Origin: Novosphingobium sp. 9
GTDB lineage: Bacteria > Pseudomonadota > Alphaproteobacteria > Sphingomonadales > Sphingomonadaceae
Reading direction: 5' to 3'
DNA length: 64,000 nt
NCBI RefSeq assembly: GCF_025340265.1
Contig: NZ_CP022707.1
Span: forward strand, 1,240,501-1,304,500
The notes beneath the pieces were generated by a model. That model had not been told where the DNA came from and searched no databases. It saw only the letters and a program-made list of their open reading frames with translations. Below, one piece after another: positions 1 to 64,000 of this stretch. Position 1 is the stretch's first letter. Every line of letters starts with the position of its first letter. The translations under genes were made by a program, and so were the position numbers.

Positions 1-711
1 CCAACCGATCCGCAGGCCGATTATCGGGTGCAGATATTCTTCCCCGCCGGTGAACTGCCATTTGCGGGTCATCCTACCCTGGGCAGCGCCTATGCATGGC
101 TTGCAGCGGGTGGCGTGCCGAAATCGGCGGGAACCGTGGTGCAGGAATGCGGAATCGGGCTGGTCGATGTTCAGACCGAGGGAGCCACTGCCCCAGCACG
201 GCGGCTGGCTTTCGCGGCGCCCGCACTGACACGGTCCGGACCGCTCGATGAAGCCGAGCGTGCCGAGGCGATCCGTCTGGCCGGGGTGGCACCGGAAGCG
301 GTGGTGGAAGCGGTTCACGTCGCCAATGGCCCGAAGTGGCAGCTGTTGCGCTTGCGGAGTGCTGCCGATGTGCTGGCGGCCCGACCAGCGCCGGAAGCGC
401 CGCTCGGCACCGACATCGGTCTCGCGGCGCCGGGCGAGGCCGGGTCAGGTATCGACTGGGAACTGCGCGCTTTCTTTGCCAACCAGCATGGCAGCCTGAC
501 GGAAGATCCGGTGACCGGATCGTTCAACGCCGGTGTCGCGGTGCATCTGTTCGGAACCGGACTGGTGGATGGTTCCTACACTGCCGCACAAGGCCGCATG
601 GTGGGCGCGGAGGGACGGATATTCGTCTCGCGCGACGAAAGCGGGGTGATCTGGATCGGTGGCGACTGTGCGATGATCTCGCAGGGCGGCGCGCTGACGG
701 CCTTCGCCTGA
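1..711 (+). CDS. PhzF family protein, 5' end outside the window
   Basis: The reading frame is open from base 1, so the N-terminus (with the usual catalytic Glu) lies upstream of the window. The visible part starts PTDPQADYRVQIFFPAGELP and continues with the GHPTLGSAYAWL segment and a late EDPVTGSFNAGVAVHL motif. Both are hallmarks of the PhzF/diaminopimelate-epimerase-fold isomerase family. The substrate cannot be told from sequence; most bacterial members outside phenazine clusters are uncharacterised isomerases. It ends 18 bases before a convergent gene. No phenazine genes are nearby, so a phenazine role is not implied. Confidence 0.85.
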   Translation, partial: PTDPQADYRVQIFFPAGELPFAGHPTLGSAYAWLAAGGVPKSAGTVVQECGIGLVDVQTEGATAPARRLAFAAPALTRSGPLDEAERAEAIRLAGVAPEAVVEAVHVANGPKWQLLRLRSAADVLAARPAPEAPLGTDIGLAAPGEAGSGIDWELRAFFANQHGSLTEDPVTGSFNAGVAVHLFGTGLVDGSYTAAQGRMVGAEGRIFVSRDESGVIWIGGDCAMISQGGALTAFA

Positions 712-729
712 CCCTTTTTGCAAGGTAGC

Positions 730-2516
730 TCAGGCGCTGCGCAAGTGTGCCGCCCTGGCCCGCTCCGCGACCCATGGGAGGACATGTTCGAAGGCCATCG
801 GCCGGGCAATGCCATAGCCTTGGGCGCAGTGACAGCCGAACGCGGCCAGCATGAGTTCGGCCTCGGCGGTTTCCACGCCTTCTGCAACGAGGGGGATGCC
901 CATGCTGTCACACAGCACCACCAGCGACTTGACCAGCGACTGGTCGAAGCGGCTATGGGTGCATGAGGTGATGAACGAGCGGTCGATCTTGATCTCGCTC
1001 ACGGTGAAATCGCCGAGATAGCGGAACGAGGTGAAGCCGGCGCCGAAATCGTCGATGGAAAGGTGGATGTCGTGCTCGCGCAGTTCCTCCACCACACGCC
1101 GGGTTTGCGCCGGGTTAGAAATCAGCGCGGTCTCGGTCAGTTCCACCGTCAGGCGCGAGGGGAGACCTTGTGACGGCGTACCGCGTCTAGCACCTCCTCG
1201 ACGAAGTGGGGCCGTTCGAACATCCGCGCCGAGACATTGATGGATATCCCCGCGCCGCCGATCTGGTCCTGCACCGAAGCGAACTGGCCAAGCACCTTGT
1301 CGAGGCAGCGCAAGGTGAAGACTTCCAGCAACGGGGAGTGTTCGATGGCCTCGATCAGGCGATCGGCGGGAACGTCGCCGTGGCTGGGGTGAGACCAGCG
1401 GACGAGCGCTTCGAAGCCGCGAATCTCACCGCTGCGCAGATCGACCTGCGGTTGCCAGTGCCAGTTGATTTCATCGCCGGTCAGCGCGCCTTCGAGGTCT
1501 TCCAGCAGCCTGTGCGGCTCGGGCGCGGCGGGGCGCGGTATGGCGCCGACCTTTGCGAGGATGACCTTGTCGGCCCCGCGCTTGGCTTCGTACATCGCTG
1601 CATCCGCTCCGGCGAGGAGGGCTGCGGCATCGACTGCGATTTCCGGACACATGGCGATGCCCATCGAGGCGCCGACGTGCAACACGCGAGTGCCGTGAAC
1701 GATGGGCTGCTCGATCAGGCCAATCAGTTTCTCGCCCAGCATCATCGCGCTCTCGGGTGAGGCGAGGTCTTGCAGAAGTAGCGCGAATTCATCACCGCCG
1801 AGGCGGGCAACGGTATCGATCTCTCGCAAGTGCGCACGCAGGCGCCGGGCGATGGTGATCAGCACGAAGTCGCCTGCGGCATGGCCGAGGCTGTCGTTGA
1901 TTTCCTTGAAGCGATCGAGGTCGATCATCACGACCGCGAAGGGCTCGCCATTGCGCCGGGTTCGCACGCAGTCCTGATCCAGCCGGTCGAAGAACAGGGT
2001 CCGGTTGGGCAGATCGGTCAGCGGATCGTGCAGACTGCGATGCGTCAGTTCCTCCTCGGCACGGCGCAGTTCCTGACGGTAGGCGCGCCATGCCAGCCCT
2101 TCGTCGAGCGAGGCGGCGACGCGTTCGGTGGTGAGGTGACGTTTCGTGAGGAATTCGGTCATCCCGGCCTTGATCGAATCGGCGGCGATCTGTTCGTCGC
2201 CGTGCCCGGTCACGGCGATGATAGGACAGTCCGGATCGATCTTTTCGCGAATGGTGGGCACCAGTTCGCGACCATCGCCATCATTCAGACCGAAGTCGAG
2301 GAACACGGCATCGAAATGGCTGTGCCTGTCATCGAATGCGGCCAGCGCTTCAGCCTGTGAACTGGCTTCGAAGACTTCCACGGCACGCGGGCCGCTACGG
2401 AGCATCCGCCGCAATCGCTCGCGGTCTACATCGTCATCATCGACGATGAGCACGTGAAGGGGCGGGGCCATGCTGGAGGGAAGCGACAGGACAGGCATGT
2501 TCATGGCGCCTCTCAC
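730..2516 (-). CDS. REC-GGDEF-EAL cyclic-di-GMP signalling protein, apparent 1-nt frameshift
   Basis: Two frames together encode one protein. The first (to 1149) has a receiver domain (LIVDDDDVDRERL, phospho-acceptor Asp in VFLDFGLND), a GGDEF domain with intact RLGGDEFALL and the start of an EAL domain (FEALVRW). The second (1146 to 730) carries the rest of the EAL domain: ELTETAL, IDDFGAGFTSF, IKIDRSFI and AEGVET. One missing C near 1150-1157 restores continuity. GGDEF domains make and EAL domains hydrolyse c-di-GMP; both active-site motifs look complete. The GTG start at 2516 overlaps the upstream regulator stop by 4 bases, and ATG at 2504 is an alternative. It is the last gene of a three-gene signalling operon. 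The frameshift is probably an assembly error (see findings). Confidence 0.8.
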
Positions 2517-2992
2517 GGCAGTTCCTGCGTGGACGTGTACTGTTTGATGAAGGTGGCCAACCGCGCGAACTGCGGGCCGACGGCGGACTTCACCATGTAA
2601 CCGGCGACATGCTCGTCATAGGCCCGGCGAAGATCCTGATCGCGCGACGACGTGCTCAGCATGAAGACAACCGTGCGCTGGAGCAGAGGATCGCGGCGCA
2701 GCTTTTCCAGCAGCTGGAAGCCGTCCATGCCGGGCATGTTGATATCCAGCAGCACGACGAGCGGTGCCTTGATTGTCTTGGTCGGGTGGCATCCCTGCAG
2801 GATTGCCAGAGCTTCGACCCCATCGCCGGCGCAGACCGTAGTACAGGGAACCGCGTGGCGACGGAAACTGCGCAGGACACCTTCCACAGCCACATCATCG
2901 TCGTCCACAAGCAATACCGAGCACAGGGGCAGGGGGGCGGTAACGTCCAGTGGTTGGATGTCGGGGCGATCTTCGAGCGTCAGTTCAGCCAT
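2513..2992 (-). CDS. Single-domain response regulator
   Basis: This 159-residue protein is a CheY-like receiver with no output domain. It has the acidic cluster LLVDDDDVAVEG, the phospho-acceptor Asp in VVLLDINMPGMDGF, a Thr/Ser switch in VFMLSTSSRD and the conserved Lys in GYMVKSAVGP. The long loop with LSTSSRDQDLRRAY is typical of regulators paired with PAS or phytochrome-like kinases (Rcp1 type). The start overlaps the kinase stop by 8 bases and its own stop overlaps the REC-GGDEF-EAL start, which points to translational coupling. It probably relays phosphate from the upstream kinase, perhaps to the downstream c-di-GMP enzyme; that link is inferred from the operon. Confidence 0.88.
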   Translation of the reverse strand: MAELTLEDRPDIQPLDVTAPLPLCSVLLVDDDDVAVEGVLRSFRRHAVPCTTVCAGDGVEALAILQGCHPTKTIKAPLVVLLDINMPGMDGFQLLEKLRRDPLLQRTVVFMLSTSSRDQDLRRAYDEHVAGYMVKSAVGPQFARLATFIKQYTSTQELP

Positions 2993-4478
2993 GTCCTCCC
3001 TCTCTCAACATGATGCGTGGCCAGTGGATCATGAAGCTGGCGCCGCCGAGTGGACCGTGCCCGGCGACCGTGATGGTCCCGCCATGGGTGAGGACCATGC
3101 GGCGGGTGAAGGCAAGGCCGACCCCATCGCCAGGTGTGTCGGTGGAGGCGCGGTGGAACAGCTTGAAAATGCGCTCTTCCGCGCCCGCCGGGATGCCCTT
3201 GCCGTCATCGTCCACGGTGAAGATGGCAAAGCGGCCTTCCTCGCGCACGGTAATGCGGATGCGCCCGTGTGCTTCCCCGTGGTGCTTCACCGCATTGGCG
3301 ACGAGATTTCGCAGCGAGGTGGCAAGCGGCGCTCTCGGCGTAAGAAAAGGCGCCGCCTTTACTTCGGTTTCGACCCTGAATGTGCCGGGCAGCACGGCCG
3401 TCGTCACCGCCTCGTCGACCAGATCGACAGGGTCTACCATCTCGGTGACAAGATCGCGGTTTCCCGCGCGGGCATATGTCAGCAGATCGTCGATCATCTG
3501 CTCGGAGCGGGCAATTCTGAGCGAGATACGGTCGAAGTTGTGCTTCACTTCTTCGGGAATTGCGTCTTCGCCGAGGTCTTCGCGAATCCAGCCCACCAGA
3601 TCGGCGATGCCGCGCAGTGGCGAACGAAGATCATGGCTGGCAATGTAGGTGAACTCTTCGAGCTGCAGGTTCGTCTGCTGGAGCGCGGTTTCGGAGCGTT
3701 TGCGCGCCGAGACATCGGAAATCAGCGCAAGAAACAGCGGCAGTCGCATGTTCTCAAGCCGGGTCAGCGCGATCTCGACGGGAAATTCCTGGCCCGAGCG
3801 ATGCTGGCCGGTAACGTCCCGGTCTACACCGATGAGCCGCGTCTCCGGTTCGGCAATATACGCACGGACATTGCCTTCGTGGAGTGACCGAAAGCGCTCG
3901 GGCAGGAGTTGTGCCACCGGCTGGCCCACGAGTTCCTCGGGACGGTAGCCGAAATCTTCGGCCAGACGCGTGTTCACCTTGACGATGCGCTGGGCCGTGT
4001 CGGCCACGAGCAGCCCGATCGGCAGGCTCTCGAAGATCTGGTTGAAGCGTCGCTCTGCAACCAGTTGCCGCCCCAGGCTGATGACATAGGCGAGCGCGCA
4101 TTCGTGGTTTCGCTCGTCGTGATGACTTTCGCCGCAGCCATCATAGGGCATCAGCGTGATCTCGACCGTCTGGATCAGCCCCATGGCAGAGCCCAGGTCG
4201 AAGCGACCCGTCCGCGGCTGGCGGGCCTTGGGTGGGGTCATGAAATGCGCGGTCAGCATTTCGCGCCAGGCAGATCCTTCGTTTTCGCCCAGGCGAACAT
4301 CGACAAGGCTGTGCAGGAGTGTGCTGTCGTCGGCCTCACCAAGGAGAGTGACAAGGGTCTGGTTTGTCCAGACGATCACGCCTTCGCTGTCGATCAGCGC
4401 GACGCCGAACGGTGCGTGCTCGAAAGCTCCCCGCAGATCGGGGCGCAGTGTCGGGGCCAGCCGTTCCTCAAGCTGCAT
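2985..4478 (-). CDS. PAS-domain sensor histidine kinase
   Basis: This 497-residue kinase has two PAS segments in its N-terminal half (roughly residues 20-130 and 140-260; the second ends LFLALISDVSARKR) and a HisKA box with phospho-accepting His in YIASHDLRSPLRG. The ATPase domain shows an N box (NLVANAVKHH), a G1 box (DDDGKGIPAG) and a G2 box (GDGVGLAFTRRMV). No transmembrane segment is evident, so it probably senses a cytoplasmic signal such as a ligand or redox state. It is the first gene of the minus-strand signalling operon. Confidence 0.9.
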   Translation of the reverse strand: MQLEERLAPTLRPDLRGAFEHAPFGVALIDSEGVIVWTNQTLVTLLGEADDSTLLHSLVDVRLGENEGSAWREMLTAHFMTPPKARQPRTGRFDLGSAMGLIQTVEITLMPYDGCGESHHDERNHECALAYVISLGRQLVAERRFNQIFESLPIGLLVADTAQRIVKVNTRLAEDFGYRPEELVGQPVAQLLPERFRSLHEGNVRAYIAEPETRLIGVDRDVTGQHRSGQEFPVEIALTRLENMRLPLFLALISDVSARKRSETALQQTNLQLEEFTYIASHDLRSPLRGIADLVGWIREDLGEDAIPEEVKHNFDRISLRIARSEQMIDDLLTYARAGNRDLVTEMVDPVDLVDEAVTTAVLPGTFRVETEVKAAPFLTPRAPLATSLRNLVANAVKHHGEAHGRIRITVREEGRFAIFTVDDDGKGIPAGAEERIFKLFHRASTDTPGDGVGLAFTRRMVLTHGGTITVAGHGPLGGASFMIHWPRIMLREGGHG

Positions 4479-4676
4479 GGACGCTCCCTTCCAGGGGCGT
4501 CGCGGCGAGGTTTTGCGCGGGATCGCGAAAGGGCCGGGACGCCTTGTCGGAGCAACCCTTCGGTTCGCCCCGGCCTTTCGGGTATCATGGAAGAGATTTT
4601 AGGAAGGCGAAGCGATGCCTCCGATCTAGCACCTAGTTTCTAAGTACTTGTCCAGAGCGAAATCGCATTTGCGAAA

Positions 4677-5168
4677 TCAGGCGGCGACGAAGCGCCCCGC
4701 CGCGCGATCCTTGCGCACGCGCAGTCCATCGAAAACGGAGCCGTTCATGGTGATCCACACACCGGGCTGCGCGGACTGGCAGCAGGCGAACGCCATGCCC
4801 AGATTGAAGGCGGCATCGCTTTCAGTGAAGCGTGCGGGGCTGAGCGCGCCGACCAGTACGATGGTCTTGCCGGTCAGGCTGGCCAGCACTTTGGCGGTAT
4901 CGGTCATCGTATCGGTGCCATGCGTGATGACGACAAGGTCTTCGGGCGCCGAGGCGATGGTCGCCGCGATCAGGTCGCGGTCCGCATCGGTGAGTTCGAG
5001 GCTGTCCTTGCGCATCAACTCGACGATACGAACAGGGTGTTCGACCCGGCTGCGCTCTAGCACCGTAGCGATCACGCTTTCGGCGATCTGGTACTCGCTG
5101 AGCGCGTCGAAATACTGCTTGTCGATGGTGCCGCCGGTGGTCAGCACGAGAATGGGCTTGCTGGACAT
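4677..5168 (-). CDS. Short asparaginase-like protein (N-terminal domain only)
   Basis: The 163-residue product matches only the N-terminal domain of type I/II L-asparaginases. It carries both nucleophile motifs: the first Thr in VLTTGGTID and the second in VVITHGTDTM. Full asparaginases are about 330 residues with a C-terminal domain that helps complete the site at the dimer interface, so activity on Asn is uncertain. ATG at 5168 is chosen over the longer start because GGAG sits about 7 bases upstream. A dedicated single-domain asparaginase-like subfamily exists in proteobacteria, so this need not be a broken gene. Confidence 0.8.
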   Translation of the reverse strand: MSSKPILVLTTGGTIDKQYFDALSEYQIAESVIATVLERSRVEHPVRIVELMRKDSLELTDADRDLIAATIASAPEDLVVITHGTDTMTDTAKVLASLTGKTIVLVGALSPARFTESDAAFNLGMAFACCQSAQPGVWITMNGSVFDGLRVRKDRAAGRFVAA

Positions 5169-5235
5169 GAGGGCTCCTTTCCCGCGCAAGCGACACTACG
5201 TCAACTGCGCTTGCCCAATGCCTTGGGAAGAAAGG

Positions 5236-5862
5236 CTATCCTTCCTGTCCGGCAGACTGCTTTCGCTGTTCGGGCCAGTGAATCGTGTCCACCAGGCGAT
5301 CGACGAAGGCATGGCGCTCTTCAAGCGAAGTCTCGAACGGGCGGAGCAGAATTTCGGCGCGGTATCCATTGATCGCCGATACGATCAGCCGGGTGAGGTT
5401 CCAGGCGTCCTCATCCTCGAAACGGGTGGCGAGAAATTCCCAGAACCGCAGGCGCAGCTTGGCCGGGCCACGATCATAAAACATGTCCTTGAGTTCGGGA
5501 AAGCGCCCGCTCTGGCTGATCATGAGGCGGAAAAGCAGCACCGAATCAGGGTGCATCAGGCATTCCATGAACCGATGGCACGCGCGGCGCATCGCTTCGA
5601 CGGTAAAAGTCTGGCCGGTCAGAACCTCGTCGGTGTCGGCTGAGAAACTCTCGACCAGAGCGTCCATGACGGCGGCAAAGACTTCTTCTTTCGAGGAAAA
5701 GTGCGACCAAAGGGTCGCCTTGGACCCTCCCAGCGAATCGGCAATGCCCGACATTGTCGTTTCACCGTAACCTCGATGGAGGAAACTGCGCATGGCGACG
5801 TCCACGATCGCCGCGCGGCGCCGTGCCTTGTTGAGTTCGCGCTTTCCCAATTTTTCCGTCAT
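5236..5862 (-). CDS. TetR family repressor of the adjacent efflux operon
   Basis: This 208-residue protein has an N-terminal TetR helix-turn-helix (about residues 12-58: AAIVDVAMRSFLHRGYGETT, then SGIADSLGGSKATLWSHFSS) and a helical ligand domain like AcrR relatives. It is divergent from the outer-membrane-factor/HlyD/MFS operon that begins 66 bases away. Two inverted GTAC-type repeats lie in the gap, so it very likely represses both the pump operon and itself and releases on binding a pump substrate. Confidence 0.88.
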   Translation of the reverse strand: MTEKLGKRELNKARRRAAIVDVAMRSFLHRGYGETTMSGIADSLGGSKATLWSHFSSKEEVFAAVMDALVESFSADTDEVLTGQTFTVEAMRRACHRFMECLMHPDSVLLFRLMISQSGRFPELKDMFYDRGPAKLRLRFWEFLATRFEDEDAWNLTRLIVSAINGYRAEILLRPFETSLEERHAFVDRLVDTIHWPEQRKQSAGQEG

Positions 5863-5866
5863 AGCT

Positions 5867-5880
5867 GTACTGGTCAGTAC
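5867..5880. promoter_or_regulatory. Putative TetR operator O1
   Basis: Perfect palindrome GTACTG-GT-CAGTAC with 6-base arms, 5 bases upstream of the repressor start codon. It would block the repressor promoter. A related half-site pair lies 56 bases away (5923-5936). Confidence 0.6.
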
Positions 5881-5889
5881 GCTTTTTGA

Positions 5890-5918
5890 TTGACAGCCGC
5901 AAGCCGGGAAACGATAAA
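5890..5918 (+). promoter_or_regulatory. Sigma70-like promoter of the efflux operon
   Basis: A consensus -35 TTGACA (5890-5895) is followed, after exactly 17 bases, by GATAAA (5913-5918). The predicted transcription start is near 5925, only about 4 bases before the ATG at 5929, so the mRNA would be nearly leaderless. Confidence 0.6.
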
Positions 5919-5922
5919 AACT

Positions 5923-5936
5923 GTACCGATGAGTAC
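5923..5936. promoter_or_regulatory. Putative TetR operator O2 over the efflux start codon
   Basis: GTACCGATGAGTAC shares the GTAC...GTAC frame and spacing of the operator at 5867-5880, with imperfect inner bases. It spans the predicted transcription start and the ATG of the outer membrane factor gene, a position suited to steric repression. Confidence 0.45.
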
Positions 5937-7389
5937 GAATATCCCATCTCGATTCGCGGCAGCTTCGTTGCTGGCCGTGACGCTATCGCTCAGCGCCTGC
6001 GGAGCGCCCGATCTCGGGCCGCGTCCGCAGCTGCGCACGCCCGAAACCTTCCAGAGCGCTCAATCGCTCGCGGACAGCAAGGAGGCCGCTGCCTGGCCGC
6101 AGCAGCAGTGGTGGACATCCTACAACGATCCCCAGCTGAACGGTCTGGTCGATCGGGCACTCAAGGGCTCGCCCGATGTCGCCAGCGCCGTGGCGCGTAT
6201 CCGCCAGGCGCAGGGCGCGATCCAGACCGTGCGGGGCAACCTGCTTCCGCAGATCAATGGCGCGGGCGATGCGGAAGTCTCCAAGCAGAGCTATAACAAC
6301 GGCACGCCTGCCAGCGCCCTGCCGCAGGGCTGGAAGGATTACGGCACGCTCGACATCGCTGCGAGTTTCAATCCCGATATCTGGGGCAAGAACCGCGATC
6401 TGCTGGCGGCGGCGACCTCCGCAACGGAAGCTGCGGTTGCCGATGAGCGGCAGGCCGAGCTGATGCTCGCGTCTAATGTTGTCTCGGGCTACTTCGATCT
6501 CGCTCGTCTGCTGGCGCGTCAGGATGTGCTGCAGGACGCGCTCAAGGCTCGGCAGGAGACTGCCGGGCTGACCGGGGGGCGCGTGAAGCAGGGGCTCGAT
6601 AACGAAAGCCCGCTGCGTCAGGCCAATTCTCTGGTGGCGCAGGCCCAGCAGGAGCTCGAAGCCAACGCCGAACAGATCGCCGTGCGCCGCCATGCGCTGG
6701 CCGCGTTGCTGGGCGAGGGGCCGGATGCGCTCGCAGACCTGACGCCGCCGAAGATCGATGCGATCCCTGAAACGCCGGTCCCTGGCGATGCCAGTATCGC
6801 TCTGGCGGGGCGCCGCCCCGATATCGTCGCGGCGCGCAGGCTGGTCGAATCGGCGGATAAGGGTATGTCCTATTCCAAGAAGTCGTTCCTGCCGGATATC
6901 TCGCTGAGCGGCCTGATCGGCCTGACCTCGCTGGGTATCCCGCATCTGTTCGATTCGGGTTCGGACTACGGCAACGCCGGTGCGGCGATCAGCCTGCCGA
7001 TCTTCCAGGGCGGCAAGCTGGCGGGTGAATATCGCATGGCCCGCGCCGGTTATGACACCGAGGTTGCCAGCTACAACAGCACTGTCATCAAGGCTTTGCA
7101 GGACGTGGCGGACTCGCTGGCTTCGCGCAGGTCCGCGCATGCGCGGGAGCAGAATGCGATCGTCGCCCGCGATCAGGCCGATCTGGCCTACAAGCTGGCA
7201 ATGATGCGCTACAAGGGCGGTCTCTACACCTATCTCGACGTGCTCAGCACGCAGCAGACGGCGCTTTCGGCCCGCATCTCGGCCGTAGATGCCCATTACA
7301 GTACGCTGGCCAGCGAAGTGGCGCTCACGCGCGCGCTCGGCGGCGGTTATGCAGACGATTCCAGCAAAAAGGCCTCCGACCATGAGTAA
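5929..7389 (+). CDS. NodT/OprM-type outer membrane efflux lipoprotein
   Basis: This 486-residue TolC-like channel has a lipoprotein signal ending LSLSAC (Cys is the lipidation site) and two repeated outer-membrane-efflux halves rich in long helices (for example QAQQELEANAEQIAVRRHALAALLGEGPDAL). It forms the exit duct of a tripartite pump with the next two genes. The ATG at 5929 is chosen because the signal peptide begins there; an earlier TTG at 5890 falls inside the -35 box. Its stop overlaps the next gene by 8 bases. Confidence 0.9.
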   Translation: MSTNIPSRFAAASLLAVTLSLSACGAPDLGPRPQLRTPETFQSAQSLADSKEAAAWPQQQWWTSYNDPQLNGLVDRALKGSPDVASAVARIRQAQGAIQTVRGNLLPQINGAGDAEVSKQSYNNGTPASALPQGWKDYGTLDIAASFNPDIWGKNRDLLAAATSATEAAVADERQAELMLASNVVSGYFDLARLLARQDVLQDALKARQETAGLTGGRVKQGLDNESPLRQANSLVAQAQQELEANAEQIAVRRHALAALLGEGPDALADLTPPKIDAIPETPVPGDASIALAGRRPDIVAARRLVESADKGMSYSKKSFLPDISLSGLIGLTSLGIPHLFDSGSDYGNAGAAISLPIFQGGKLAGEYRMARAGYDTEVASYNSTVIKALQDVADSLASRRSAHAREQNAIVARDQADLAYKLAMMRYKGGLYTYLDVLSTQQTALSARISAVDAHYSTLASEVALTRALGGGYADDSSKKASDHE

Positions 7390-8557
7390 CGAGACGCAGG
7401 ACAAGCCTGCAGGCGCCAACCCTCCTGCGGGAGCCGTGGCAGCCGAACATGAGCCGGTGGTCGAGCAGAAGAACCGCAAGCCGTTGCTGATCGGTCTGGC
7501 AATCGCTGTTGTAGTGATTGGCGTGCTCTATTTCCTGTATGACGAGTTCATCGGGTCGCGCTCGGTTTCGACCGATAACGCCTATGTTCAGGGTGAGGTC
7601 GCCGATGTGACTCCGCTGACCAGCGGTCGCGTTGTCGATGTCATGGTCACGGACACGCAGCCGGTTCGCAAGGGGCAGATCCTGTTCCGGATCGAGGATT
7701 CGGATCAGCGCATCGCGCTTGCGCAGGCGCAGGCCGAATTCGATCAGGCCGTCCGCAAGTATGGCCAGTCGTTGAAGAACAACGCGGCCCTGACGGCGAC
7801 CGCCGATGCCAACGAAGTTGCCATCGAATCCGCGATCGCACAGCTGGCCTCGGCCAATGCGACCCTCGACAAGGCGCAGACTGACTTCAACCGGCGTCAG
7901 GCTCTGGCCGGGACTGGTGCGGTTTCTGCCGATGAAGTGACGGCGGCACGTCAGGCGCTGGCTTCGGCCAAGGCCTCGCAGCAGCAGGCCAAGGCGGGTG
8001 TCGATCAGGCGCGCGCCTCGGCGGATAGCGCGCGTCGCAACGAAGCGGCGGCAAAGGCGCTGACCAACGACACCACTACGCAGAACGCGCCGGAAATCCA
8101 GCAGGCCAAGGCCAAGCTGGATTCGGCCAAACTCGATCTCAGCCGTACTGTCGTGCGTGCGCCGATCGACGGTATCGTCTCGCAGCGCACGATCCAGGTC
8201 GGCCAGAAGGTCGATAACGGCGCGACCGCGATGATCATCGTGCCGATCGATCAACTCTACGTGAATGCCAACTTCAAGGAAAACCAGCTTGAGCATGTGC
8301 GCTCCGGCCAGAAGGCGGAACTGACCTCGGATCTGTATGGCGGAAGCGTGGTCTATCACGGCAAGGTCGTCGGCTTCTCGGGCGGCACCGGTTCGGCTTT
8401 CGCGCTGATCCCTGCGCAGAACGCGACCGGCAACTGGATCAAGGTGGTTCAGCGCCTGCCCGTGCGCATCGAGCTGGACCCCAAGGAGTTGCGCGCGCAC
8501 CCGCTTCGCATCGGTCTTTCGATGGATGCCGAGGTCGATCTGACGGACGGCAACTGA
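7382..8557 (+). CDS. HlyD/EmrA-type membrane fusion protein
   Basis: The 391-residue periplasmic adaptor has one N-terminal membrane anchor (LLIGLAIAVVVIGVLYFLY), a biotinyl-lipoyl-like segment (STDNAYVQGEVADVTPLTSG), a long coiled-coil hairpin rich in Ala/Gln and the beta-barrel region (DLSRTVVRAPIDGIVSQRTI). These are diagnostic of EmrA-class adaptors. It bridges the downstream MFS pump and the upstream outer membrane channel. ATG at 7382 overlaps the previous stop and the TGA overlaps the next ATG, so the three genes are translationally coupled. Confidence 0.9.
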   Translation: MSNETQDKPAGANPPAGAVAAEHEPVVEQKNRKPLLIGLAIAVVVIGVLYFLYDEFIGSRSVSTDNAYVQGEVADVTPLTSGRVVDVMVTDTQPVRKGQILFRIEDSDQRIALAQAQAEFDQAVRKYGQSLKNNAALTATADANEVAIESAIAQLASANATLDKAQTDFNRRQALAGTGAVSADEVTAARQALASAKASQQQAKAGVDQARASADSARRNEAAAKALTNDTTTQNAPEIQQAKAKLDSAKLDLSRTVVRAPIDGIVSQRTIQVGQKVDNGATAMIIVPIDQLYVNANFKENQLEHVRSGQKAELTSDLYGGSVVYHGKVVGFSGGTGSAFALIPAQNATGNWIKVVQRLPVRIELDPKELRAHPLRIGLSMDAEVDLTDGN

Positions 8558-10140
8558 TGGCCGGCGCTGCAACCGCTGTCGGTGGGGGAGGGAGCCGCGC
8601 TGCCTCCTCCTCCGGCACCAATCCCGATGGCACATTCTCCGGCCTGAAGCTGGCGCTTGCCGGCTTCGTGCTGGCCATGGCGAATTTCGTCGTCGTCCTC
8701 GACACCACGATCGCCAACGTCTCGGTCCCGCATATCTCGGGCGGACTTGCTGTCTCGACCTCCAGCGGCACCTGGGTGATTACTTCCTACTCGGTGGCCG
8801 AGGCGATCTGCGTTCCGCTTACCGGCTGGCTGGCCGGGCGGTTCGGCGTCGTCAGGGTTTTCCTGTGCGCGCTCGTTGGCTTTGGCGTGTTCTCGGCACT
8901 GTGCGGTCTGGCGACAAGCCTGCCGATGCTCGTCGCGTTCCGTCTCGGGCAGGGTTTCTCGGGCGGCCCGTTGATGCCACTGTCGCAGACGCTGCTGCTG
9001 CGCATCTTCCCCAAGGCCCAGCACCCCAAGGCCATGTCGATGTGGGCGATGACGGTGGTTGTCGCGCCGATCGCGGGGCCAATCCTGGGCGGCTATATCT
9101 CCGACAATTGGTCGTGGAACTGGATCTTCTACATCAACGTGCCGATCGTGGCGGCGGTGTTCTTCGCGCTGCTGGTACTGCTCAAGGATGTGAAGACGCC
9201 GCTGCGCAAGCTGCCGATCGATGTGGTGGGGCTTGCGCTGCTGGTGATCTGGATCGCGGCGTTCCAGATGATGCTCGACCTTGGGCATGATCGCGACTGG
9301 TTCAACAGCACGTTCATCTGTGCGCTGGCGGTGATCGCAGCGATCTTCTTCTGTGCGTTCGTGATCTGGGAACTGACCGAGAGTCACCCGGTGGTCGATC
9401 TCGCCGTGTTCCGCCATCGCGGTTTCACTGCCGCGACCTTCGCGCTGTCCCTGGCATTCGGGACGTACTTCGCCTCGGTGGTCGTAATCCCGCAATGGTT
9501 GCAGGCCTCCATGGGCTACACGGCGACGCTGGCGGGTGAGGCGATGGCGCCATCCGGCGTGCTGGCGGTGTTCATGTCGCCGTTCGTGCCGGCCCTGATG
9601 AAGCGCTTCGATGCCCGCGTTCTGGTCTTCGTCGGCATCACTTGGCTGGCCATTTGCGCGGCGATACGGGCCTTTATCTGGTCGGGTGATTCGACGTTCA
9701 TGCAGATCGCCATGCCGCAGCTGATCCAGGGATGGGGGGTCTCGCTCTTCATCGTGCCGCTGACGACCATCAGCCTCGCTTCGGTTCGGCCTGAGGAAAC
9801 CGCTTCGGCGGCAGGTATCGCCAACTTCGCGCGTACATTGGCAGGTGCGATCGGGACCTCGATCATCACTACGATGTGGGATGACATGGGCCGGGTTGAT
9901 AACGCGCAGTTGACCGGGACGCTGAACAACCAGCAGCGGACCTTCGACATGTTGCAGAGTCACGGCATGTCCATGGAAGCGGCCCGCGATTCGCTGGCGC
10001 AGCTGGTGGAAACGCAGGCCACGGCGGTCGGCACGGTCCATCTTTTCGCCATCTCCGGTGTGGCGTTGATGGTCGCTGCCTGCACGATCTGGCTGGCGCC
10101 GAGGCCCTCCAAGGCAACGAAGCCGGCCTCTGGTCATTGA
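8557..10140 (+). CDS. DHA2 family (EmrB-type) MFS drug transporter
   Basis: This 527-residue 14-helix proton antiporter has the helix-1 motif VVLDTTIANVSVPHISGGL, helix-4 RLGQGFSGGPLMPLSQTLLL and motif C GPILGGYISDNWSWNWIFYI, all typical of EmrB/QacA relatives. It completes a tripartite EmrAB-OMF pump for hydrophobic toxic compounds. A Gly/Ser-rich N-terminal tail of about 30 residues precedes helix 1. The operon ends at the intrinsic terminator at 10166-10198. Confidence 0.9.
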   Translation: MAGAATAVGGGGSRAASSSGTNPDGTFSGLKLALAGFVLAMANFVVVLDTTIANVSVPHISGGLAVSTSSGTWVITSYSVAEAICVPLTGWLAGRFGVVRVFLCALVGFGVFSALCGLATSLPMLVAFRLGQGFSGGPLMPLSQTLLLRIFPKAQHPKAMSMWAMTVVVAPIAGPILGGYISDNWSWNWIFYINVPIVAAVFFALLVLLKDVKTPLRKLPIDVVGLALLVIWIAAFQMMLDLGHDRDWFNSTFICALAVIAAIFFCAFVIWELTESHPVVDLAVFRHRGFTAATFALSLAFGTYFASVVVIPQWLQASMGYTATLAGEAMAPSGVLAVFMSPFVPALMKRFDARVLVFVGITWLAICAAIRAFIWSGDSTFMQIAMPQLIQGWGVSLFIVPLTTISLASVRPEETASAAGIANFARTLAGAIGTSIITTMWDDMGRVDNAQLTGTLNNQQRTFDMLQSHGMSMEAARDSLAQLVETQATAVGTVHLFAISGVALMVAACTIWLAPRPSKATKPASGH

Positions 10141-10165
10141 TCCGCATCAGGCGGTTCTGAATTGG

Positions 10166-10198
10166 CGGCTCCGGAGCGATGGGCTCCGGGGCCGTTTT
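10166..10198 (+). terminator. Intrinsic terminator of the efflux operon
   Basis: Stem CGGCTCCGGAGC (10166-10177) pairs, with a G-T wobble, with GGCTCCGGGGCCG (10182-10194) and is followed by TTTT. It sits 25 bases after the MFS stop and just before the convergent MATE gene. Confidence 0.65.
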
Positions 10199-10200
10199 CC

Positions 10201-11559
10201 TTATCTGGAAGGTAGAGGGAAGGTTCGCCGCAGCAGCACGGGGAGCATTGTTAGCTGTCCGGCAGCCCGGACCATGAGAAACACGACGAAGGCCAGCCAA
10301 AGTCCGTTGTTGCCGATATCGGCCAGGCCCAGCAGCAATGCTGTATAAAGCGCCATGGCAATGCCCATCGTACCCAGCATTGCGCGGGTCCAGCCCGCGC
10401 CCACGAACGCCCCGTCCAGAACGAATGAGGCGAAGCCGGCGAGCGGCACGGCAATCAGCCATGGAGCGTAGGTCAGCGCCTGGGCGACGACCAGCGGGTC
10501 GGTGGAGAAGGTGGCGATCAAACGGCCGCTGCCCAAGGCATAGGCCAGGGACAGCACCAGCCCGAGCGCTCCGCCCCATAGCATAGCTGCACGCAGCGAT
10601 CGGGTGAAGCCGAGTCGCTCCTGCCGTCCCAAGGCCTCGCCACACAACACCTGCGCAGCGCTTTCGAAGCCGTCCAGGATCAGGCTGGCGAGCATGAACA
10701 GTTGGAACAGGATCCCGTTTGCCGCGAGCATGGTGGGCCCCTGAACAGTTCCGACGCGTGCGAAGGTAAGTATCGCGCCGCTCAGCAGCAGCGTTCGCAG
10801 GAAAAGATCGCGATTAAGCGAAAAAAGGCGAGCAATCGCATCGCGCGACCATGTGGCCTTGTCGCGCAGGGTGTGGTGCAACATCGAAAGTATGTCGGTC
10901 ATTGCCGGGCTGCGTATTGCGAACAGGGCGAGAAGGGTGAACTTGAGCGTTTCCGAAAGAAACGTTGCGAAAGCGACACCGGCGACGCCGTGATGCAGAA
11001 CAAGTACCAGAAGCAGGTCGAGCGCAATGTGAGTGAGGTTCGTCAATACCTCGACCAGCAGGACGCTGCGCACGCGCCGCTGGCCGATCAGCCATCCGGT
11101 CAGCACACAATTCATCAGCCATACCGGCGCGGCCCAGAACCGGATCGAGAGATAGATCGTCGCGGCATAGTGCAACTGTGTTCCATTGTTTGCGCCAAGT
11201 GCTGCCAGTTCTACCGGTACGAGCCAGGGCATTGTGCAAAGCAGAACCGCGCCGATGGTCAGCGCTACGGTGCTGGCACGTACCAGTGTTTGTGTTCGCG
11301 CATATGGATCATCGGCTCCCGTCGCGCGGGCGGTCAGCGCGACGGTACCGGTGCGCAGGAAGTTGAACAGGTTGAGCGAGGCCATCATCGCCTTGGCGCC
11401 CAGCTCCACCCCGCCTTGCGCCGCAGCATCGGCCAGCTGGCCGATCGTCCACATATCGGCGAGCCCGAACAGTGCGGTTGCGACATTGGTCAACATCGCG
11501 GGCAGGGCGATCGACCACAGGGCGGCTGTCAGCGAAGATGAAGTGGTGCGGTGTGCCAT
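10201..11559 (-). CDS. MATE family efflux transporter (DinF-like)
   Basis: The 452-residue polytopic protein has about 12 predicted helices in two similar halves. The N-terminus IALPAMLTNVATALFGLADM and the LGAKAMMASLNLFNFLRTGT segment match the DinF-like subgroup of MATE antiporters. These export organic cations or toxic metabolites using Na+ or H+ gradients; the substrate is unknown here. ATG at 11559 is preferred to the TTG at 11565. It is convergent with the tripartite efflux operon. Confidence 0.85.
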   Translation of the reverse strand: MAHRTTSSSLTAALWSIALPAMLTNVATALFGLADMWTIGQLADAAAQGGVELGAKAMMASLNLFNFLRTGTVALTARATGADDPYARTQTLVRASTVALTIGAVLLCTMPWLVPVELAALGANNGTQLHYAATIYLSIRFWAAPVWLMNCVLTGWLIGQRRVRSVLLVEVLTNLTHIALDLLLVLVLHHGVAGVAFATFLSETLKFTLLALFAIRSPAMTDILSMLHHTLRDKATWSRDAIARLFSLNRDLFLRTLLLSGAILTFARVGTVQGPTMLAANGILFQLFMLASLILDGFESAAQVLCGEALGRQERLGFTRSLRAAMLWGGALGLVLSLAYALGSGRLIATFSTDPLVVAQALTYAPWLIAVPLAGFASFVLDGAFVGAGWTRAMLGTMGIAMALYTALLLGLADIGNNGLWLAFVVFLMVRAAGQLTMLPVLLRRTFPLPSR

Positions 11560-11949
11560 CCACAACGTCTTTGGCTGCGCACAGGTGGAGCGGCAAGTGG
11601 CGGTTTGAGTTCACGTGAAGGGTGCTGCAGGTGTCGAGGCAACACACAAAACCGGCAGTGCCTTGGGGCATCGCCAGCCTTGGTGTTTTTGCAGCGGACT
11701 GTGCTTCTACAGCGGGCTGTGTCTTTGTGCTGAAATAGGGGGGGATCTGCGCGCCGGTAACGAAACCGCCCCGGCGCGCTCTCTCCCAACCTCTTGAACC
11801 CAATATCTGAGCAGAGCGCCGAGGCTCTGATTTGTCCGCACTCTGCAGCAAAAAAAGAATTTCTGGAAGTGTCAAAATGCACAATTGACAAAAGAATCGT
11901 ATTGTCCGTCGCGCTTGCCTTGATCGAGGCGTCGGGGCATCACGTCGAG
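11560..11949. other. 390-base intergenic region without a confident gene
   Basis: This region separates the divergent MATE and TonB-like genes. It contains a short near-direct repeat (CAGCGGACTGTG / CAGCGGGCTGTG around 11693-11722) and a TTGACA box near 11885, but no well-spaced -10 box follows. An upstream TTG at 11794 would extend the TonB-like protein by 52 residues of non-conserved sequence; I regard that extension as untranslated. No RNA gene or coding signal is convincing. Confidence 0.4.
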
Positions 11950-12696
11950 ATGGCACGCGTCGTCTTCAAGCCCACTGTGCCGCGCCGGCTGTTGACAGTT
12001 GCGGCAGTGCTTCTCCTGCACCTCGTTGTGGCCTTCGTGCTGTTGCACGCCTTTGCGCCCCAGGCAGTTTCATCGCTGGCGCAAGGTGCGCTTCAGAGCA
12101 TTACGGTTACGCCAGCATTACAGCCGCGTTCACCACCAGTGCCGCCGCTGCCGGTAAAGAAACACAAGCCGGTTTCGCGCCGTCCACAAGCCGCAGCGCG
12201 TTCCGGTGCCCCGGCCGCGCGCGCTTCAGCGGCTCCGTTGGAGGCGCCGTCAGCCCCGCTTCCGACTGCGACACCGTCAGCCGCCATAGTTGCGGGTGAT
12301 GGCACGCAGTCGCAGAGCGGCAATGCGCAGGCGGGGCAGGGCACCGGGGCGATGGGTAGCGGTCGGGGGAGCGGTGCCGGTGCGGCAGGTGAAGGCTCGG
12401 GAGGCGGTGGTGGGCGCTCCCCGCCGATCAAGATCGCGGGTGATATCAACTCGGCGCGTGATTACCCCCGCCAGAGTCGCGATCAGCGCATCAATTCTCG
12501 GGTCGTGATTGCGCTGACGGTCGGGATCGACGGTCGCGTCAAAGCTTGCCGTGTCCTGCAGCCCAGCCCGGACGTAAGCGCCGGGCCGATCACATGCGGC
12601 CTTGCAATGAAACGGTTTCGGTTCCGCCCCGCGATCGATGCTCAGGGGCGACCGGTCGAGGCACAGTTCGGCTGGCAGCAGCGCTGGTTCTATTGA
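11950..12696 (+). CDS. TonB-like energy transducer
   Basis: This 248-residue protein has a cytoplasmic Arg-rich start (MARVVFKPTVPRRLL), one membrane anchor (LLTVAAVLLLHLVVAFVLLH), a Pro-rich then Gly/Ser-rich periplasmic linker and a C-terminal TonB domain (INSRVVIALTVGIDGRVKAC to AMKRFRFRPAIDAQGRPVEA). TonB couples inner-membrane proton motive force (via ExbBD) to TonB-dependent outer membrane receptors, which sphingomonads have in large numbers. No exbBD pair or receptor is adjacent. The Gly-rich stretch (about residues 125-160) is unusual; TonB linkers are normally Pro/Lys/Glu. Confidence 0.8.
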   Translation: MARVVFKPTVPRRLLTVAAVLLLHLVVAFVLLHAFAPQAVSSLAQGALQSITVTPALQPRSPPVPPLPVKKHKPVSRRPQAAARSGAPAARASAAPLEAPSAPLPTATPSAAIVAGDGTQSQSGNAQAGQGTGAMGSGRGSGAGAAGEGSGGGGGRSPPIKIAGDINSARDYPRQSRDQRINSRVVIALTVGIDGRVKACRVLQPSPDVSAGPITCGLAMKRFRFRPAIDAQGRPVEAQFGWQQRWFY

Positions 12697-12832
12697 CGGA
12701 AGGGGGCGCTGGGCCGTATCGCGCAAGGCCTCGTTTCTCCGGCTTGCGGCGCTACGCGTCATGTCGGTTGATTTCGATTCTCGTTCTCATGGGCAGGCCG
12801 CGCGGCCAGACCAGTCTGGATACTTTACTTCG

Positions 12833-13869
12833 ATGTCGATAGTCCCGGTGATTCTCTGCGGCGGTAGCGGCACCCGTCTGTGGCCGCGCAGTCGTGCCGC
12901 TCGCCCGAAGCCTTTCCTGCCGTTGCTGGGCGATCAAACACTTTTTGAGGCAGCGCTTGCCCGCTGTCCGCACGACAAGGGGTTTGCCGCGCCGATCGTC
13001 GTTACCGGTGCCCAGCATCTGCCGCTGGTCGAAGCGCAACTGGGCATGGTTCCAGGAGCAGAAGTCATTGTTGAGCCTTCCCAGCGCAACACGGCTGCGG
13101 CCATCGCGCTTGCGGCTTGTCGCTTGCCTGACGATGCGGTCATGCTGGTGTGTCCCAGCGACCATTATATTGGAAATGCTGAGGCTTTTGCTGCAGCTGC
13201 CATGGCCGCCGTTGAACTCGCGTGTGAAGACTGGCTGGTTTCATTCGGGATCGAGGCGACCCGTCCTGAGACCGGCTTTGGCTATCTGCGCCAAGGCGAG
13301 CCCATCGGCGAGCTGGGATACCAGACCGCGCAGTTTGTCGAAAAGCCGGACCTCGAACGCGCTCGCCTTTTTCTGGCCGACGGCGGATACGCCTGGAATG
13401 GCGGTATCTTCGCTTTCCGTGTCGGAAGGTTCATGGAAGAACTCGAAGCGCATCGTCCGCAGATAGCGGCGGCAGTGCGCAATGCGGTTGCACTCGGTCA
13501 TGCCGAGGGCGGTCGCTTCCATCCCGATGCGCAGGCATTCGGGCACGCGGATAGTGTTTCGGTGGACTACGCAGTGATGGAAAACACCCAGCGCGCTGCA
13601 ATGGTGCCGGTCGATATGGACTGGTCCGATATCGGCAACTGGGAGGCACTGCACGACGCGTTAGATCGTGACGTAGATGGGAACACGGTGCGTGGGGCAA
13701 GGCGGAACTGGTCGATTGCCGTAACGTGCTGGTCGATACAGACGGTCCGCGCGTCTCGGTGATAGGATTGGAGAACGTTATCGTCGTGGTCGATGGCGAC
13801 GAGATTCTGGTAACCTCGGCTGCTGGTGTGCAGAAGGTCGGCAAACTTTCAGGTGCAGCAAATCAGTAA
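12833..13869 (+). CDS. manC: Mannose-1-phosphate guanylyltransferase, apparent 1-nt frameshift
   Basis: The main frame from ATG 12833 begins IVPVILCGGSGTRLWPRSRA, the GDP-mannose pyrophosphorylase nucleotide-binding signature. It continues with PKPFLPLLGD, FVEKPDLERA, YAWNGGIFAF and MDWSDIGNW. Around 13695-13700 the frame breaks; one extra base lets it resume as AELVDCRNVLVDTDGPRVSV to a stop at 13869, giving about 345 residues, the normal size of the single-domain enzyme. It makes GDP-mannose from mannose-1-phosphate and GTP for polysaccharide or glycan synthesis. The neighbour manA supplies mannose-6-phosphate. The break is probably an assembly error. Confidence 0.85.
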
Positions 13870-13962
13870 TGATGTAAGCCGCCGATCTTCAGCGGATCGG
13901 TGGGCTAGACGATGACCGGCCGCCCAGGGGCAGTCGGTGTTTGATTTTCAGGAGTGGCAGGA

Positions 13963-14775
13963 ATGAATGTGCAGCTTCCCATTCGTCAGGTGGAAAAGCC
14001 CTGGGGCAAGGACGTCCTTCCTGCGCCCTTCGTGGCGTCTGAGGGAGAGCGTATCGGCGAGATCTGGTTCGAGCCGCCCGCCGAACTGCCGCAGCTTCTG
14101 GTGAAATATATCTTCACCAGTGAAAAGCTGTCCGTACAGGTCCACCCCTCGGATGCGCAGACGCTGGCCAAGGGTATCGGTCGTCAGGGCAAGGAAGAGT
14201 GCTGGTTCATTATCGATGCCGAACCGGGCGCGACGCTGGGCATCGGTTTCAACGAAGATCTGACCGAGGACGAGATGCGCGCCGCCGCGCTCGACGGTTC
14301 GATCGAGGGACTGATGACTTGGCACGCTGTGAAGCCGGGGGATTTCTTCTACATTCCGGCCAATACCGTCCATGCGATTGGCATCGGTGTCGGTCTGATC
14401 GAGGTCCAGCAGAACAGCGATATCACCTATCGCCTGTTCGACTACGGGCGTCCGCGCGAGCTGCATTTGGACGAAGGCATGGCCGTGTCGCGCGGGGAGG
14501 TCTACGATCTGGCGAAGTATCATCGCTATGTGCCGGAAACGGGATCGCACACGCTGGTCGAAGGGCCGCTGTTCCATCTCGATCAGGTGGAGGGCATGCC
14601 CGGCAGTTCGGTCGCGGCGCGTTACCCGGACGCGCTGCTGGTGATACCGCGTGAAGGCGTGGCCCTGGTCGGTGGCGAGCCTGTTGCGCCCGGAAGTTGT
14701 GCGCTGGCTGAGAGCCTGGCTCATATTGAGTTCGCCCCGGACGGTATCTGCCTGATCGCGCGCCCCGGCGCCTGA
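13963..14775 (+). CDS. manA: Mannose-6-phosphate isomerase, class I
   Basis: The 270-residue cupin enzyme interconverts fructose-6-P and mannose-6-P. The metal-binding motifs are visible: LSVQVHPSDAQ, EECWFIIDAEPGA and FFYIPANTVHAIGIGVGLIEVQQ. It is a compact alphaproteobacterial form lacking the longer C-terminal region. ATG at 13963 has GGAG about 8 bases upstream. With manC just before it, the pair forms a GDP-mannose supply unit. Confidence 0.88.
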   Translation: MNVQLPIRQVEKPWGKDVLPAPFVASEGERIGEIWFEPPAELPQLLVKYIFTSEKLSVQVHPSDAQTLAKGIGRQGKEECWFIIDAEPGATLGIGFNEDLTEDEMRAAALDGSIEGLMTWHAVKPGDFFYIPANTVHAIGIGVGLIEVQQNSDITYRLFDYGRPRELHLDEGMAVSRGEVYDLAKYHRYVPETGSHTLVEGPLFHLDQVEGMPGSSVAARYPDALLVIPREGVALVGGEPVAPGSCALAESLAHIEFAPDGICLIARPGA

Positions 14776-14791
14776 AGAGGCAGGGGCGCGC

Positions 14792-15244
14792 GTGGCGCAC
14801 GGTATGATCGCGCAGACGATCCAACTGGCGTTGACGCCGGTCTTTGTGCTCGTCGCCATCGGCAATATCCTGAACGTCCTGTCGAGTCGGCTTGGCCGCG
14901 TCGTTGATCGCGCCCGGCAGCTTCAGGGGTTGCATGTCAGCACGCAGGGACGCGAGCATGATGTGGTGGTGCAGGAGATTCGGCTGGTGGATCAGCGGAT
15001 CACGATCATCACCCGTGCCATCCGTGTGCTGGTGCTTTCGGCGCTCACGATCGGGGTTACGGTGACGATCCTGTTCCTTGAAGGGTTGGGTGGCTTCGAC
15101 TGGCACCTTGCCGCCGCCCTGGTGTTCCTGGGGGCGGTTGTGCTGCTTCTCTATGCGCTTGTGCTGTTCCTGAAAGAAACGCAGATCGCCGCCGAAGCCT
15201 TGCGAATCCCACGCGATATGCTGGAACTTGATCGCGATTTGTGA
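14792..15244 (+). CDS. DUF2721 family membrane protein
   Basis: This 150-residue protein has an N-terminal hydrophobic helix (LALTPVFVLVAIGNILNVLS), an amphipathic middle with SSRLGRVVDRARQL, then two closely spaced helices (VLVLSALTIGVTVTILFLEG and LAAALVFLGAVVLLLYALVL). The pattern matches DUF2721, a membrane family of unknown function. It is 17 bases after manA and ends before a bidirectional terminator, so it may be cotranscribed with manA. Confidence 0.7.
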   Translation: MAHGMIAQTIQLALTPVFVLVAIGNILNVLSSRLGRVVDRARQLQGLHVSTQGREHDVVVQEIRLVDQRITIITRAIRVLVLSALTIGVTVTILFLEGLGGFDWHLAAALVFLGAVVLLLYALVLFLKETQIAAEALRIPRDMLELDRDL

Positions 15245-15270
15245 GCGCTCCATCTCACTGGCGAACAACA

Positions 15271-15299
15271 AAAAAGGCCGGGCGATGACCCGGCCTTTT
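15271..15299. terminator. Bidirectional intrinsic terminator
   Basis: AAAAAGGCCGGG and CCCGGCCTTTT (loop CGATGA) form an 11-base GC-rich stem flanked by A and T runs on both strands. It serves the DUF2721 gene and the convergent acyl-AMP ligase gene. Confidence 0.85.
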
Positions 15300-15320
15300 C
15301 GTATTTGATCAGCGAATGCC

Positions 15321-17081
15321 TCAAGCAGCGAGCGCGAAGGGCTCGATCTCACCCGAAAGGTACAGCTTCTTGGCCTTGGCACGGCTGAGCTTGCCTGAAC
15401 TGGTGCGCGGCAGGCTCTTGGGCGGCACCAGTTCGATCACGCAGTTCATGCCCGTGATCGAACGCACCTTGTCGCGGATCAGGTCGCGCAGTTCCACGCG
15501 CTTGACTGGATCGGAGACGCGGCAATGCACCAGAACCGCAGGGGTTTCCTCGCCGTTCTCCATCTCGATAGAGAACGCGGCGATATCGCCATGGTTGAAG
15601 CCCGGCAGCTGCTCCACGGCCCACTCGATGTCCTGTGGCCAGTGGTTCTTGCCGTTGATGATGATCATGTCCTTGGCGCGGCCGACGATGAACAGATAGC
15701 CATCGGTCATGTAGCCCATGTCGCCGGTATCGAGCCAGCCATCGACCATGCAGGCCGCCGTCGCTTCCGGGTCGCGGAAGTAGGAATGCATGACGCTGGT
15801 GCCACGGCACCAGACCTTGCCGATCTTGTGGTCGCCCAGAATATCGCCATTCTCGCCGCGGATTTCGACGGTCATGTCGAGCACCGGTTTGCCGCAGTTG
15901 ACGATCGCGCGATAGCGGGCCGGGCGCGAAAGGTCGCGCGGTGCACCGGAAAGGCGCTCTTCCTCAACCAGTTCGACGCGAATGCCTTCGCCCGGCGGCA
16001 TGATGGTGACGGCCAGCGTCGCTTCGGCCAGGCCATAGCTGGGCAGGAAGGCGGTCGCCTTGAAGCCTGCGTCGGAGAAGGCATTGACGAAGCTCTGCAT
16101 CACGTCCGGGCGGATCATGTCGGCGCCATTGCCGGCAAGACGCCAGCGCGAGAGGTCGAAGCGGTCCGAAACGGCGGTCTGCGTCGAGATGCGGCGTGCA
16201 CAGATGTCGTAGCCGAAGGTCGGCGAATACGAAATCGAGGTGCCCTTGTTGCGGGTGATCATGTCCAGCCATGCCAGCGGGCGGCGGGCGAAGTCCTCGG
16301 TTTTGAGGTAATCGCCCGAAACCTGGTTGGCGATGAGCGACAGGAAGCAGCCGACGAGGCCCATGTCGTGATACCACGGCAGCCACGAAACGCAGCGATC
16401 GCTCTCGATCAGTTCCATGCCATGGCTGTGCGCAGCAAGGTTCGACATCAGCGAGCGGTGGGTGACAGCGACGCCATGCGGGAATCGCGTCGAGCCCGAG
16501 GAATACTGCAGATAGCAGATGTCGTCGCCCGACAGCGCAGGCAGCTCGCAGGGCGCAGCGTCGTATGCCGCGAAATCAGCCCATGTCGCGTGGCGGCAGC
16601 CCTGCCGCTCGGCGGCGAGGCTGGTCATGGCGGCGATCTCGTCGGGGCCGACGAGCAGCATCGGGTCGGAGCTGGCAAGCTGGACGGCCAACTGTTCGAT
16701 GTAGTTGTCCTTGCCGCCAAAGCTGGTGGGCAGAGGGAGCGGCACCGGCCATGCACCGGCATAGACTGCGCCGCAGAACAGTGCGGCAAAGTCGGAGCCG
16801 GTCTCGGCGATCAGCGCGATGCGGTCGCCCGGCTTCACGCCGCGTGCGACCAGCGCATAGGCCACGGCGCGGGCATCTTCGCGCAACTGCGCGAACGTGT
16901 AGACCTTTGCCAGCGTGCCGCGCGGATCGTGGAAATTGAACCCGCGAGCGCCTTGCGCTGCATAGTCCAGCGCATCGGCAAAAGTGTCGAAATCGGCAAA
17001 ACGGCGCGTCAGTGCGTCTTCGTTCGGGGTCGCTGCCAAAGCGGGGCTCTGTTCTGCGACCAGGTTTACGGTGTCGCCCAT
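15321..17081 (-). CDS. Fatty acyl-AMP ligase (FAAL-type AMP-dependent synthetase)
   Basis: The 586-residue ANL-superfamily enzyme has the ATP-binding P-loop YLQYSSGSTRFPHGVAVTHR, SWLPWYHDMGLVGCFLS, a GLAEATLAV motif, WLDTGDMGYM and the hinge region with GRAKDMIIINGKNHWPQDIE. The YHDMGLVG and NHWPQDIE signatures fit FAALs (FadD32-like), which activate fatty acids as acyl-adenylates and pass them to ACP or PKS rather than to CoA. The gene is monocistronic with no PKS, NRPS or ACP gene nearby, so the acceptor is unknown. Confidence 0.85.
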   Translation of the reverse strand: MGDTVNLVAEQSPALAATPNEDALTRRFADFDTFADALDYAAQGARGFNFHDPRGTLAKVYTFAQLREDARAVAYALVARGVKPGDRIALIAETGSDFAALFCGAVYAGAWPVPLPLPTSFGGKDNYIEQLAVQLASSDPMLLVGPDEIAAMTSLAAERQGCRHATWADFAAYDAAPCELPALSGDDICYLQYSSGSTRFPHGVAVTHRSLMSNLAAHSHGMELIESDRCVSWLPWYHDMGLVGCFLSLIANQVSGDYLKTEDFARRPLAWLDMITRNKGTSISYSPTFGYDICARRISTQTAVSDRFDLSRWRLAGNGADMIRPDVMQSFVNAFSDAGFKATAFLPSYGLAEATLAVTIMPPGEGIRVELVEEERLSGAPRDLSRPARYRAIVNCGKPVLDMTVEIRGENGDILGDHKIGKVWCRGTSVMHSYFRDPEATAACMVDGWLDTGDMGYMTDGYLFIVGRAKDMIIINGKNHWPQDIEWAVEQLPGFNHGDIAAFSIEMENGEETPAVLVHCRVSDPVKRVELRDLIRDKVRSITGMNCVIELVPPKSLPRTSSGKLSRAKAKKLYLSGEIEPFALAA

Positions 17082-17231
17082 GCGTTCATATCCGTTATCT
17101 GTTGGACCGGTTTTCCGCCAAAATCAGGCGGACCTAGCGGTTTTTACCTGAACCGGAGATAGCTCTTCAGTCATCATCCGGTCCTCTGGAGCCTCCCCAA
17201 TCGGAGGCGAGTGTGGCACGATTAGGGCAAG

Positions 17232-17810
17232 ATGTCCGAACAGCGTCACAAATCAGCTCCGCTCACACCTGCCCGCCTCGAGGAATTGGCGCTCGCCTAT
17301 GTCGCGCGTTTCGCCACGACGCAAGGCAAGCTGCGGGCTTATCTTCAGCGCAAGGTGCAGGAACGGGGGTGGTCGGAAGATGCGGATTGCGGCGTATCGC
17401 CGGCTGCTCCTGTGATCGAGGCGTTGGTCGAGAAGTTTCGGGAGGCCGGGTATGTCGATGACGTCGCCTGGGCGCGCATGAAATCGGGCAGTCTATCGCG
17501 AAGAGGATATGGTGCGCGCCGGGTGGCGCAGGCGCTGCGTCATGCAGGCGTGGATGCGCAAGGATGCGAGGAGGCTGCGCCGGGACGCTCGGTACAGGCC
17601 GAAGCGGCCGTCGCTCTGGCTCGCCGGCGACGCTTTGGCCCGTTTTCGCGTGAGGTGCCGGATCGACCGCTTCTGGAAAAGCAATTGGCGGCCATGCTGC
17701 GCGCGGGGCACGGCCAGACGACGGCGCGTCATGTGCTGGAGGCGCAGGACGAGGCAGCGCTGGACGAGTGGGTGGAAGTACTGCGCGAGGAGGATCGGGA
17801 GGGAATATGA
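17232..17810 (+). CDS. recX: RecX family regulatory protein
   Basis: The 192-residue protein has three-helix RecX repeats: ALAYVARFATTQGKLRAYLQ, REAGYVDDVAWARMKSGSLS and the RRGYGARRVAQALRHAGV motif. RecX binds RecA filaments and limits their activity. RecA is not adjacent here, which is common in sphingomonads. It is followed on the same strand by a complex I subunit gene 100 bases downstream. Confidence 0.85.
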   Translation: MSEQRHKSAPLTPARLEELALAYVARFATTQGKLRAYLQRKVQERGWSEDADCGVSPAAPVIEALVEKFREAGYVDDVAWARMKSGSLSRRGYGARRVAQALRHAGVDAQGCEEAAPGRSVQAEAAVALARRRRFGPFSREVPDRPLLEKQLAAMLRAGHGQTTARHVLEAQDEAALDEWVEVLREEDREGI

Positions 17811-17910
17811 CCGGCGATTGCGCGGTGTAACGTCGGGGATGCACGATCCGCGTGCTGCGGGGTGTGTAAGACCTTGGCATGGGCATCGAACGGCGCTAAC
17901 GCGTGGGCCT

Positions 17911-18318
17911 ATGGGTATCCTCTCGAAGATGTTCACCTGGTGGGACGGCGCCACCATCGGCACCTCGCTCTGGAGTTCGCGTAACGGCGAACACGTCGGC
18001 ACCGACGCGCAGGGCAACAAGTACTATCGCTCGAAGAGCGCCAAGGTGCGCACGACGGAAGGATACGAGCGCCGCTGGGTGATCTATGCAGGCGCGAATG
18101 ATGCAAGCCGCGTTCCGGCCGAATGGCACGGCTGGCTGCACCATTCCTATGACGGCGTTCCTGAAAGCCATCTGCCGCCGCCGCGCATCTGGGAGGTCGA
18201 TTATACGCCCAACGCCACAGGCACGGCTTCTGCCTATCGCCCTCAGGGCGCGCTTGAGCGGGGTGGCCATCGCGCCGCCGCGACGGGCGACTACGAAGCC
18301 TGGTCTCCGGACGCCTGA
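17911..18318 (+). CDS. NADH dehydrogenase accessory subunit, NDUFA12 family
   Basis: The 135-residue protein contains FTWWDGATIGTSLWSSRNGE, VGTDAQGNKYYRSKSAKV, RRWVIYAGANDASRVPAEWH and GWLHHSYDGVP. This is the B17.2/NDUFA12 fold found as a supernumerary complex I subunit in alphaproteobacteria and mitochondria. ATG at 17911 is the start of conservation; the open frame extends further upstream antisense to recX without homology. It lies 11 bases before the DUF2155 gene, and this pair is commonly conserved in sphingomonads. Confidence 0.9.
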   Translation: MGILSKMFTWWDGATIGTSLWSSRNGEHVGTDAQGNKYYRSKSAKVRTTEGYERRWVIYAGANDASRVPAEWHGWLHHSYDGVPESHLPPPRIWEVDYTPNATGTASAYRPQGALERGGHRAAATGDYEAWSPDA

Positions 18319-18329
18319 GGTTCGGTCCG

Positions 18330-19010
18330 GTGAAGCGGGCCGCTTCTTTCCCGATCCGTCGCGTCGCTGTGATGGCGGTGTCGCTGCTGGCGCTGTCCGC
18401 CTGCAGCAAGGGGCGTGCGCCTGATGTTGACGCGCACGCTACCGACGTGCCGGATGCGATCGCCGGTATGCAGGCCAGTCCCGCTCAGGCAGAGCAGGGA
18501 CAGCGCATCGGAACGCCCAACAAAGATCGCGTGGTTACGCTTGGTGTCCTGAACAAGCGAAACAACCTTTCGCAGGATCTGGTGATGAAGCCCGGCGAAT
18601 CGCGTCGCATGGGTAATCTGGTCGTAAAGGTCGCTACATGCGACAAGACCTTGCCGTGGGAGCGCCCCGAAGAGGAGGGTGCTTTCGTGCAGGTCTTCGT
18701 CGAGGAGCGCGCGAGCACCCAGGAAAAGCTGGCCTGGCACAAGGTGTTCTCGGGCTGGCTGTTCAAGAATTCGCCTGCGTTGAACGTGGTGCAGCACCCG
18801 GTCTACGATGTATGGGTCAAGAAGTGCGATATGCACTTCCCCGGAGAGGAGGCGGGGTCTCCCGCCCCAGCCAGCGCGAGCAATGCGCCGAAGCCTTCGG
18901 GCAGCGAAAGTGCTGCGGCTCCGGAAGAAGCGCCTGCTGCAAAGGCTGCTGCGGTTGCAGCGCCTTCAGTTGCCCCTGTCGGGACATCGACGGCACCTGC
19001 GGACGACTGA
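18330..19010 (+). CDS. DUF2155 lipoprotein
   Basis: The 226-residue protein has a signal ending VSLLALSAC, a lipobox Cys, and a conserved core (TLGVLNKRNNLSQDLVMKPG, then LVVKVATCDKTLPWERPEEE and AWHKVFSGWLFKNSPALNVV) matching DUF2155. A low-complexity Ala/Pro C-terminal tail of about 50 residues follows. The function is unknown. The start is GTG at 18330. The tail-coding part overlaps the 3' end of aat on the other strand by 208 bases. Confidence 0.8.
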   Translation: MKRAASFPIRRVAVMAVSLLALSACSKGRAPDVDAHATDVPDAIAGMQASPAQAEQGQRIGTPNKDRVVTLGVLNKRNNLSQDLVMKPGESRRMGNLVVKVATCDKTLPWERPEEEGAFVQVFVEERASTQEKLAWHKVFSGWLFKNSPALNVVQHPVYDVWVKKCDMHFPGEEAGSPAPASASNAPKPSGSESAAAPEEAPAAKAAAVAAPSVAPVGTSTAPADD

Positions 19011-19627
19011 GCTTCGTTCAGGAGCGCAAGGTAGCGCTTTTGCGGGATTTCCACTGCGCCCAGTGAGGCCAGGTGGCTCGTCATGAACTGGCAATCCAGC
19101 AGTTGCGCATCCGCTTTGCGCAAGGCGGCCACGAGCCAGGCGAGCGCCACTTTCGATGCGTCCGGAACGCGGGAAAACATGCTCTCGCCGCAAAACGCCC
19201 GGTTGAAACCCACGCCATAGAGGCCGCCGACAAGTGCGTGCTCGCCATTCTCATCCCGTTGCCAGCATTCGATCGAATGGGCGAGGCCCATGTCGTGCAG
19301 GCGCTGATAGCTTGCCTGAATGCGATGGCTGATCCAGCTTCCGGATTCGCTGTCGGTTGCTTCCGGATCGGGGCGAGGAGCAGCGCAGGCGGTGATGACC
19401 TGATCGAAGGCTGCATTGCACGTCACCGTGAAGCGCTCGCGGCGCAAGGTGCGTGCCAGCGAGCGGGACAGGCGAAAGCCATCGAGAGGGATGATCGCGC
19501 GCAAGCGGGGTTCCACCCAGAAGATTTCCGGATCGTCGCGCGCATCTGCCATGGGGAAAATGCCGGTACGATAGGCCAGCATCAGCAGGCCGGGGTCAAT
19601 GATCGGAGGAGTTTCTGCGGCTTCCAC
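18803..19627 (-). CDS. aat: Leucyl/phenylalanyl-tRNA-protein transferase
   Basis: Aat adds Leu or Phe to N-terminal Arg/Lys of proteins, tagging them for ClpS/ClpAP. The core is complete: LLMLAYRTGIFPMADARDDP, IFWVEPRLRAIIPLDGFRLS, ALVGGLYGVGFNRAFCGESM and LLDCQFMTSHLASLGAVEI. The usual protein ends soon after the RYLALLNEA segment (near 19005), but this frame runs on about 65 residues, antisense to the DUF2155 gene. That tail (GATEGAATAAAFAAGASSGA) is low complexity and probably carries no function. Confidence 0.85.
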   Translation of the reverse strand: MEAAETPPIIDPGLLMLAYRTGIFPMADARDDPEIFWVEPRLRAIIPLDGFRLSRSLARTLRRERFTVTCNAAFDQVITACAAPRPDPEATDSESGSWISHRIQASYQRLHDMGLAHSIECWQRDENGEHALVGGLYGVGFNRAFCGESMFSRVPDASKVALAWLVAALRKADAQLLDCQFMTSHLASLGAVEIPQKRYLALLNEAQSSAGAVDVPTGATEGAATAAAFAAGASSGAAALSLPEGFGALLALAGAGDPASSPGKCISHFLTHTS

Positions 19628-19746
19628 GCCTCAGGGCATAACAGAGAGAGGAGGTCGCTGAAAATGCCCAGTCAAACCTGCTTCCGAAAATCTTGAGAGA
19701 GGCGCTTGTAATCCAGTGAAAGTGCCTCTAGAGGCAGCGCTCCCGC

Positions 19747-19822
19747 AGGAGTGTAGCTCAGTTGGTAGAGCATCGGTCTCCAAAACCGAGGGCCCACGGT
19801 TCGAGTCCGTGCACTCCTGCCA
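19747..19822 (+). tRNA. tRNA-Trp(CCA)
   Basis: A complete cloverleaf is visible: acceptor AGGAGTG / CACTCCT, D-arm GCTCAGTTGGTAGAGC, anticodon stem TCGGT/ACCGA with loop CTCCAAA (anticodon CCA), T-arm CACGGTTCGAGTCCGTG, discriminator G and an encoded CCA. It is 76 bases long. In many proteobacteria this tRNA lies directly upstream of secE-nusG; here about 2.1 kb separates them. Confidence 0.97.
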
Positions 19823-19957
19823 CTTTCCCAAATCGTCAAATTCTCCTTCTCGAGATTGCGTTGCGCTGTGAGCGCGGCGGGCTTTTATAAGCCTTTGTAA
19901 ACGATTCGTCGCTATTTCAGGGCGTGCTGGCGCTGGCCAGGGTTTGGGTTGCACACC

Positions 19958-20122
19958 ATGATGACAAGTGTCCCTTGGCCGGAAGTTTCGGTTTCAGCCG
20001 AATCTGCGCCTGCTTTTCCCATTACACCGACGTCTGCAAAGCGCCTTGATTTGCGTGTGATTCTGCTTGCAGATGCGCTGCTCTGGACCCTTATCGCCCT
20101 GATCATCCAATTCTTGGTCTGA
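19958..20122 (+). CDS. Small predicted membrane protein
   Basis: A 54-codon frame starts at tandem ATGs (19958 and 19961). The N-terminal half is Pro/Ser/Ala-rich and soluble; the C-terminal 25 residues (LRVILLADALLWTLIALIIQ) form one hydrophobic helix. I do not recognise a family. The position between tRNA-Trp and the next membrane protein gene, same strand, is compatible with a real gene, but no strong ribosome binding site is visible. Confidence 0.35.
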   Translation: MMTSVPWPEVSVSAESAPAFPITPTSAKRLDLRVILLADALLWTLIALIIQFLV

Positions 20123-20281
20123 CGGGAACGGATCGGGGAGGGATGCGCTCCCGGCATGGCGCGGACCTTGCCAATTGTGCCATGACGATTAGGAGAGCCC
20201 GTCGATTCACCGAATCGCGGGATGCGTGCGGCATGACGTCGTCGCGCGCCTGATGGGGTATCGGGAAAGCTGTACTCGGCA

Positions 20282-21807
20282 ATGCACGGAACCGCGCGTC
20301 CGGAAACGGACGACATCGCTGAAAATCCACGACGTCCGCATGACGCGACTGGCTCGCGCCTGCCGGCATTGTGGATCGGAATCGCCCTCTCGCTGATCGC
20401 CTGCCTGCCGGCACTGGTCGCGTGGGCGCCGGAAATGACCGACTATCCCTCGCATCTCGCGGGCTTCAAGGTGATGCTCGATCATGGGCGGGATCCTTTC
20501 CTGACCGACTATTTCACGTTCCACTGGGAATGGACGGGCAACCTGGGTGCGGAGTTGCTGATGGTGCCGCTGGCGCCGCTGTTCGGTCTGGAACTGGCGG
20601 GTCGGATTATCGTCGGCTTGATCCCGGTGCTGACCGGCGCCGCGATCATGGCGGTCAGCTGGACGCTCTATCGTCGCATATCGGTGGCGCGATGCTGGCG
20701 CTGGCGCTGATCTGGTCCCCGGCACTGTTGATGGGGTTCCTCAACTGGTCGCTGTCGCTGGCCTTTGCGTTGCTTGTCTTTGCCTTATGGGTAAAGCTCG
20801 ATGGCAAGCGCTGGCGCGTACTGCCGTTTATTCCCGCATCGTTTGTAGTGTGGCTCTGCCACGTATCAGGCTGGGGCGTGCTCGGCGTGATGGTGTTCGG
20901 CTACGAATGGAGTAAGCGCAAGAACTGGCTGGACTGGCGGCCGTTCCTCAAGCCCTGGCCGCTGATCTTTCCGATCCTGCCGATGCTGCTCGGCATGGGG
21001 GCCAATACCAAGGTTTCCTACGGCTGGCAGGTGTTGGAGTACAAGTGGGCCATCCTCTACAAGGCGATGCGCAGCTACGATTACACGCTCGATATCACCA
21101 GTATCTGGGTCATCCTGCTGGTGCTGGTCGCGGCTTTCGCGCTCCGCAAGATCGATGGTCGCATGGGATGGGGCGCGTTGCTGCTTTTCGTGCTGACCCT
21201 GATCGTGCCGCGTCAGATCTTTGGCGGTGATTATGCTGATTACCGCCTGAGCACCACCGCTCTGCTGACAGCTTGCCTCGCGATCGACTGGGCGCTCCCG
21301 TTGTGGTTGGTCGTGGCTGCTGCTTCGGTATTCTGCGCAAGGCTGGGTGTGACGTCGTATGTCTGGCACCGTGATGCACAAACGGCGAAGCAGTTGATCG
21401 CTGCGCTGGATTACGTGCCTGAGGGCGCGCGTGTGGCCACGGCGGTTGCCATTCCCTTCCATCAGTGGAAATTCGGCCCGTTCGAGCACTTCGGCAGCTA
21501 TGCGGTCGTTCGTCGCAGCGCGATGGAGAACTCCAATTTCGCGCTGCCGGATGTGCATATGCTTTCGATGCGCGACCAGACCTATCGCTTCGCGGATCCG
21601 TCGCATCGGATTCTGTATGGCCCGGATCAGGATATCGACCTGCGCAAGTTCCGGCCTGCGCGCCATGCCGACTATCTGTGGTATATCGGTACTCGCAAGC
21701 CTGTGGCGCTGCCGGACGGCGCACGGATCATCTTCAGCACGCCCAATTCGTTTCTTGCGCGTCTGGCGAGTCCGGCAGACCTTGCAATTCCGCCCGACGA
21801 AGGTTAA
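20282..21807 (+). CDS. Polytopic membrane protein (glycosyltransferase-like), apparent 1-nt frameshift
   Basis: Two frames join into one protein of about 508 residues. The first (20282-20710) begins with helix LPALWIGIALSLIACLPALV then MTDYPSHLAGFKVMLDHG. The second continues from about 20685 as GGAMLALALIWSPALLMGFL with further helices to 21807. One missing base near 20681-20690 explains the break. About ten membrane helices and a short periplasmic loop with an acidic HLAG-type segment recall GT-C-like membrane glycosyltransferases, but no catalytic motif is certain. It sits between tRNA-Trp and secE. Confidence 0.65.
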
Positions 21808-21959
21808 GTCCGCCACTCTCTTCCGACATGCGGATCCTTCAGCTCCTCCCGGCCTCGGCCGGGGCGGCGATGGCCCCTAGCCGGAAGACTCGAACAATTC
21901 ACGCCGCCGGTCGCAGGTTCGCGGTCCGGGCTGGCAAGAGACACACGAGAGCGAACGAC

Positions 21960-22154
21960 ATGGCAAAGACCTCGCCCGGCCAGTTTGTGCAGCAGGTGCG
22001 CGCGGAAGCCTCCAAGATCCACTGGCCCTCGCGCCAGGAGACGGTGACGACGGCGATCTTCGTAGGTATCATGACTGTGATTCTCGCGGTCTTCTTCCTC
22101 GGCATCGATGCGCTGTTCGGCTGGGTCGTCAGCTCGCTGCTGTCGCTCATCTGA
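21960..22154 (+). CDS. secE: Preprotein translocase subunit SecE
   Basis: The 64-residue single-helix SecE has the conserved amphipathic segment VRAEASKIHWPSRQETVTTA followed by the membrane helix IFVGIMTVILAVFFLGIDAL. It stabilises SecY in the SecYEG channel. ATG at 21960 gives the usual alphaproteobacterial length. nusG follows after 31 bases, the standard secE-nusG pairing. Confidence 0.95.
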   Translation: MAKTSPGQFVQQVRAEASKIHWPSRQETVTTAIFVGIMTVILAVFFLGIDALFGWVVSSLLSLI

Positions 22155-22185
22155 TCGCCTGAACACCGGACTAAAGAGAGACTTC

Positions 22186-22722
22186 ATGGCCCGCTGGTAC
22201 ATCATCCACGCCTACTCCGGCTTCGAGAGCAAGGTGAAGGAATCCATCATCGCCGAAGCCGAGCGTATCGGTCTGTCGCAGCTCGTCGAGGACGTGCAGG
22301 TTCCTTCGGAAACCATCACCGAAGTGAAGCGCGGCAAGAAGGTGCAGACCGAACGCAAGACGATGCCCGGTTACGTGCTCGCCAAGCTGACGCTGAACGA
22401 TGACGTCTATCACCTCGTCAAGAACACCGCGAAGGTCACCGGCTTCCTTGGCGCCAACGGCAAGCCGCAGGCGATCAGCGAGAGCGAGGCCGCGCGTTAC
22501 TTCGGTGCCGCAGAGGCTGCCGCAGCCGAGCCGCGTAAGCAGGTGAACATCGATTACGAGATCGGCGATTCGGTCAAGGTTCTCGATGGTCCGTTCGCCA
22601 GCTTCAACGGCGTGGTCGAGGAGCTCGATTTCGACAAGAACAAGGTCAAGGTCTCGGTCTCGATCTTCGGCCGTGCGACGCCGGTCGAACTCGACTTCGA
22701 GCACGTCGAGCTCAGCAAGTAA
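22186..22722 (+). CDS. nusG: Transcription termination/antitermination factor NusG
   Basis: The 178-residue protein has the NGN domain (ARWYIIHAYSGFESKVKESI, PGYVLAKLTLNDDVYHLVKN) and a C-terminal KOW domain (EIGDSVKVLDGPFASFNGVV). It binds RNA polymerase and links it to Rho or to ribosomes. AAAGAGAG lies upstream of the ATG at 22186. The gene is separated from rplK by two minus-strand genes, so the usual secE-nusG-rplK-rplA run is split here. Confidence 0.96.
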   Translation: MARWYIIHAYSGFESKVKESIIAEAERIGLSQLVEDVQVPSETITEVKRGKKVQTERKTMPGYVLAKLTLNDDVYHLVKNTAKVTGFLGANGKPQAISESEAARYFGAAEAAAAEPRKQVNIDYEIGDSVKVLDGPFASFNGVVEELDFDKNKVKVSVSIFGRATPVELDFEHVELSK

Positions 22723-22728
22723 CATCAA

Positions 22729-22762
22729 GAGCGGGCGAGGCGGATCGCGCCTCGCTGCTTTT
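22729..22762 (+). terminator. Intrinsic terminator after nusG
   Basis: AGCGGGCGAGGCG pairs with CGCCTCGCTGCT around a short loop and is followed by TTTT, 7 bases beyond the nusG stop. It ends the secE-nusG transcript before the convergent GNAT gene. Confidence 0.7.
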
Positions 22763-22808
22763 CCGGCCTTCCTTGACGGGACAAGCTGTGTTTCGCGCCC
22801 CGCGTGCC

Positions 22809-23528
22809 TTATGGCACCGGGGCGTAGATCGTTAAGGTGACGTGCTCCTGCAGGGTGAACCCGAGATCGCGATAGATAGCCAGTGCGCGTTCGTTGTCGC
22901 TGTAGGCGTGCAGGATAGGGAGGCGACCTTCCGCCAGGATCGAATCGGCGACATGACGTGAGAGCAGGGCGGCAAGCCCGCGTCCGCGCGCATCGGGGTG
23001 CGTGCAGACACCGCTGACTTCGACGACATTCGCCGTTGTGATGCGGCGTCCCGCCATCGCCAGCAGGCGGCCGTTTTCGCGAATGCCCCAGAACTGTCCG
23101 AGATCGCCGGTGCGCGTGCCGAACGGGCCGGGTGCCGTCAGGGTCGCAAGTTCGAGCATCTCGGGGAAATCGCGCTGGCTTAATCGAACCGGCACCGCTT
23201 CGCTGGCGTGCTTGAGCGGTGGTGTATCAGCCAGCACCATGCGCACACCTGCGCCGATTTTTACCGTCTCCGTACCCGGCACCTTCAGGACCGCTCCAGG
23301 TTGCATGAGTGCGAGCGGTCCGGTTTCCTGCGCCAGTCTGCCCAGAGCCGCGAGGCACTCCGGAGTGTCCTCCCGGATCGCAGCGAGTGGTCCGATGTCG
23401 GGATGGAAGCGTCGGGCCAGATCATCGCCAAGCGAATGACGGCGCTGCTCGCCGGTTAGTGCGGTCCACAGCAGGCGGCCATGGAGTTCGGGCGGTAAGG
23501 TATTCAAGGCGGCAGGGGCGAGGGTCAT
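22809..23528 (-). CDS. GNAT family N-acetyltransferase
   Basis: This 239-residue protein has a C-terminal GNAT domain with the acetyl-CoA pyrophosphate loop VCTHPDARGRGLAALLSRHV and the beta-strand/helix LHAYSDNERALAIYRDLGFT. The N-terminal half is poorly conserved, as in FR47-like members. The substrate is unknown. Its start overlaps the upstream MarR gene stop (ATGA), so the two are coupled. Confidence 0.85.
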   Translation of the reverse strand: MTLAPAALNTLPPELHGRLLWTALTGEQRRHSLGDDLARRFHPDIGPLAAIREDTPECLAALGRLAQETGPLALMQPGAVLKVPGTETVKIGAGVRMVLADTPPLKHASEAVPVRLSQRDFPEMLELATLTAPGPFGTRTGDLGQFWGIRENGRLLAMAGRRITTANVVEVSGVCTHPDARGRGLAALLSRHVADSILAEGRLPILHAYSDNERALAIYRDLGFTLQEHVTLTIYAPVP

Positions 23529-24037
23529 CGCGCGGTCCTTTTGGTGCGTTCGGTGCGGATGCGGCTTTCGAGCGGGATTTCGGCGAGCGCAGCATCCAAA
23601 CGGTCGAGATAGGCGAGCAGATTTTCGGCGGGCGCTTCGCAGATTGCGGCTACAGCCGCCTCGACATCGGCATAGAATTCGGCGCTCAGTCGCGTGAGCA
23701 GGGCGCGCCCTTTGTCCGTAAGGCGGGCTTCGCGCTGGCGTTGATCAGCCCGTCCGGGCACGACTTCAATGAACCCGTCGGTTGCCAGTTTGCCGAGACT
23801 CCGGGTGATGCCTGGCTGGCTGAGATCAAGGCGCTGGCCCAGGGCGCCGACTGTCGAAGGGCCTTCGCCAAGCGCGTGGATGACCGGTATCTGCGCAGGC
23901 TGTACGCCGATTCCACCATCACGAAAGGTCTCTGCAACCCCTGCTTGCAGGCGTTCTCCAAGGCGCCGAAATCGGCTTCCCAGGGTCATGTAACCCAGTT
24001 CGGCAATCAGATCGTGCGATGATGGTGCATTATTCAT
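23525..24037 (-). CDS. MarR family transcriptional regulator
   Basis: The 170-residue protein contains the MarR winged helix: IPVIHALGEGPSTVGALGQR, LDLSQPGITRSLGKLATDGF and the wing VPGRADQRQREARLTDKGR. ATG at 24037 is chosen since the frame further upstream has no homology. It forms an operon with the GNAT gene and probably regulates it. The AT-rich stretch just upstream (24038-24070, GAGATATATAAC) is a likely promoter/operator area, divergent from rplK. Confidence 0.85.
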   Translation of the reverse strand: MNNAPSSHDLIAELGYMTLGSRFRRLGERLQAGVAETFRDGGIGVQPAQIPVIHALGEGPSTVGALGQRLDLSQPGITRSLGKLATDGFIEVVPGRADQRQREARLTDKGRALLTRLSAEFYADVEAAVAAICEAPAENLLAYLDRLDAALAEIPLESRIRTERTKRTAR

Positions 24038-24316
24038 AACGAGATATATAACACGCAATGTAAAATTTGTGAGGTCTGATTTCGTTGTTTCCCCGCGCCG
24101 ACGCATAAGGCGGCCGGCAGCGCGTCAAAGCGGCGTGAAAGGAAGATGCGCGACCTCTTTCCTTTTGTTCGCCTTTGCCGTAAGGGGCCGCCTTCGGTCC
24201 GGCGTGCCGGGTCCGATTCTGTGCGGAAGGGTGCTTGTCGCCCGCATCACCGCTCAACATGAGTGTCGGCTTGGGGCTCTCCCGGATCGACGCGACAGTG
24301 TGAAAGGAAAGGCCTC

Positions 24317-24748
24317 ATGGCCAAGAAAATTACTGGTTATATCAAGCTGCAGGTTCCGGCCGGCAAGGCTAACCCGTCGCCGCCGATCGGTCCGGCTCTG
24401 GGTCAGCGCGGCGTGAACATCATGGAGTTCTGCAAGGCGTTCAACGCGTCGACGCAGGAACTCGAGAACGGCATGCCGATCCCGACGATCATCACCGTCT
24501 ACGCGGATCGCAGCTTCACGTTCGTCACCAAGACTCCGCCCGCCAGCTTCCTGATCAAGAAGGCTGCCGGTCTCAAGTCCGGCTCGAAGGAGCCCGGCAA
24601 GATTTCGGCTGGCAAGATCGCCCGTTCGAAGCTGTCTGAGATCGCCCAGGTCAAGATGGCCGACCTCAATGCCAATGACATCGAAGCCGCAACGAAGATC
24701 ATCGAAGGCTCCGCTCGCGCGATGGGCCTCGAAGTGGTGGAGGGCTGA
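24317..24748 (+). CDS. rplK: 50S ribosomal protein L11
   Basis: The 143-residue protein starts [20 protein letters not shown] and contains [20 protein letters not shown] and [21 protein letters not shown]11 binds 23S rRNA at the GTPase centre. AAAGGAAAGG precedes the ATG. It is followed 4 bases later by rplA. The 280-base leader between the MarR gene and rplK may hold the promoter and the L1 autoregulatory site, but I could not identify it with confidence. Confidence 0.97.
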
Positions 24749-24752
24749 TCCC

Positions 24753-25451
24753 ATGAAGCAGACCAAGAACCAGAAGGCTCTCGCAGCCAAGCTCGGCGAC
24801 AACATGAAGCTCTACGCTGTTGGCGAAGCGCTCCAGACCCTGCGTGACCTCAAGGCCACCAAGTTCGACGAGACCGTTGAAATCGCGATGAACCTGGGTG
24901 TTGACCCGCGTCACGCCGACCAGATGGTCCGTGGCATGGTCTCGCTCCCGGCCGGCACCGGCAAGACCGTCAAGGTCGCTGTGTTCGCCAAGGGTGACAA
25001 GGCTGCGGAGGCTCTGGCCGCTGGTGCCGACAAGGTTGGTGCCGAAGACCTCATGGAAGACATGCAGGCCGGCAACCTCGACTACGATCGCGTCATCGCC
25101 ACCCCGGACATGATGGGCGTCGTCGGCCGTCTCGGTAAGCTGCTGGGTCCCAAGGGCCTGATGCCGAACCCGAAGCTGGGCACCGTCACCCCGAACGTGA
25201 CGCAGGCCGTGAAGGACGCCAAGGGCGGCCAGATCGAGTTCCGCGTCGAGAAGCAGGGCATCATCCACGCCGGTATCGGCAAGATGTCGTTCTCGGACGC
25301 TGACCTGCTGACCAACTTCAGCGCGTTCGTCGATGCGATCGTCAAGGCGAAGCCCTCGGGCGCCAAGGGCAAGTATGTCCGCAAGGTCACGCTGTCCTCG
25401 TCGATGGGCCCGGGCCTGAAGATCGACACGACCGAAGTCGCCGGCGTCTGA
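24753..25451 (+). CDS. rplA: 50S ribosomal protein L1
   Basis: The 232-residue protein has [20 protein letters not shown] and the L1 signature around [28 protein letters not shown]1 forms the mobile stalk at the E site and in many bacteria represses its own rplKA mRNA. The ATG at 24753 overlaps nothing but sits 4 bases after the rplK stop. A strong intrinsic terminator follows at 25478-25510. Confidence 0.97.
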
Positions 25452-25477
25452 TCTCAGACGTCGCCGGTAACGGACAG

Positions 25478-25510
25478 AAAAGGCCGGGAGGGAAACCTCC
25501 CGGCCTTTTT
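25478..25510. terminator. Intrinsic terminator after rplA
   Basis: AAAAGGCCGGGAGG pairs with CCTCCCGGCCTTTTT over a loop of about 4 bases. It is flanked by A and T runs, so it can also stop transcription from the convergent methyltransferase gene. Confidence 0.9.
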
Positions 25511-25548
25511 GTGTTTGGGGTGTCTGTACTTTAGAGTTCGCCTGGCTT

Positions 25549-26307
25549 TCAGCATACCTCGATCAGAATCGTGTCGAGGGTAAACGACCCGTCATCCTCG
25601 ATCTCGAAATGAGCAGTGGCGGCTGGCGCGGCTGCACGCTGGAGCGTGCGGATCGCCTCGCAGCGATCGTGCGAGGTGCGCATGCGCGATGTCCAGTCGG
25701 CGAAGTCCATTCGCAAGCGAGCTGTTGTGAAAGAGCAAATTGCGAAACCCGCCTGCGTCAGCATCGAAGTCCATTCAGCCGTCGAATAATCACGCACATG
25801 CGAGAGGTCGCGGAGCAGTTCGATAGCCTGCAAATGGGTGTCGGTAATTGCGAGGCTAGGGGCCATGACATCTGCGAAAACAGCTGACGCTCGTGGCTTG
25901 AGGACGCGGCGTGCCTCGCGCAGTCCTGCCATCGCATCATGCCAGTGGTGCGTCGAAAAGCGGCAGGCGAGGAAATCGAAAGTGCCATCTGCGAAGGGCA
26001 GTGCTTCGGCAGGCGCGGTGGTGACATCGACATTGTCGAAGCCGCGCCGGGTGGCTTCGGCGATGACCTGATCCAGCATTTGCGGTGACAGGTCGCAGGC
26101 TGTGACGGTACCTGCGAACGGCGCCATCGCGTAACTGACGTGACCGCCGCCTGCTCCGAGATCAAGCGCATGGGCCGGGCGATGTATCTCGGCGAGCTTC
26201 GCGATGTGCTGCAGATCTGCGCCACTGGCATGAACGGCGCTGCCCACATAGGCGGCTGCGACAGTGCCAAACTGGCTGTGGATCAGGGCATCATTACGGT
26301 CAGTCAT
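25549..26307 (-). CDS. Class I SAM-dependent methyltransferase
   Basis: The 252-residue protein has motif I ALDLGAGGGHVSYAMAPFAG, an acidic motif after strand 2 (VTACDLSPQML), motif post-II (VTTAPAEALPFADGTFDFLA) and FSTHHWHD. These match the UbiE/Methyltransf_11 group. The substrate is unknown. It is divergent from an XRE/MmyB-type regulator with paired direct repeats in the gap, so it is likely its target. Confidence 0.85.
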   Translation of the reverse strand: MTDRNDALIHSQFGTVAAAYVGSAVHASGADLQHIAKLAEIHRPAHALDLGAGGGHVSYAMAPFAGTVTACDLSPQMLDQVIAEATRRGFDNVDVTTAPAEALPFADGTFDFLACRFSTHHWHDAMAGLREARRVLKPRASAVFADVMAPSLAITDTHLQAIELLRDLSHVRDYSTAEWTSMLTQAGFAICSFTTARLRMDFADWTSRMRTSHDRCEAIRTLQRAAAPAATAHFEIEDDGSFTLDTILIEVC

Positions 26308-26348
26308 GGGTTGCTTCTCCTTGGGTGGCCTTCCTGCGCGAAATTTAA

Positions 26349-26381
26349 CCTGTTACAAGATGCTCATTTATCCTGTTACAA
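26349..26381. promoter_or_regulatory. Direct repeat in the methyltransferase/regulator gap
   Basis: CCTGTTACAA occurs at 26349-26358 and again at 26372-26381, a 23-base period (about two DNA turns). The repeats lie between the divergent starts at 26307 and 26390 and are a plausible binding site for the adjacent regulator. Confidence 0.5.
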
Positions 26382-26389
26382 ATGCCACC

Positions 26390-27205
26390 ATGACCAGTGA
26401 TGAGCAGCGATACCTGCTGGGCGCATTCGTAAGAGCGCGGCGGGAAAAAGTGGCAGCGCCCTCAGGTGCGCGCCGTCGGCGGACCCCCGGACTGCGGCGG
26501 GAGGAACTGGCGGAGCGCGCGGGCATCGGTACCACCTGGCTGGCATGGATAGAACAGGGGCGCGAGATTCGGCCTTCCGCCGAAGCGCTGGGCAGGCTGG
26601 CTGAGGGGCTCAATCTGGCCCCGGCAGAGCGCCGCTATCTGTTCTCGTTGGCAGAGCGGCATGACCCGGCCCATCCTCCCAGCCTTGGCTCGGACGCGCC
26701 GCCAGCGCTGGAAGCACTCGTGCGGGCCTTGTCATGCCCTGCCTATGCGCTTGATCCGGCGTGGACAGTGTGTTGCGCAAATAGAGCTGCGAGACGGTTG
26801 TTCGCGGGATTGTTCGATGAGACGGAGACACCGAACCTTCTGGTCTATGTGTTTACGCATCCTGCTGCGCGCAACCTCCTGCCTGACTGGCGTCAGCGGG
26901 CTATTCGCGTTCTGGGTGAGTTTCGGCGCGATTTCGGGCTTGCGATCGCAGATCCGAGAGTCCGGTTCGTGGTTGAAAGACTTCAGGAAAGCAGCCTATT
27001 GTTTCGCGAAGGCTGGGCCGATCAGGCGGTGCGTGAACGGGAAGGGGGGAGGCGGACATTCATTCATCCCGAAGATGGTGCGCAGCACTTTCTCCAACAC
27101 ACGGTAGCAGATATCGAACGTGGCGATTTCCGTCTCGTCTATCTGGAGCCGGAACGGGAGGCAGAGATGGGCGGAGATCAGGCTGGCGAAAGAGCGCCAG
27201 GCTGA
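26390..27205 (+). CDS. XRE family regulator with MmyB-like ligand-binding domain
   Basis: The 271-residue protein starts with SDEQRYLLGAFVRARREKVA and the helix-turn-helix TPGLRREELAERAGIGTTWL, AWIEQGREIRPS. The C-terminal domain (CPAYALDPAWTVCCANRAAR, then HPAARNLLPDW and the REGGRRTFIHPEDGAQHFLQ stretch) is MmyB-like, a PAS-related fold that can bind fatty acids. Such regulators usually control a divergent oxidoreductase or methyltransferase gene, as here. The 3' end overlaps the convergent next gene by 28 bases. Confidence 0.85.
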   Translation: MTSDEQRYLLGAFVRARREKVAAPSGARRRRTPGLRREELAERAGIGTTWLAWIEQGREIRPSAEALGRLAEGLNLAPAERRYLFSLAERHDPAHPPSLGSDAPPALEALVRALSCPAYALDPAWTVCCANRAARRLFAGLFDETETPNLLVYVFTHPAARNLLPDWRQRAIRVLGEFRRDFGLAIADPRVRFVVERLQESSLLFREGWADQAVREREGGRRTFIHPEDGAQHFLQHTVADIERGDFRLVYLEPEREAEMGGDQAGERAPG

Positions 27206-27689
27206 TAGCATTCGACCACAAGTGCGATCGGCAGTCCATCCGGACGGCGCAGGAGCGCGCGATGGGTCAGTATCGTTTCCGGTGGCGAATCGGGGAAACC
27301 CGGTCCCTTGATCGATTCGAGGCGGTCCCGGCGAAAGGCGAGCGCGGCGACGGCCTCGCCGAACGGAATGTCCGTTTCCGTCAGGGTATGGTTCATATCC
27401 ACCGTCAACCGGTCGGGGACGAACCAGTTGCGGGCTTCGGACAGTACGCGGGTGCCGCAGGTAAGCCTGACATGCCGAAAACCGAAGCGTTGCTCAGACT
27501 TGAGGTACAAAAGCGCACGGGTTTCCGCAGGGGGGGCGTAACGGCGCTTTGCTGGGTGTGCAGGCGTTCAACCCGTATCACCGGTGCTCGTGAAAAGCCC
27601 CGCTTCTGACACCAGAGCGCAAGCGCGCCCGTGGCATCGTCCTGCGCGGCAAGGGCTGCTTCCAGATCGCTTACGGCGGCGGACACCAT
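27178..27689 (-). CDS. Chorismate-lyase-like protein, apparent 1-nt frameshift
   Basis: Two frames join. The first (from ATG 27689) reads VSAAVSDLEAALAAQDDATG to RLHTQQSAVTPP; the second continues AETRALLYLKSEQRFGFRHV, VLSEARNWFVPDRLTVDMNH and LTHRALLRRPDGLPIALVVE. A run of seven G (27530-27536) at the junction needs one more base. The product of about 170 residues resembles the UbiC/UTRA chorismate-lyase fold, including the ARNWFVP and LPIALVVECYQP stretches. True pyruvate-lyase activity is not certain. It is 7 bases downstream of the MoaB/CinA-like gene and probably cotranscribed. Confidence 0.6.
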
Positions 27690-27696
27690 ATGTCGT

Positions 27697-28461
27697 TCAA
27701 ATGCCGTCGGATACCGGCTCCTTGCCGAGCGCAGTCAGGCCTTCGCTTACCATCGTTGCGCAGGCAGTGAGGTCAGCAGGATCGACCGAACGGATGACGA
27801 AGTTGGCGCCGGTTCTGCCCTCTGCCCAGAAAGGGTAGGAGCCAATCTGGCAACTCTCGAAAGCCTTTTCTGCATCGCGCAGCAGGTCGGCGACCTCGCT
27901 TTCCCCGACCCAGCAGCCGATGGTGGCCGACAGCACCGGGTCTCCGCCTTCGAGCGTTCCGGTCAGGGCATCGAGCATGCCGGCAGTAATGCTGGGAACG
28001 CCGGCCATTATGAAGACATTGTCGATTCGAATGCCGGGAGCACCGGTATAGCGGTTGGGGATCAGGCTGGCGCCTTCGGGCGTGCGGGCCATCCGCAAGC
28101 GTGCTTCTGTCAATTCGCTGTCGCGCGAGGTGTAGTACTCTTCCAGAATAGCCCGCGCTTCCGGATGGACGACGGCAGGCACGCCAAAGGCTTCCGAAAT
28201 TGCATCGACGGTAATGTCATCATGCGTCGGCCCGATGCCGCCGGTGGTGAACAGGTAATCGTTTCGGGCGCGCAGCGTATTCACGGCCTCGACGATAGCG
28301 GGCGTATCGTCGGCCACCACGCGCACTTCGCGCAAGCGTATACCCTGAACCTGTAGCCATGCGGCAACCTGCGCGATGTTCTTGTCATGCGTGCGGCCGG
28401 ACAGGATCTCATCGCCGATGACGACGAGAGCGGCGGTGAAGATTCGCGTGCGTGGGGCCAT
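27697..28461 (-). CDS. MoaB/Mog-domain protein, CinA-N type
   Basis: This 254-residue protein matches the N-terminal competence/damage-inducible CinA domain: AALVVIGDEILSGRTHDKNI, VVADDTPAIVEAVNTL, FTTGGIGPTHDDITVDAISE and NVFIMAGVPSIT. This molybdopterin-binding fold, without the C-terminal deamidase domain, occurs widely as a separate protein. It may act as an NMN/ADP-ribose pyrophosphatase or nucleotide-binding protein; the activity is not certain. Confidence 0.85.
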   Translation of the reverse strand: MAPRTRIFTAALVVIGDEILSGRTHDKNIAQVAAWLQVQGIRLREVRVVADDTPAIVEAVNTLRARNDYLFTTGGIGPTHDDITVDAISEAFGVPAVVHPEARAILEEYYTSRDSELTEARLRMARTPEGASLIPNRYTGAPGIRIDNVFIMAGVPSITAGMLDALTGTLEGGDPVLSATIGCWVGESEVADLLRDAEKAFESCQIGSYPFWAEGRTGANFVIRSVDPADLTACATMVSEGLTALGKEPVSDGI

Positions 28462-28529
28462 GCCCTATGGCTAGGCCATGTGCCCGCGATCTTCCACCGC
28501 CTTTATGTGCTGCAATCGCTTGATTCTTG

Positions 28530-29972
28530 TCAGTCGGCAGGCATCACGATGAACTGCTCCCAGCGACCGGCGGCGCCGGGCTCGGCATATGTTACAAGGT
28601 GAAGCTTCTTCGCGCCGAAGCTGATCTCGAAGTTGCGATTGACGAAACCACCGCGCAGGCGCGGCTTGCCGACCGGGGCGAAGGCTGTGACCGGGCCGAG
28701 CGGTGCAAGGCTGCTCTTGTAATCGCGCCGCACGATTGGGGTGAAATAGAAGCGGGCATGTTCGGTAAACTTGGCCGGATCGAAAGTGCCCGCGATCAGT
28801 GCCTGCAGTTGCGCCTTGGCATCGTCGGCGCGTTGCGTCTGGCCGCTATCTGCCGGAAGGTCTTTCGGCATCACGATATCGGCGATAGCCTGGGTTATTG
28901 AGCCGGTGACTGAGCCGAAATCGGCGTTGGTCAGCACTACGATGGCGACATCGCTGTCGGGATAGACGGTGTTCTGTGAAAGGAACCCTACCGATTCGCC
29001 ACCATGGTTGATGAAGCGGCGACCATTTGCCACGCCGCTCGACACACCAAGACCATACGCAGGATCGGTGCCGTCTGCCAGGATGACCGGGCTTTCCTGC
29101 TCCTCCCAATCTTTCGCGGTCAGGATTTGGCGGTTAAGCCGGGCGATATCCCAGCGCGCAAGGTCGGAAGCCGTCATCGACAGTTCGCCAGCGGCCCACA
29201 GCCATCCGGCGGCAGGCGGCGTTGCTGGCTCTACCGGTCCCAGAGCGTAACGGTGATAGCCTTGCGGGAACCCCGGCTTGTTGGTGTCGTCGATATTGAG
29301 CGGATGCATGCTCAGCGGTTTGAAGAAGGTCGTTTCAAGCTGCTGCCACAGCGGAGCCCCACCAACCTTCTCTGCGATCAACCCGGCCACGACATAGCCG
29401 GTGTTCGAGTATTGCCACCGTGTTCCCGGTGTGTAGTCAAGCGGAGCACTGGCCCAGCGATGCAGGATTTCCTGTGGGCTGATGGGCTTGGTCATGTCAC
29501 TGAACATGTAGTCCTGCGGCCAGAAATCGCGCAGGCCGGACGTGTGCGAGAGCAACTGACGAATGGTGATAGTATCGCCACCGCTGATGCCATCGAGATA
29601 TTTCGAGACATGATCGTCCAGCGAGAGCTTGCCTTCGTCTTGCAGCTTGAGAATTAGAGCTGCGAGGAACTGCTTGGAGTTCGATGCGATCTGATAAGGT
29701 TGATCGGGCTGGGCGGGCATACCTTCCCCGGCCTTGCCCCACGCTCGGGCCAGGACAATCCGACCACCTTGTGTCACCGCGACCTGGGCGGAGGGCACGC
29801 CACTATCCGCCAAGATCTTGCTGACCGCCTGATCAATGGCAGAAAGCTGTGTGGCGCTGAGACTGGGGGCAGCGGCGGCGGCCGGCGCAGCAGCTTGGGC
29901 TGTGGCAGGTGTGATGTTCAGGGTGGAGCCGACAAGCAGCCCGGCGAGGGCAAGGGAGAAGGATTTGCGCAT
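28530..29972 (-). CDS. Exported serine hydrolase, beta-lactamase/class C PBP family
   Basis: The 480-residue protein has a Sec signal peptide (KSFSLALAGLLVGSTLNITP, cleavage near ATAQA). It shows the three penicillin-binding motifs: SxxK as SNSK in YQIASNSKQFLAALILK, YxN as YSN in RWQYSNTGYVVAG and HGG in RRFINHGGESVGF. A C-terminal domain of about 120 residues follows. Such proteins are periplasmic esterases or D,D-peptidases and rarely true beta-lactamases. ATG at 29972 starts the signal peptide. It is transcribed in the same direction as the sRNA units upstream. Confidence 0.88.
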   Translation of the reverse strand: MRKSFSLALAGLLVGSTLNITPATAQAAAPAAAAAPSLSATQLSAIDQAVSKILADSGVPSAQVAVTQGGRIVLARAWGKAGEGMPAQPDQPYQIASNSKQFLAALILKLQDEGKLSLDDHVSKYLDGISGGDTITIRQLLSHTSGLRDFWPQDYMFSDMTKPISPQEILHRWASAPLDYTPGTRWQYSNTGYVVAGLIAEKVGGAPLWQQLETTFFKPLSMHPLNIDDTNKPGFPQGYHRYALGPVEPATPPAAGWLWAAGELSMTASDLARWDIARLNRQILTAKDWEEQESPVILADGTDPAYGLGVSSGVANGRRFINHGGESVGFLSQNTVYPDSDVAIVVLTNADFGSVTGSITQAIADIVMPKDLPADSGQTQRADDAKAQLQALIAGTFDPAKFTEHARFYFTPIVRRDYKSSLAPLGPVTAFAPVGKPRLRGGFVNRNFEISFGAKKLHLVTYAEPGAAGRWEQFIVMPAD

Positions 29973-30051
29973 GCGCGAAGGTCTAAGCTCTCGCGACCGG
30001 TGCGGCAATCGCGTTTCCTGATGAGCTTGCGCGACTGTTTTCACATCGCCG

Positions 30052-30113
30052 AAAACAAAAGGGCCGGCCCAAAGGCCAGCCCGAAGTTTTGGGAGAGGAT
30101 GCCTGAAAGGCAC
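30052..30113 (-). ncRNA. Anti-SD-type small RNA, unit C
   Basis: Read on the minus strand: 5' hairpin GCC-TTTCA-GGC (30111-30101), single-stranded ATCCTCTCCC core (30100-30091), AAAACTTC linker, then a terminator hairpin (30082-30061; stem GGGCTGGCC/GGCCGGCCC) and CCCTTTTGTTTT. Length is about 60 nt. The promoter has -35 TTGCAG (30146-30141), 17 bases, -10 GATACA (30123-30118). The CCTCTCCC core is complementary to Shine-Dalgarno-like GGGAGAGG. It is the most 3' of three tandem copies. Confidence 0.7.
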
Positions 30114-30117
30114 TGTC

Positions 30118-30146
30118 TGTATCGCCCGAATCGCTTAATGCTGCAA
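30118..30146 (-). promoter_or_regulatory. Promoter of sRNA unit C
   Basis: TTGCAG (-35) and GATACA (-10) are separated by 17 bases, with TTCGCAC directly upstream of the -35 box as in the other two units. Confidence 0.55.
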
Positions 30147-30267
30147 GTGCGAAATGACATTGTGCAGTCGCGAGCGATGGCGATCTGTCCCGATCGTGGG
30201 ACAGACCTAAAATTTGGAGGAGTTTTCAAAGGGAGGTCGCAAGTCGCGAGGGCATCTGCCGCAGGCG

Positions 30268-30331
30268 AAAAAAAAGGCTAGCGTAGGCCAGCCTTTATGG
30301 AAGTTTTTGGGAGAGGATGCCTGAAAGGCGC
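30268..30331 (-). ncRNA. Anti-SD-type small RNA, unit B
   Basis: Same architecture as units A and C. The 5' hairpin GCC-TTTCA-GGC lies at 30329-30319, the ATCCTCTCCC core at 30318-30309, the linker AAAAACTTCC follows, then a terminator stem AAAGGCTGGC/GCTAGCCTTT (30296-30273) and eight T. The terminator stem differs in sequence from the other two copies but keeps pairing. It has its own promoter at 30336-30364. Confidence 0.75.
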
Positions 30332-30335
30332 TTCT

Positions 30336-30364
30336 TATATGCCTGCAAGCTCGATTTTGGACAA
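30336..30364 (-). promoter_or_regulatory. Promoter of sRNA unit B
   Basis: TTGTCC (-35, 30364-30359) and CATATA (-10, 30341-30336) with 17-base spacing; TTTTTCGCATT abuts the -35 box, matching unit A. Confidence 0.6.
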
Positions 30365-30506
30365 ATGCGAAAAAGATGGATATGATTGCAAGATATGCAC
30401 TCATGAGGTGATTTTGCTGCAATCACTACGCTTTTCGGAATTGCTGTAGCTGCGAAGAAGGGAAGCGCACCGGTGCTTTGCGCTCACCTCTCCGGCGGGA
30501 CAAAGC

Positions 30507-30573
30507 AAAAAAAAAGGCCGGTCAGAAGACCAGCCTATTTGAAAGTTTTTGGGAGAGGATGCCTGAAAGGCAT
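30507..30573 (-). ncRNA. Anti-SD-type small RNA, unit A
   Basis: Minus-strand unit of about 67 nt. The 5' hairpin ATGCC-TTTCA-GGCAT lies at 30573-30559, overlapping the ATCCTCTCCC core (30560-30551); an AAAAACTTTCAAATA linker follows, then terminator stem GGCTGGTC/GACCGGCC (30535-30516) and nine T. Together with units B and C it shares an identical central segment of nearly 30 bases, while flanks diverge. Located downstream of rimO on the same strand with its own promoter. Confidence 0.75.
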
Positions 30574-30577
30574 GCTC

Positions 30578-30606
30578 TTTATGCTTGAGGTGCGCCTCTG
30601 CCGCAA
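30578..30606 (-). promoter_or_regulatory. Promoter of sRNA unit A
   Basis: TTGCGG (-35, 30606-30601) and CATAAA (-10, 30583-30578), 17-base spacing, preceded by GTTTTCGCAT. Predicted start falls at the base of the 5' hairpin. Confidence 0.6.
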
Positions 30607-30668
30607 ATGCGAAAACTTTTACGTTCTTGCAGAATTTGCATTTGCATTGGGATGCAAATTGATTCGCG

Positions 30669-32051
30669 TCAGCTGGACGTTATCGCTCCGAACAGATCAT
30701 GCTCGTCCGCATCTTCGATGATAACTTCAACGATATCACCGGCTTGCAGGTCACTGCCAACATCGCGCAGGTAGACGTTTCCATCGATTTCGGGTGCATC
30801 GGACTGCGAGCGACCCGTTGCGCCGATCTCGCCATCTTCATCCGGCTCGCCAACGTCATCGATAATGACCGGGAGCACGCGCCCGATTTTTGCCTGCAGC
30901 TTGGTGGCGCTGATAGCCGCCGTCTTTTCCATGATTCGCTCGTAGCGCTCCTGCTTGACGGCTTCCGGCACAGCGTTCGGCAGGTCATTGGCAGAAGCGC
31001 CTTCGACGGGTTCGAACTTGAACGCGCCAACCCGGTCGAGTTGTGCTTCGTCCAGCCAGTCCAGCAGGTACTGGAAATCGGCTTCGGTCTCGCCGGGGAA
31101 ACCGACCACGAAGCTGGAGCGAATGGTAAGATCGGGGCAGATTTCGCGCCACGATCGCAGACGTTCGAGAACCTTCGCCTCGTTCGCGGGCCGCTTCATC
31201 GACTTCAGCACCGAGGGCGCTGCGTGCTGGAACGGGATGTCGAGGTAGGGGGTGACGAGCCCCTCGGCCATCAGCGGGATGACCTGATCGACATGGGGGT
31301 AGGGGTAGACGTAGTGCAGGCGCACCCAGGGGTGGTTGCCTTGCGCGTCCGTCAACTGGCCAAGCTCGCGCGCGAGGTCGGTCATGTGGGTACGGACTCC
31401 GCGGCCTTTCCAGGTGCGGGTCTCGTGCCGCACATCGACGCCGTAGGCCGAGGTGTCCTGGCTAATGACGAGCAATTCGCGTGTGCCGGCCTGCACCAGC
31501 TTTTCCGCTTCACGCAACACGGCGTCGATGCGGCGGCTCGCCAGCTTGCCGCGCAGCGAGGGGATGATGCAGAACGAGCAGGCGTGGTTGCAGCCCTCGG
31601 AAATCTTCAGATAGCCGTAGTGGCGCGGGGTCAGCTTGACGCCCGCCTCGTCGTAGATCTGAGGGATCAGATCGACATAGGGTGACAGTTCGGGCGGTGC
31701 GGCATCGTGCACCGCTTCGACCACGGCCTCATACTGATGGGCACCGGTCACGGCGAGCACATCAGGGAATTTCGCGCGGATGGCCTCGGCTTCATTGCCC
31801 ATGCAGCCGGTCACGATAACACGGCCATTCTCGGCCATCGCCTCGCCGATTGCGGCCAGGCTCTCTTCCTTGGCGGAATCGAGGAATCCGCAGGTGTTGA
31901 CGAGCACGACATCGGCACCGGCATAGTCGGCGCTCATCGTGTAGCCATCGGCGCGCAGGCGCGTGAGGATGCGTTCGGAATCGACCAGAGCCTTCGGACA
32001 GCCGAGGCTCACCATGCCGACTTTGGGCGGGGAGGGGATTTCAATAGCCAT
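30669..32051 (-). CDS. rimO: Ribosomal protein S12 methylthiotransferase RimO
   Basis: The 460-residue radical-SAM enzyme methylthiolates Asp of ribosomal protein S12. Domains: N-terminal MTTase ([60 protein letters not shown] with three cluster-binding Cys), radical SAM ([20 protein letters not shown], CxxxCxxC) and a C-terminal TRAM domain ending [12 protein letters not shown] at 32051 gives the usual start; the longer frame adds 14 residues without homology. The sRNA array begins about 60 bases after its stop. Confidence 0.95.
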
Positions 32052-32191
32052 GGGATTGGCGCGCCCGATACGCGTTTTGCCCCTGAAAGTCATCAGGGAA
32101 AGGCGTGCATGTGATTCGCAACAGGCTATCCTTTGAATGCCGTTCGCGCTAGGCCCTGCGCAGGGGTTTCCAAAGTCTGGGGAATTTGCAG

Positions 32192-32584
32192 ATGGGTCCG
32201 GTGAACTGGTTGGGTGTCGTGCTGGCTGCCGCGGTGGCGTGGCTGGTCAATCTGCTGTGGCACCGGGTTCTTTTTCGCCCCCGGCGCATGCTGATCGCCT
32301 CTAACGAGCGCCAGCCGGACAGCGCGCTTTCGGTTGCTGTGATCTTGGTGATTGCCGCCATCATGCTGGGCCATTTCTATGCCCGCATCGGCGTGGACAT
32401 GATGAAGGCCAAGCCCTGGCTCTACTTCATGCAGTCGGGAGGCCTTGCCATTGCCTTTGTGATTCCCGCCGTGTGGCTGACGCAGCGTCGCAGCGCACTG
32501 GAGCCGATGCGCCGCTTGCTCGACTGCGTGGGCTGGCTGGTCGTCTACCTTGCCATGGGCACGGTGTTCTGGGCGCTGGGATAA
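32192..32584 (+). CDS. DUF1761-like small membrane protein
   Basis: The 130-residue protein has four predicted helices. It begins [20 protein letters not shown] and has an LWHRVLF segment, close to the VNWLAV...LWY pattern of DUF1761 proteins. Function unknown. ATG at 32192 is preferred to the TTG two codons upstream. It is convergent with the channel gene that ends 4 bases away. Confidence 0.6.
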
Positions 32585-32588
32585 CGAC

Positions 32589-33620
32589 TCATCGCGGTGC
32601 GGTGACGGCTATTTCCATGATAACATCGCCGGGTTCGAGAACATGCGCTTCGGATTCCCAGAAGCCGATCATCCGTTTGCCCCGATAGACGCGCAGGCCC
32701 TTGCCGGTGCCGATGCTCTCCAGCGGGCGTCCGACTTCCTCCGGGCGGATCGGGCGTTCGACCAGTTGCACGCGGCCTTCGGCTGAGGCGAGGTCGGACA
32801 TGTAGTCCGCCGTGTGCTGCCCTTCCGCCGAGCCTGCCAGTAGAAGCCCGGTAAAACGCACCGGGTTGATGACGTTGTTTGCACCTGCTTGCCGGGCGAG
32901 TTGCTCGTTATCGTCGGCGCGTACGACGACAGTGATCGGCACGCTGGGGGCCAGATGGCGCGCCGTCAGCACGATCAACACCGAGGTATCGTCGCGCCCG
33001 GCGGAAACCAGCACGGTACGCGCGGTGGAAATGCGCACGGCGGTGAGTGTCTCGTCGCGAGTCGCATCGCCTTCCATGACGTTGCAGCCCATCGATTCGG
33101 CATGCGCGAGGCGTGCGGGCGAGGGATCGACGACCACTATCTGTCCCGGTTCGGTGCCGCGCGCGACCAGTTCGTGTACGGCTTCCGAACCGCTCACGCC
33201 AAAGCCGAGCACGACGATATGGTCTTTCAGGCGTTCCTGTATGCGCCGCATACGCCAGGTCTCCCAACTGCGCTTGATGATGAAGTTATAGGCCGTGCCC
33301 ACGAAGATGGTGATGACGGCAAGACGGATCGGCGTCACCAGAACAGCCTCGATCAGCCTTGCGCGATCGCTGACCGGAGCAATGTCGCCAAAGCCGGTCG
33401 TGGTGATCGAGATCATCGTAAAATAGACGACATCGAGGAAACTGACGGTGTTGTCGTGCGTGTCCTTGAGGCCGCCACGGTCCATCCAGTGGACCAGTAC
33501 CACCAGCCCGATCAACGCAAAGGCTGCACCAAGGCGCAGGCCCACGTCAGCCCAGACCGGTACGCGCAAGGCCCTGCGCAAAGGGCGGAAGCTGAGGGGA
33601 TTGACGCGATGTCTGGCCAT
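32589..33620 (-). CDS. Potassium channel with TrkA-N (RCK) domain
   Basis: The 343-residue protein has an N-terminal two-helix pore domain with selectivity filter TTTGFGD (in YFTMISITTTGFGDIAPVSD) and a cytoplasmic TrkA-N Rossmann domain (DHIVVLGFGVSGSEAVHELV, VVDPSPARLAHAESMGCNVM, EGDAT), plus a short TrkA-C-like tail. The TTTGFGD filter, rather than TVGYGD, suggests a bacterial K+ or nonselective channel gated by a nucleotide or ion bound to the RCK domain. Confidence 0.87.
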   Translation of the reverse strand: MARHRVNPLSFRPLRRALRVPVWADVGLRLGAAFALIGLVVLVHWMDRGGLKDTHDNTVSFLDVVYFTMISITTTGFGDIAPVSDRARLIEAVLVTPIRLAVITIFVGTAYNFIIKRSWETWRMRRIQERLKDHIVVLGFGVSGSEAVHELVARGTEPGQIVVVDPSPARLAHAESMGCNVMEGDATRDETLTAVRISTARTVLVSAGRDDTSVLIVLTARHLAPSVPITVVVRADDNEQLARQAGANNVINPVRFTGLLLAGSAEGQHTADYMSDLASAEGRVQLVERPIRPEEVGRPLESIGTGKGLRVYRGKRMIGFWESEAHVLEPGDVIMEIAVTAPR

Positions 33621-33631
33621 CGCGGCTGAGG

Positions 33632-34738
33632 TTAGGGCGCGGGAGGCAGCGCGTCCAGCGGATCGACCGGTTTGCCGTCGTGGCGAACCTCGAAGTGCAG
33701 TTCGGTGCTCTTGGCAAGCCCGGTATCGCCCACGATGCCCACGCGTTCCCCGGATCGCACGGTTTCGCCCTGCTTCACGGTCACGCGCTGGAGGAAGCCA
33801 TAGGCGGTGGCCCAGCCATTGCCATGATCGACGACCACCAGATTGCCGAACTGGTGATACTTGTCCTCGGCACCGGCGAAGACGACGGTTCCTGCGGCGG
33901 CCGCCCGTACCGGAGCGCCTTCGGCACCTGCGATATCGAGGCCGTCATGTGTGGAGCCGCTAGGGCTGTACCCGCGACGGATCGCGCCCTTGAGCGGCCA
34001 GGCAAAGCGCGCTGTGGAGGGCTTGGCGGGCGAGGGGGTTGCGATCGGAGCCGCTGCGACGGCGGGGAGGGCGGAGGCCCCCGGTTGCATCGGTTTGCCC
34101 ATCACGGTGGGGATGATCAGTCGTTGACCGACGCGGGGCGGGGCTTTGGGGTCGAGGTTGTTGGCGGTCGCGATCTGCTCCCACGGCATAGCCAGATCGT
34201 AAGCGATGCTGAACGTGGTTTCGCCCGCCGCCACGACATGGGTGCGGCTTCGCGGCAGGATCAGGTGCTGGCCGACACGCACGCTGTAGGGTGCTGCGAT
34301 GCCGTTGGCCTCGGCAATCAGGCTTTGCGACAGACCGGCCTTGCGGGCGATGCCGCTCAGGGTCTCCCCGGCGGTGACGATATGGCTGTCTGCCAATGGC
34401 GCCTGCGGGGCAGGGGCGGGCGATGCGTCTGGGTCCTGCGGTCCGCGTGCGGCGATCACGCGGCGTGCGGTGCGCTCGGCATCGACCGAGGCATCGCCGC
34501 GCGGGATGTCGAGCTTCTGGCCGACATGGACCACGAACGGGGCTTCGAGGCCGTTTTCCTCGGCGATTTCGCGCGGTTCCACTCCGGCGCGGTTGGCGAT
34601 GCCGTTCAGCGTCTCGCCGGGGCCCACAACATGCACGCTCTCCTGTCTGAGGTTAGCCGGTTTCGCATCCGGCGCGGCAAGCACCGGCATTGCGAGAAGC
34701 GCGGCTGCGCCCGAGAGCAGGAGAACGGCGGGCCTCAC
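33632..34738 (-). CDS. LysM/M23 peptidase (NlpD-like)
   Basis: The 368-residue exported protein has a signal peptide ending VLAAPDAK, three LysM repeats (VHVVGPGETLNGIANRAGVE, IVTAGETLSGIARKAGLSQS, VVAAGETTFSIAYDLAMPWE) and a C-terminal LytM/M23 domain (THDGLDIAGAEGAPVRAAAA, VVVDHGNGWATAYGFLQRVT, LHFEVRHDGKPVDPL). Residues HDGLD, the YGFL segment that replaces the first His of HxH, and LHFEVR are visible. The altered HxH-type motif may mean it is a catalytically degenerate amidase activator like NlpD. GTG start overlaps the surE stop, continuing the serS-surE operon. Confidence 0.87.
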   Translation of the reverse strand: MRPAVLLLSGAAALLAMPVLAAPDAKPANLRQESVHVVGPGETLNGIANRAGVEPREIAEENGLEAPFVVHVGQKLDIPRGDASVDAERTARRVIAARGPQDPDASPAPAPQAPLADSHIVTAGETLSGIARKAGLSQSLIAEANGIAAPYSVRVGQHLILPRSRTHVVAAGETTFSIAYDLAMPWEQIATANNLDPKAPPRVGQRLIIPTVMGKPMQPGASALPAVAAAPIATPSPAKPSTARFAWPLKGAIRRGYSPSGSTHDGLDIAGAEGAPVRAAAAGTVVFAGAEDKYHQFGNLVVVDHGNGWATAYGFLQRVTVKQGETVRSGERVGIVGDTGLAKSTELHFEVRHDGKPVDPLDALPPAP

Positions 34739-35498
34739 TGGGCGTACCGTGCCGAAAGGGCGGCCATCGAGGCGGTGTGCGTGAGATCGACGTGCAGCGG
34801 TGTCACCGAGATGCAGTTCTGCGCGATGGCCTCAAGATCGGTGTCACGGCCCGGCGTGTGCTCGATGCCATGGAGGCCGAACCAGAAGTAGGGGAAGCCG
34901 CGCGGGTCTATGCCTTCGACCACCGAGCCGCGTGCATAATCGTGAAAGCCCTGACGGACCACGCGCACACCCTGAACATCGCTGCCCAGCACGGGCGGGA
35001 AATTCACGTTAATGAGCGTGCGGGGCGCGAACGCCATGTCGAGCAGCGGGCGCAGGACCTTGGCGCCCCATTCCTCTGCGGCGGAGAAATCGACATTCCT
35101 GCCAGCGTCTTCTCTGGTCGGGACCTGGCTCAGCGCGATCGAGGGGATGCCTGCCAGCGCGCCTTCCATGGCGGCGGAAACCGTGCCCGAATAGGTCACG
35201 TCGTCGCCGAGGTTCGCCCCGCGATTGACGCCTGAGAGGATCAGGTCAGGCAGGCCGGGCATGGCCTTCTTGATCCCCAGCGTCACCGAATCGGTTGGCG
35301 TCCCGCTCACCGAGAAACGTCGCTCGGCGTGCTGGTGCAGCCGCACCGGGCGGTTCAGCGTCAGTGAGTGCCCGGCGCCGGACTGTTCCTCGCTCGGCGC
35401 GCAGATCCAGATATCGTCCGAAAGCTGCGCGGCGATCTTCTCCAGCACATAGAGGCCGGGCGCGTTGATGCCGTCGTCGTTGGTGAGCAGGATGCGCA

Positions 35499-35499
<1 letters not shown>
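34735..35499 (-). CDS. surE: 5'/3'-nucleotidase SurE
   Basis: The 254-residue enzyme hydrolyses nucleoside 5' and 3' monophosphates. The metal site is complete: RILLTNDDGINAPGLYVLEK, CAPSEEQSGAGHSLTLNRPV, SGTPTDSVTLG and ILSGVNRGANLGDDVTYSGT. ATG at 35499 shares a base with the serS stop (TGATG), and the surE stop overlaps the peptidase start. The serS-surE-(pcm)-nlpD order is a long-conserved proteobacterial arrangement. Confidence 0.95.
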
Positions 35500-36777
<1,278 letters not shown>

Positions 36778-36905
36778 GGCCGCGCTATGCCGTTTCACGC
36801 GCATCGGCGCAAGGCTGCGCGGCAGCCGGGCGCATGGTTGCCGTGCGGTTTTGAACGGTTGCGATGTCAGGGTAAGTTGCCGGAAACAAAGGCCATCCCG
36901 AAGGA

Positions 36906-36955
36906 TGGTGGGCGCGACAGGGATTGAACCTGTGACCCCACCCGTGTGAAGGGTG
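36906..36955 (-). tRNA. tRNA-Val(CAC) 3' fragment at the prophage boundary
   Basis: On the minus strand this region folds as the 3' half of a tRNA: anticodon stem CACCC/GGGTG with loop TTCACAC (anticodon CAC), T-arm ACAGGTTCAATCCCTGT, acceptor 3' strand CGCGCCC, discriminator A and CCA. The 5' half (acceptor 5' strand and D-arm) is absent: upstream sequence past 36955 is unrelated. This is the duplicated attachment site left when an element integrates into a tRNA gene; the intact tRNA should lie at the other end of the element beyond base 64000. Confidence 0.85.
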
Positions 36956-37088
36956 TAAATCGGTGAAAATTAGCAGAAATCCGTCCACAGTTTGTGGAAC
37001 GAACCATGATTCAAAGGCGAACGAAATAGCATCTGCTGACCATTTGCTGACCACGCCTGTTCCGGAAGCGTTCTCATGGGCGCCGGAT

Positions 37089-38108
37089 ATGGTCATATAT
37101 CATGACAAGTGCGCCGATGGAATTGTTGCCGCTTGGGCGTGCTGGAAACGCTGGGGCAGCACCCCGAACTACGTCGCAGCGAACTATGGATACCAGCCGC
37201 CGGAAGACGTGGCGGGCAAAAATATCCTGATCGTCGACTTCAGCTACCCGGCCGATGATCTGCGCGCGATGGTCGCGGCTGGCTGCAAATCGATCGTGAT
37301 CCTCGACCACCACAAGACAGCGCAGGCCGCGCTGCACGAGTTCGCTGTCGGTGAGTACCAGGATACAGGCACCGTGGATGGCGTGGCGGCGATCCTCGAT
37401 GACCTGGATAGCTTCAGTTTCGATCCGGTGGTGCCCTTCTTCGACATGAATCGCAGCGGCGCGCGGATGGCATGGGATTTCGCGCATCGCGGCGCACTGG
37501 CGCCGCGGCTGGTGGCATTGGCCGAGCGGTACGACCTTTGGCGCTTCCAGCCAGGGACGATGGCTCACGCCGAGCTGCTTCACCTTGCCCTGCAGGCCGG
37601 TCCGCTAACGATCGAGCGGATGGAAGCCATCAACGAAGTGCTGGAGGAAGGCGATGGCCCGTTGATCGAGGGGGCAGCGATCTACGACTGGCGCGCCCAG
37701 CTGATCGAAGAGATTGCCAGCCGCGCGCATCTTCGCACCGTGGCGGGCATCGAGGGCGTGATCTCGGTCGAGTGCCCGTATTCGCTCGTGTCAGCCGTCG
37801 GCCATCATCTGCTCGACAAGCACCCAGCCGCACCGTTCGCCGCCATGTCTGTATCGAGCGAGCACGCCGTCACCTGGTCACTGCGAAGCCGTGACGATCG
37901 CATGGACGTCAGCTCGGTGGCCAAGGGGCAAGGCGGCGGCGGGCATCGCAATGCGGCTGGGTTCCGGATCGCGAACCTCGACCGCGAGGCTCTCCGCGAG
38001 CGCCTCTTTGAGATCGCCGCAGATCTTTCGACGGGCAACCCTGTGTGGACAGCAGGTGATTTGGCTGATGCCATGCTTGCAGATCGTGCAGCGAGGTGCC
38101 TCGTCTGA
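37089..38108 (+). CDS. DHH/DHHA1 family phosphoesterase
   Basis: The protein of about 339 residues has the DHH-family metal motifs: MVIYHDKCADGIVAAWACWK, ILIVDFSYPADDLRAM, IVILDHHKTAQAAL and FDMNRSGARMAWDF. The C-terminal DHHA1 signature GQGGGGHRNAAGFRIAN follows. Family members cleave short RNAs, pAp or cyclic dinucleotide products. The open frame extends upstream to 36963 beside the attachment site; ATG at 37089 directly precedes the first motif and is my choice, though the strong start signal is not visible. It is transcribed away from the boundary, opposite to the late genes. Confidence 0.8.
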   Translation: MVIYHDKCADGIVAAWACWKRWGSTPNYVAANYGYQPPEDVAGKNILIVDFSYPADDLRAMVAAGCKSIVILDHHKTAQAALHEFAVGEYQDTGTVDGVAAILDDLDSFSFDPVVPFFDMNRSGARMAWDFAHRGALAPRLVALAERYDLWRFQPGTMAHAELLHLALQAGPLTIERMEAINEVLEEGDGPLIEGAAIYDWRAQLIEEIASRAHLRTVAGIEGVISVECPYSLVSAVGHHLLDKHPAAPFAAMSVSSEHAVTWSLRSRDDRMDVSSVAKGQGGGGHRNAAGFRIANLDREALRERLFEIAADLSTGNPVWTAGDLADAMLADRAARCLV

Positions 38109-38137
38109 TGGCAAATGGCCTCTGGTCTTGCAAACAG

Positions 38138-38168
38138 GCTAGGCGAAGCAGCATCGTTTCGCCTAGCC
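38138..38168. terminator. Hairpin between convergent genes
   Basis: GGCTAGGCGAA and TTCGCCTAGCC form a perfect 11-base stem with a 9-base loop between the DHH gene and the convergent BA14K-like gene. T-runs are weak on both sides, so termination is plausible but not certain. Confidence 0.55.
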
Positions 38169-38224
38169 CGCTAAAAATGCCTTAATCAGTCATAACGCAA
38201 TTCGTCACTGCTAAGCTTCATGCC

Positions 38225-38503
38225 TTACAGCCTGCAAATCGCGGTGTGCCCGCGACGATAGACATAGCGATCGGTGCGCGGGTTGTAGCTGCGATAACGT
38301 TCCGAGCATTGCTCGACATGTCTTTGCCATTGATCATGCGAGTGGCGCCAATGTGGTGGGGGCGGCGGTGGTGGCGGAGTATCATCGCGATGGTGTCGCA
38401 TTTCGGGGGGCGGTGGTGGACCATTTGGGTCGGGCTGTGCGTGAGCCTGCGTTCCTGCCGCAATGATGAAAGTTGCTGCAGCCGCGAGAAGTATCTTGCG
38501 CAT
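38225..38503 (-). CDS. Secreted BA14K-like protein with Pro/His-rich linker
   Basis: The 92-residue protein has a signal peptide (RKILLAAAATFIIAAGTQAH), then a linker of proline runs and histidines (PPPPPEMRHHRDD, PPPPPPPPHWRHSHD), and a C-terminal HVEQCSERYRSYNPRTDRYV, then GHTAIC. The CSxRYRSYxPxTxxY pattern is that of BA14K-like proteins of alphaproteobacteria. GAGGAGA lies 6 bases before the ATG at 38503. A His/Pro linker could bind metal. Within a prophage it is a likely lysogen-expressed cargo gene. Confidence 0.65.
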   Translation of the reverse strand: MRKILLAAAATFIIAAGTQAHAQPDPNGPPPPPEMRHHRDDTPPPPPPPPHWRHSHDQWQRHVEQCSERYRSYNPRTDRYVYRRGHTAICRL

Positions 38504-38729
38504 CACATTCTCCTCTTCAAAGGACTGTAAAAACGCCCTCCGAGCATAACGGTTGCTGCTTGCTTTCGGTGTGAATGCGCCTCATTCTCAAGCCGGCTAT
38601 GCAACAGATTACTCATCTGCCTGTCGTGGGGTGGACGGATAATTGAGGCGGCTGGTCGTAAATCTGCCGCTCGTTGGGAGAGGTTCATATTATGCCGGAC
38701 AGGCGCTCGTCTGAAGAGGAGCGTACGCC

Positions 38730-38918
38730 ATGCTGATTTCGATGTTACCAGGCTTTTTACGCTGCGCCTTTGATTATCACACCGTCTTGCCAAGAAATGT
38801 AAAGTGGGATGAATCCCATTTTACATCGACATGTGAATGTTGTGGAGCGATGGTGTATCGCGAACGAAAACACGTTTGGCGTAAAACAGATCATAGCGGG
38901 AACGTTGCCAAAAACTAA
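38730..38918 (+). CDS. Small Cys-containing hypothetical protein
   Basis: The 62-residue frame contains WDESHFTSTCECCGAMVYRE, a possible half zinc-binding CxCC site, and a basic tail. I do not recognise a family. Codon use and the CxCC-G-x-x-VYR pattern look like a real small phage or sphingomonad protein, but the N-terminus is uncertain. Confidence 0.4.
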   Translation: MLISMLPGFLRCAFDYHTVLPRNVKWDESHFTSTCECCGAMVYRERKHVWRKTDHSGNVAKN

Positions 38919-39215
38919 ACCGCTGAGGAGCTCGGTCTCGCGGCGCGGTCGCCACGCCCCCTTTTGGCGGTCGGGCTATGATAGACCCTAATGCCGCTGG
39001 CAGCACAAAAGTTTTTAACTCAAAATCGGAAACTTCGTGGGCGCTAGCCCCATTGCCAAGCTGCGTAATTTGCCGCATTTGTAGATAGCTGAGGCGACGC
39101 GCGATAGCCGCGACCTGTATGGGTTGTCTCAGCACCGGTACGAGCACTCACGAGAGTGAGGGGGAAGCAGTCCGGGCCGCTGCTGCGCGGGAAGGCCCAC
39201 TATCGCAGGACAGTC
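38919..39215. other. 297-base region without a clear gene
   Basis: No convincing ORF or terminator. An antisense frame (38821-39147) covers it but has no recognisable features. Short inverted segments occur (CTCACGAGAGTGAG near 39146-39159), possibly a leader hairpin for the following small gene. Confidence 0.3.
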
Positions 39216-39326
39216 ATGAGCGATAATTTGGTTACGATTGTGATGGGTTTGGCGGTAATCGCCGCTTTGGCGCTGGCATACGCGCCCTTGTGGTCTGATG
39301 GAATGCTTGCGCTATTTTTCCACTAA
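39216..39326 (+). CDS. Very small membrane peptide
   Basis: A 36-codon frame (MSDNLVTIVMGLAVIAALAL, then AYAPLWSDGMLALFFH) encodes one hydrophobic helix with short polar ends. AGGA lies about 7 bases before the ATG. No family recognised; small single-helix peptides are common moron or lysis-regulating products. Confidence 0.35.
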   Translation: MSDNLVTIVMGLAVIAALALAYAPLWSDGMLALFFH

Positions 39327-39552
39327 GTTCCTCAGCACCTGTCGCATGGCTATTGCAGCTTGGGGGGCGACTCGGGCGGGCCAATCCAACTTTCATGCGA
39401 TCATCAGACCGTTCTCGACATCGGCCGATTCGCCTAGGTATGCTATGAACGCCGGAATCTGGTACCGGGCGCTCAGGCTGCTAGGGCTGAGTTACCACCC
39501 CAGATATCCCACCACGACCGTTTGACCACACCTGAAAAAAACGGGGATTGCC

Positions 39553-39816
39553 ATGTTGTCCGACGACGAACGCCGAATTTTGCATGCGATGGATCAGATC
39601 GTTTCAAAAGCACACAAAAGAGGCTGTCATATTGTCCGATTTATGGTGCAGGAAAACATTTGGCTCAGGTTACTCAAGAATATTGAGAAAAACTTTGAGA
39701 GCGACATAGCTATGGTTGGTCCCAAAAGCTACAGAGGCGTTTTCGTAGAGTTCCATAATAGTGATGCCAGTAAAATCTATTTCAAGGATGCACCGGACAT
39801 CTCGTCGTCATGCTGA
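39553..39816 (+). CDS. Hypothetical protein of the prophage accessory zone
   Basis: The 87-residue frame (LSDDERRILHAMDQIVSKAH, VGPKSYRGVFVEFHNSDASK) is distinctly AT-richer than its neighbours. It looks coding by composition and has GGGG 7 bases before ATG, but I recognise no family. Low GC suggests recent acquisition. Confidence 0.45.
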   Translation: MLSDDERRILHAMDQIVSKAHKRGCHIVRFMVQENIWLRLLKNIEKNFESDIAMVGPKSYRGVFVEFHNSDASKIYFKDAPDISSSC

Positions 39817-39971
39817 GATTTTGACCGGAAATCCAGCCAAGATTTTGGGAATTTACTTTATGCGGGCAATAGCTAATCAGCGTTAATTCGTCTTTGGATG
39901 AGCAGGTATGCGCGCTCAAAAATGCCGGATCGGCCCAATCACTTTTTCTCCTTCAAGACGACCCGGTGGAG

Positions 39972-40223
39972 CTAATTTGATGCGCGTTGATTTGGCTCAT
40001 CTTCTGGCCGCACCCATTCGAAGCCTTCAAGGATCGGAACTTCCTCTAGAGCCTGAGTGGTCTCCTGGACGATCGTAAGCCAAAGGCCGTCGAAATCAGG
40101 GATCACCGCCATTGTCGCGCCCTCGGCCAAAGGAAACACGCTGGGGTCAACCTCGACTGCAACGCCTAATGGTATGGTTGCCTCGAGCACATGCTTGCGC
40201 TGGATATGGATGCGAGACTCCAT
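39972..40223 (-). CDS. Hypothetical protein
   Basis: The 83-residue acidic protein (IPLGVAVEVDPSVFPLAEGA, VQETTQALEEVPILEGFEWV) has beta-like alternation and no membrane segment. No family recognised. No strong ribosome binding site is visible upstream of the ATG at 40223. Confidence 0.4.
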   Translation of the reverse strand: MESRIHIQRKHVLEATIPLGVAVEVDPSVFPLAEGATMAVIPDFDGLWLTIVQETTQALEEVPILEGFEWVRPEDEPNQRASN

Positions 40224-40265
40224 AGGGTGGATTTATCAGCAACCCACCTTTCTGTCACCATTAGG

Positions 40266-40295
40266 AAAAAACCCGAGGCAGGAGACTACCTCGGG
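40266..40295 (-). terminator. Intrinsic terminator, minus strand
   Basis: CCCGAGG (40272-40278) pairs with CCTCGGG (40289-40295); on the minus strand the stem is followed by six T. It should end a minus-strand transcript arriving from above 40300, yet no gene is evident there. Confidence 0.6.
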
Positions 40296-40694
40296 CTTAG
40301 TTTCATGGGTTTCGTAAAACCCTCGGGTCGCACGTGAGTGATAGCGCCGAAAGGTTAACCTGTCGCCTCATTTCAAAATTTTCATCGCCGCCGGTTTTTG
40401 GGTGGCAACTATTCATCCTTTCGGGATTTTCGTAGAGGCTGGCATGCTGACCCCGTTTGTTAGCCAGCATTTGACCGGGCTGCTTCAAGTTGGCTGGACC
40501 CTCCGGACCAGCCCGGTCAAGTCTATTGCGATGTGGTTCCTTCCTGCCGATGGTCTGACCCTAGACCGTCGGCATTTTTCGTGTGCCCGAAACTGTTGCG
40601 CGCGACGGAAATGATCGCCCAGAGCGACGTCTGGGCTGCCACGCAACCATCTCGGCATTTCGATAGAACGCAAACGGCGCGCTAGCATTTGTGC

Positions 40695-40732
40695 AATGCT
40701 TGGCGCAGCAAACCACCCTTCGTTCGTCAGTA
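40695..40732 (+). repeat. 38-base direct repeat, copy 1
   Basis: Matches 42040-42077 at 37 of 38 positions (starts AATGCTTGGCGCAGC, ends TTCGTTCGTCAGTA). Both copies are followed within about 60 bases by a CGGGTC/GACCCGG-type inverted segment and TCACTT. Confidence 0.8.
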
Positions 40733-40858
40733 GAAGGCCGTGTTGGTTCTGTCCCTCTAAAACGGGTCCGGCCCGGTCACTTCTGCTCATAGCAACCTTT
40801 TTCTGCCCTCGTGCACTTAGCCTTTGCTGCGACCACGCGGCCAACAAAGGAGAGCACC

Positions 40859-41035
40859 ATGAGTGTCAAAGGTGAAATGAAAGAAGCTGCCGGCTACGTG
40901 AAGGAAGAGGCATTCGAACACGGGAAGTCCCCCGAGGCGCACAAAAAGGCGCAGGAGGGGCGGGATCTGCGTAACGAAGGTCGCGTCGAGGACGGTAAGG
41001 CGCCCAAGACGACCGAGCCCGGCACTGGCAAGTAA
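40859..41035 (+). CDS. Small hydrophilic CsbD-like stress protein
   Basis: The 58-residue, highly charged protein (SVKGEMKEAAGYVKEEAFEH, KKAQEGRDLRNEGRVEDGKA) resembles small disordered CsbD-like proteins, but the match is weak. An excellent ribosome binding site (AAGGAGAGCACC before ATG) supports translation. It is the first of a plus-strand group of small genes flanked by the 38-base repeats. Confidence 0.6.
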   Translation: MSVKGEMKEAAGYVKEEAFEHGKSPEAHKKAQEGRDLRNEGRVEDGKAPKTTEPGTGK

Positions 41036-41092
41036 TGCAACGCTGGCCGGTGCTATCCGCACCGGCCGGTTTGCCATCCGAGGCACCGCGTC

Positions 41093-41344
41093 ATGTTCAC
41101 GCAACTCAATCCAACCATCCCGCTGCACATCCTTGGCAAAGGCGATGGATATGCCATCGGCATGATCGACTATGGTCAAGAACACAATTTGATCTGGGTG
41201 ACTGCGCTCGATTGCTCAGGTGAGATTTGGTGCGCGCCCAATGCCACTGTCCGACTTGGAAGAAACTGGACCATGGGCCGAGCCGAAAATCCGCTGATTA
41301 CCAAGGACAAGGCGGGAGAGAATGCCGGGCCCGTTTCGACCTAG
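41093..41344 (+). CDS. Small conserved phage-associated protein
   Basis: The 83-residue protein (LNPTIPLHILGKGDGYAIGM, DYGQEHNLIWVTALDCSGEI, WCAPNATVRLGRNWTMGR) has the look of a small conserved protein found in sphingomonad phages and islands. Function unknown. It lies 57 bases after the CsbD-like gene, same strand. Confidence 0.6.
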   Translation: MFTQLNPTIPLHILGKGDGYAIGMIDYGQEHNLIWVTALDCSGEIWCAPNATVRLGRNWTMGRAENPLITKDKAGENAGPVST

Positions 41345-41592
41345 GGTTACCAGTCTATTCTACTTCGTCACGTGCCCCCACACTGCACCACCACCCCCTG
41401 CGCCTTAAAGAAGGTGCACAGCCGCAGTCCGGCGGCCCGCCCGCGTTACCCATACCGTAGGCGCGCGCCTGCGGCGCTGCGGCTTTGACCGCCCAGATGG
41501 CATACAGGACGGCCATCCATTAAAATTTTGAAAGGGAGAACACGGGGTGTATCTTCGATCAAAACCGGCAATTTCCATCGCGGAGAATTGTT

Positions 41593-41799
41593 ATGGATAA
41601 GATCGAATTGGTTGCTCGGGAAATTTGCCATGCTCGTGGGCAGAATCCCGATGAGCTGATCGACGTCTCTGAGGGTTTCGAAAACGTTGTGCGGTTTGAA
41701 CTCCGCAGAGAGATACCAAAAATTTCGCTCTGGAAATCGAACGTTCCTCTCGCGGAGCATATCGTTGCGGCTCTAGAGAAGTTCGATAAGGGCGGATGA
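41593..41799 (+). CDS. Small hypothetical protein
   Basis: The 68-residue frame (DKIELVAREICHARGQNPDE, NVPLAEHIVAALEKFDKGG) reads like the small phage proteins that pair an N-terminal helix carrying a Cys with a Pro-Asp turn. GGAGAATT precedes ATG. No function can be assigned. A plus-strand terminator lies about 300 bases downstream. Confidence 0.5.
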   Translation: MDKIELVAREICHARGQNPDELIDVSEGFENVVRFELRREIPKISLWKSNVPLAEHIVAALEKFDKGG

Positions 41800-42039
41800 C
41801 CCCTCCGACGCGGTTCCTCGGGAAATCAGCGTGGATTTGCAGTAAGCCGGTGTGCGGCCCTAAATGAGTACCCCCGCCGCTCCCCGTAAATTCGTCCATC
41901 TTTTGCCGAGCTTTGACGACGGCACGAAGTGGTCTATGTCGGCCACGACTGCGGGGATCGCGCTTTTGGAGCTGCCCCGAACGCCCCGCAGTCAACTTTC
42001 CCTTCGCCTTGGAACGTAACGGTCCGTCGGCATTTTCAT

Positions 42040-42077
42040 AATGCTTGGCGCAGCGAACCACCCTTCGTTCGTCAGTA
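42040..42077 (+). repeat. 38-base direct repeat, copy 2
   Basis: Differs from 40695-40732 at one base. The two copies flank the plus-strand small-gene group (40859-41799), 1.35 kb apart. Confidence 0.8.
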
Positions 42078-42104
42078 AATGACCGGGTCGGCTCGTCCCT
42101 CAAG

Positions 42105-42133
42105 CCGGGTTCGACCCGGTCACTTTTTCTTTA
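42105..42133 (+). terminator. Intrinsic terminator, plus strand
   Basis: CCGGGT-TCG-ACCCGG hairpin followed by TCACTTTTTCTTT. It ends plus-strand transcription of the small-gene group just before the convergent Rz1 stop. The 320 bases from 41800 to here hold only the repeat and hairpins. Confidence 0.65.
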
Positions 42134-42404
42134 TGGTAGCGCTCTTGGGCCAAGCCTCCACCGTCATTCGGTGCCGCTCGGCACAGTCGCCATACTGCGC
42201 GATGAGGCCCTGCTCCCAGACGCCGCGCTCCGGATCAAGGAGCGGGCTTGGCGGCGCCGCTACCGGCGGACACAGCTGGCGCAGGTTCGCCTGAAGCTCG
42301 GGCGTTGGCGTCGGCGACCGCATCGTCGAGCACGCTGCGCACAGCGTCAGGAGCAGCGCAATCGGCACTGACCGGGCGATCCTTGTAGATGGTGCGAATT
42401 TCAT
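42120..42404 (-). CDS. Rz1-like outer membrane spanin lipoprotein
   Basis: The 94-residue protein has a lipoprotein signal (IARSVPIALLLTLCAAC) with lipidation Cys in LCAAC, then a Pro-rich mature part. It overlaps the 3' part of the Rz-like gene in another frame (42235-42404), the classic Rz/Rz1 nested layout. The lipoprotein spans the periplasm with Rz to fuse inner and outer membranes at lysis. Confidence 0.75.
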   Translation of the reverse strand: MKFAPSTRIARSVPIALLLTLCAACSTMRSPTPTPELQANLRQLCPPVAAPPSPLLDPERGVWEQGLIAQYGDCAERHRMTVEAWPKSATIKKK

Positions 42405-42636
42405 TGGTGCGGGTCTCGCTTCTCACGCCAGCGTCCTGGCGGCTTTGCTCATAAGTGGCGGCGGCGGCGTCGATGCGGTCGGTCTGCTTCTGCAGGTCCT
42501 TGGCGGTTGCCTGGACCTGCTTCAGAGCACCGCTATCCCGGTGCCAGCCCTGCGCGGTCCAGCCTGCACCAAAGCCCGCGACGGCCAGGGCCAGGCCACC
42601 GGCGGCGTAAGCCCATGTGGGCACGATCAGGCCCAT
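42235..42636 (-). CDS. Rz-like inner membrane spanin
   Basis: The 133-residue protein has an N-terminal membrane anchor (GLIVPTWAYAAGGLALAVAG) followed by a coiled coil (LKQVQATAKDLQKQTDRIDA) and a tail of low complexity. This is the i-spanin layout. ATG at 42636 shares a base with the endolysin stop. Works with the nested Rz1-like lipoprotein. Confidence 0.75.
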   Translation of the reverse strand: MGLIVPTWAYAAGGLALAVAGFGAGWTAQGWHRDSGALKQVQATAKDLQKQTDRIDAAAATYEQSRQDAGVRSETRTNEIRTIYKDRPVSADCAAPDAVRSVLDDAVADANARASGEPAPAVSAGSGAAKPAP

Positions 42637-43163
42637 CAGCGCTGCTTCCCCGTAAGGCAAAACGACTGCTCTTCGCCTCGGCGGCGCACGAGGCCGGGAT
42701 ACCGAACGCCGCGCGATGTGACGTACCAACCGGGAAATGCCTTGCAGCCTGCCGTCCACCGGCCTGCATTGAAGGCCTTGGCCATCGGCGAGCGGCAGAA
42801 AGCGGCAGGCCCAGCGTTATAGCTGACGTCGATTGAGGCACCGTAGGCAAGCTGGTGCGCCGGAGCGGTGAAGTCGGGCACGCATTTGACGATGGCAGGG
42901 CCATAGTCCTTCGCCATCCGCGCACGCAGCTTGGTGGCGCACGCGCTCTTCGAATAGATCACGCTCGGATCGACCTGACGCTCGCCGTAGCACTGCGTCA
43001 GGTATCCGGCCGGATCTTTGTAGACCGGGCCGCTATAGCCCTCGTTCGGCTCGGTGAGCACCGGAGCGACCAGCGCAACGGTAGCCGCCGTGAACGCGGT
43101 GAGCGCGGCGCCGGTCAGTTTCTTGCCCGGCGTCCAGGTTTGCTGCTTCTGGGCATCAGCCAT
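42636..43163 (-). CDS. Endolysin, GH24 lysozyme with N-terminal anchor
   Basis: The 175-residue protein has an N-terminal weakly hydrophobic segment (LTGAALTAFTAATVALVAPV), as in signal-anchor-release endolysins. The GH24 catalytic region follows: NEGYSGPVYKDPAGYLTQCY, with Glu, Asp and Thr in the expected order, then GASIDVSYNAGPAAFCRSPM. It cleaves peptidoglycan glycosidic bonds. The start overlaps the upstream holin candidate by 8 bases. Confidence 0.88.
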   Translation of the reverse strand: MADAQKQQTWTPGKKLTGAALTAFTAATVALVAPVLTEPNEGYSGPVYKDPAGYLTQCYGERQVDPSVIYSKSACATKLRARMAKDYGPAIVKCVPDFTAPAHQLAYGASIDVSYNAGPAAFCRSPMAKAFNAGRWTAGCKAFPGWYVTSRGVRYPGLVRRRGEEQSFCLTGKQR

Positions 43164-43431
43164 TGGTCTTGGCCTCCCGCTTGGCAGCGATCTTCTCGGC
43201 CGCCGCCGGCTGCTTCACCAACTGGGCGAAGAGCGACATGGCAAACATGCCGTAAGCCAGCCACTGCGCATACGGCAGCAGGTGGCGCAGGTCCGGCGGC
43301 ATATTGCCCCACACATCCCCCACGCTGGCCGCGACCGGCCCCAACGCCAGGCCAACCGCCTTGAAGCGGACGGACCACAGGCGCCAGTACGAGGCCCACG
43401 CCTCGTCCAGCCTGATCCTCAGTTTCGTCAT
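43156..43431 (-). CDS. Putative holin
   Basis: The 91-residue protein has two hydrophobic segments (RFKAVGLALGPVAASVG; LPYAQWLAYGMFAMSLFAQL) and a charged C-terminus (KIAAKREAKTNG). Size, topology and position immediately before the endolysin fit a class II-like holin. No family is certain. It overlaps the endolysin by 8 bases and the previous gene by 4. Confidence 0.6.
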   Translation of the reverse strand: MTKLRIRLDEAWASYWRLWSVRFKAVGLALGPVAASVGDVWGNMPPDLRHLLPYAQWLAYGMFAMSLFAQLVKQPAAAEKIAAKREAKTNG

Positions 43432-43799
43432 TCGTCAGTCCCTCCCTTGAGGCCGAAGAGCACCCCGGCCGCAGCCTGCAGCCTGCCCTTCAGTGCGTCG
43501 AAGGCCGCGCTCTTGCCGGCCTCGATGATGGTGGAGGCGAAGCCCCCGAAGCCTACGCCGGTCCAGAAAGAGGTTCCGGGCGCGAGGCGGTGATCGATGA
43601 TGGTGAGACAGGTGCCCATGACGGCCAGTCCAGTCAGACACAGCTCGGGTAAGAGGGTTTTTCCCTTGATGAGAGGGATGCGTACGAGCAGGCACGCCAG
43701 CGCCCCGGCCGACACCGGCACGATAGGGATGGTCATTCCTGCGATCGCGACGAGCCCGGTTCCTGCCGCCATCGTGGCCCGGGATGCCATCTCGCTCAT
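43428..43799 (-). CDS. Phage membrane protein near the lysis genes
   Basis: The 123-residue protein has three hydrophobic stretches (MAAGTGLVAIAGMTIPIVPV, GALACLLVRIPLI, LCLTGLAVMGTCLTIIDHR) and a Gly-rich C-terminus. It could be a second holin or antiholin. I do not recognise a family. It overlaps the putative holin by 4 bases. Confidence 0.55.
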   Translation of the reverse strand: MSEMASRATMAAGTGLVAIAGMTIPIVPVSAGALACLLVRIPLIKGKTLLPELCLTGLAVMGTCLTIIDHRLAPGTSFWTGVGFGGFASTIIEAGKSAAFDALKGRLQAAAGVLFGLKGGTDE

Positions 43800-43802
43800 G
43801 TA

Positions 43803-44369
43803 TTAGGGGTGCCCCATTGCTCCTTTGCCGACGGCCACCATGGCAGCGATCAGCACGACGACGATGAAAATGGCGATCGGGCGGGCGAGGCGCCGCAAAG
43901 GCCCGCGCGAATCGACAGCGATGGCCTGGGCACGAACCGTGCGAAGGCCCACGATGATGCGGTCATAGGAGACGACGAGGATCGCCATCCATGCCACCGC
44001 CATGGGCATGGCGATGATGTCGGCCCAGCGTTTGACGGCAAGGATCTGCGCGATCGTCGCGCCGGTGACCTCGCCGAACTGGGTCATGTAGACCACTTCG
44101 GGCAATGACCGGACAAAGGCTGTTGCCGCCGCAATTCCGATCATCAGCCTGAACTGGAAGGCCGGGCTGCCCCAGCCATCGATATGCCGGTACCGCCAGC
44201 TGTCCCGGCTCATCCAGCAAGAGGTACTGGCCCCGAACATGGCGATGCACAGCAGAGAACCCAGCGCGAACCCGTAAAGCCACCCGCTGTTGTCGAAGCT
44301 GGGCGGATACGGCGAATGCGCAGTGGCCAGCGCTGTGATCCGGGCATCAAGCCCAGGCGGCGACGTCAC
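43803..44369 (-). CDS. Phage polytopic membrane protein
   Basis: The 188-residue protein has about four helices (GWLYGFALGSLLCIAMFGAS, FRLMIGIAAATAFVRSLPEV, RWADIIAMPMAVAWMAILVV, PIAIFIVVVLIAAMVAVGKG). Unknown function; the location next to lysis genes suggests a lysis-related or superinfection role. Confidence 0.55.
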   Translation of the reverse strand: MTSPPGLDARITALATAHSPYPPSFDNSGWLYGFALGSLLCIAMFGASTSCWMSRDSWRYRHIDGWGSPAFQFRLMIGIAAATAFVRSLPEVVYMTQFGEVTGATIAQILAVKRWADIIAMPMAVAWMAILVVSYDRIIVGLRTVRAQAIAVDSRGPLRRLARPIAIFIVVVLIAAMVAVGKGAMGHP

Positions 44370-44650
44370 CCTTGCTCTTCCGCCGCGCTAGGATCGTCTT
44401 CGGCTGCCTCCGCCACCACGTCCTCAAGCGTCACGTCGACAACCATGCCAGTGTCGAGGATCACGCGGACCGGCGAAGCGGTCTCGGCGAGATCGGCGGA
44501 GGCTGTCAGCGCCCCGCTGGTGACCGCGAACACGTCGGCGGATTGGTAGATGATGGCGCCACCGGCCTCGTCCATGACGGACATGCCGACAGCAGCGTCG
44601 CGGCGGATGGTGAGCGCCTGGTAATTGGCGATGGTCTGGGATGCTTCCAC
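44366..44650 (-). CDS. Hypothetical phage protein
   Basis: The 94-residue acidic protein (EASQTIANYQALTIRRDAAV, LDTGMVVDVTLEDVVAEAAE) starts at GTG 44650 with AAGGAG 7 bases upstream. No family recognised. Its stop overlaps the next gene start by 4 bases. Confidence 0.6.
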   Translation of the reverse strand: MEASQTIANYQALTIRRDAAVGMSVMDEAGGAIIYQSADVFAVTSGALTASADLAETASPVRVILDTGMVVDVTLEDVVAEAAEDDPSAAEEQG

Positions 44651-44662
44651 GAGTGGGCTCCT

Positions 44663-44794
44663 TCAGTAAGTCACATTGAGGCGGATGCGGATGTTGATGG
44701 CGTGAGCCGGCAGTGCATCGGTCAGGATCAGTGCAGGCCCAGCGATGCCGATCGCGAGCAAGGCTGCGAATGGCCAGAGCTTGAGAATTCTCAC
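44663..44794 (-). CDS. Very small exported peptide
   Basis: A 43-codon frame from GTG 44794 (RILKLWPFAALLAIGIAGPA, LILTDALPAHA, then INIRIRLNVTY) is a signal-peptide-like helix with an AHA cleavage motif and an 11-residue remnant. AAGGAG overlaps the upstream fibre stop at ideal spacing (8 bases), which supports real translation. It is short enough to be missed by ORF length filters. Confidence 0.5.
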   Translation of the reverse strand: MRILKLWPFAALLAIGIAGPALILTDALPAHAINIRIRLNVTY

Positions 44795-44806
44795 TTCTGC
44801 GGCTCC

Positions 44807-47800
44807 TTACTGGGCGTCGATCAGGACGATCTTGCCGGTGTCGGTGACGAAGGATTTGACGAAGTTGAGGCCGGTCAGCGCAGCAGCGACGGTCAGCGTG
44901 CCGCCGATCAGCGAGAACTGGCCCAGTTCACCGCCGCCCCACTGGCGGTCCCAGCGTGCGCCATCGATGCCGGTGGCGATGACGGTGCCCTCCGCTGCCG
45001 AGGCGGCGACGGTGAACACGTAGTCGGGCTCGCGCTGGAAGGTCTCCGAGAGCCAGTCGAGCATGGCATCGAACTCAGGCGACATCACCTTGAGCGCGGC
45101 GATGCCATCACGGGTAGCCGTCAGGTTGAGCCCGGTCTGTGCCTGGAACGAATCCGACCAGGTGACCGACAGGAAGGGCTGGGACCGGATCGCAAAGCCG
45201 CGATCGAGCTGCGCCGCTGAAAGGGCATCTTCCATGCCGGGGTTGTCCGGTGCGGGAGTGCTGGCGATCCAGCTGGTGCCGTAGTTGGTGACGGTGGGCG
45301 TGAAGATGTGTCCGCTGGGATTAGTCAGCGCCGCCGGGTTGGTATCGACCGCCTTGGCCGCCGGTGCGGCGATCCAGTTGCCCTCGGTGACGATCTGGCC
45401 TGCCGGAATGTTGGTGGCATCAAGCCAGGGGTACGAGCCCTCACCGCTGACGTTGTAGCCCGAGGTGATCTTGAAGGGCACGATCAGGTTGCGGGCGAGC
45501 TTCTGCGTGTAGCCTGCCTGCCATGCCTCGGGCCGGGCATAGACGGCATTGTACATGTCCATGCCTGCGATGTTGTCGCTGGCCTCGAAATTCTGGACGT
45601 AGGATGACACCCCGCCCTGCAGGAACAGGAACTGGCCATAGTCCCACAGCACGCAGTTGCTGATCGTGAAGTTGTTCAGCGTGGTGTACTGCAGCGACAG
45701 CTGGAACATGTCAGGGTGCGTCGATGCCCCACTGACCGCCGGGGCCGCGCTCGTGAGGTAGGAGAAGGTGCTGGTGCCCGTCTTCTTGATCACGTCGATG
45801 GTGGCATAGATGTGCGGGTTGTCCGCGCTCGCGACGCCTGGCGTCGAGGCATAGACCGGCAGGGGAATGGCGGTTGCCAGATGCACCCACGCCGCGCCGG
45901 TCCATTCCCATGGCCCGAAATCGGCGCCCGCCGTGGTCACGAAGCCGCGAGCATGGGCGACAGGGTTGAGGGCCGCTTGCAGATCCGCAGCCGTTGCATA
46001 GTTCGTGCCCATGCAGTTCGGCCAAGTGTCGGCAAGGCGAACGGCGCCGAGGCCACGCATCACGCGGTAGACGCCCCGGTTGAGCACGCTCGCCCCGGTG
46101 TAGGGGTCGATGTGGTCGCCCGCGTCGGTCGCGTAGACGTAGAACAGCATGTCGAGCGGGAGCACACCGGCATCGACATCGCTTTGCGCGGCGGCCAGCG
46201 TCTCGTACTTGGGGCCTGCATCGCCTGCGACCATCTTCGCGCCGCTCGCGGTCAGCGGCGGGCTCATGTTCGCCATGTAGCCCGGATAGCTGCCGCCCTC
46301 GGTGCTGGGCGGATAGAGCGTGCTGGTGCGGGACTGGTTGCCGTACAGGAAGCGCGATACCGCGTCGGTCGCAATCGCCTGTCCGGCATCGGGGCGATAG
46401 CTGTGCAGATGCAGCTGACGGTCGGTGGGCAGATCCGTGACGGTCAGCCCGGCGGCATCCAGCGTCTGGATGCCGTTGCCGACATCGACGCACAGCTGAT
46501 CGCGAGCGTGGTAGACATCATAGAGCGCGACGGTCGATCCCTGACGGATCGCGTGCTTGATCGAGCCCGAGAGCACGCCGCGCCCGAAGCCGAACATATC
46601 CGACCACAGGCGCTCGCCGCGCACCCCGTCGATGTCGTAGGTGACGGCAGTCGCGTTGGTGCCCGCCAGCTGATCCATCGCGCGACCGAGCCGGTTGAAG
46701 CACACGTCGCGAATCTTGAAGTTGACGCCGCCAAGGCGCCCACAGCCGATCCAGCGCGCATCGTCGCTCTTGTACGTCTCGTTGAAGTACGTCCGGTCGC
46801 GCCCGCGCGTGTAGTGCTGGGTGATGCCCGAAAAGCAGCTGTCCTCGATGTCACACAGGCCCAGCGATGCCAGCTGGAATGAGACAACAAAAGACTGCCC
46901 GATCTGCTCACCAGTCGTCGCGCCGCGCGGGAAGCAATGCGCGTGACGGTGAGTGATCGTGCCGGTGTTGCGCGTGGTGTTCGTGCTGACCGAGCGGTAC
47001 TGGCCCCAGCGCTTGGGGTCGGAAAAGGCGCCCCGGATCTCGAACGCGGTGTGGGTGCCGGTGCCAACCGCAATGTCGGCATCGTAGTAGCAATCGCCAA
47101 GGCACGCGAAAAACGGCTCGGCGAGGTTCGTCGGTGTAAGGTCAAGCGCCTGCGTCCGGTTCGGCAGCAGGTAGGTGTTGCTGTCCGGCTCGCTCGACAG
47201 TTCCAGCTCGATCAGGCTTTCGGCATGGAGGTAGGGCTCGCTGTTCGGGCCGCTGCGCCACTCTGCCACCGGGCGGATCGAACCGTCGGTGATCCGGGTG
47301 CGACCCTTCTTCATGCGCCAGGCCTTCATGTTGATGGCCCGGTCGGTCGCGCTGGTCTGGTAGTAGCTGTCGCCGAACGTCTTGGTGCCGCAGACCGGCG
47401 CCATGTTCGGCAGTGGCGGCCCGTTCTTGATCAGGCGCACGTCTTCGACCAGCAAGGTCCGGGTTGCGCTCATGCCGGAGGCATAGGCAGCGGCCTGGAA
47501 GCCGGGGCGAACGGTGCCGGCAGCAGTCGCCTTGCCTTCCGACCACACGAGGTAGAACGTCACCCCGCCATAGGTGCCGAACACGCTATAGCCCCAGCGC
47601 CGGGCAGACGAGGTTGCCGAGGCAATGGTGCCGTCCGCATTGAGCGAAAGATTGACCTGCAGCGTCGGGATCGTGCCCGAGACGGCGGAGGGCAGGAAAT
47701 AGAGGGTCTGTGCCGTCGTGAAGGACTGGACCGCGACTATGGCCTCGACGCGGATCAGATCACCGGCAACGAAGGCCTGGGTGATGTTGGGGAATGAACA

Positions 47801-48574
47801 GGGGTTCGCATAGGCATAGGTGCCGAAGTTGATCGCCATCCCGAGACCGGCTGTGCCGTAGATCGAGGGATAGGTATGTGCGCCTGCATAGCTGACCGTC
47901 GTGGCCGTCGTCTTGCTTAGGTAAAGCGGATCGGCGGTGCCCGGCGCGGTGCCGGTGTTGAACGGCGCGCCGACATAGCTGGCCGCCGGGCTGAAATCGA
48001 CGCCCACGATATTACCCGACGTGTCGTAGTGGACGATCTCCTGATCATCGAGCGTCGAGAACTCCCAGTAGCCCTGCGCATTGCGGAACGCCCGGCCCGC
48101 CGTGCTGCGATAGCGCGGGGCCTCAACGATGCCGGTATCGCCATAGTCGATCACCAGCGCGCGGCGGACCGAGGCGGCTGTGGCTTGGGTGAGGGCAGAG
48201 TAGCTTGCGGCCACGCCTGCTTGCACCTCCGCCAATCCAGCCTGCGTGGCTGAGGTCCAGGTCCACGCCTCGTGCGCTGCAGACCACGAATAGAAACCGG
48301 AATTGGGCACGCTGGCGCCAGTAACGGGATCGGTATGGTTGCCGTCCTGCTGGGGCACAACGCCGACCTGGCCGTCCTGCGATCCGACGACACCTTCAAG
48401 TGCAGCCCACGTCAGCTGCAGCGTTGCGCCGACATAGGTTTCCATCAGCGCAATGCCGGGCGCAAGGACCTGATTGGCTGTAGCGCCGCGCTGGGCACCG
48501 TCCTGCCAGACCGGGATCAGTTCGCTACCAACGAGCGGCGAGGCGGCTGCAGGATAATTCGGAAGAGTGGTCAT
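44807..48574 (-). CDS. Large tail fibre/tailspike protein
   Basis: The 1255-residue protein begins TTLPNYPAAASPLVGSELIP with a QDGAQRGATANQVL stretch seen at the start of phage fibre proteins that attach to the virion. The motif HTDPVTGASVPNSGFYSWSA recurs later as HIDPYTGASVLNRGVYRVMR, pointing to an internal duplication. The long Thr/Asn/Gly-rich body is compatible with beta-helical spikes that bind or cut surface polysaccharide, but no catalytic motif is evident. An intrinsic terminator sits just upstream of its start. Confidence 0.75.
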   Translation of the reverse strand: MTTLPNYPAAASPLVGSELIPVWQDGAQRGATANQVLAPGIALMETYVGATLQLTWAALEGVVGSQDGQVGVVPQQDGNHTDPVTGASVPNSGFYSWSAAHEAWTWTSATQAGLAEVQAGVAASYSALTQATAASVRRALVIDYGDTGIVEAPRYRSTAGRAFRNAQGYWEFSTLDDQEIVHYDTSGNIVGVDFSPAASYVGAPFNTGTAPGTADPLYLSKTTATTVSYAGAHTYPSIYGTAGLGMAINFGTYAYANPCSFPNITQAFVAGDLIRVEAIVAVQSFTTAQTLYFLPSAVSGTIPTLQVNLSLNADGTIASATSSARRWGYSVFGTYGGVTFYLVWSEGKATAAGTVRPGFQAAAYASGMSATRTLLVEDVRLIKNGPPLPNMAPVCGTKTFGDSYYQTSATDRAINMKAWRMKKGRTRITDGSIRPVAEWRSGPNSEPYLHAESLIELELSSEPDSNTYLLPNRTQALDLTPTNLAEPFFACLGDCYYDADIAVGTGTHTAFEIRGAFSDPKRWGQYRSVSTNTTRNTGTITHRHAHCFPRGATTGEQIGQSFVVSFQLASLGLCDIEDSCFSGITQHYTRGRDRTYFNETYKSDDARWIGCGRLGGVNFKIRDVCFNRLGRAMDQLAGTNATAVTYDIDGVRGERLWSDMFGFGRGVLSGSIKHAIRQGSTVALYDVYHARDQLCVDVGNGIQTLDAAGLTVTDLPTDRQLHLHSYRPDAGQAIATDAVSRFLYGNQSRTSTLYPPSTEGGSYPGYMANMSPPLTASGAKMVAGDAGPKYETLAAAQSDVDAGVLPLDMLFYVYATDAGDHIDPYTGASVLNRGVYRVMRGLGAVRLADTWPNCMGTNYATAADLQAALNPVAHARGFVTTAGADFGPWEWTGAAWVHLATAIPLPVYASTPGVASADNPHIYATIDVIKKTGTSTFSYLTSAAPAVSGASTHPDMFQLSLQYTTLNNFTISNCVLWDYGQFLFLQGGVSSYVQNFEASDNIAGMDMYNAVYARPEAWQAGYTQKLARNLIVPFKITSGYNVSGEGSYPWLDATNIPAGQIVTEGNWIAAPAAKAVDTNPAALTNPSGHIFTPTVTNYGTSWIASTPAPDNPGMEDALSAAQLDRGFAIRSQPFLSVTWSDSFQAQTGLNLTATRDGIAALKVMSPEFDAMLDWLSETFQREPDYVFTVAASAAEGTVIATGIDGARWDRQWGGGELGQFSLIGGTLTVAAALTGLNFVKSFVTDTGKIVLIDAQ

Positions 48575-48586
48575 AGCGCGCCCATG

Positions 48587-48607
48587 AAAAACCCCGCCGA
48601 AGCGGGG
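48587..48607 (-). terminator. Intrinsic terminator upstream of the tail fibre gene
   Basis: On the minus strand CCCCGC-TTCG-GCGGGG is followed by five T, ending 13 bases before the fibre ATG at 48574. It would separate the tail operon from the fibre and lysis genes unless antiterminated. Confidence 0.75.
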
Positions 48608-48660
48608 CGAGGTAGACAGCCGACCGGGACAGGCCCGGCCGACTTTCGCGGCAGTTCGGT

Positions 48661-49029
48661 TTAGGCAGTGGCGCTCGGATCTGCCTGCGCGGCAGCAGGT
48701 TCCGCATCCGCATCCGCAACTGCACTCACCGGTGCAGGGTTCGCAGCCAGAGCGGCATTGAGGCTGTCGGTGACGGTGGCGATCTGGCCGGAGACGTCAG
48801 CGTCGACGGTAGCGAGTTCGGCATTCGCGGCCGTAAGCGCGTCGGCGTTGCCCTTGTTGGCATCGATGATCGAGGTGGCGGCGGCGCTCAGCGCGGTGAG
48901 AGCGCTTGCGGTCTGGGTCATTGCGGTCATGAATTTCATCTCCTCGAGGGTGCTGGGCAGCAGGATCTGGCCCGACAACACGGCCCAGGCGTGCTTCAGG
49001 CGGACGGGAAAGGGATGTGCTTTGGTCAT
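48661..49029 (-). CDS. Hypothetical Ala-rich phage protein
   Basis: The 122-residue protein has an LKHAWAVLSGQILLPSTLEE start, a helical Ala/Thr-rich middle (ALTALSAAATSIIDANKGNA) and an acidic Ala/Pro tail. It lies between the two fibre genes and may be a fibre chaperone or adaptor. No family recognised. Confidence 0.5.
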   Translation of the reverse strand: MTKAHPFPVRLKHAWAVLSGQILLPSTLEEMKFMTAMTQTASALTALSAAATSIIDANKGNADALTAANAELATVDADVSGQIATVTDSLNAALAANPAPVSAVADADAEPAAAQADPSATA

Positions 49030-49032
49030 TGG

Positions 49033-49596
49033 TCAGTGCCCCCAGGCGCGCCAGCGGATGCCACCAGCCGCCGCGAAACCGGACGTGGTATGGCTCTGGA
49101 CGTAAAGCAGAGCGGAACCGGTGCTGAGGGTGACCTCCTGGATCGTCGCATTGCCGGAATCGTCGGAGGCGGTGTTGCGGACCATCGCGCCCACGCCAAG
49201 GCAGGCCGTCGGGAACCCTTCGAATGGAAAGTTGAGCGTGAAGGTGCCTTCCGAGCTGGGGATCGAGGCCAGGATGCCGCCCATCTCGAGATAACCGTCG
49301 GAGTTGGTCCGCTGCCAGTTGCCGGACGTATCGAAGCTGAGGCCGACGCTGTTGATGGGGGCGAACAGCGCGCGCAAAGCTTCGAGCACTTGGCCGTTAT
49401 CGGATTTCGCCGGCGCGATTCCGCCAGCCGTCACAATCGCCATCAACTCCTCCTGGATGATGTTGGCGAAATCGGCGGTGAAAATCGTAGGGGCGACGCC
49501 GGTGGCAACATTACCGCGTGTAAAATACCCCGGCGTGCCAGCCGCCTGCGGCGCCGGTAGCGCGGCAACCGCGCTGGCGTGATCGATACGAAACAT
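49033..49596 (-). CDS. Tail fibre-like protein with gp53-like C-terminus
   Basis: The 187-residue protein starts FRIDHASAVAALPAPQAAGT, GYFTRGNVATGVAPTIFTAD, a common N-terminus of Mu-like prophage fibres. The C-terminal half (NWQRTNSDGYLEMGGILASI, NFPFEGFPTACLGVGAMVRN) resembles the 'putative tail fibre gp53-like C-terminal' domain. ATG at 49596 is the start of similarity; a longer frame upstream is a shadow of the next gene. Confidence 0.7.
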   Translation of the reverse strand: MFRIDHASAVAALPAPQAAGTPGYFTRGNVATGVAPTIFTADFANIIQEELMAIVTAGGIAPAKSDNGQVLEALRALFAPINSVGLSFDTSGNWQRTNSDGYLEMGGILASIPSSEGTFTLNFPFEGFPTACLGVGAMVRNTASDDSGNATIQEVTLSTGSALLYVQSHTTSGFAAAGGIRWRAWGH

Positions 49597-49606
49597 CAGG
49601 GCCTCG

Positions 49607-50143
49607 CTATTGAATGAATATGGTGGTCTGCGCGGGCTTGAGCGCATTGAGCTCGCAAAGCAGCACGTCGTTGCTGAGCCCGCCGGTGTTGCTGTGCACG
49701 GTGATGATCCAGGCCGTGAGCCAGTCGTCATCGTAGAGGGGCGTTTCGACAGTGCTGACCGACACGCGGAACGGCGAGATGTAGGAGATGGTAATCTCGA
49801 AGCCGATCGCGGCTGCGAAAGCGATGAAGAACGCCTCGTTCTGCCCACCACCGGCCATGAACCTCGAAAGCACCTGAGCTGCGCGCTGCTCGATCGTGGC
49901 ATTCGGCCCGGCGCAGGGATCGGGAAGGGCGAGTGATTCCTCCCATTCGGGCACGAGGTCGAGATTGCTGCCCGGTAGGGACTGATCGAGCAGCAGTGTC
50001 GCGGCGGCATCGAGGCGGGCCCAGGCTTGCGCTAGGGCAAGGACCAGAGATTGCTGTCCGCTGCCCGGCTCGGCTCGCCACACGCGGCCGCGCGGGAGCA
50101 GGGCGCGGATGGCGCCTTCATAGTCGTCGGCTGTGCGGGCCAT
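49607..50143 (-). CDS. Mu gp48-like tail protein (YmfQ/DUF2313)
   Basis: The 178-residue protein reads ARTADDYEGAIRALLPRGRV, WRAEPGSG, LDLVPEWEESLALPDPCAGP and RAAQVLSRFMAGGGQNEAFF. This is the DUF2313/YmfQ family, Mu gp48, a baseplate protein between the J-like component and the fibres. Its start overlaps the stop of the baseplate J gene. Confidence 0.85.
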   Translation of the reverse strand: MARTADDYEGAIRALLPRGRVWRAEPGSGQQSLVLALAQAWARLDAAATLLLDQSLPGSNLDLVPEWEESLALPDPCAGPNATIEQRAAQVLSRFMAGGGQNEAFFIAFAAAIGFEITISYISPFRVSVSTVETPLYDDDWLTAWIITVHSNTGGLSNDVLLCELNALKPAQTTIFIQ

Positions 50144-51278
50144 CAGGCGTACGTGATCGTTCCGGCGACAGGCAGCGCGCCGGCGTTGGAGGTGATATTG
50201 CCGGTCGGACCGGGCGTGACGCCGCCAGCCGACGCCGTGATCAGCGTGATCACGAAACCGGCCGCGCCCGAGACTGCCGCAATCTTCGCCTCGATGGTAC
50301 TGAGCGGCGTTTCACCGCCAGGCACCGCCGTTGCGAGCAATGCGGCGGCGAAAGCTTCGTCGATCGCGTCCTTTGTCGTCTCGGTGGCGTCGGATAGACC
50401 AGCGATGGTGAGGTCGATGGTGTTGGGTGTCGGTGCGACGGCGTAGACCACGGCGGTGACCGGCTGCTCGGCTGCCAGATCGTTGGCGATTGTCAGCTGG
50501 TCTCCCGTTGCCACCGGTCCGCGGGTCTCCGAACTGGATACCCCGTTCGTGCCTTGGGGAACCCGCCGTTTGCAACCTGTGCCTCATCCATCATGAACAG
50601 GACGGCCACAGTGCCGGTGCCATAGAGGCCTGGCTCGCACCAGGCGCGCGATACGCCGGAGATCTCGAGCGCCCAGTTCACGTAGTCGGATTTCGACCCA
50701 CCGGATGCGGGCTCGGAATAGGCTGCGATCATCCGCGTGCGAAGGTCATCGTCGCTCTCGACGTCGGCGCCGCCGGTGATGGCAACACTCACCGTGCCGA
50801 GCGAGTTGATGCCCGATATCGCCGAGTTGAGCGAGACAGTGGTGCCTGCAACGGTGCTCCCGCTGGCCCCGGCGACAGTCGCGGTGACCGATGCGATCGC
50901 AACGCCCGCATCCAGCGCGACGTCAGCATCGACCGAGAAGGTCACGCCGTCCGAGCGGGTGACGATTGTCCCTGCCGGAATGGTGCCGCTCGAACCATTG
51001 AACGTGATCTTGCCGGTCGCGGCCACGGCAGCCTTGCGCGTGACGCGCTTCAGCGCTGCCCAGCCTTCCAGATATTCGTCTTCGGCCGTGAACGGGACAG
51101 ACTGCCGGGCGATCCAGTCGAGATAGCCATAGAGGCCGTTCGCCAGCGCCGCCTCGACGTCGCCCAGAACCGTCAGGTTGCTGTAGCGCAACAGGGCATT
51201 TACACCGGGAAGGCCGGCCGCAATGTCGGCAGCGACCTGTTGGCGCAGCGTAGTCAGGGTGGGACGAGAATAGGGCAT
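50143..51278 (-). CDS. Mu gp47-like baseplate J protein, apparent 1-nt frameshift
   Basis: Frames from 51278 (PYSRPTLTTLRQQVAADIAA, GLPGVNALLRYSNLTVLGDV, WALKRVTRKAAVAATG-type core) and from about 50560 (ETRGPVATGDQLTIANDLAA, EQPVTAVVYAVAPTPNTIDL) make one protein of about 378 residues. The break is at a GGGG run (50556-50559) missing one base. Baseplate J forms the wedge of contractile tails. Confidence 0.85.
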
Positions 51279-51784
51279 CAGGCAAGGTCCCAGACATTGG
51301 CGAAGCGCAGCGTAAGCGAGGTGTTGCCGCGGCGGATAACGATCTGCACGCCGAGCATCCCCGGCTTGGTGTATTCGGTCGTGACATCGACGGAGGATGC
51401 GACCCCATCCTCGATCAGCCAGGCCAGCACGGTCTGGATGTCGTCCCTGACTTGCGTGAGCAGGGTTGCGCTCCGCTTTGCGCGCTGGCGGAGCCACAGC
51501 TTCGATCCGATCGATCCGCCCCACCATCCGCGCCGGTCGCCCGTCTGATCCGGCAGGGTGTCGTCGTCGCTGGCAACAGCGTCCGAGAACAGGCTGATGA
51601 GTACGGCGGTCGTGATCTCATCCGAGCGCTGAAGCGTCGGTGTCGGGATCGCATTGATCAGGCCACCAGCCTCGTCGACGACAGCCTCGCCGTGTTGGTC
51701 AGTCCAGATCATCGGCCATTCGGGATCGAATACCCAGTCGCCGGTGCCAGCCGCTGTGTCCCAGCTGGTGATGATGTCGGTCAT
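51278..51784 (-). CDS. Mu gp46-like baseplate protein
   Basis: The 168-residue protein contains GDWVFDPEWPMIWTDQHGEA, ITTAVLISLFSDAVASDDDT, RRGWWGGSIGSKLWLRQRAK and LLTQVRDDIQTVLAWLIEDG, matching the GP46 family of Mu-like phages. It overlaps both neighbours by 1-4 bases. Confidence 0.85.
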   Translation of the reverse strand: MTDIITSWDTAAGTGDWVFDPEWPMIWTDQHGEAVVDEAGGLINAIPTPTLQRSDEITTAVLISLFSDAVASDDDTLPDQTGDRRGWWGGSIGSKLWLRQRAKRSATLLTQVRDDIQTVLAWLIEDGVASSVDVTTEYTKPGMLGVQIVIRRGNTSLTLRFANVWDLA

Positions 51785-52350
51785 ACGGTGTGATCCGTCT
51801 TGCCGCTGGTGTCGGTGCCCTTGCTGACTTCGATGTGGCCGTGCGCGTTATAAGCGTCGCGCAGGGCGCCGAGCTCGACTGCCGCGCCATTGGTGTCGCC
51901 GGTCAGCGTACCCGCCACAGCTACATTCCCGGTGAACTCGACCTCAGGACAGTCGAAGGTAATCTTGCTGGCATTCTGGATGACAATTTCCAGACCCGCC
52001 GCGTCCAGCACTGGACCAGCGGCGGTCAGCTTGAAGATCGCACCGCGCTCGTCGAACAGCGCGGTGTCGCCAGCTTGCAGGTCTTTTGGCCGCGAGGCCC
52101 GATGGCTGGTGGCAATCACGATCGAATTGGACCGGTCGCCGCCGCGTCGGAGCACCACGACTTCGGAGCCCAGCGGCGGCACAGAGTGAAAGCCGAATTC
52201 CGTCACGCGCTTCACATTGTCCGTCACGCGGCTGAAGAAGCCTGAGCCTGCCGCGCCTTCGGTAACCTGCATCGTCTGCACGTCACCGCTGTCGTCGTGG
52301 ACCGTCATCTTGCCGATCCCCAGCAGGTTCTGGAGGATGCGAGCCATCAT
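51781..52350 (-). CDS. Mu gp45-like baseplate assembly protein V (spike)
   Basis: The 189-residue protein (ILQNLLGIGKMTVHDDSGDV, GFHSVPPLGSEVVVLRRGGD) belongs to the gpV/gp45 family forming the membrane-piercing spike. C-terminal beta-strand repeats (FDCPEVEFTGNVAVAGTLTG) and a His-containing AYNAHGHIEV motif may form the tip where a metal is bound in homologues. Starts at either of two adjacent ATGs. Confidence 0.87.
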   Translation of the reverse strand: MMARILQNLLGIGKMTVHDDSGDVQTMQVTEGAAGSGFFSRVTDNVKRVTEFGFHSVPPLGSEVVVLRRGGDRSNSIVIATSHRASRPKDLQAGDTALFDERGAIFKLTAAGPVLDAAGLEIVIQNASKITFDCPEVEFTGNVAVAGTLTGDTNGAAVELGALRDAYNAHGHIEVSKGTDTSGKTDHTV

Positions 52351-53441
52351 CAGATCAGCTCCGCCGCATTGACCGGCTGAAGCACGATCGGCTCCGGCGT
52401 GAACGCTTCCTTGCGCATGCAGACCAGCTCGGCCGTGGTCCCGGCTTCGTTGGTGCGCCGAAAGGTCACTTCGGAGATTACCAGGCTTTCCTCGGCATCC
52501 ATGTCGGGCAACGAGACCGGCACCTGCGTATTGGGGGCCCAGAGCGTGCCTGCGCTATCGCGCCAGCTGTCGATCACGGCGCGCGCGATATACGAGCGCC
52601 CCGCGCGCCGCGCGTTCTCCCACTTCGCCTTTTGCTGGACGAAGGCCTGTGCATCGGTGGCGACAGCTTCGGCCACGAGATAGATCAGCCGGTGCCGGGT
52701 GACGTTGGGGTCCTTCTCCTCGTGGAAGAAGTCCTGCCCTTCCAGATCGCCCAGCGAGTCCGTGGTTTGCATCGTGCAAACGTAGTTGGAGTACCGCTGG
52801 TCCATCGACTTCTCGAGCGACCATGCCTGGACGTTCTCGCCGTACTTCATCCCGCTGGCCGCAGTCGTGGTGCCAACAGCGGCGAGGCCGAGGTGACCTT
52901 CGCCGGTTTCATAGGCGAGGAGTCCGGCGTTGCGCGCGAGTCGCTGGATGATGTCGGCGCCCGTTTCGCCATAATTGATCGGCCACTGCGGCACGTCATC
53001 GCCCGGCGAGGCGCCGTTCAACATTTCAACGGTGATACCGTAAGCCGATGCGAGCTTGGTCGCGATCGTCAGCGCGTTGCCGCCGATCAGCTGGTGCGAT
53101 GGCCACTCGGCACTGCAGTCGACCAGATCTTGCGTATAGCCGCGCCCCTGAACGGCAATGGTGTGGGTGTCGGCATCGCCGCCTGGAATGACCCGGTCGA
53201 CATAGCCGGTGATGACCCGGTCGCTGCCCAGCTTCACGATGCATTCGTCGCCGGGGTTGATGGGGATCGATACCGAGGGCGGCTTGCTGGCCTTGACCTC
53301 GAAGCCGTTCGGGAAGGCTTCGGCTCGTAGGGTGACCTCGATTTCCTCCCAGCCGGTGTAGTCGATGCCCTCGATCTTGAGGGTCAGCTGGTTCGGGTCG
53401 ATGTCCTTGGGGTTGACGACGATCTCGCCTGTGTCGGTCAT
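52350..53441 (-). CDS. Mu gpP (gp44)-like tail hub protein
   Basis: The 363-residue protein has IEGIDYTGWEEIEVTLRAEA, GFEVKASKPPSVSIPINPGD and a hub/late-control-D core (YGETGADIIQRLARNAGLLA, YETGEGHLGLA). It is the gp27-like hub of the Mu baseplate. Overlaps the spike and gpN genes by 1-4 bases. Confidence 0.85.
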   Translation of the reverse strand: MTDTGEIVVNPKDIDPNQLTLKIEGIDYTGWEEIEVTLRAEAFPNGFEVKASKPPSVSIPINPGDECIVKLGSDRVITGYVDRVIPGGDADTHTIAVQGRGYTQDLVDCSAEWPSHQLIGGNALTIATKLASAYGITVEMLNGASPGDDVPQWPINYGETGADIIQRLARNAGLLAYETGEGHLGLAAVGTTTAASGMKYGENVQAWSLEKSMDQRYSNYVCTMQTTDSLGDLEGQDFFHEEKDPNVTRHRLIYLVAEAVATDAQAFVQQKAKWENARRAGRSYIARAVIDSWRDSAGTLWAPNTQVPVSLPDMDAEESLVISEVTFRRTNEAGTTAELVCMRKEAFTPEPIVLQPVNAAELI

Positions 53442-54735
53442 GCAGCGAGCGCCTGGAAGCTGGAGGGCATGAACAGCGGGTGCGGCGGATCGGCCTGCGT
53501 TACCAGCTCATCCGCGCGGGCCGGATCGGCATAGATCCGCTGGGCGAGGACGAGGGAGGGCAGGGGGCATTGAAAGTGAAGGTCTTGAGGCTCGCCAGCG
53601 TCGCGCCGCGCGTGCGCAGATCGGTTACCACGGCGCCGCGACACTGGCGCAGGGCAGCAAATGAACTGTCCGCGCCCGCATCGGCGGCCGTCGTCATAAG
53701 GTTGTCCAGGACCGTCGCGATCTCCGAGATGCGGGCCGCCGCATCGTCGGCGCTCTGAGGCTGATATGTCGCGCAGACGCTCGTGAGCGCGCGGGCGAGG
53801 ATGTTGGCAAGCATCTGGGCAATCGCGCTGGCGAGATCATCGGAGGGGAGCGCAAGCACATCGGCAATGAGCGCCAGCAGCAGGCGGATAGCATCGGCCG
53901 GATCGGCGAAGGCCGCGACCAGCGCATCGACCATCGTGGCGAGGGCGTCGGCGAAATCATCGGCAGCAGAGAGGTCGGCAGCCTTGAGTGTGGCAAGGGC
54001 ACTCGCTGCGGCAGTATTCACGGCCTCGCGCTTCTCCGATGCCATGGGTACCAGGTCGGCGACCGTCGTGCCGGCGGCGTAGGGTGACGCGTTGCTTCCC
54101 GTGATGCCTGCGTTGGCGCCTGCGTTGTAGCGGCCGAAGTTGCCCAGCAGTTCTGCTGCGATCCGGAACATTGCGGTCGCATCGATGACCGTCGCCTGCA
54201 CGGCGTCGAAGATCTCGCTCACCTCGTTGATCGCATCGTCGATCAGATCGCCCGCCGATGCCGCAGCGGCGATAGCCGACACGCCATCGGACTTGGCGGC
54301 ATCGCTCAGCTCGCTGGCGGCTGTGGTCGAGAGCGATGAAGAGGCGCTTGCCGTCGGGAATGTCTGGGTGCCGCTCTCGGCGAAGATGATCTCGACTTCC
54401 GAGTAGCTGTTCGCCCCGAGGCCCTCGCCGATCGAATACTGATCGACCTTCACGGTCAGCGAGCCCAGCGTCGGGTGGATCAGCGTGCCTTCGCCAGCCT
54501 TCTCTACGGCGGTGATTAGCGCGGCGCGCTGGGCGTCGATCGTGCCGCCGGCCGTGAGAATGTCGCCATCGAGCACGAAGCCGCGCAGTCGGAACGAGCG
54601 GGCGGCGCGGCCCATGTCCTCGTTCCACGGCGTGTCGCGGCCAGGATACTGGTGCTTGGCCAGTCGTCGGCCTCCCTGGAGGTCCGATCCGGTCACGGCA
54701 AAGGGAACGCCCCGGAAGGACGCTGGCTGGATCAT
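53438..54735 (-). CDS. Mu gpN (gp43)-like DNA circularisation/tail protein, apparent 1-nt frameshift
   Basis: The frame from 54735 (IQPASFRGVPFAVTGSDLQG, GRRLAKHQYPGRDTPWNEDM, LRGFVLDGD) is the DNA-circularisation N-terminal family; a GGGGG run (53563-53567) missing one base throws its end off frame. The other frame ends LPSLVLAQRIYADPARADEL, VTQADPPHPLFMPSSFQ, the conserved C-terminus, to a stop at 53438. Product about 432 residues. Confidence 0.83.
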
Positions 54736-54804
54736 GGGGAAGCCTTTGGGCTGGACTCAGGGGTGAGGGGAAATACTGTGGCAGCAGGAAATCGAGGGGG
54801 ATTT

Positions 54805-55470
54805 ATGCGAAAAATTTCTGCCGCCCTGGCTGTTATAGCTGTTTTGTCTGGCTGCTCGTCAAAGGCGACGAGCGATTCCGCAACTTCCCCGCAAAGCGAT
54901 CAGGTGGCTTCTGATCCGAAGATTATTGCGCAAAAGGCTTGCGCATCAGACGATACTCAAAACTCTTTTCTTTATCTTTTGTATGAAAGTGGAATTTCAG
55001 TTATAAATAATGATTCCACTGAAGATATTAACTTCACTGAAAATGAAGTAAAATCCACCATATCAAAATTGCAATCAGAAGGATTGATTTCCGTAAATTC
55101 AATCAGTCTGCAATCAAATGATGAGCAGACCGGAAATATAACGTGTGTATTTGAGGTGGGTTATCACCCCACCCCATTCGATGGCACATTTAGCCAAGCA
55201 TTTATGGGGAATATGTTTGTAGGCGGCAGGTCGGTGTTGCCTGATGGGTTTCCGAGCCAAGTTGTCACTCCAACTTTTGTCCAGCTGATGCTGACGGACG
55301 ATGTGAAGACAAATCGTCAGATGGTTAAGTTGGTCGGTGGCGAGGAGAAACCCGCGAGTGCTATTGCCTCGGTGGTGGCTGCGCGCTTGCTTAGCAGCAG
55401 GCGACACGATGGCTCCGATTCAGATAATGTGGTGCCTGAAGAGCCTACCGACCAATCGTCGTTTAATTGA
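54805..55470 (+). CDS. AT-rich lipoprotein moron inside the tail operon
   Basis: The 221-residue protein has a lipoprotein signal (RKISAALAVIAVLSGCSSKA) with lipobox LSGC, then a soluble periplasmic domain with three Cys (QKACASDD, NITCVFEVGYHP). No family recognised. It is on the strand opposite to all flanking tail genes, strongly AT-rich (especially 54950-55150) and has GAGGGGG before ATG at 54805. It ends 8 bases into the tape measure gene's 3' end. The position and orientation are those of a lysogen-expressed moron. Confidence 0.75.
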   Translation: MRKISAALAVIAVLSGCSSKATSDSATSPQSDQVASDPKIIAQKACASDDTQNSFLYLLYESGISVINNDSTEDINFTENEVKSTISKLQSEGLISVNSISLQSNDEQTGNITCVFEVGYHPTPFDGTFSQAFMGNMFVGGRSVLPDGFPSQVVTPTFVQLMLTDDVKTNRQMVKLVGGEEKPASAIASVVAARLLSSRRHDGSDSDNVVPEEPTDQSSFN

Positions 55471-57181
55471 CCATCGCATGACTGACGGCGGCTTTGCTGC
55501 CGCTGCCGGTCGTCGTTTTCACCTTCGTCGCCTTACCGTTCTCGACGGTGACGTGAACTTGGACTTTTTGGGGATCTGTGGGCGTCTGGACGATAGATTC
55601 CGCGATATCCGCACGGCGGGCCGCCTGATAATCACCGTCATCTGTCATTTCATACATACGCGACACGATTTCGGCAGCTTCGGATGCCGTCTTGGCTTTC
55701 CGTAGCGCGTCACCTGCTTTCTTGTGTGTATGGTGGAGTTCCCAGTTCGCGAACTCTCTGTTCTCTTTCAACGTCACTGTCGGATCGTCGACTGATTTGC
55801 CGATGACCCGCCTAAAGTTGGCCTGCCTTGTTGCATCCCACTGGTATGCACCGGCATGACCAGCATTGTGCCTCGGGTGTGCGTTCGATGAGCTTTCCGC
55901 CCATTCGCTTGCCGCAATCCCTGCACCAGCCTCTTTCGACCACCCCATGCTCATGTAGGCCTGCATTGCTTCACTGAGCCTTTTTGCAGGTGCTGAGCCA
56001 AATGAGGGTGATGAACCGCTGCCCCAAATCCGCGCCCGGTCCGCCATAGCAGTTACATGGCCAAGGATGGGGTCCGTGTGCTTCCAGATCTTCTCCCCGA
56101 GTGTTTCTGAAGCTTTATCGAGGGAATCGCTGGCCTCGCCCAGCCGCTTCGATGCGCTCTTGAACTCGCCATGCACGGCATCGTTGAACGCCTGCATTGT
56201 CTTGTCGCGGACATCGCCCAGATTGCCGGAGGTCATATCTGAAACACGGCGCCCAGCTTCGTATTTGGCCGCGTCAATGCTCTGGTCGCTCAGCACTCGC
56301 TTACGGTCAGCAGCCCTGGCTTTCTTGCCGACGCTATCCTCGACGACGACGGCATTCTTGTCCGCATCTTTCATGTCGGCAGCGAGCTGCTTACCACCCT
56401 GCGAGAAGGCCGGAATCAGATCGTCAGAAATGCCGAGGTAGCGAGCGAGGGTACGGCGGCCACTGGAGTTCTGTCGGCGCATGGCGTTCGCGATCACGGG
56501 CAGCATGGCGGCTGTATCGACAGTCCCATCCTTGTTCAGCTTCATGCCCACGCCCACGCGGCGCAGCACGGCCAACGCCTGCGAGTTCCGACCGTATCGC
56601 GCATCGTTAAGGGTCTGGTTGAGGCTGCTCATGCCAGCAACGCCAGCACCCTTTTGTGCGCCGGCACGCTGGGCAGCGGCATCGAACTCGGTCATGGCCT
56701 TTGTGGAGACGCCAACGACTTCGGCTGTGCGCGACAACTGCGCGGTGCTCTTTGCCCAGCCGTCCCCGAATTTGAAGGCGGCGTAGGTTGCGGCGCCAAG
56801 AATGGCGATTGTGCCGCCGACGGCGCCAGCCACGCCCAAGGCAGTCGCCGCAAGCCCTTCACCCGCAAGCGAGGCGCCCGCAAAGCCTTCCCCCAGCGCC
56901 GAGGATGCTTCCGACAGCCCGGTCATGCGCCCGGCGAGACCGGACAGCAGGGATCGGCCGCCCAACACCCGCGAGGTGGCCTTCTCGACCTTGGCGATCG
57001 AGCCAAGCACGGTGCGCGTCGAATTGGAGACCCGGCGCTGGTTGTCGTTGTCGGCCTTGCGGTTGATCTCGCTGACGCGCTTGCGGGACTTCTCCGCCCG
57101 CTTTTCGACAGAGCTGAAGGCGCTGGCGGTGCGATCGTCGCCAACGATGCCTACGCCGAGCTTGGCGACCTCATCCACCAT
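55463..57181 (-). CDS. Tape measure protein with C-terminal lysozyme-like domain
   Basis: The 572-residue protein has helical N-terminal regions (VEKRAEKSRKRVSEINRKAD), a hydrophobic centre (GVAGAVGGTIAILGAATYAA) typical of tape measures, and a C-terminal domain (AYMSMGWSKEAGAGIAASEW, AESSSNAHPRHNAGHAGAYQ, WDATRQANF) resembling phage tail lysozymes. It sets tail length and may locally cut peptidoglycan during entry. It follows the E+E' chaperone gene, overlapping by 11 bases. Confidence 0.83.
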   Translation of the reverse strand: MVDEVAKLGVGIVGDDRTASAFSSVEKRAEKSRKRVSEINRKADNDNQRRVSNSTRTVLGSIAKVEKATSRVLGGRSLLSGLAGRMTGLSEASSALGEGFAGASLAGEGLAATALGVAGAVGGTIAILGAATYAAFKFGDGWAKSTAQLSRTAEVVGVSTKAMTEFDAAAQRAGAQKGAGVAGMSSLNQTLNDARYGRNSQALAVLRRVGVGMKLNKDGTVDTAAMLPVIANAMRRQNSSGRRTLARYLGISDDLIPAFSQGGKQLAADMKDADKNAVVVEDSVGKKARAADRKRVLSDQSIDAAKYEAGRRVSDMTSGNLGDVRDKTMQAFNDAVHGEFKSASKRLGEASDSLDKASETLGEKIWKHTDPILGHVTAMADRARIWGSGSSPSFGSAPAKRLSEAMQAYMSMGWSKEAGAGIAASEWAESSSNAHPRHNAGHAGAYQWDATRQANFRRVIGKSVDDPTVTLKENREFANWELHHTHKKAGDALRKAKTASEAAEIVSRMYEMTDDGDYQAARRADIAESIVQTPTDPQKVQVHVTVENGKATKVKTTTGSGSKAAVSHAMVN

Positions 57182-57577
57182 CGGACCACTCCAGCCACTG
57201 GTTCAGGATCGACCAAGGCCGGGTCGCGACCTCGTCGGGGAATTTGCCGAACATGCGCCCGATCAGCACCAGCCGGGCCTGCCAGTCAGGCGGCCTCAGT
57301 CCAAAAAACGACCGATGTACCTCGAGCCCTGCAGGAGATCGCGCACGCCGAGCTTGTGGGCCGCAGCGAGCGGGATGCCCGCAACGGTCGACACGGCAGT
57401 AATGTCGCACTCGGCGCCGGTGAGGCCATCCCAGCGCTTCCACTCGTCGGCGGTTGGTTCGCGGAGCATGATCTCGTCGATCTTCAGACCGTTGTGCTCC
57501 ACCGGCTTGCGCAGCGTGATGGTGAGGGTCTCGGGGAGGTCTTCCGCCTCGGGGGCGGTGTTGGCGTCGTCGGACAT
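57171..57577 (-). CDS. Tail assembly chaperone E and frameshift product E+E' (Mu gp41/P2 E type)
   Basis: The zero frame (57577-57296) encodes a 93-residue protein: ETLTITLRKPVEHNGLKIDE, MLREPTADEWKRWDGLTG to GRFLD. Just before its stop lies T-TTT-TTG (57308-57302, minus strand). A -1 slip there gives GLRPPDWQARLVLIGRMFGK to a stop at 57171, a fusion of about 135 residues. P2 gpE and gpE+E' are about 91 and 142 residues and use the same heptamer. These proteins chaperone the tape measure, whose gene follows. Confidence 0.82.
57302..57308 (-). promoter_or_regulatory. Programmed -1 frameshift slippery site T-TTT-TTG
   Basis: TTTTTTG aligned as X-XXY-YYZ in the E frame, two codons before the E stop. 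Slipping joins E to E'. Confidence 0.7.
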
Positions 57578-57578
57578 G

Positions 57579-57941
57579 TCAGGCCTCCGTCACGTCGGCA
57601 GATTCGAACTGCACGGTGAAGGTCGCATCCTCGCTGCTGACTTCGACGGGGTCGCCCGAACGCCACGCATTGCGAGCGATGATGTTCTTGCCGTTGGCGA
57701 GCTCGAGCTGGATCGTGGCATCGACCGCGTCGCTCAGGTCAGAAATGCTGAGCGATCCGCTGTCGCGGCCCTTCCAGCTGATCATGCCCGAGGCGGGGGT
57801 CTCGGCGTAGCCGTGAACGCCGTCCTGACCGATCAGCGTCTCGCGCTTGGCAGTGGACAGGCGATAGGTGCCTTCGCCTGCGATCGCGTACGACGTGCCG
57901 TCGATCGTGATGTAGGCGAAGCCGGCGATGAGATTGGACAT
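57579..57941 (-). CDS. Mu gpM-like tail tube protein
   Basis: The 120-residue protein (GFAYITIDGTSYAIAGEGTY, TLIGQDGVHGYAETPASGMI, SWKGRDSGSLSISDLSDAVD) matches the Mu-type tail tube family. It polymerises into the inner tube inside the sheath. It lies 11 bases after the sheath gene and 2 bases before the E gene. Confidence 0.88.
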   Translation of the reverse strand: MSNLIAGFAYITIDGTSYAIAGEGTYRLSTAKRETLIGQDGVHGYAETPASGMISWKGRDSGSLSISDLSDAVDATIQLELANGKNIIARNAWRSGDPVEVSSEDATFTVQFESADVTEA

Positions 57942-57951
57942 CGTGCGCTCC

Positions 57952-59433
57952 TCAGGTCAGGCGGAACTGGACCAGCATGGCGAAGACGCGCAGCTGGTCG
58001 ATCAAGGTGCCCGGCCAGAGCACATCGACGCGGTTGGGATTGGTGGCGTTCTTCTCGACGATCAGGTTTTTCGCGAAGTCGTCGGCGTTCTGGACGAAGC
58101 CTGCCTCTTCCAGCTCGCGGTACGCCGCGATCTGGTCGGCACGAATGGTCTTGGGCGTCACCACCTTGCTGCCAGCGATGACGCGGGTGCCATCGGCAGC
58201 GAGCTTCACGCGGCCGAACTTCGTCTCGATGCGCGAGCGCATGAAGCGAAGAACGTACATCAGCGTGAACAGCGTCTCGACCTCGAGGTACGAGTTGTCG
58301 GCGTTGCCGTCGGCATTGGTGACATAGGTCGTGACGATGTTCTCGAGCACGATGTTGTTCGAGGTGTCAGCGGTCCATGTCGAGATGCCGCTGTAGAGCA
58401 GCGTGGCGTTGCGCACCGGGAAGCTGAAACGCGAGGCGATCGGGGGCGCCAGGATTCCTGCGCAAGTGAGGTACTGCAGGGGCAGCGCAGGATCGTCGCG
58501 CAGACTGACGGCTGCCTGACCAGCGATGCCCGCCGCCCAGACCCAGTGCGGCGACGGCGAATCCGCGAAGCCGATGATCGACAAGTGCTGGTCGTTCCGT
58601 GCAACGCCCAGCGCCGCCAGTGTACCGGCAGTGCCGCTCTTGGCCGCGAAGACATGGCCATAGAGCTGCTGCGTCGGCGACCAGCGCCCGGTCGTGTCCG
58701 CCAGCAGGGTCTTGAGAATGTCGAGCGTGGTGCTGTCGTTCAGACCGGTCGCAATGAAATCGTACGTCTTGTCGCCCAGTGCCGCGACCGCATCGGTGAT
58801 GGTCGGGTCCGTTGCGCCGTTCGCCATGGCGACTATCGCGATCGCGAGCCCGGCCGGCACGCTCTCGCCACCGGCAGCGCCGAGGTAGGCAAGGCGAAGG
58901 TCGACCTCGTTGCCGACGGTGCCCTTGTTCCGCGCAGTCAGCGTCACGACACCGGCCGCCGCGACAGCCGTCACGGGCACGCTTGCGGCATTGATTGCCG
59001 TGGCGATGTTGGCGCCAGCGATCGTAGCCGTGTCGCCGATCGAGACGGTTACGGCGATGAGCGTGCCAGCGATATAGAGCGGGATCGAGCCGCTGGCCGT
59101 GGCCGTGCCGGTGACGGTGAGGGTGCCGGTCGCTGCGGTAGCGCCGTTGGCGTCGGCAATGGGCAGCACCCAGACTTCGCCGGAGGCATCGTTCGCGCGC
59201 CATGCGGTAATCATCTGGGCGAGGACCGAGCCCGCGCCCGCGCCATCGGCTGCATCGAGGACCGACGTCATCTGGATGGGCACGTTCGGGGTGAAGGTGC
59301 CTGCCTCCGACATCTGGCCGATGAGCAAGCCGCGCTGCGCGAGGGGGGTGGTGTTCGCGTAGCGCGGATCGATCTCGGCGTAGAACAGCGGGACGCGCAG
59401 GTTCGACGGGATGTTCGAGAAGGGGATCGTCAT
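57952..59433 (-). CDS. Mu gpL-like tail sheath protein
   Basis: The 493-residue contractile sheath begins PFSNIPSNLRVPLFYAEIDP with a RGLLIGQM segment typical of Mu gpL. A middle Thr/Ala-rich domain and C-terminal SRIETKFGRVKLAADGTRVI follow. A strong ATG (59433) comes 6 bases after the small gp38-like gene. Confidence 0.9.
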   Translation of the reverse strand: MTIPFSNIPSNLRVPLFYAEIDPRYANTTPLAQRGLLIGQMSEAGTFTPNVPIQMTSVLDAADGAGAGSVLAQMITAWRANDASGEVWVLPIADANGATAATGTLTVTGTATASGSIPLYIAGTLIAVTVSIGDTATIAGANIATAINAASVPVTAVAAAGVVTLTARNKGTVGNEVDLRLAYLGAAGGESVPAGLAIAIVAMANGATDPTITDAVAALGDKTYDFIATGLNDSTTLDILKTLLADTTGRWSPTQQLYGHVFAAKSGTAGTLAALGVARNDQHLSIIGFADSPSPHWVWAAGIAGQAAVSLRDDPALPLQYLTCAGILAPPIASRFSFPVRNATLLYSGISTWTADTSNNIVLENIVTTYVTNADGNADNSYLEVETLFTLMYVLRFMRSRIETKFGRVKLAADGTRVIAGSKVVTPKTIRADQIAAYRELEEAGFVQNADDFAKNLIVEKNATNPNRVDVLWPGTLIDQLRVFAMLVQFRLT

Positions 59434-59439
59434 GGGGCG

Positions 59440-59616
59440 TTACTCCTTCGCCGCCGGCGCGGTGGCCGGTGCGTCGGTTGCGACCTTCACGTCGCCGTCG
59501 CGCACGAGGCGGTTCCAGGTCGGGTCGTGTGGATTGACGAGGATACCCGCCTCGTCGACGACGCGGCGGGAGAGCGGATCGACGACACGTCGGCCCGGCA
59601 CGCTGACAACGCGCAT
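59440..59616 (-). CDS. Mu gp38-like small tail protein (DUF2635)
   Basis: A 58-codon frame reads RVVSVPGRRVVDPLSRRVVD, EAGILVNPHDPTWNRLVRDG, DVKVATDAPATAPAAKE. The VPGxxVxDPxTxxxLxxxG-like pattern with an x-RR-DG segment is DUF2635, which sits between gp37 and the sheath in Mu-like tails. AGGAG lies about 7 bases before ATG at 59616. Confidence 0.8.
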   Translation of the reverse strand: MRVVSVPGRRVVDPLSRRVVDEAGILVNPHDPTWNRLVRDGDVKVATDAPATAPAAKE

Positions 59617-59625
59617 GGCGGTCTC

Positions 59626-60171
59626 CTATTGTTGGGGAAGGTCGACCGTCAGAGCGACGGACGGGAAATTGGTGGCGTCAAGGTCGATGCCCTCGAGCTC
59701 TTCGGTTGCGACGGGCGCGAAATCCTCGGCGCCTTCATAGAACTCGAGATCGAGGTCGAGCACGACCATGGCCAGATGCCGCTCGCCTTCGGAATTGAAG
59801 ACGATCTGCGCCCGGACGCCAGCGATCTGCTGGATGGTCGAGGTGAGAGGATAGGAGTTGATCACGGCGACTTCGACCTGGCGCTTCAGCGCCCAGGCCG
59901 CAGCTTCTGCGACACCGGCACCAGCATCATCCTCGCTCGCGAGGGCTGAGACCTCGAGGATCAGGCGGAACGTCGCGACAGTCAGGAACTGAGGAGCGCC
60001 CGAGCGGGCGATGGAGGTGCGGTTTTCGCTGAGCAGCCGCATCTTGATCTGCGGAATGGTCGAAGCCGTGGAAGGCCAATCACCGGGGCGGAACACGCGC
60101 GTTCCCGCGTCTGTGTTGGCAGCGATGACGGCCTGATAGACGAGGACCAGAAGGTCAGCGGAGGTCGTCAT
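59626..60171 (-). CDS. Mu gp37-like tail terminator/completion protein
   Basis: The 181-residue protein (SADLLVLVYQAVIAANTDAG, RVFRPGDWPSTASTIPQIKM, EAAAWALKRQVEVAVINSYP) has the pattern and position of Mu gp37, which caps the tail. It overlaps the joining-protein gene by 4 bases and marks the head-tail junction. Confidence 0.75.
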   Translation of the reverse strand: MTTSADLLVLVYQAVIAANTDAGTRVFRPGDWPSTASTIPQIKMRLLSENRTSIARSGAPQFLTVATFRLILEVSALASEDDAGAGVAEAAAWALKRQVEVAVINSYPLTSTIQQIAGVRAQIVFNSEGERHLAMVVLDLDLEFYEGAEDFAPVATEELEGIDLDATNFPSVALTVDLPQQ

Positions 60172-60494
60172 GCCGTCGCCATGACCTTGAGGAGTACATG
60201 GCCATGTCCATCGGGGATTGGCTCGCGCACCACGTAGACCTTGCCGGTCTTCACGACCTTCACGCGGTCGCCCTGCTGGGCCTCTGCAGCGAGGGCAGCG
60301 GCTCGAATGCCGATAAGCGGCCTCTTCTGGATCGAGGTTTGCCCATCCTCGCCCATCTGCAGCTCGGTCGCTTCGTCATCGACCACCGCGTCGGGGATCG
60401 TCACAGCGACGCCCCCGCGCGGCGTGTAGATGACCTCGTCCCCGAAAATGCCCATCGCAGGGCCGAGGACGAGGCTATCCCAGTCGATCGACAT
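60168..60494 (-). CDS. Head-tail joining protein, lambda FII-like
   Basis: The 108-residue protein (SIDWDSLVLGPAMGIFGDEV, YTPRGGVAVTIPDAVVDDEA) resembles the FII-type attachment family, where a short DWDSLVLGP start and later beta strands form the head-tail connector. It lies after the capsid gene and before gp37, the expected place. Confidence 0.7.
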   Translation of the reverse strand: MSIDWDSLVLGPAMGIFGDEVIYTPRGGVAVTIPDAVVDDEATELQMGEDGQTSIQKRPLIGIRAAALAAEAQQGDRVKVVKTGKVYVVREPIPDGHGHVLLKVMATA

Positions 60495-60503
60495 GAGGCT
60501 ACC

Positions 60504-61541
60504 TTAGGCGCCGGCGCGTCCGGTGCGCAGGACTTCCGGGCGCTTGCAGATCGGGAGCGGGTACATGGATGCCTCCATGCGCCACCATTCGTTGCGGTCG
60601 CGGTCGAAGATCGGCTTGATATAGCGCTTCTGACCGGGGGTGTTGACCCATTCGAAGCCTTCGGCCGGAGCAAGCGCTTCCTCGAACACGCCAGGCGCAT
60701 TGACGGGGAACAGCTTCACCTTGTCGTCAGGGATCTTGATCGACGTGTTGTCGTCCGAGCCGCGATAGTTGACCCAATCGACGCCGCCGAAGTGGAACGT
60801 CTGGAATGCCCCACCCTTGCGGAGGTCGGTTGCGTCGGACCAGTTCTTATACGTGCTCACCACATCGACGTGATTGGTGAACTCGTCGTAGAACGCATCG
60901 CCGCACAGCGCCATGACGCTGGTGGCCTGCGTGAAGGCGCCCTTCGCGGAACGGGCCATCGAACGGGTGAGTTCGTTGATGATCGGGCGAAGCGAATATT
61001 CGACGTTTGCCGAGAGGTTGAAGGCGATTTCCTCCGGCTCTTCGAACTCGAATTCGTCGAACCAGTTGTACAGTACCGAGCCGTCGTAATCGAGGAAAAG
61101 GCCCTGAACGGCACCGAGGAACATGTTCTCCTCGGTATAGTCGAGCAGCGAGAGAAGGCCGGTAGGACCGCTCAGGCGGCGGGCCACCTCGTCCTGCACC
61201 TGCATGAGCACGGTCGTTTCGCCGAATGCGCGAATGTTCTGGAGCTCATGGCTGAAAATCGTGTCGCCTACGCGGACACGTGGCACATCGAAGTACCGCA
61301 TCTTGCGGCGCTCGGTGTTGCGCTCGGCATTGGTGGGCTGGCCACGCTGGCTGATGGGCACGACGGTCAGGATGCCGTTGCGCTCTTCCACGGCAAGCGC
61401 GGTCGTGCGGATCGGGTTCTCGGTGAAGATACCCGAATCACGAAGCATGGCGGGCAGGTGCGGTAGCCGCTCGACCGCCGTCGTCATTTCGATAGCGGAG
61501 AAGGGATCGGAGTGGAAAATGTCAATGATCGTGCCGGTCAT
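60504..61541 (-). CDS. Major capsid protein, lambda gpE family
   Basis: The 345-residue protein has FHSDPFSAIEMTTAVERLPH, ERNGILTVVPISQRGQP, VQGLFLDYDGSVLYNWFDEF and a C-terminal DRNEWWRMEASMYPLPICKR, PEVL. This arrangement is the gpE/major-capsid-E family. ATG at 61541 has GGAG upstream; ATG at 61556 would add five residues. Confidence 0.87.
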   Translation of the reverse strand: MTGTIIDIFHSDPFSAIEMTTAVERLPHLPAMLRDSGIFTENPIRTTALAVEERNGILTVVPISQRGQPTNAERNTERRKMRYFDVPRVRVGDTIFSHELQNIRAFGETTVLMQVQDEVARRLSGPTGLLSLLDYTEENMFLGAVQGLFLDYDGSVLYNWFDEFEFEEPEEIAFNLSANVEYSLRPIINELTRSMARSAKGAFTQATSVMALCGDAFYDEFTNHVDVVSTYKNWSDATDLRKGGAFQTFHFGGVDWVNYRGSDDNTSIKIPDDKVKLFPVNAPGVFEEALAPAEGFEWVNTPGQKRYIKPIFDRDRNEWWRMEASMYPLPICKRPEVLRTGRAGA

Positions 61542-61627
61542 GGCGGATTGCTCCATCTGAAGAAGGGGCCGCGCCTACGGATGGAGCGCGCCCTGGAAGG
61601 GGAGGCGCGGCGCAAGGCCGCGCCCGA

Positions 61628-62290
61628 TCAGGTGTTGAGGATGGTCAGCTTCTCGAGCTGGGCGAGGGCGATAGCCTTCTGCGCGTCGGTGGTGACGTTG
61701 GCGCCCCAGATCAGCTCACTGGCGTTCACGCGCATCGGGCCGCGCACGTTGGCGACCGCATCTGCATCGCTGGTGGTCGCATCGCGCGACCCACTCCACA
61801 AAATGGCGCGAGCTACAGCCAGGCCATCGGACGCAGTTGGATCCCAGGGGCCGAACTTGACGGTGCCGGTGGTGGTCACGGTGAAACCATCGCCTGCAGC
61901 GAAGGCCGTGGCGCCTGCCGTGATCGTGAACCCGATCCCATCCTCGTCGAATGCGGCGCCAGTCGTTCCGCTGCCGACCTCGGCACCCGCCGGATCGTTG
62001 ACGGTGAAATGCGTCGCATCGTCGAACACAACCGCATATTCACCGATTTGGGCGGCAGGACCGACCGTGATCGCGCCAATCGTGCCGTTACCGGTGTTGG
62101 TTTCCAGCGCGCTGGAAACAGCTGCGCCGCCGGCAGTCTCGCCGCCGAGCACGAGGCCAGCCGTGCAAAGGCCACTGCCTGCGATCAGGATGATTGCTTC
62201 ACGCGTCAGCATGCCATCGGAGGGGTCCCAGATGACGTATCCGCCGGTGTGGCGGTTCTCGGTGATGGGGGTAACCTTGGGAGTGCCCAT
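61628..62290 (-). CDS. Head decoration protein, lambda gpD-like, enlarged
   Basis: The 220-residue protein combines the gpD N-terminus (ENRHTGGYVIWDPSDGMLTR) and C-terminus (DPTASDGLAVARAILWSGSR, VRGPMRVNASELIWG). gpD itself is about 110 residues; here a Gly/Thr-rich domain (about residues 45-135) is inserted between. The insert may decorate the capsid exterior. Confidence 0.75.
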   Translation of the reverse strand: MGTPKVTPITENRHTGGYVIWDPSDGMLTREAIILIAGSGLCTAGLVLGGETAGGAAVSSALETNTGNGTIGAITVGPAAQIGEYAVVFDDATHFTVNDPAGAEVGSGTTGAAFDEDGIGFTITAGATAFAAGDGFTVTTTGTVKFGPWDPTASDGLAVARAILWSGSRDATTSDADAVANVRGPMRVNASELIWGANVTTDAQKAIALAQLEKLTILNT

Positions 62291-62325
62291 GGTAAGCTCC
62301 TATTGAAAAGACAGGGTGTGGTGGC

Positions 62326-63036
62326 TCAGGCGCGCGGTGCGACGCCGAGTTTGGAGAAGGACCGCCCCCAGCTTGCGCCAGCCTTCGGCTTGTTTCCCGT
62401 CGGGCCATCGGTCGCGCCGAGGTCAGTGTTGCGCTGCTCGCGGGACGAACGGGGCGGAGCGCTGCCCTGAGGCGAGCGATTGGCCTGCCCGCGCATGACG
62501 GCGATCGCCTCCTGTCGGGTCATCGTGGTCTCGAACGCCAGCGACATCGCGAGAGGGATGTTGTTCGCCGCTGCCTTGTGCGCGAAGATGGCCGCGCAGC
62601 GAGCTCGTTCACGGCGGCGAGCCGATGCCTTGGCGCTGCGGCCAGTCATCTCCTCCTTGTCGTCGTCGTCCTCATCGTCCTCATCGTCGTCGTCCTCATC
62701 GGCCCGGCGCGATTTCCTGCCTTTCGATTTGGGCTCATCATCGTCCGCATCGTCGTCGGCACGCTTGGACTTTTTGCCCTTGGCGGCGTTGTCGTCGTCA
62801 CCTTCATCGGTGTCGTCGTCATCGGCTCGCTTTGCCTTGCGACCCTTCTTGCCCTTGGCATCTGCCGGGCCGTCGTCGGTGTCGTCGTCTTCGGCATCCT
62901 TGCCGTCATCGTCATCTTCGGCGTCGGTGGTGTCATCGTTCTGATCGTCATCGTCCGCAGCGCGGCGAGACTTGCGGGAAAGGCCGGCGAAATGCGCAAA
63001 ACGCCCCGCGCCCGCCGTCAAACGACTGGTGTTCAT
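62326..63036 (-). CDS. Asp/Lys-rich head scaffold-like protein
   Basis: The 236-residue protein begins NTSRLTAGAGRFAHFAGLSR, then carries about 120 residues of Asp-rich blocks alternating with KGKKxxRADDDD repeats, then a helical RARCAAIFAHKAAANNIPLA, then TTMTRQEAIAVMRG. This tail resembles the C-terminal scaffold part usually fused to the S49/gpC protease. It is probably the internal scaffold encoded separately. The repeats are built of GAC/GAT and AAG codons. Confidence 0.6.
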   Translation of the reverse strand: MNTSRLTAGAGRFAHFAGLSRKSRRAADDDDQNDDTTDAEDDDDGKDAEDDDTDDGPADAKGKKGRKAKRADDDDTDEGDDDNAAKGKKSKRADDDADDDEPKSKGRKSRRADEDDDDEDDEDDDDKEEMTGRSAKASARRRERARCAAIFAHKAAANNIPLAMSLAFETTMTRQEAIAVMRGQANRSPQGSAPPRSSREQRNTDLGATDGPTGNKPKAGASWGRSFSKLGVAPRA

Positions 63037-63088
63037 ACTTTCTCCATCGTGATTGGCGCGAGGCCGCGCCGGGCCGGACCCCGGCGGA

Positions 63089-63934
63089 TCAATCGAGCTG
63101 CCTGAGCAGTTCCCGGAAGGCTTCATCAGGTGCCATGACGGCGTCAGCGAAACCGATTTCCACTCCCTCTTCGCCGAGGAAGGTTCCGGCCTGGGTGTTC
63201 CAGACCTGTTTGGGTTTCATGCCCCGATTGCGGGCGACCGTGGCATCGAACAGATCACCTATGGCCAGAACGTCGGCCTTGAGGCGCTTGAAGGCATCTG
63301 CCGACAGATCGAACAGATCAGAGCCTTCGCCCTTGAGTTCGCCCTTGGTGATGAGCGTGGGCTTGATGCCCGCTTTCTCCAGCGCACCCTGAAAGCTGAC
63401 GTGCATGTAGATGACGCCAACGGATCCCGTGCCGCCAGTGCGCGGCACGGTTACGACGTGCGCCGCAGATGCCAGAGCATAGGCAGCCGAGTAGGCATTT
63501 TCGCCCAGGATCGCCCAAATGGGCTTGATGGTACGGCCACGGAAGATCGTGTCTACGAGATCGAAACAGCCCGCGACCTCGCCGCCGGGACTGTCAATAT
63601 CGAGCGCAATGGCGTCGATGGCGTCATCAGCGAGGGCAGCCATGATCTGGGCGCGCAGGCGATCATATGCGGCAATGCCGCAGATATCGCCGATCGGCCA
63701 CCACGCCCCCAGACGCTGGACGAGCACGCCGTGGATCTTGATCACCGCAACGCCTGAGATCACCTCGAATAGCGATGCTTCGTCGCCATAATTGATCTGT
63801 GATTTCCATGCAGGGGGTGGGGCTCCCCAAGCTGGTTCACCGGCTTTGGCCTGTACGGTTACCGCCAGCGCGGATGCAGAGGGGAGAAGGGCGGCGGGCC
63901 TGTTGAACAAGCCGTCGAGGCTGTAGCCTGTCAT
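63089..63934 (-). CDS. Head maturation protease, S49/lambda gpC family
   Basis: The 281-residue protease has GVAVIKIHGVLVQRLGAWWP, IALDIDSPGGEVAGCFDLVD and the nucleophile Ser in NAYSAAYALASAAHVVTVPR, with the general-base Lys in ITKGELKGEGSDLF. It clips the portal and scaffold during head assembly. In lambda the scaffold Nu3 is the C-terminal part of gpC; here the scaffold is a separate downstream gene. ATG overlaps the presumed portal stop (ATGA). Confidence 0.85.
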   Translation of the reverse strand: MTGYSLDGLFNRPAALLPSASALAVTVQAKAGEPAWGAPPPAWKSQINYGDEASLFEVISGVAVIKIHGVLVQRLGAWWPIGDICGIAAYDRLRAQIMAALADDAIDAIALDIDSPGGEVAGCFDLVDTIFRGRTIKPIWAILGENAYSAAYALASAAHVVTVPRTGGTGSVGVIYMHVSFQGALEKAGIKPTLITKGELKGEGSDLFDLSADAFKRLKADVLAIGDLFDATVARNRGMKPKQVWNTQAGTFLGEEGVEIGFADAVMAPDEAFRELLRQLD

Positions 63935-64000
63935 CGTCGTCCTCGATTACTGCCGCGCTTCGATGCGTTATGCTGGGACTGGGCAGGCGCTGCCGTACAG
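63931..64000 (-). CDS. C-terminal end of the putative portal protein (partial)
   Basis: An open frame entering from the right edge ends TAAPAQSQHNASKRGSNRGR, R and TGA overlapping the protease ATG. A basic, low-complexity end in this position fits a lambda gpB-like portal, but only about 22 codons are visible. Confidence 0.4.
   Translation of the reverse strand, partial: CTAAPAQSQHNASKRGSNRGRR

Follow-up and report, generated by a model that had tools for sequence, protein, structure and literature searches.

Three probable tandem paralogues of the small RNA SuhB in Novosphingobium sp. 9

We conclude with good confidence that three units on the minus strand of Novosphingobium sp. 9 are tandem paralogues of the alphaproteobacterial sRNA SuhB (RF00519, which also includes MmgR and SisA-D), each with its own promoter, a core predicted to repress translation at GGGAGAGG-type sites, a dose raised by siblings and a likely part in holding down catabolic genes. 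They lie in the window, the whole stretch of 64,000 nt that was analysed. We observed a covariance-model match, a core exposed in the folds, a covarying terminator, a conserved promoter, several copies and synteny. What we infer for transcription, Hfq, targets and physiological role takes the following form. The sigma-70-type promoter of each unit would make an RNA of ~57–63 nt in which a short 5′ hairpin is followed by the exposed core AUCCUCUCCCAAAA and then by a Rho-independent terminator. This core would pair with GGGAGAGG-type ribosome-binding sites and repress translation, very probably with Hfq. As siblings with mostly common control, the four copies of the genome would increase the dosage of a single seed sequence; they would likely serve mainly to keep catabolic genes down while cells grow fast on a preferred carbon source, a use reported for SuhB in strain TFA.

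Reading both strands of the window, we found the three sRNA units in tandem, all on the minus strand and at distances of 218 and 242 bp. Each follows the same plan on that strand, with its own promoter, a 25-nt block that is invariant, an anti-Shine-Dalgarno core left unpaired and, at the end, a covarying terminator formed by a GC-rich hairpin and a T-run. Unit 1 (30509..30571, minus strand, ~63 nt) has its 5′ GCC at 30571 and its 3′ end placed in the T-run, unit 2 (30269..30329, minus strand, ~61 nt) starts at the G of GCC at 30329, and unit 3 (30055..30111, minus strand) spans ~57 nt. Exactly three copies of the 25-mer GCCTTTCAGGCATCCTCTCCCAAAA are present in the window, with no further occurrence at ≤3 mismatches and none in 100 shuffles, which confirms the three minus-strand units with an invariant block proposed in the initial annotation. 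Their terminators have 9, 9 and 10 pairs, the highest values among seven terminator-like sites between 29500 and 31200 (2.1 expected). Because the -35 and -10 boxes are 17 nt apart, the transcription start was placed at GCC. By this promoter geometry the RNAs are predicted to start at 30571, 30329 and 30111 (the G of GCC) and, with 3′ ends set in the T-run, to measure ~57–63 nt. The starts suggested earlier, 30573, 30331 and 30113, were each off by 2 nt, and the geometry replaces the earlier size of ~60–70 nt.

Against Rfam 15, unit 1 (52.0 bits) and unit 3 (54.4 bits) exceeded the cut-off of 41 for RF00519 (suhB, also mmgR; alphaR8). Unit 2, which carries the identical 25-mer, scored 34.1 bits, under the cut-off, and this counts against membership of all units. 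A fourth copy elsewhere in the genome (4.39 Mb, two contigs, searched whole) was over it at 50.4 bits and sits between a universal-stress-protein (Usp) gene and a CDC48-type AAA gene. R1, a covariance model made from these four copies, gave them 81–93 bits (93.2 for unit 1, 81.3 for unit 2), high scores being expected for sequences that built the model; the next best match in the genome reached 29.2 bits. At E ≤ 0.01, R1 had seven matches in this genome, three of them weak (26.6–29.2 bits), two of which coincide on opposite strands of one locus. Four copies are taken as real here, and the exact pattern was used for copy number instead of R1, whose per-genome counts are inflated. One weak R1 match falls in the window itself, at 15253-15349 on the minus strand (G000:C1:1255753-1255849; 28.4 bits, E 0.002), where no RF00519 match is listed. 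The remaining weak Rfam matches, among them SorY (25.8 bits, cut-off 111) and L20_leader, were rejected, being far under their cut-offs.

The units depart from the published description of the family in two respects. The 10-mer UUUCCUCCCU is said to be common to alphaR8 in the description of SisA-D (PMC12559287); in its exact form it is absent from the four copies, which all carry AUCCUCUCCC, and this counts against plain membership. An N-formylglutamate amidohydrolase gene, given there as the neighbour in most species, does not adjoin any of the four copies, whose neighbours are RimO-like, beta-lactamase-family, Usp and CDC48-type genes. Across the class, RF00519 matched 113 of 240 genomes at E ≤ 1e-5. 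Of 30 top-scoring loci from this search, 29 had the canonical core TTTCCTCCCT, the remaining one being mis-anchored; TGCA-N6-GCA was found in one of these loci and TTCGCNNTTG in two. Changed core and promoter together thus mark a sphingomonad branch of the RF00519 family, and since the core is AUCCUCUCCC instead of UUUCCUCCCU, we assign the units to RF00519/SuhB as a branch whose core has changed. Tandem triplets of the family are found elsewhere in the class as well: two genomes that fall outside the order (G541 and G413) each show three same-strand RF00519 matches within ~0.6 kb.

The folds of all three units were more stable than those of shuffled sequence (z -5.65, -2.80 and -3.62 for units 1, 2 and 3). 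In partition-function folds starting at GCC, the core CCUCUCCC, of which each RNA has one, was unpaired in 4/4 genome copies (pairing probability 0.00–0.08), and the 5′ stem formed with a probability of 0.95. For the longer core AUCCUCUCCCAAAA in unit 3 the pairing probability was 0.22. The folds of the four copies therefore show the alphaR8 plan of a weak 5′ hairpin, a single-stranded core and a Rho-independent terminator. Covariation was assessed on 72 distinct rows of 81 copies, taken from top-scoring loci and so biased to similarity. Seven of the nine pairs of the terminator helix had changes on both sides, with 99.7% of cells paired; none of 500 shuffles reached the observed covariation values, and slid versions failed. 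The suggestion that the terminator stems differ in sequence yet stay paired was thereby borne out. The 5′ hairpin did not vary among the 72 distinct copies, and this invariant helix is neither supported nor opposed by covariation. The broader proposal of a multicopy, intrinsically terminated sRNA family with an exposed anti-Shine-Dalgarno core is well supported.

Each unit has its own promoter on the minus strand, with a 17-nt spacer. That of unit 1 (30578..30615) has TTTTCGCA, -35 TTGCGG and -10 CATAAA; that of unit 2 (30336..30373) has TTTTCGCA, TTGTCC and CATATA; that of unit 3 (30118..30155) has ATTTCGCA, TTGCAG and GATACA. The initial annotation had noticed an element before the -35 box, and at ≤1 mismatch TTTTCGCANTTG indeed matches all three promoters, with six matches in the window against 0.82 expected and 0/100 shuffles with at least six. 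Further upstream, units 1 and 2 each have a palindrome with one mismatch to TTGCA-N5-TGCAA (ATGCAAATTCTGCAA at 30627..30641 and GTGCATATCTTGCAA at 30386..30400, both on the minus strand). This palindrome and the fourth genome copy go beyond what the initial annotation covered. The promoter of unit 3 is without it (five mismatches to TTGCA-N5-TGCAA), so control of the array is not fully shared.

The same signature recurs in relatives. The upstream regions were aligned on the G of GCC, 80 of 81 matches being usable and one cut by a contig end. Among 72 distinct regions, the palindrome halves are conserved at -71 to -67 (TTGCA) and -61 to -57 ((T/C)GCAA), TTTTCGCA is fixed at -44 to -37, TTGC stands at -35 and CANANAG at -12 to -6. 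Among 34 copies picked independently of model score, 28 of them absent from the first set, the palindrome (≤2 mismatches) was present in 30 and TTCGCNNTTG in 27, against 0/34 for both in control stretches 600 nt further upstream. Of 21 loci in seven further Sphingomonadaceae genera, 19 had the palindrome too. TGCA-N6-GCAA followed by TTCGCNNTTG has exactly three matches in the sp. 9 genome, namely the promoters of units 1 and 2 and of the fourth copy. A further locus, L284 (18825-18915; G000:C2, ~518,825-518,915), has a palindrome (GTTGCAAACAGTGCAAC), TTTTCGCA and ATGCAG-N17-CAATAT with no sRNA core behind; it has ATG in place of TTG and was missed by this composite pattern. The core is replaced there by a short GC hairpin and TTCTTTT, an IS3-like transposase ORF (label by eye) is nearby, and the locus is probably a decayed copy.

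The shared promoter signature suggests that most copies may answer to one regulator. The siblings might instead divide the labour: identical seeds would stand behind separate promoters, each for its own condition, and dosage would not be the point. We consider this reading rather doubtful. It fits the unit 3 promoter, which is without the palindrome, and the terminators and promoter details, which vary between copies; SisA-D of Caulobacter, moreover, have distinct expression, and their upstream alignment is reported to have no common motif, in contrast to the fixed promoter here (PMC12559287). It is opposed by TTTTCGCA, -35 and -10 boxes common to all four genome copies at fixed positions, and by a palindrome found in three of these four and in 30/34 genus-sampled copies. 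We regard dosage-amplified, mostly co-regulated translational repression as the most likely role of the units.

Sites of LysR-type regulators have the form T-N11-A. The palindrome shows this form too, a likeness by resemblance alone, and its position recalls, again by resemblance alone, the LsrB site reported for nfeR1 (TGCA-N6-GCAT, -72 to -60; PMC10746234). NtrC was rejected as regulator because the TGC-N11-GCA site given for NfeR1 (PMC10746234) misfits the spacing here, as judged by eye. As a tentative extension, a single DNA-binding protein that senses growth or carbon, perhaps an LsrB-related factor of the LysR type, might bind TTGCA-N5-TGCAA (~-71 to -57) of most Sphingomonadaceae copies and switch on 1–11 identical seeds together; the number of copies would then determine how strongly catabolism is braked at the level of translation, in the manner of catabolite repression. 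If so, this protein would provide the transcriptional input to catabolite repression that was sought in vain in Sphingopyxis granuli TFA, where transposon and affinity searches are reported to have given no transcriptional regulator (PMC6563040).

To estimate distribution, we used an exact 20-nt block, GCCTTTYAGGCATCCTCTCC. It was present in 143 of 149 genus genomes, with 1–11 copies per genome where present (mirrored control 0), and in 114 of 115 genus genomes of ≥90% completeness and ≤5% contamination. These copy numbers are lower bounds, since the exact pattern missed a variant copy (L254). This locus (G059:C56, ~1362-1380) reads as the opposite strand of a likely additional sRNA copy, whose hairpin is the variant GCCATTCAGGC. 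The exact tandem pattern was found in six named records, all Novosphingobium, and four of these have copies identical to ones in other genomes of the genus. By hand count, 14 of the 39 genomes with all matches listed had at least two copies within 1 kb on one strand, including one triplet (G048), beside which the sp. 9 genome is a further triplet. Across the order, R1 matched 192 of 246 genomes at E ≤ 0.01, and weakly outside the family (best E 2.6e-5). Homologous arrays are thus present in related genomes, as a covariance-model search had been proposed to reveal.

The neighbourhood of the tandem copies is conserved as well. Upstream of the array lies a RimO-like gene (30669..32093, minus strand; Radical_SAM, UPF0004, TRAM_2), a conserved neighbour of the relatives' tandem copies. 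Among 17 multi-copy loci, some from one genome and sp. 9 excluded, tblastn found rimO in 17/17 and cinA in 12/17. A second site lies before a cdc48-type gene; since 11 of 21 loci outside the genus share it, it is probably the older of the two. We sorted 95 distinct copies by neighbour with a loose regular expression: the GGNAACG-type terminator loop was present in 21/31 copies at the cdc48 site versus 0/35 at the rimO/cinA site. The two main sites keep separate terminator types while the 5′ block stays constant.

A beta-lactamase-family gene (PF00144; 28530..29972, minus strand) separates the array from cinA and lies ~80 bp beyond unit 3. Unit 3, or perhaps the array, could be mainly a leader or attenuator of this gene, which has the same strand and lies close by; the other triplet (L095) also adjoins such a gene, with 41% identity. 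The remaining multi-copy loci examined do not show one: 16 of the 17, sp. 9 excluded, have no match to that gene, and 12 have cinA instead. We consider a leader function highly improbable and the gene probably mere context outside the sRNA system. It is just as improbable that the units are drifting duplicates or a functionless repeat. Copy numbers of 1–11 between genomes and the probable decayed copy L284 would suit such drift; a 5′ block and promoter that stay fixed while the terminators diverge with pairing kept, and separate terminator types at the two main sites, speak against it. A CcsR-like polycistronic cluster, in which one precursor is cut into several anti-Shine-Dalgarno RNAs, would share the tandem layout and C-rich cores and can be dismissed as scarcely credible, given a terminator and own promoter on each unit, no DUF1127 gene among the five neighbour proteins scanned and an Rfam match that is RF00519.

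Candidate targets were sought by complementarity. In the sp. 9 genome, the longest complements found over ribosome-binding sites, both perfect, were 14 nt, before an MmsA-like aldehyde dehydrogenase gene, and 15 nt, before a DUF1467 gene. The duplexes of both leaders, and likewise that of candidate L175 (no Pfam match), were stronger than those of 300/300 shuffles. The other two of the five candidates, the AsnC and GH35/DUF5597 leaders, were unexceptional, with 28 and 50 of 300 shuffles as good, which counts against the overall explanation. The pattern GGGAGAGG-N3-9-ATG was rejected as a target list for sp. 9: it had 41 matches against 13 mirrored, but many are a dispersed palindromic repeat. 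This repeat, CCCCTCTCCCAACCCTCTCCCCTGAAGGGGAGAGGG, mimics GGGAGAGG-ATG sites (e.g. L157, L158 and L171 near 1501) and has three matches in the 464 kb of the sp. 9 genome examined (L271, L272, L274). With both CCTCTCCCAA and its complement, it could in principle interact with the sRNAs.

At the genus level, the 11-nt complement GGGAGAGGATG before ATG had 87 matches in 64 of 149 genomes (mirrored control 2). An ORF of at least 100 aa stood behind 59 of these and one of <100 aa behind 28. The longest match (20 nt, L254) was not counted as a target because it looks like the opposite strand of the variant sRNA copy, and the longest before an ORF of at least 100 aa was 17 nt, at an FAA hydrolase gene (L190). 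A Pfam scan covered 59 proteins, namely 57 of the 59 (without L184 and L236) together with L170 (98 aa) and L227 (64 aa). Among the families listed (25 of 50) were PQQ dehydrogenases (4), ring-hydroxylating oxygenases (4), enoyl-CoA hydratases (3), FAA hydrolases (3), glyoxalase/dioxygenase proteins (3), aldehyde dehydrogenases (2) and FAD_binding_2 (2), the members of a group often being orthologues and hence not independent. As controls, one permuted Shine-Dalgarno sequence gave 16 matches in 14 of the same 149 genus genomes, and the true pattern gave 35 matches, spread over 23 of the 142 class genomes searched (two of the matches in sp. 9 and 7 in G468). The class count (35 in 142 genomes versus 87 in 149) makes the Novosphingobium excess modest once genome size is considered. 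The evidence for catabolic targets is no more than suggestive, and the controls point to ordinary Shine-Dalgarno sequence for much of it. By analogy, mostly with the TFA precedent, catabolic genes are likely but unproven as the main targets, and we regard the repression as probably directed at them. Hexamers upstream of candidate starts were counted in the same 464 kb with crude ORF calls (GGAGAG 7 vs 1; AGGGAG, from the canonical complement, 5 vs 0). Hexamers of both core complements were raised; the idea that the changed seed tracks Shine-Dalgarno usage was dropped, the counts being too few.

The units are not a new family, and both the family and its mode of action are already known. The initial annotation had asked whether a sphingomonad version is described; it is, as SuhB of Sphingopyxis granuli TFA, and the annotation of Novosphingobium sp. 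PP1Y lists three suhB elements. Nor is a tandem arrangement in itself new, given the statement in the Caulobacter paper (PMC12559287), citing a 2016 phylogeny, that some alphaR8 copies are adjacent to each other. In the literature searched, parts of which were seen as excerpts, we did not find the core AUCCUCUCCC, the 1–11 exact copies per genome, the tandem copies beside rimO or the promoter with palindrome, TTTTCGCA and 17-nt spacer; these may be in print in the 2016 alphaR8 phylogeny or the 2018 SuhB paper by Garcia-Romero et al. This family comprises pollutant degraders, and the palindrome that most of its SuhB copies keep at a fixed upstream position offers a concrete bait with which to look for a catabolite-repression regulator. 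With that regulator found, one could ask why some species keep up to 11 same-seed copies, a question that bears on why bacteria keep redundant sibling sRNAs.

Among known systems, kinship with CcsR and cuckoo RNAs, to which the units had been likened, is rejected on layout and Rfam match, while their assignment to an sRNA family holds, the match being RF00519 (suhB/MmgR/alphaR8). CcsR1-4 and alphar14/NfeR1 do resemble the units in their C-rich anti-Shine-Dalgarno motifs and in having several motifs or copies together (PMC10253847, PMC10746234). The CcsR RNAs of Rhodobacter are described as sharing a transcript with a DUF1127 gene, from which RNase E releases them (PMC10253847), and alphar14 RNAs as having three CCUCCUCCC motifs in one RNA (PMC10746234); by description both belong to other Rfam families. 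The alphar14/cuckoo trait of three hairpins, each with an unpaired CCUCCUCCC, is not seen in the units, which have one core each. In the main text of the Zymomonas sRNA paper (PMC6970203) we found nothing on suhB. PP1Y, of the same genus, has three suhB elements on one chromosome, identified with Infernal and Rfam (PMC4059872); the likeness lies in a table count alone, given in the excerpted text without layout, promoter or function. The first-described suhB element has a short 5′ helix, a conserved unstructured sequence and its own promoter and terminator, and is multicopy in many genomes, as here; that description, in its excerpts, names no sphingomonad and no promoter motif (PMC1273637). 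MmgR of Sinorhizobium meliloti belongs to the same RF00519/alphar8 family, is ~77 nt long, depends on Hfq and is linked to carbon storage; it differs in having a single copy, which NtrC is reported to activate and AniA to repress (PMC7143759).

SisA-D of Caulobacter crescentus differ in their core (UUUCCUCCCU versus AUCCUCUCCC here), in being dispersed rather than tandem and in the sponge CrfA known in Caulobacter (PMC12559287). They resemble the units in being four siblings with a 5′ hairpin, a single-stranded anti-Shine-Dalgarno core and a Rho-independent terminator, and SisA represses its targets via an anti-Shine-Dalgarno 10-mer (PMC12559287). Dependence on Hfq and base-pairing to target mRNAs have been reported for members of the family (PMC12559287, PMC7143759, PMC6563040). 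SuhB of TFA is reported to repress thnR translation with Hfq in catabolite repression; unlike the units, it is described as one sRNA with one target (thnR), and the excerpts of that report give no array or promoter motif (PMC6563040). Like the units it is from a sphingomonad and carries the same Rfam name, it acts in trans in TFA, and its 61 nt compare with the ~57–63 nt predicted here (PMC6563040).
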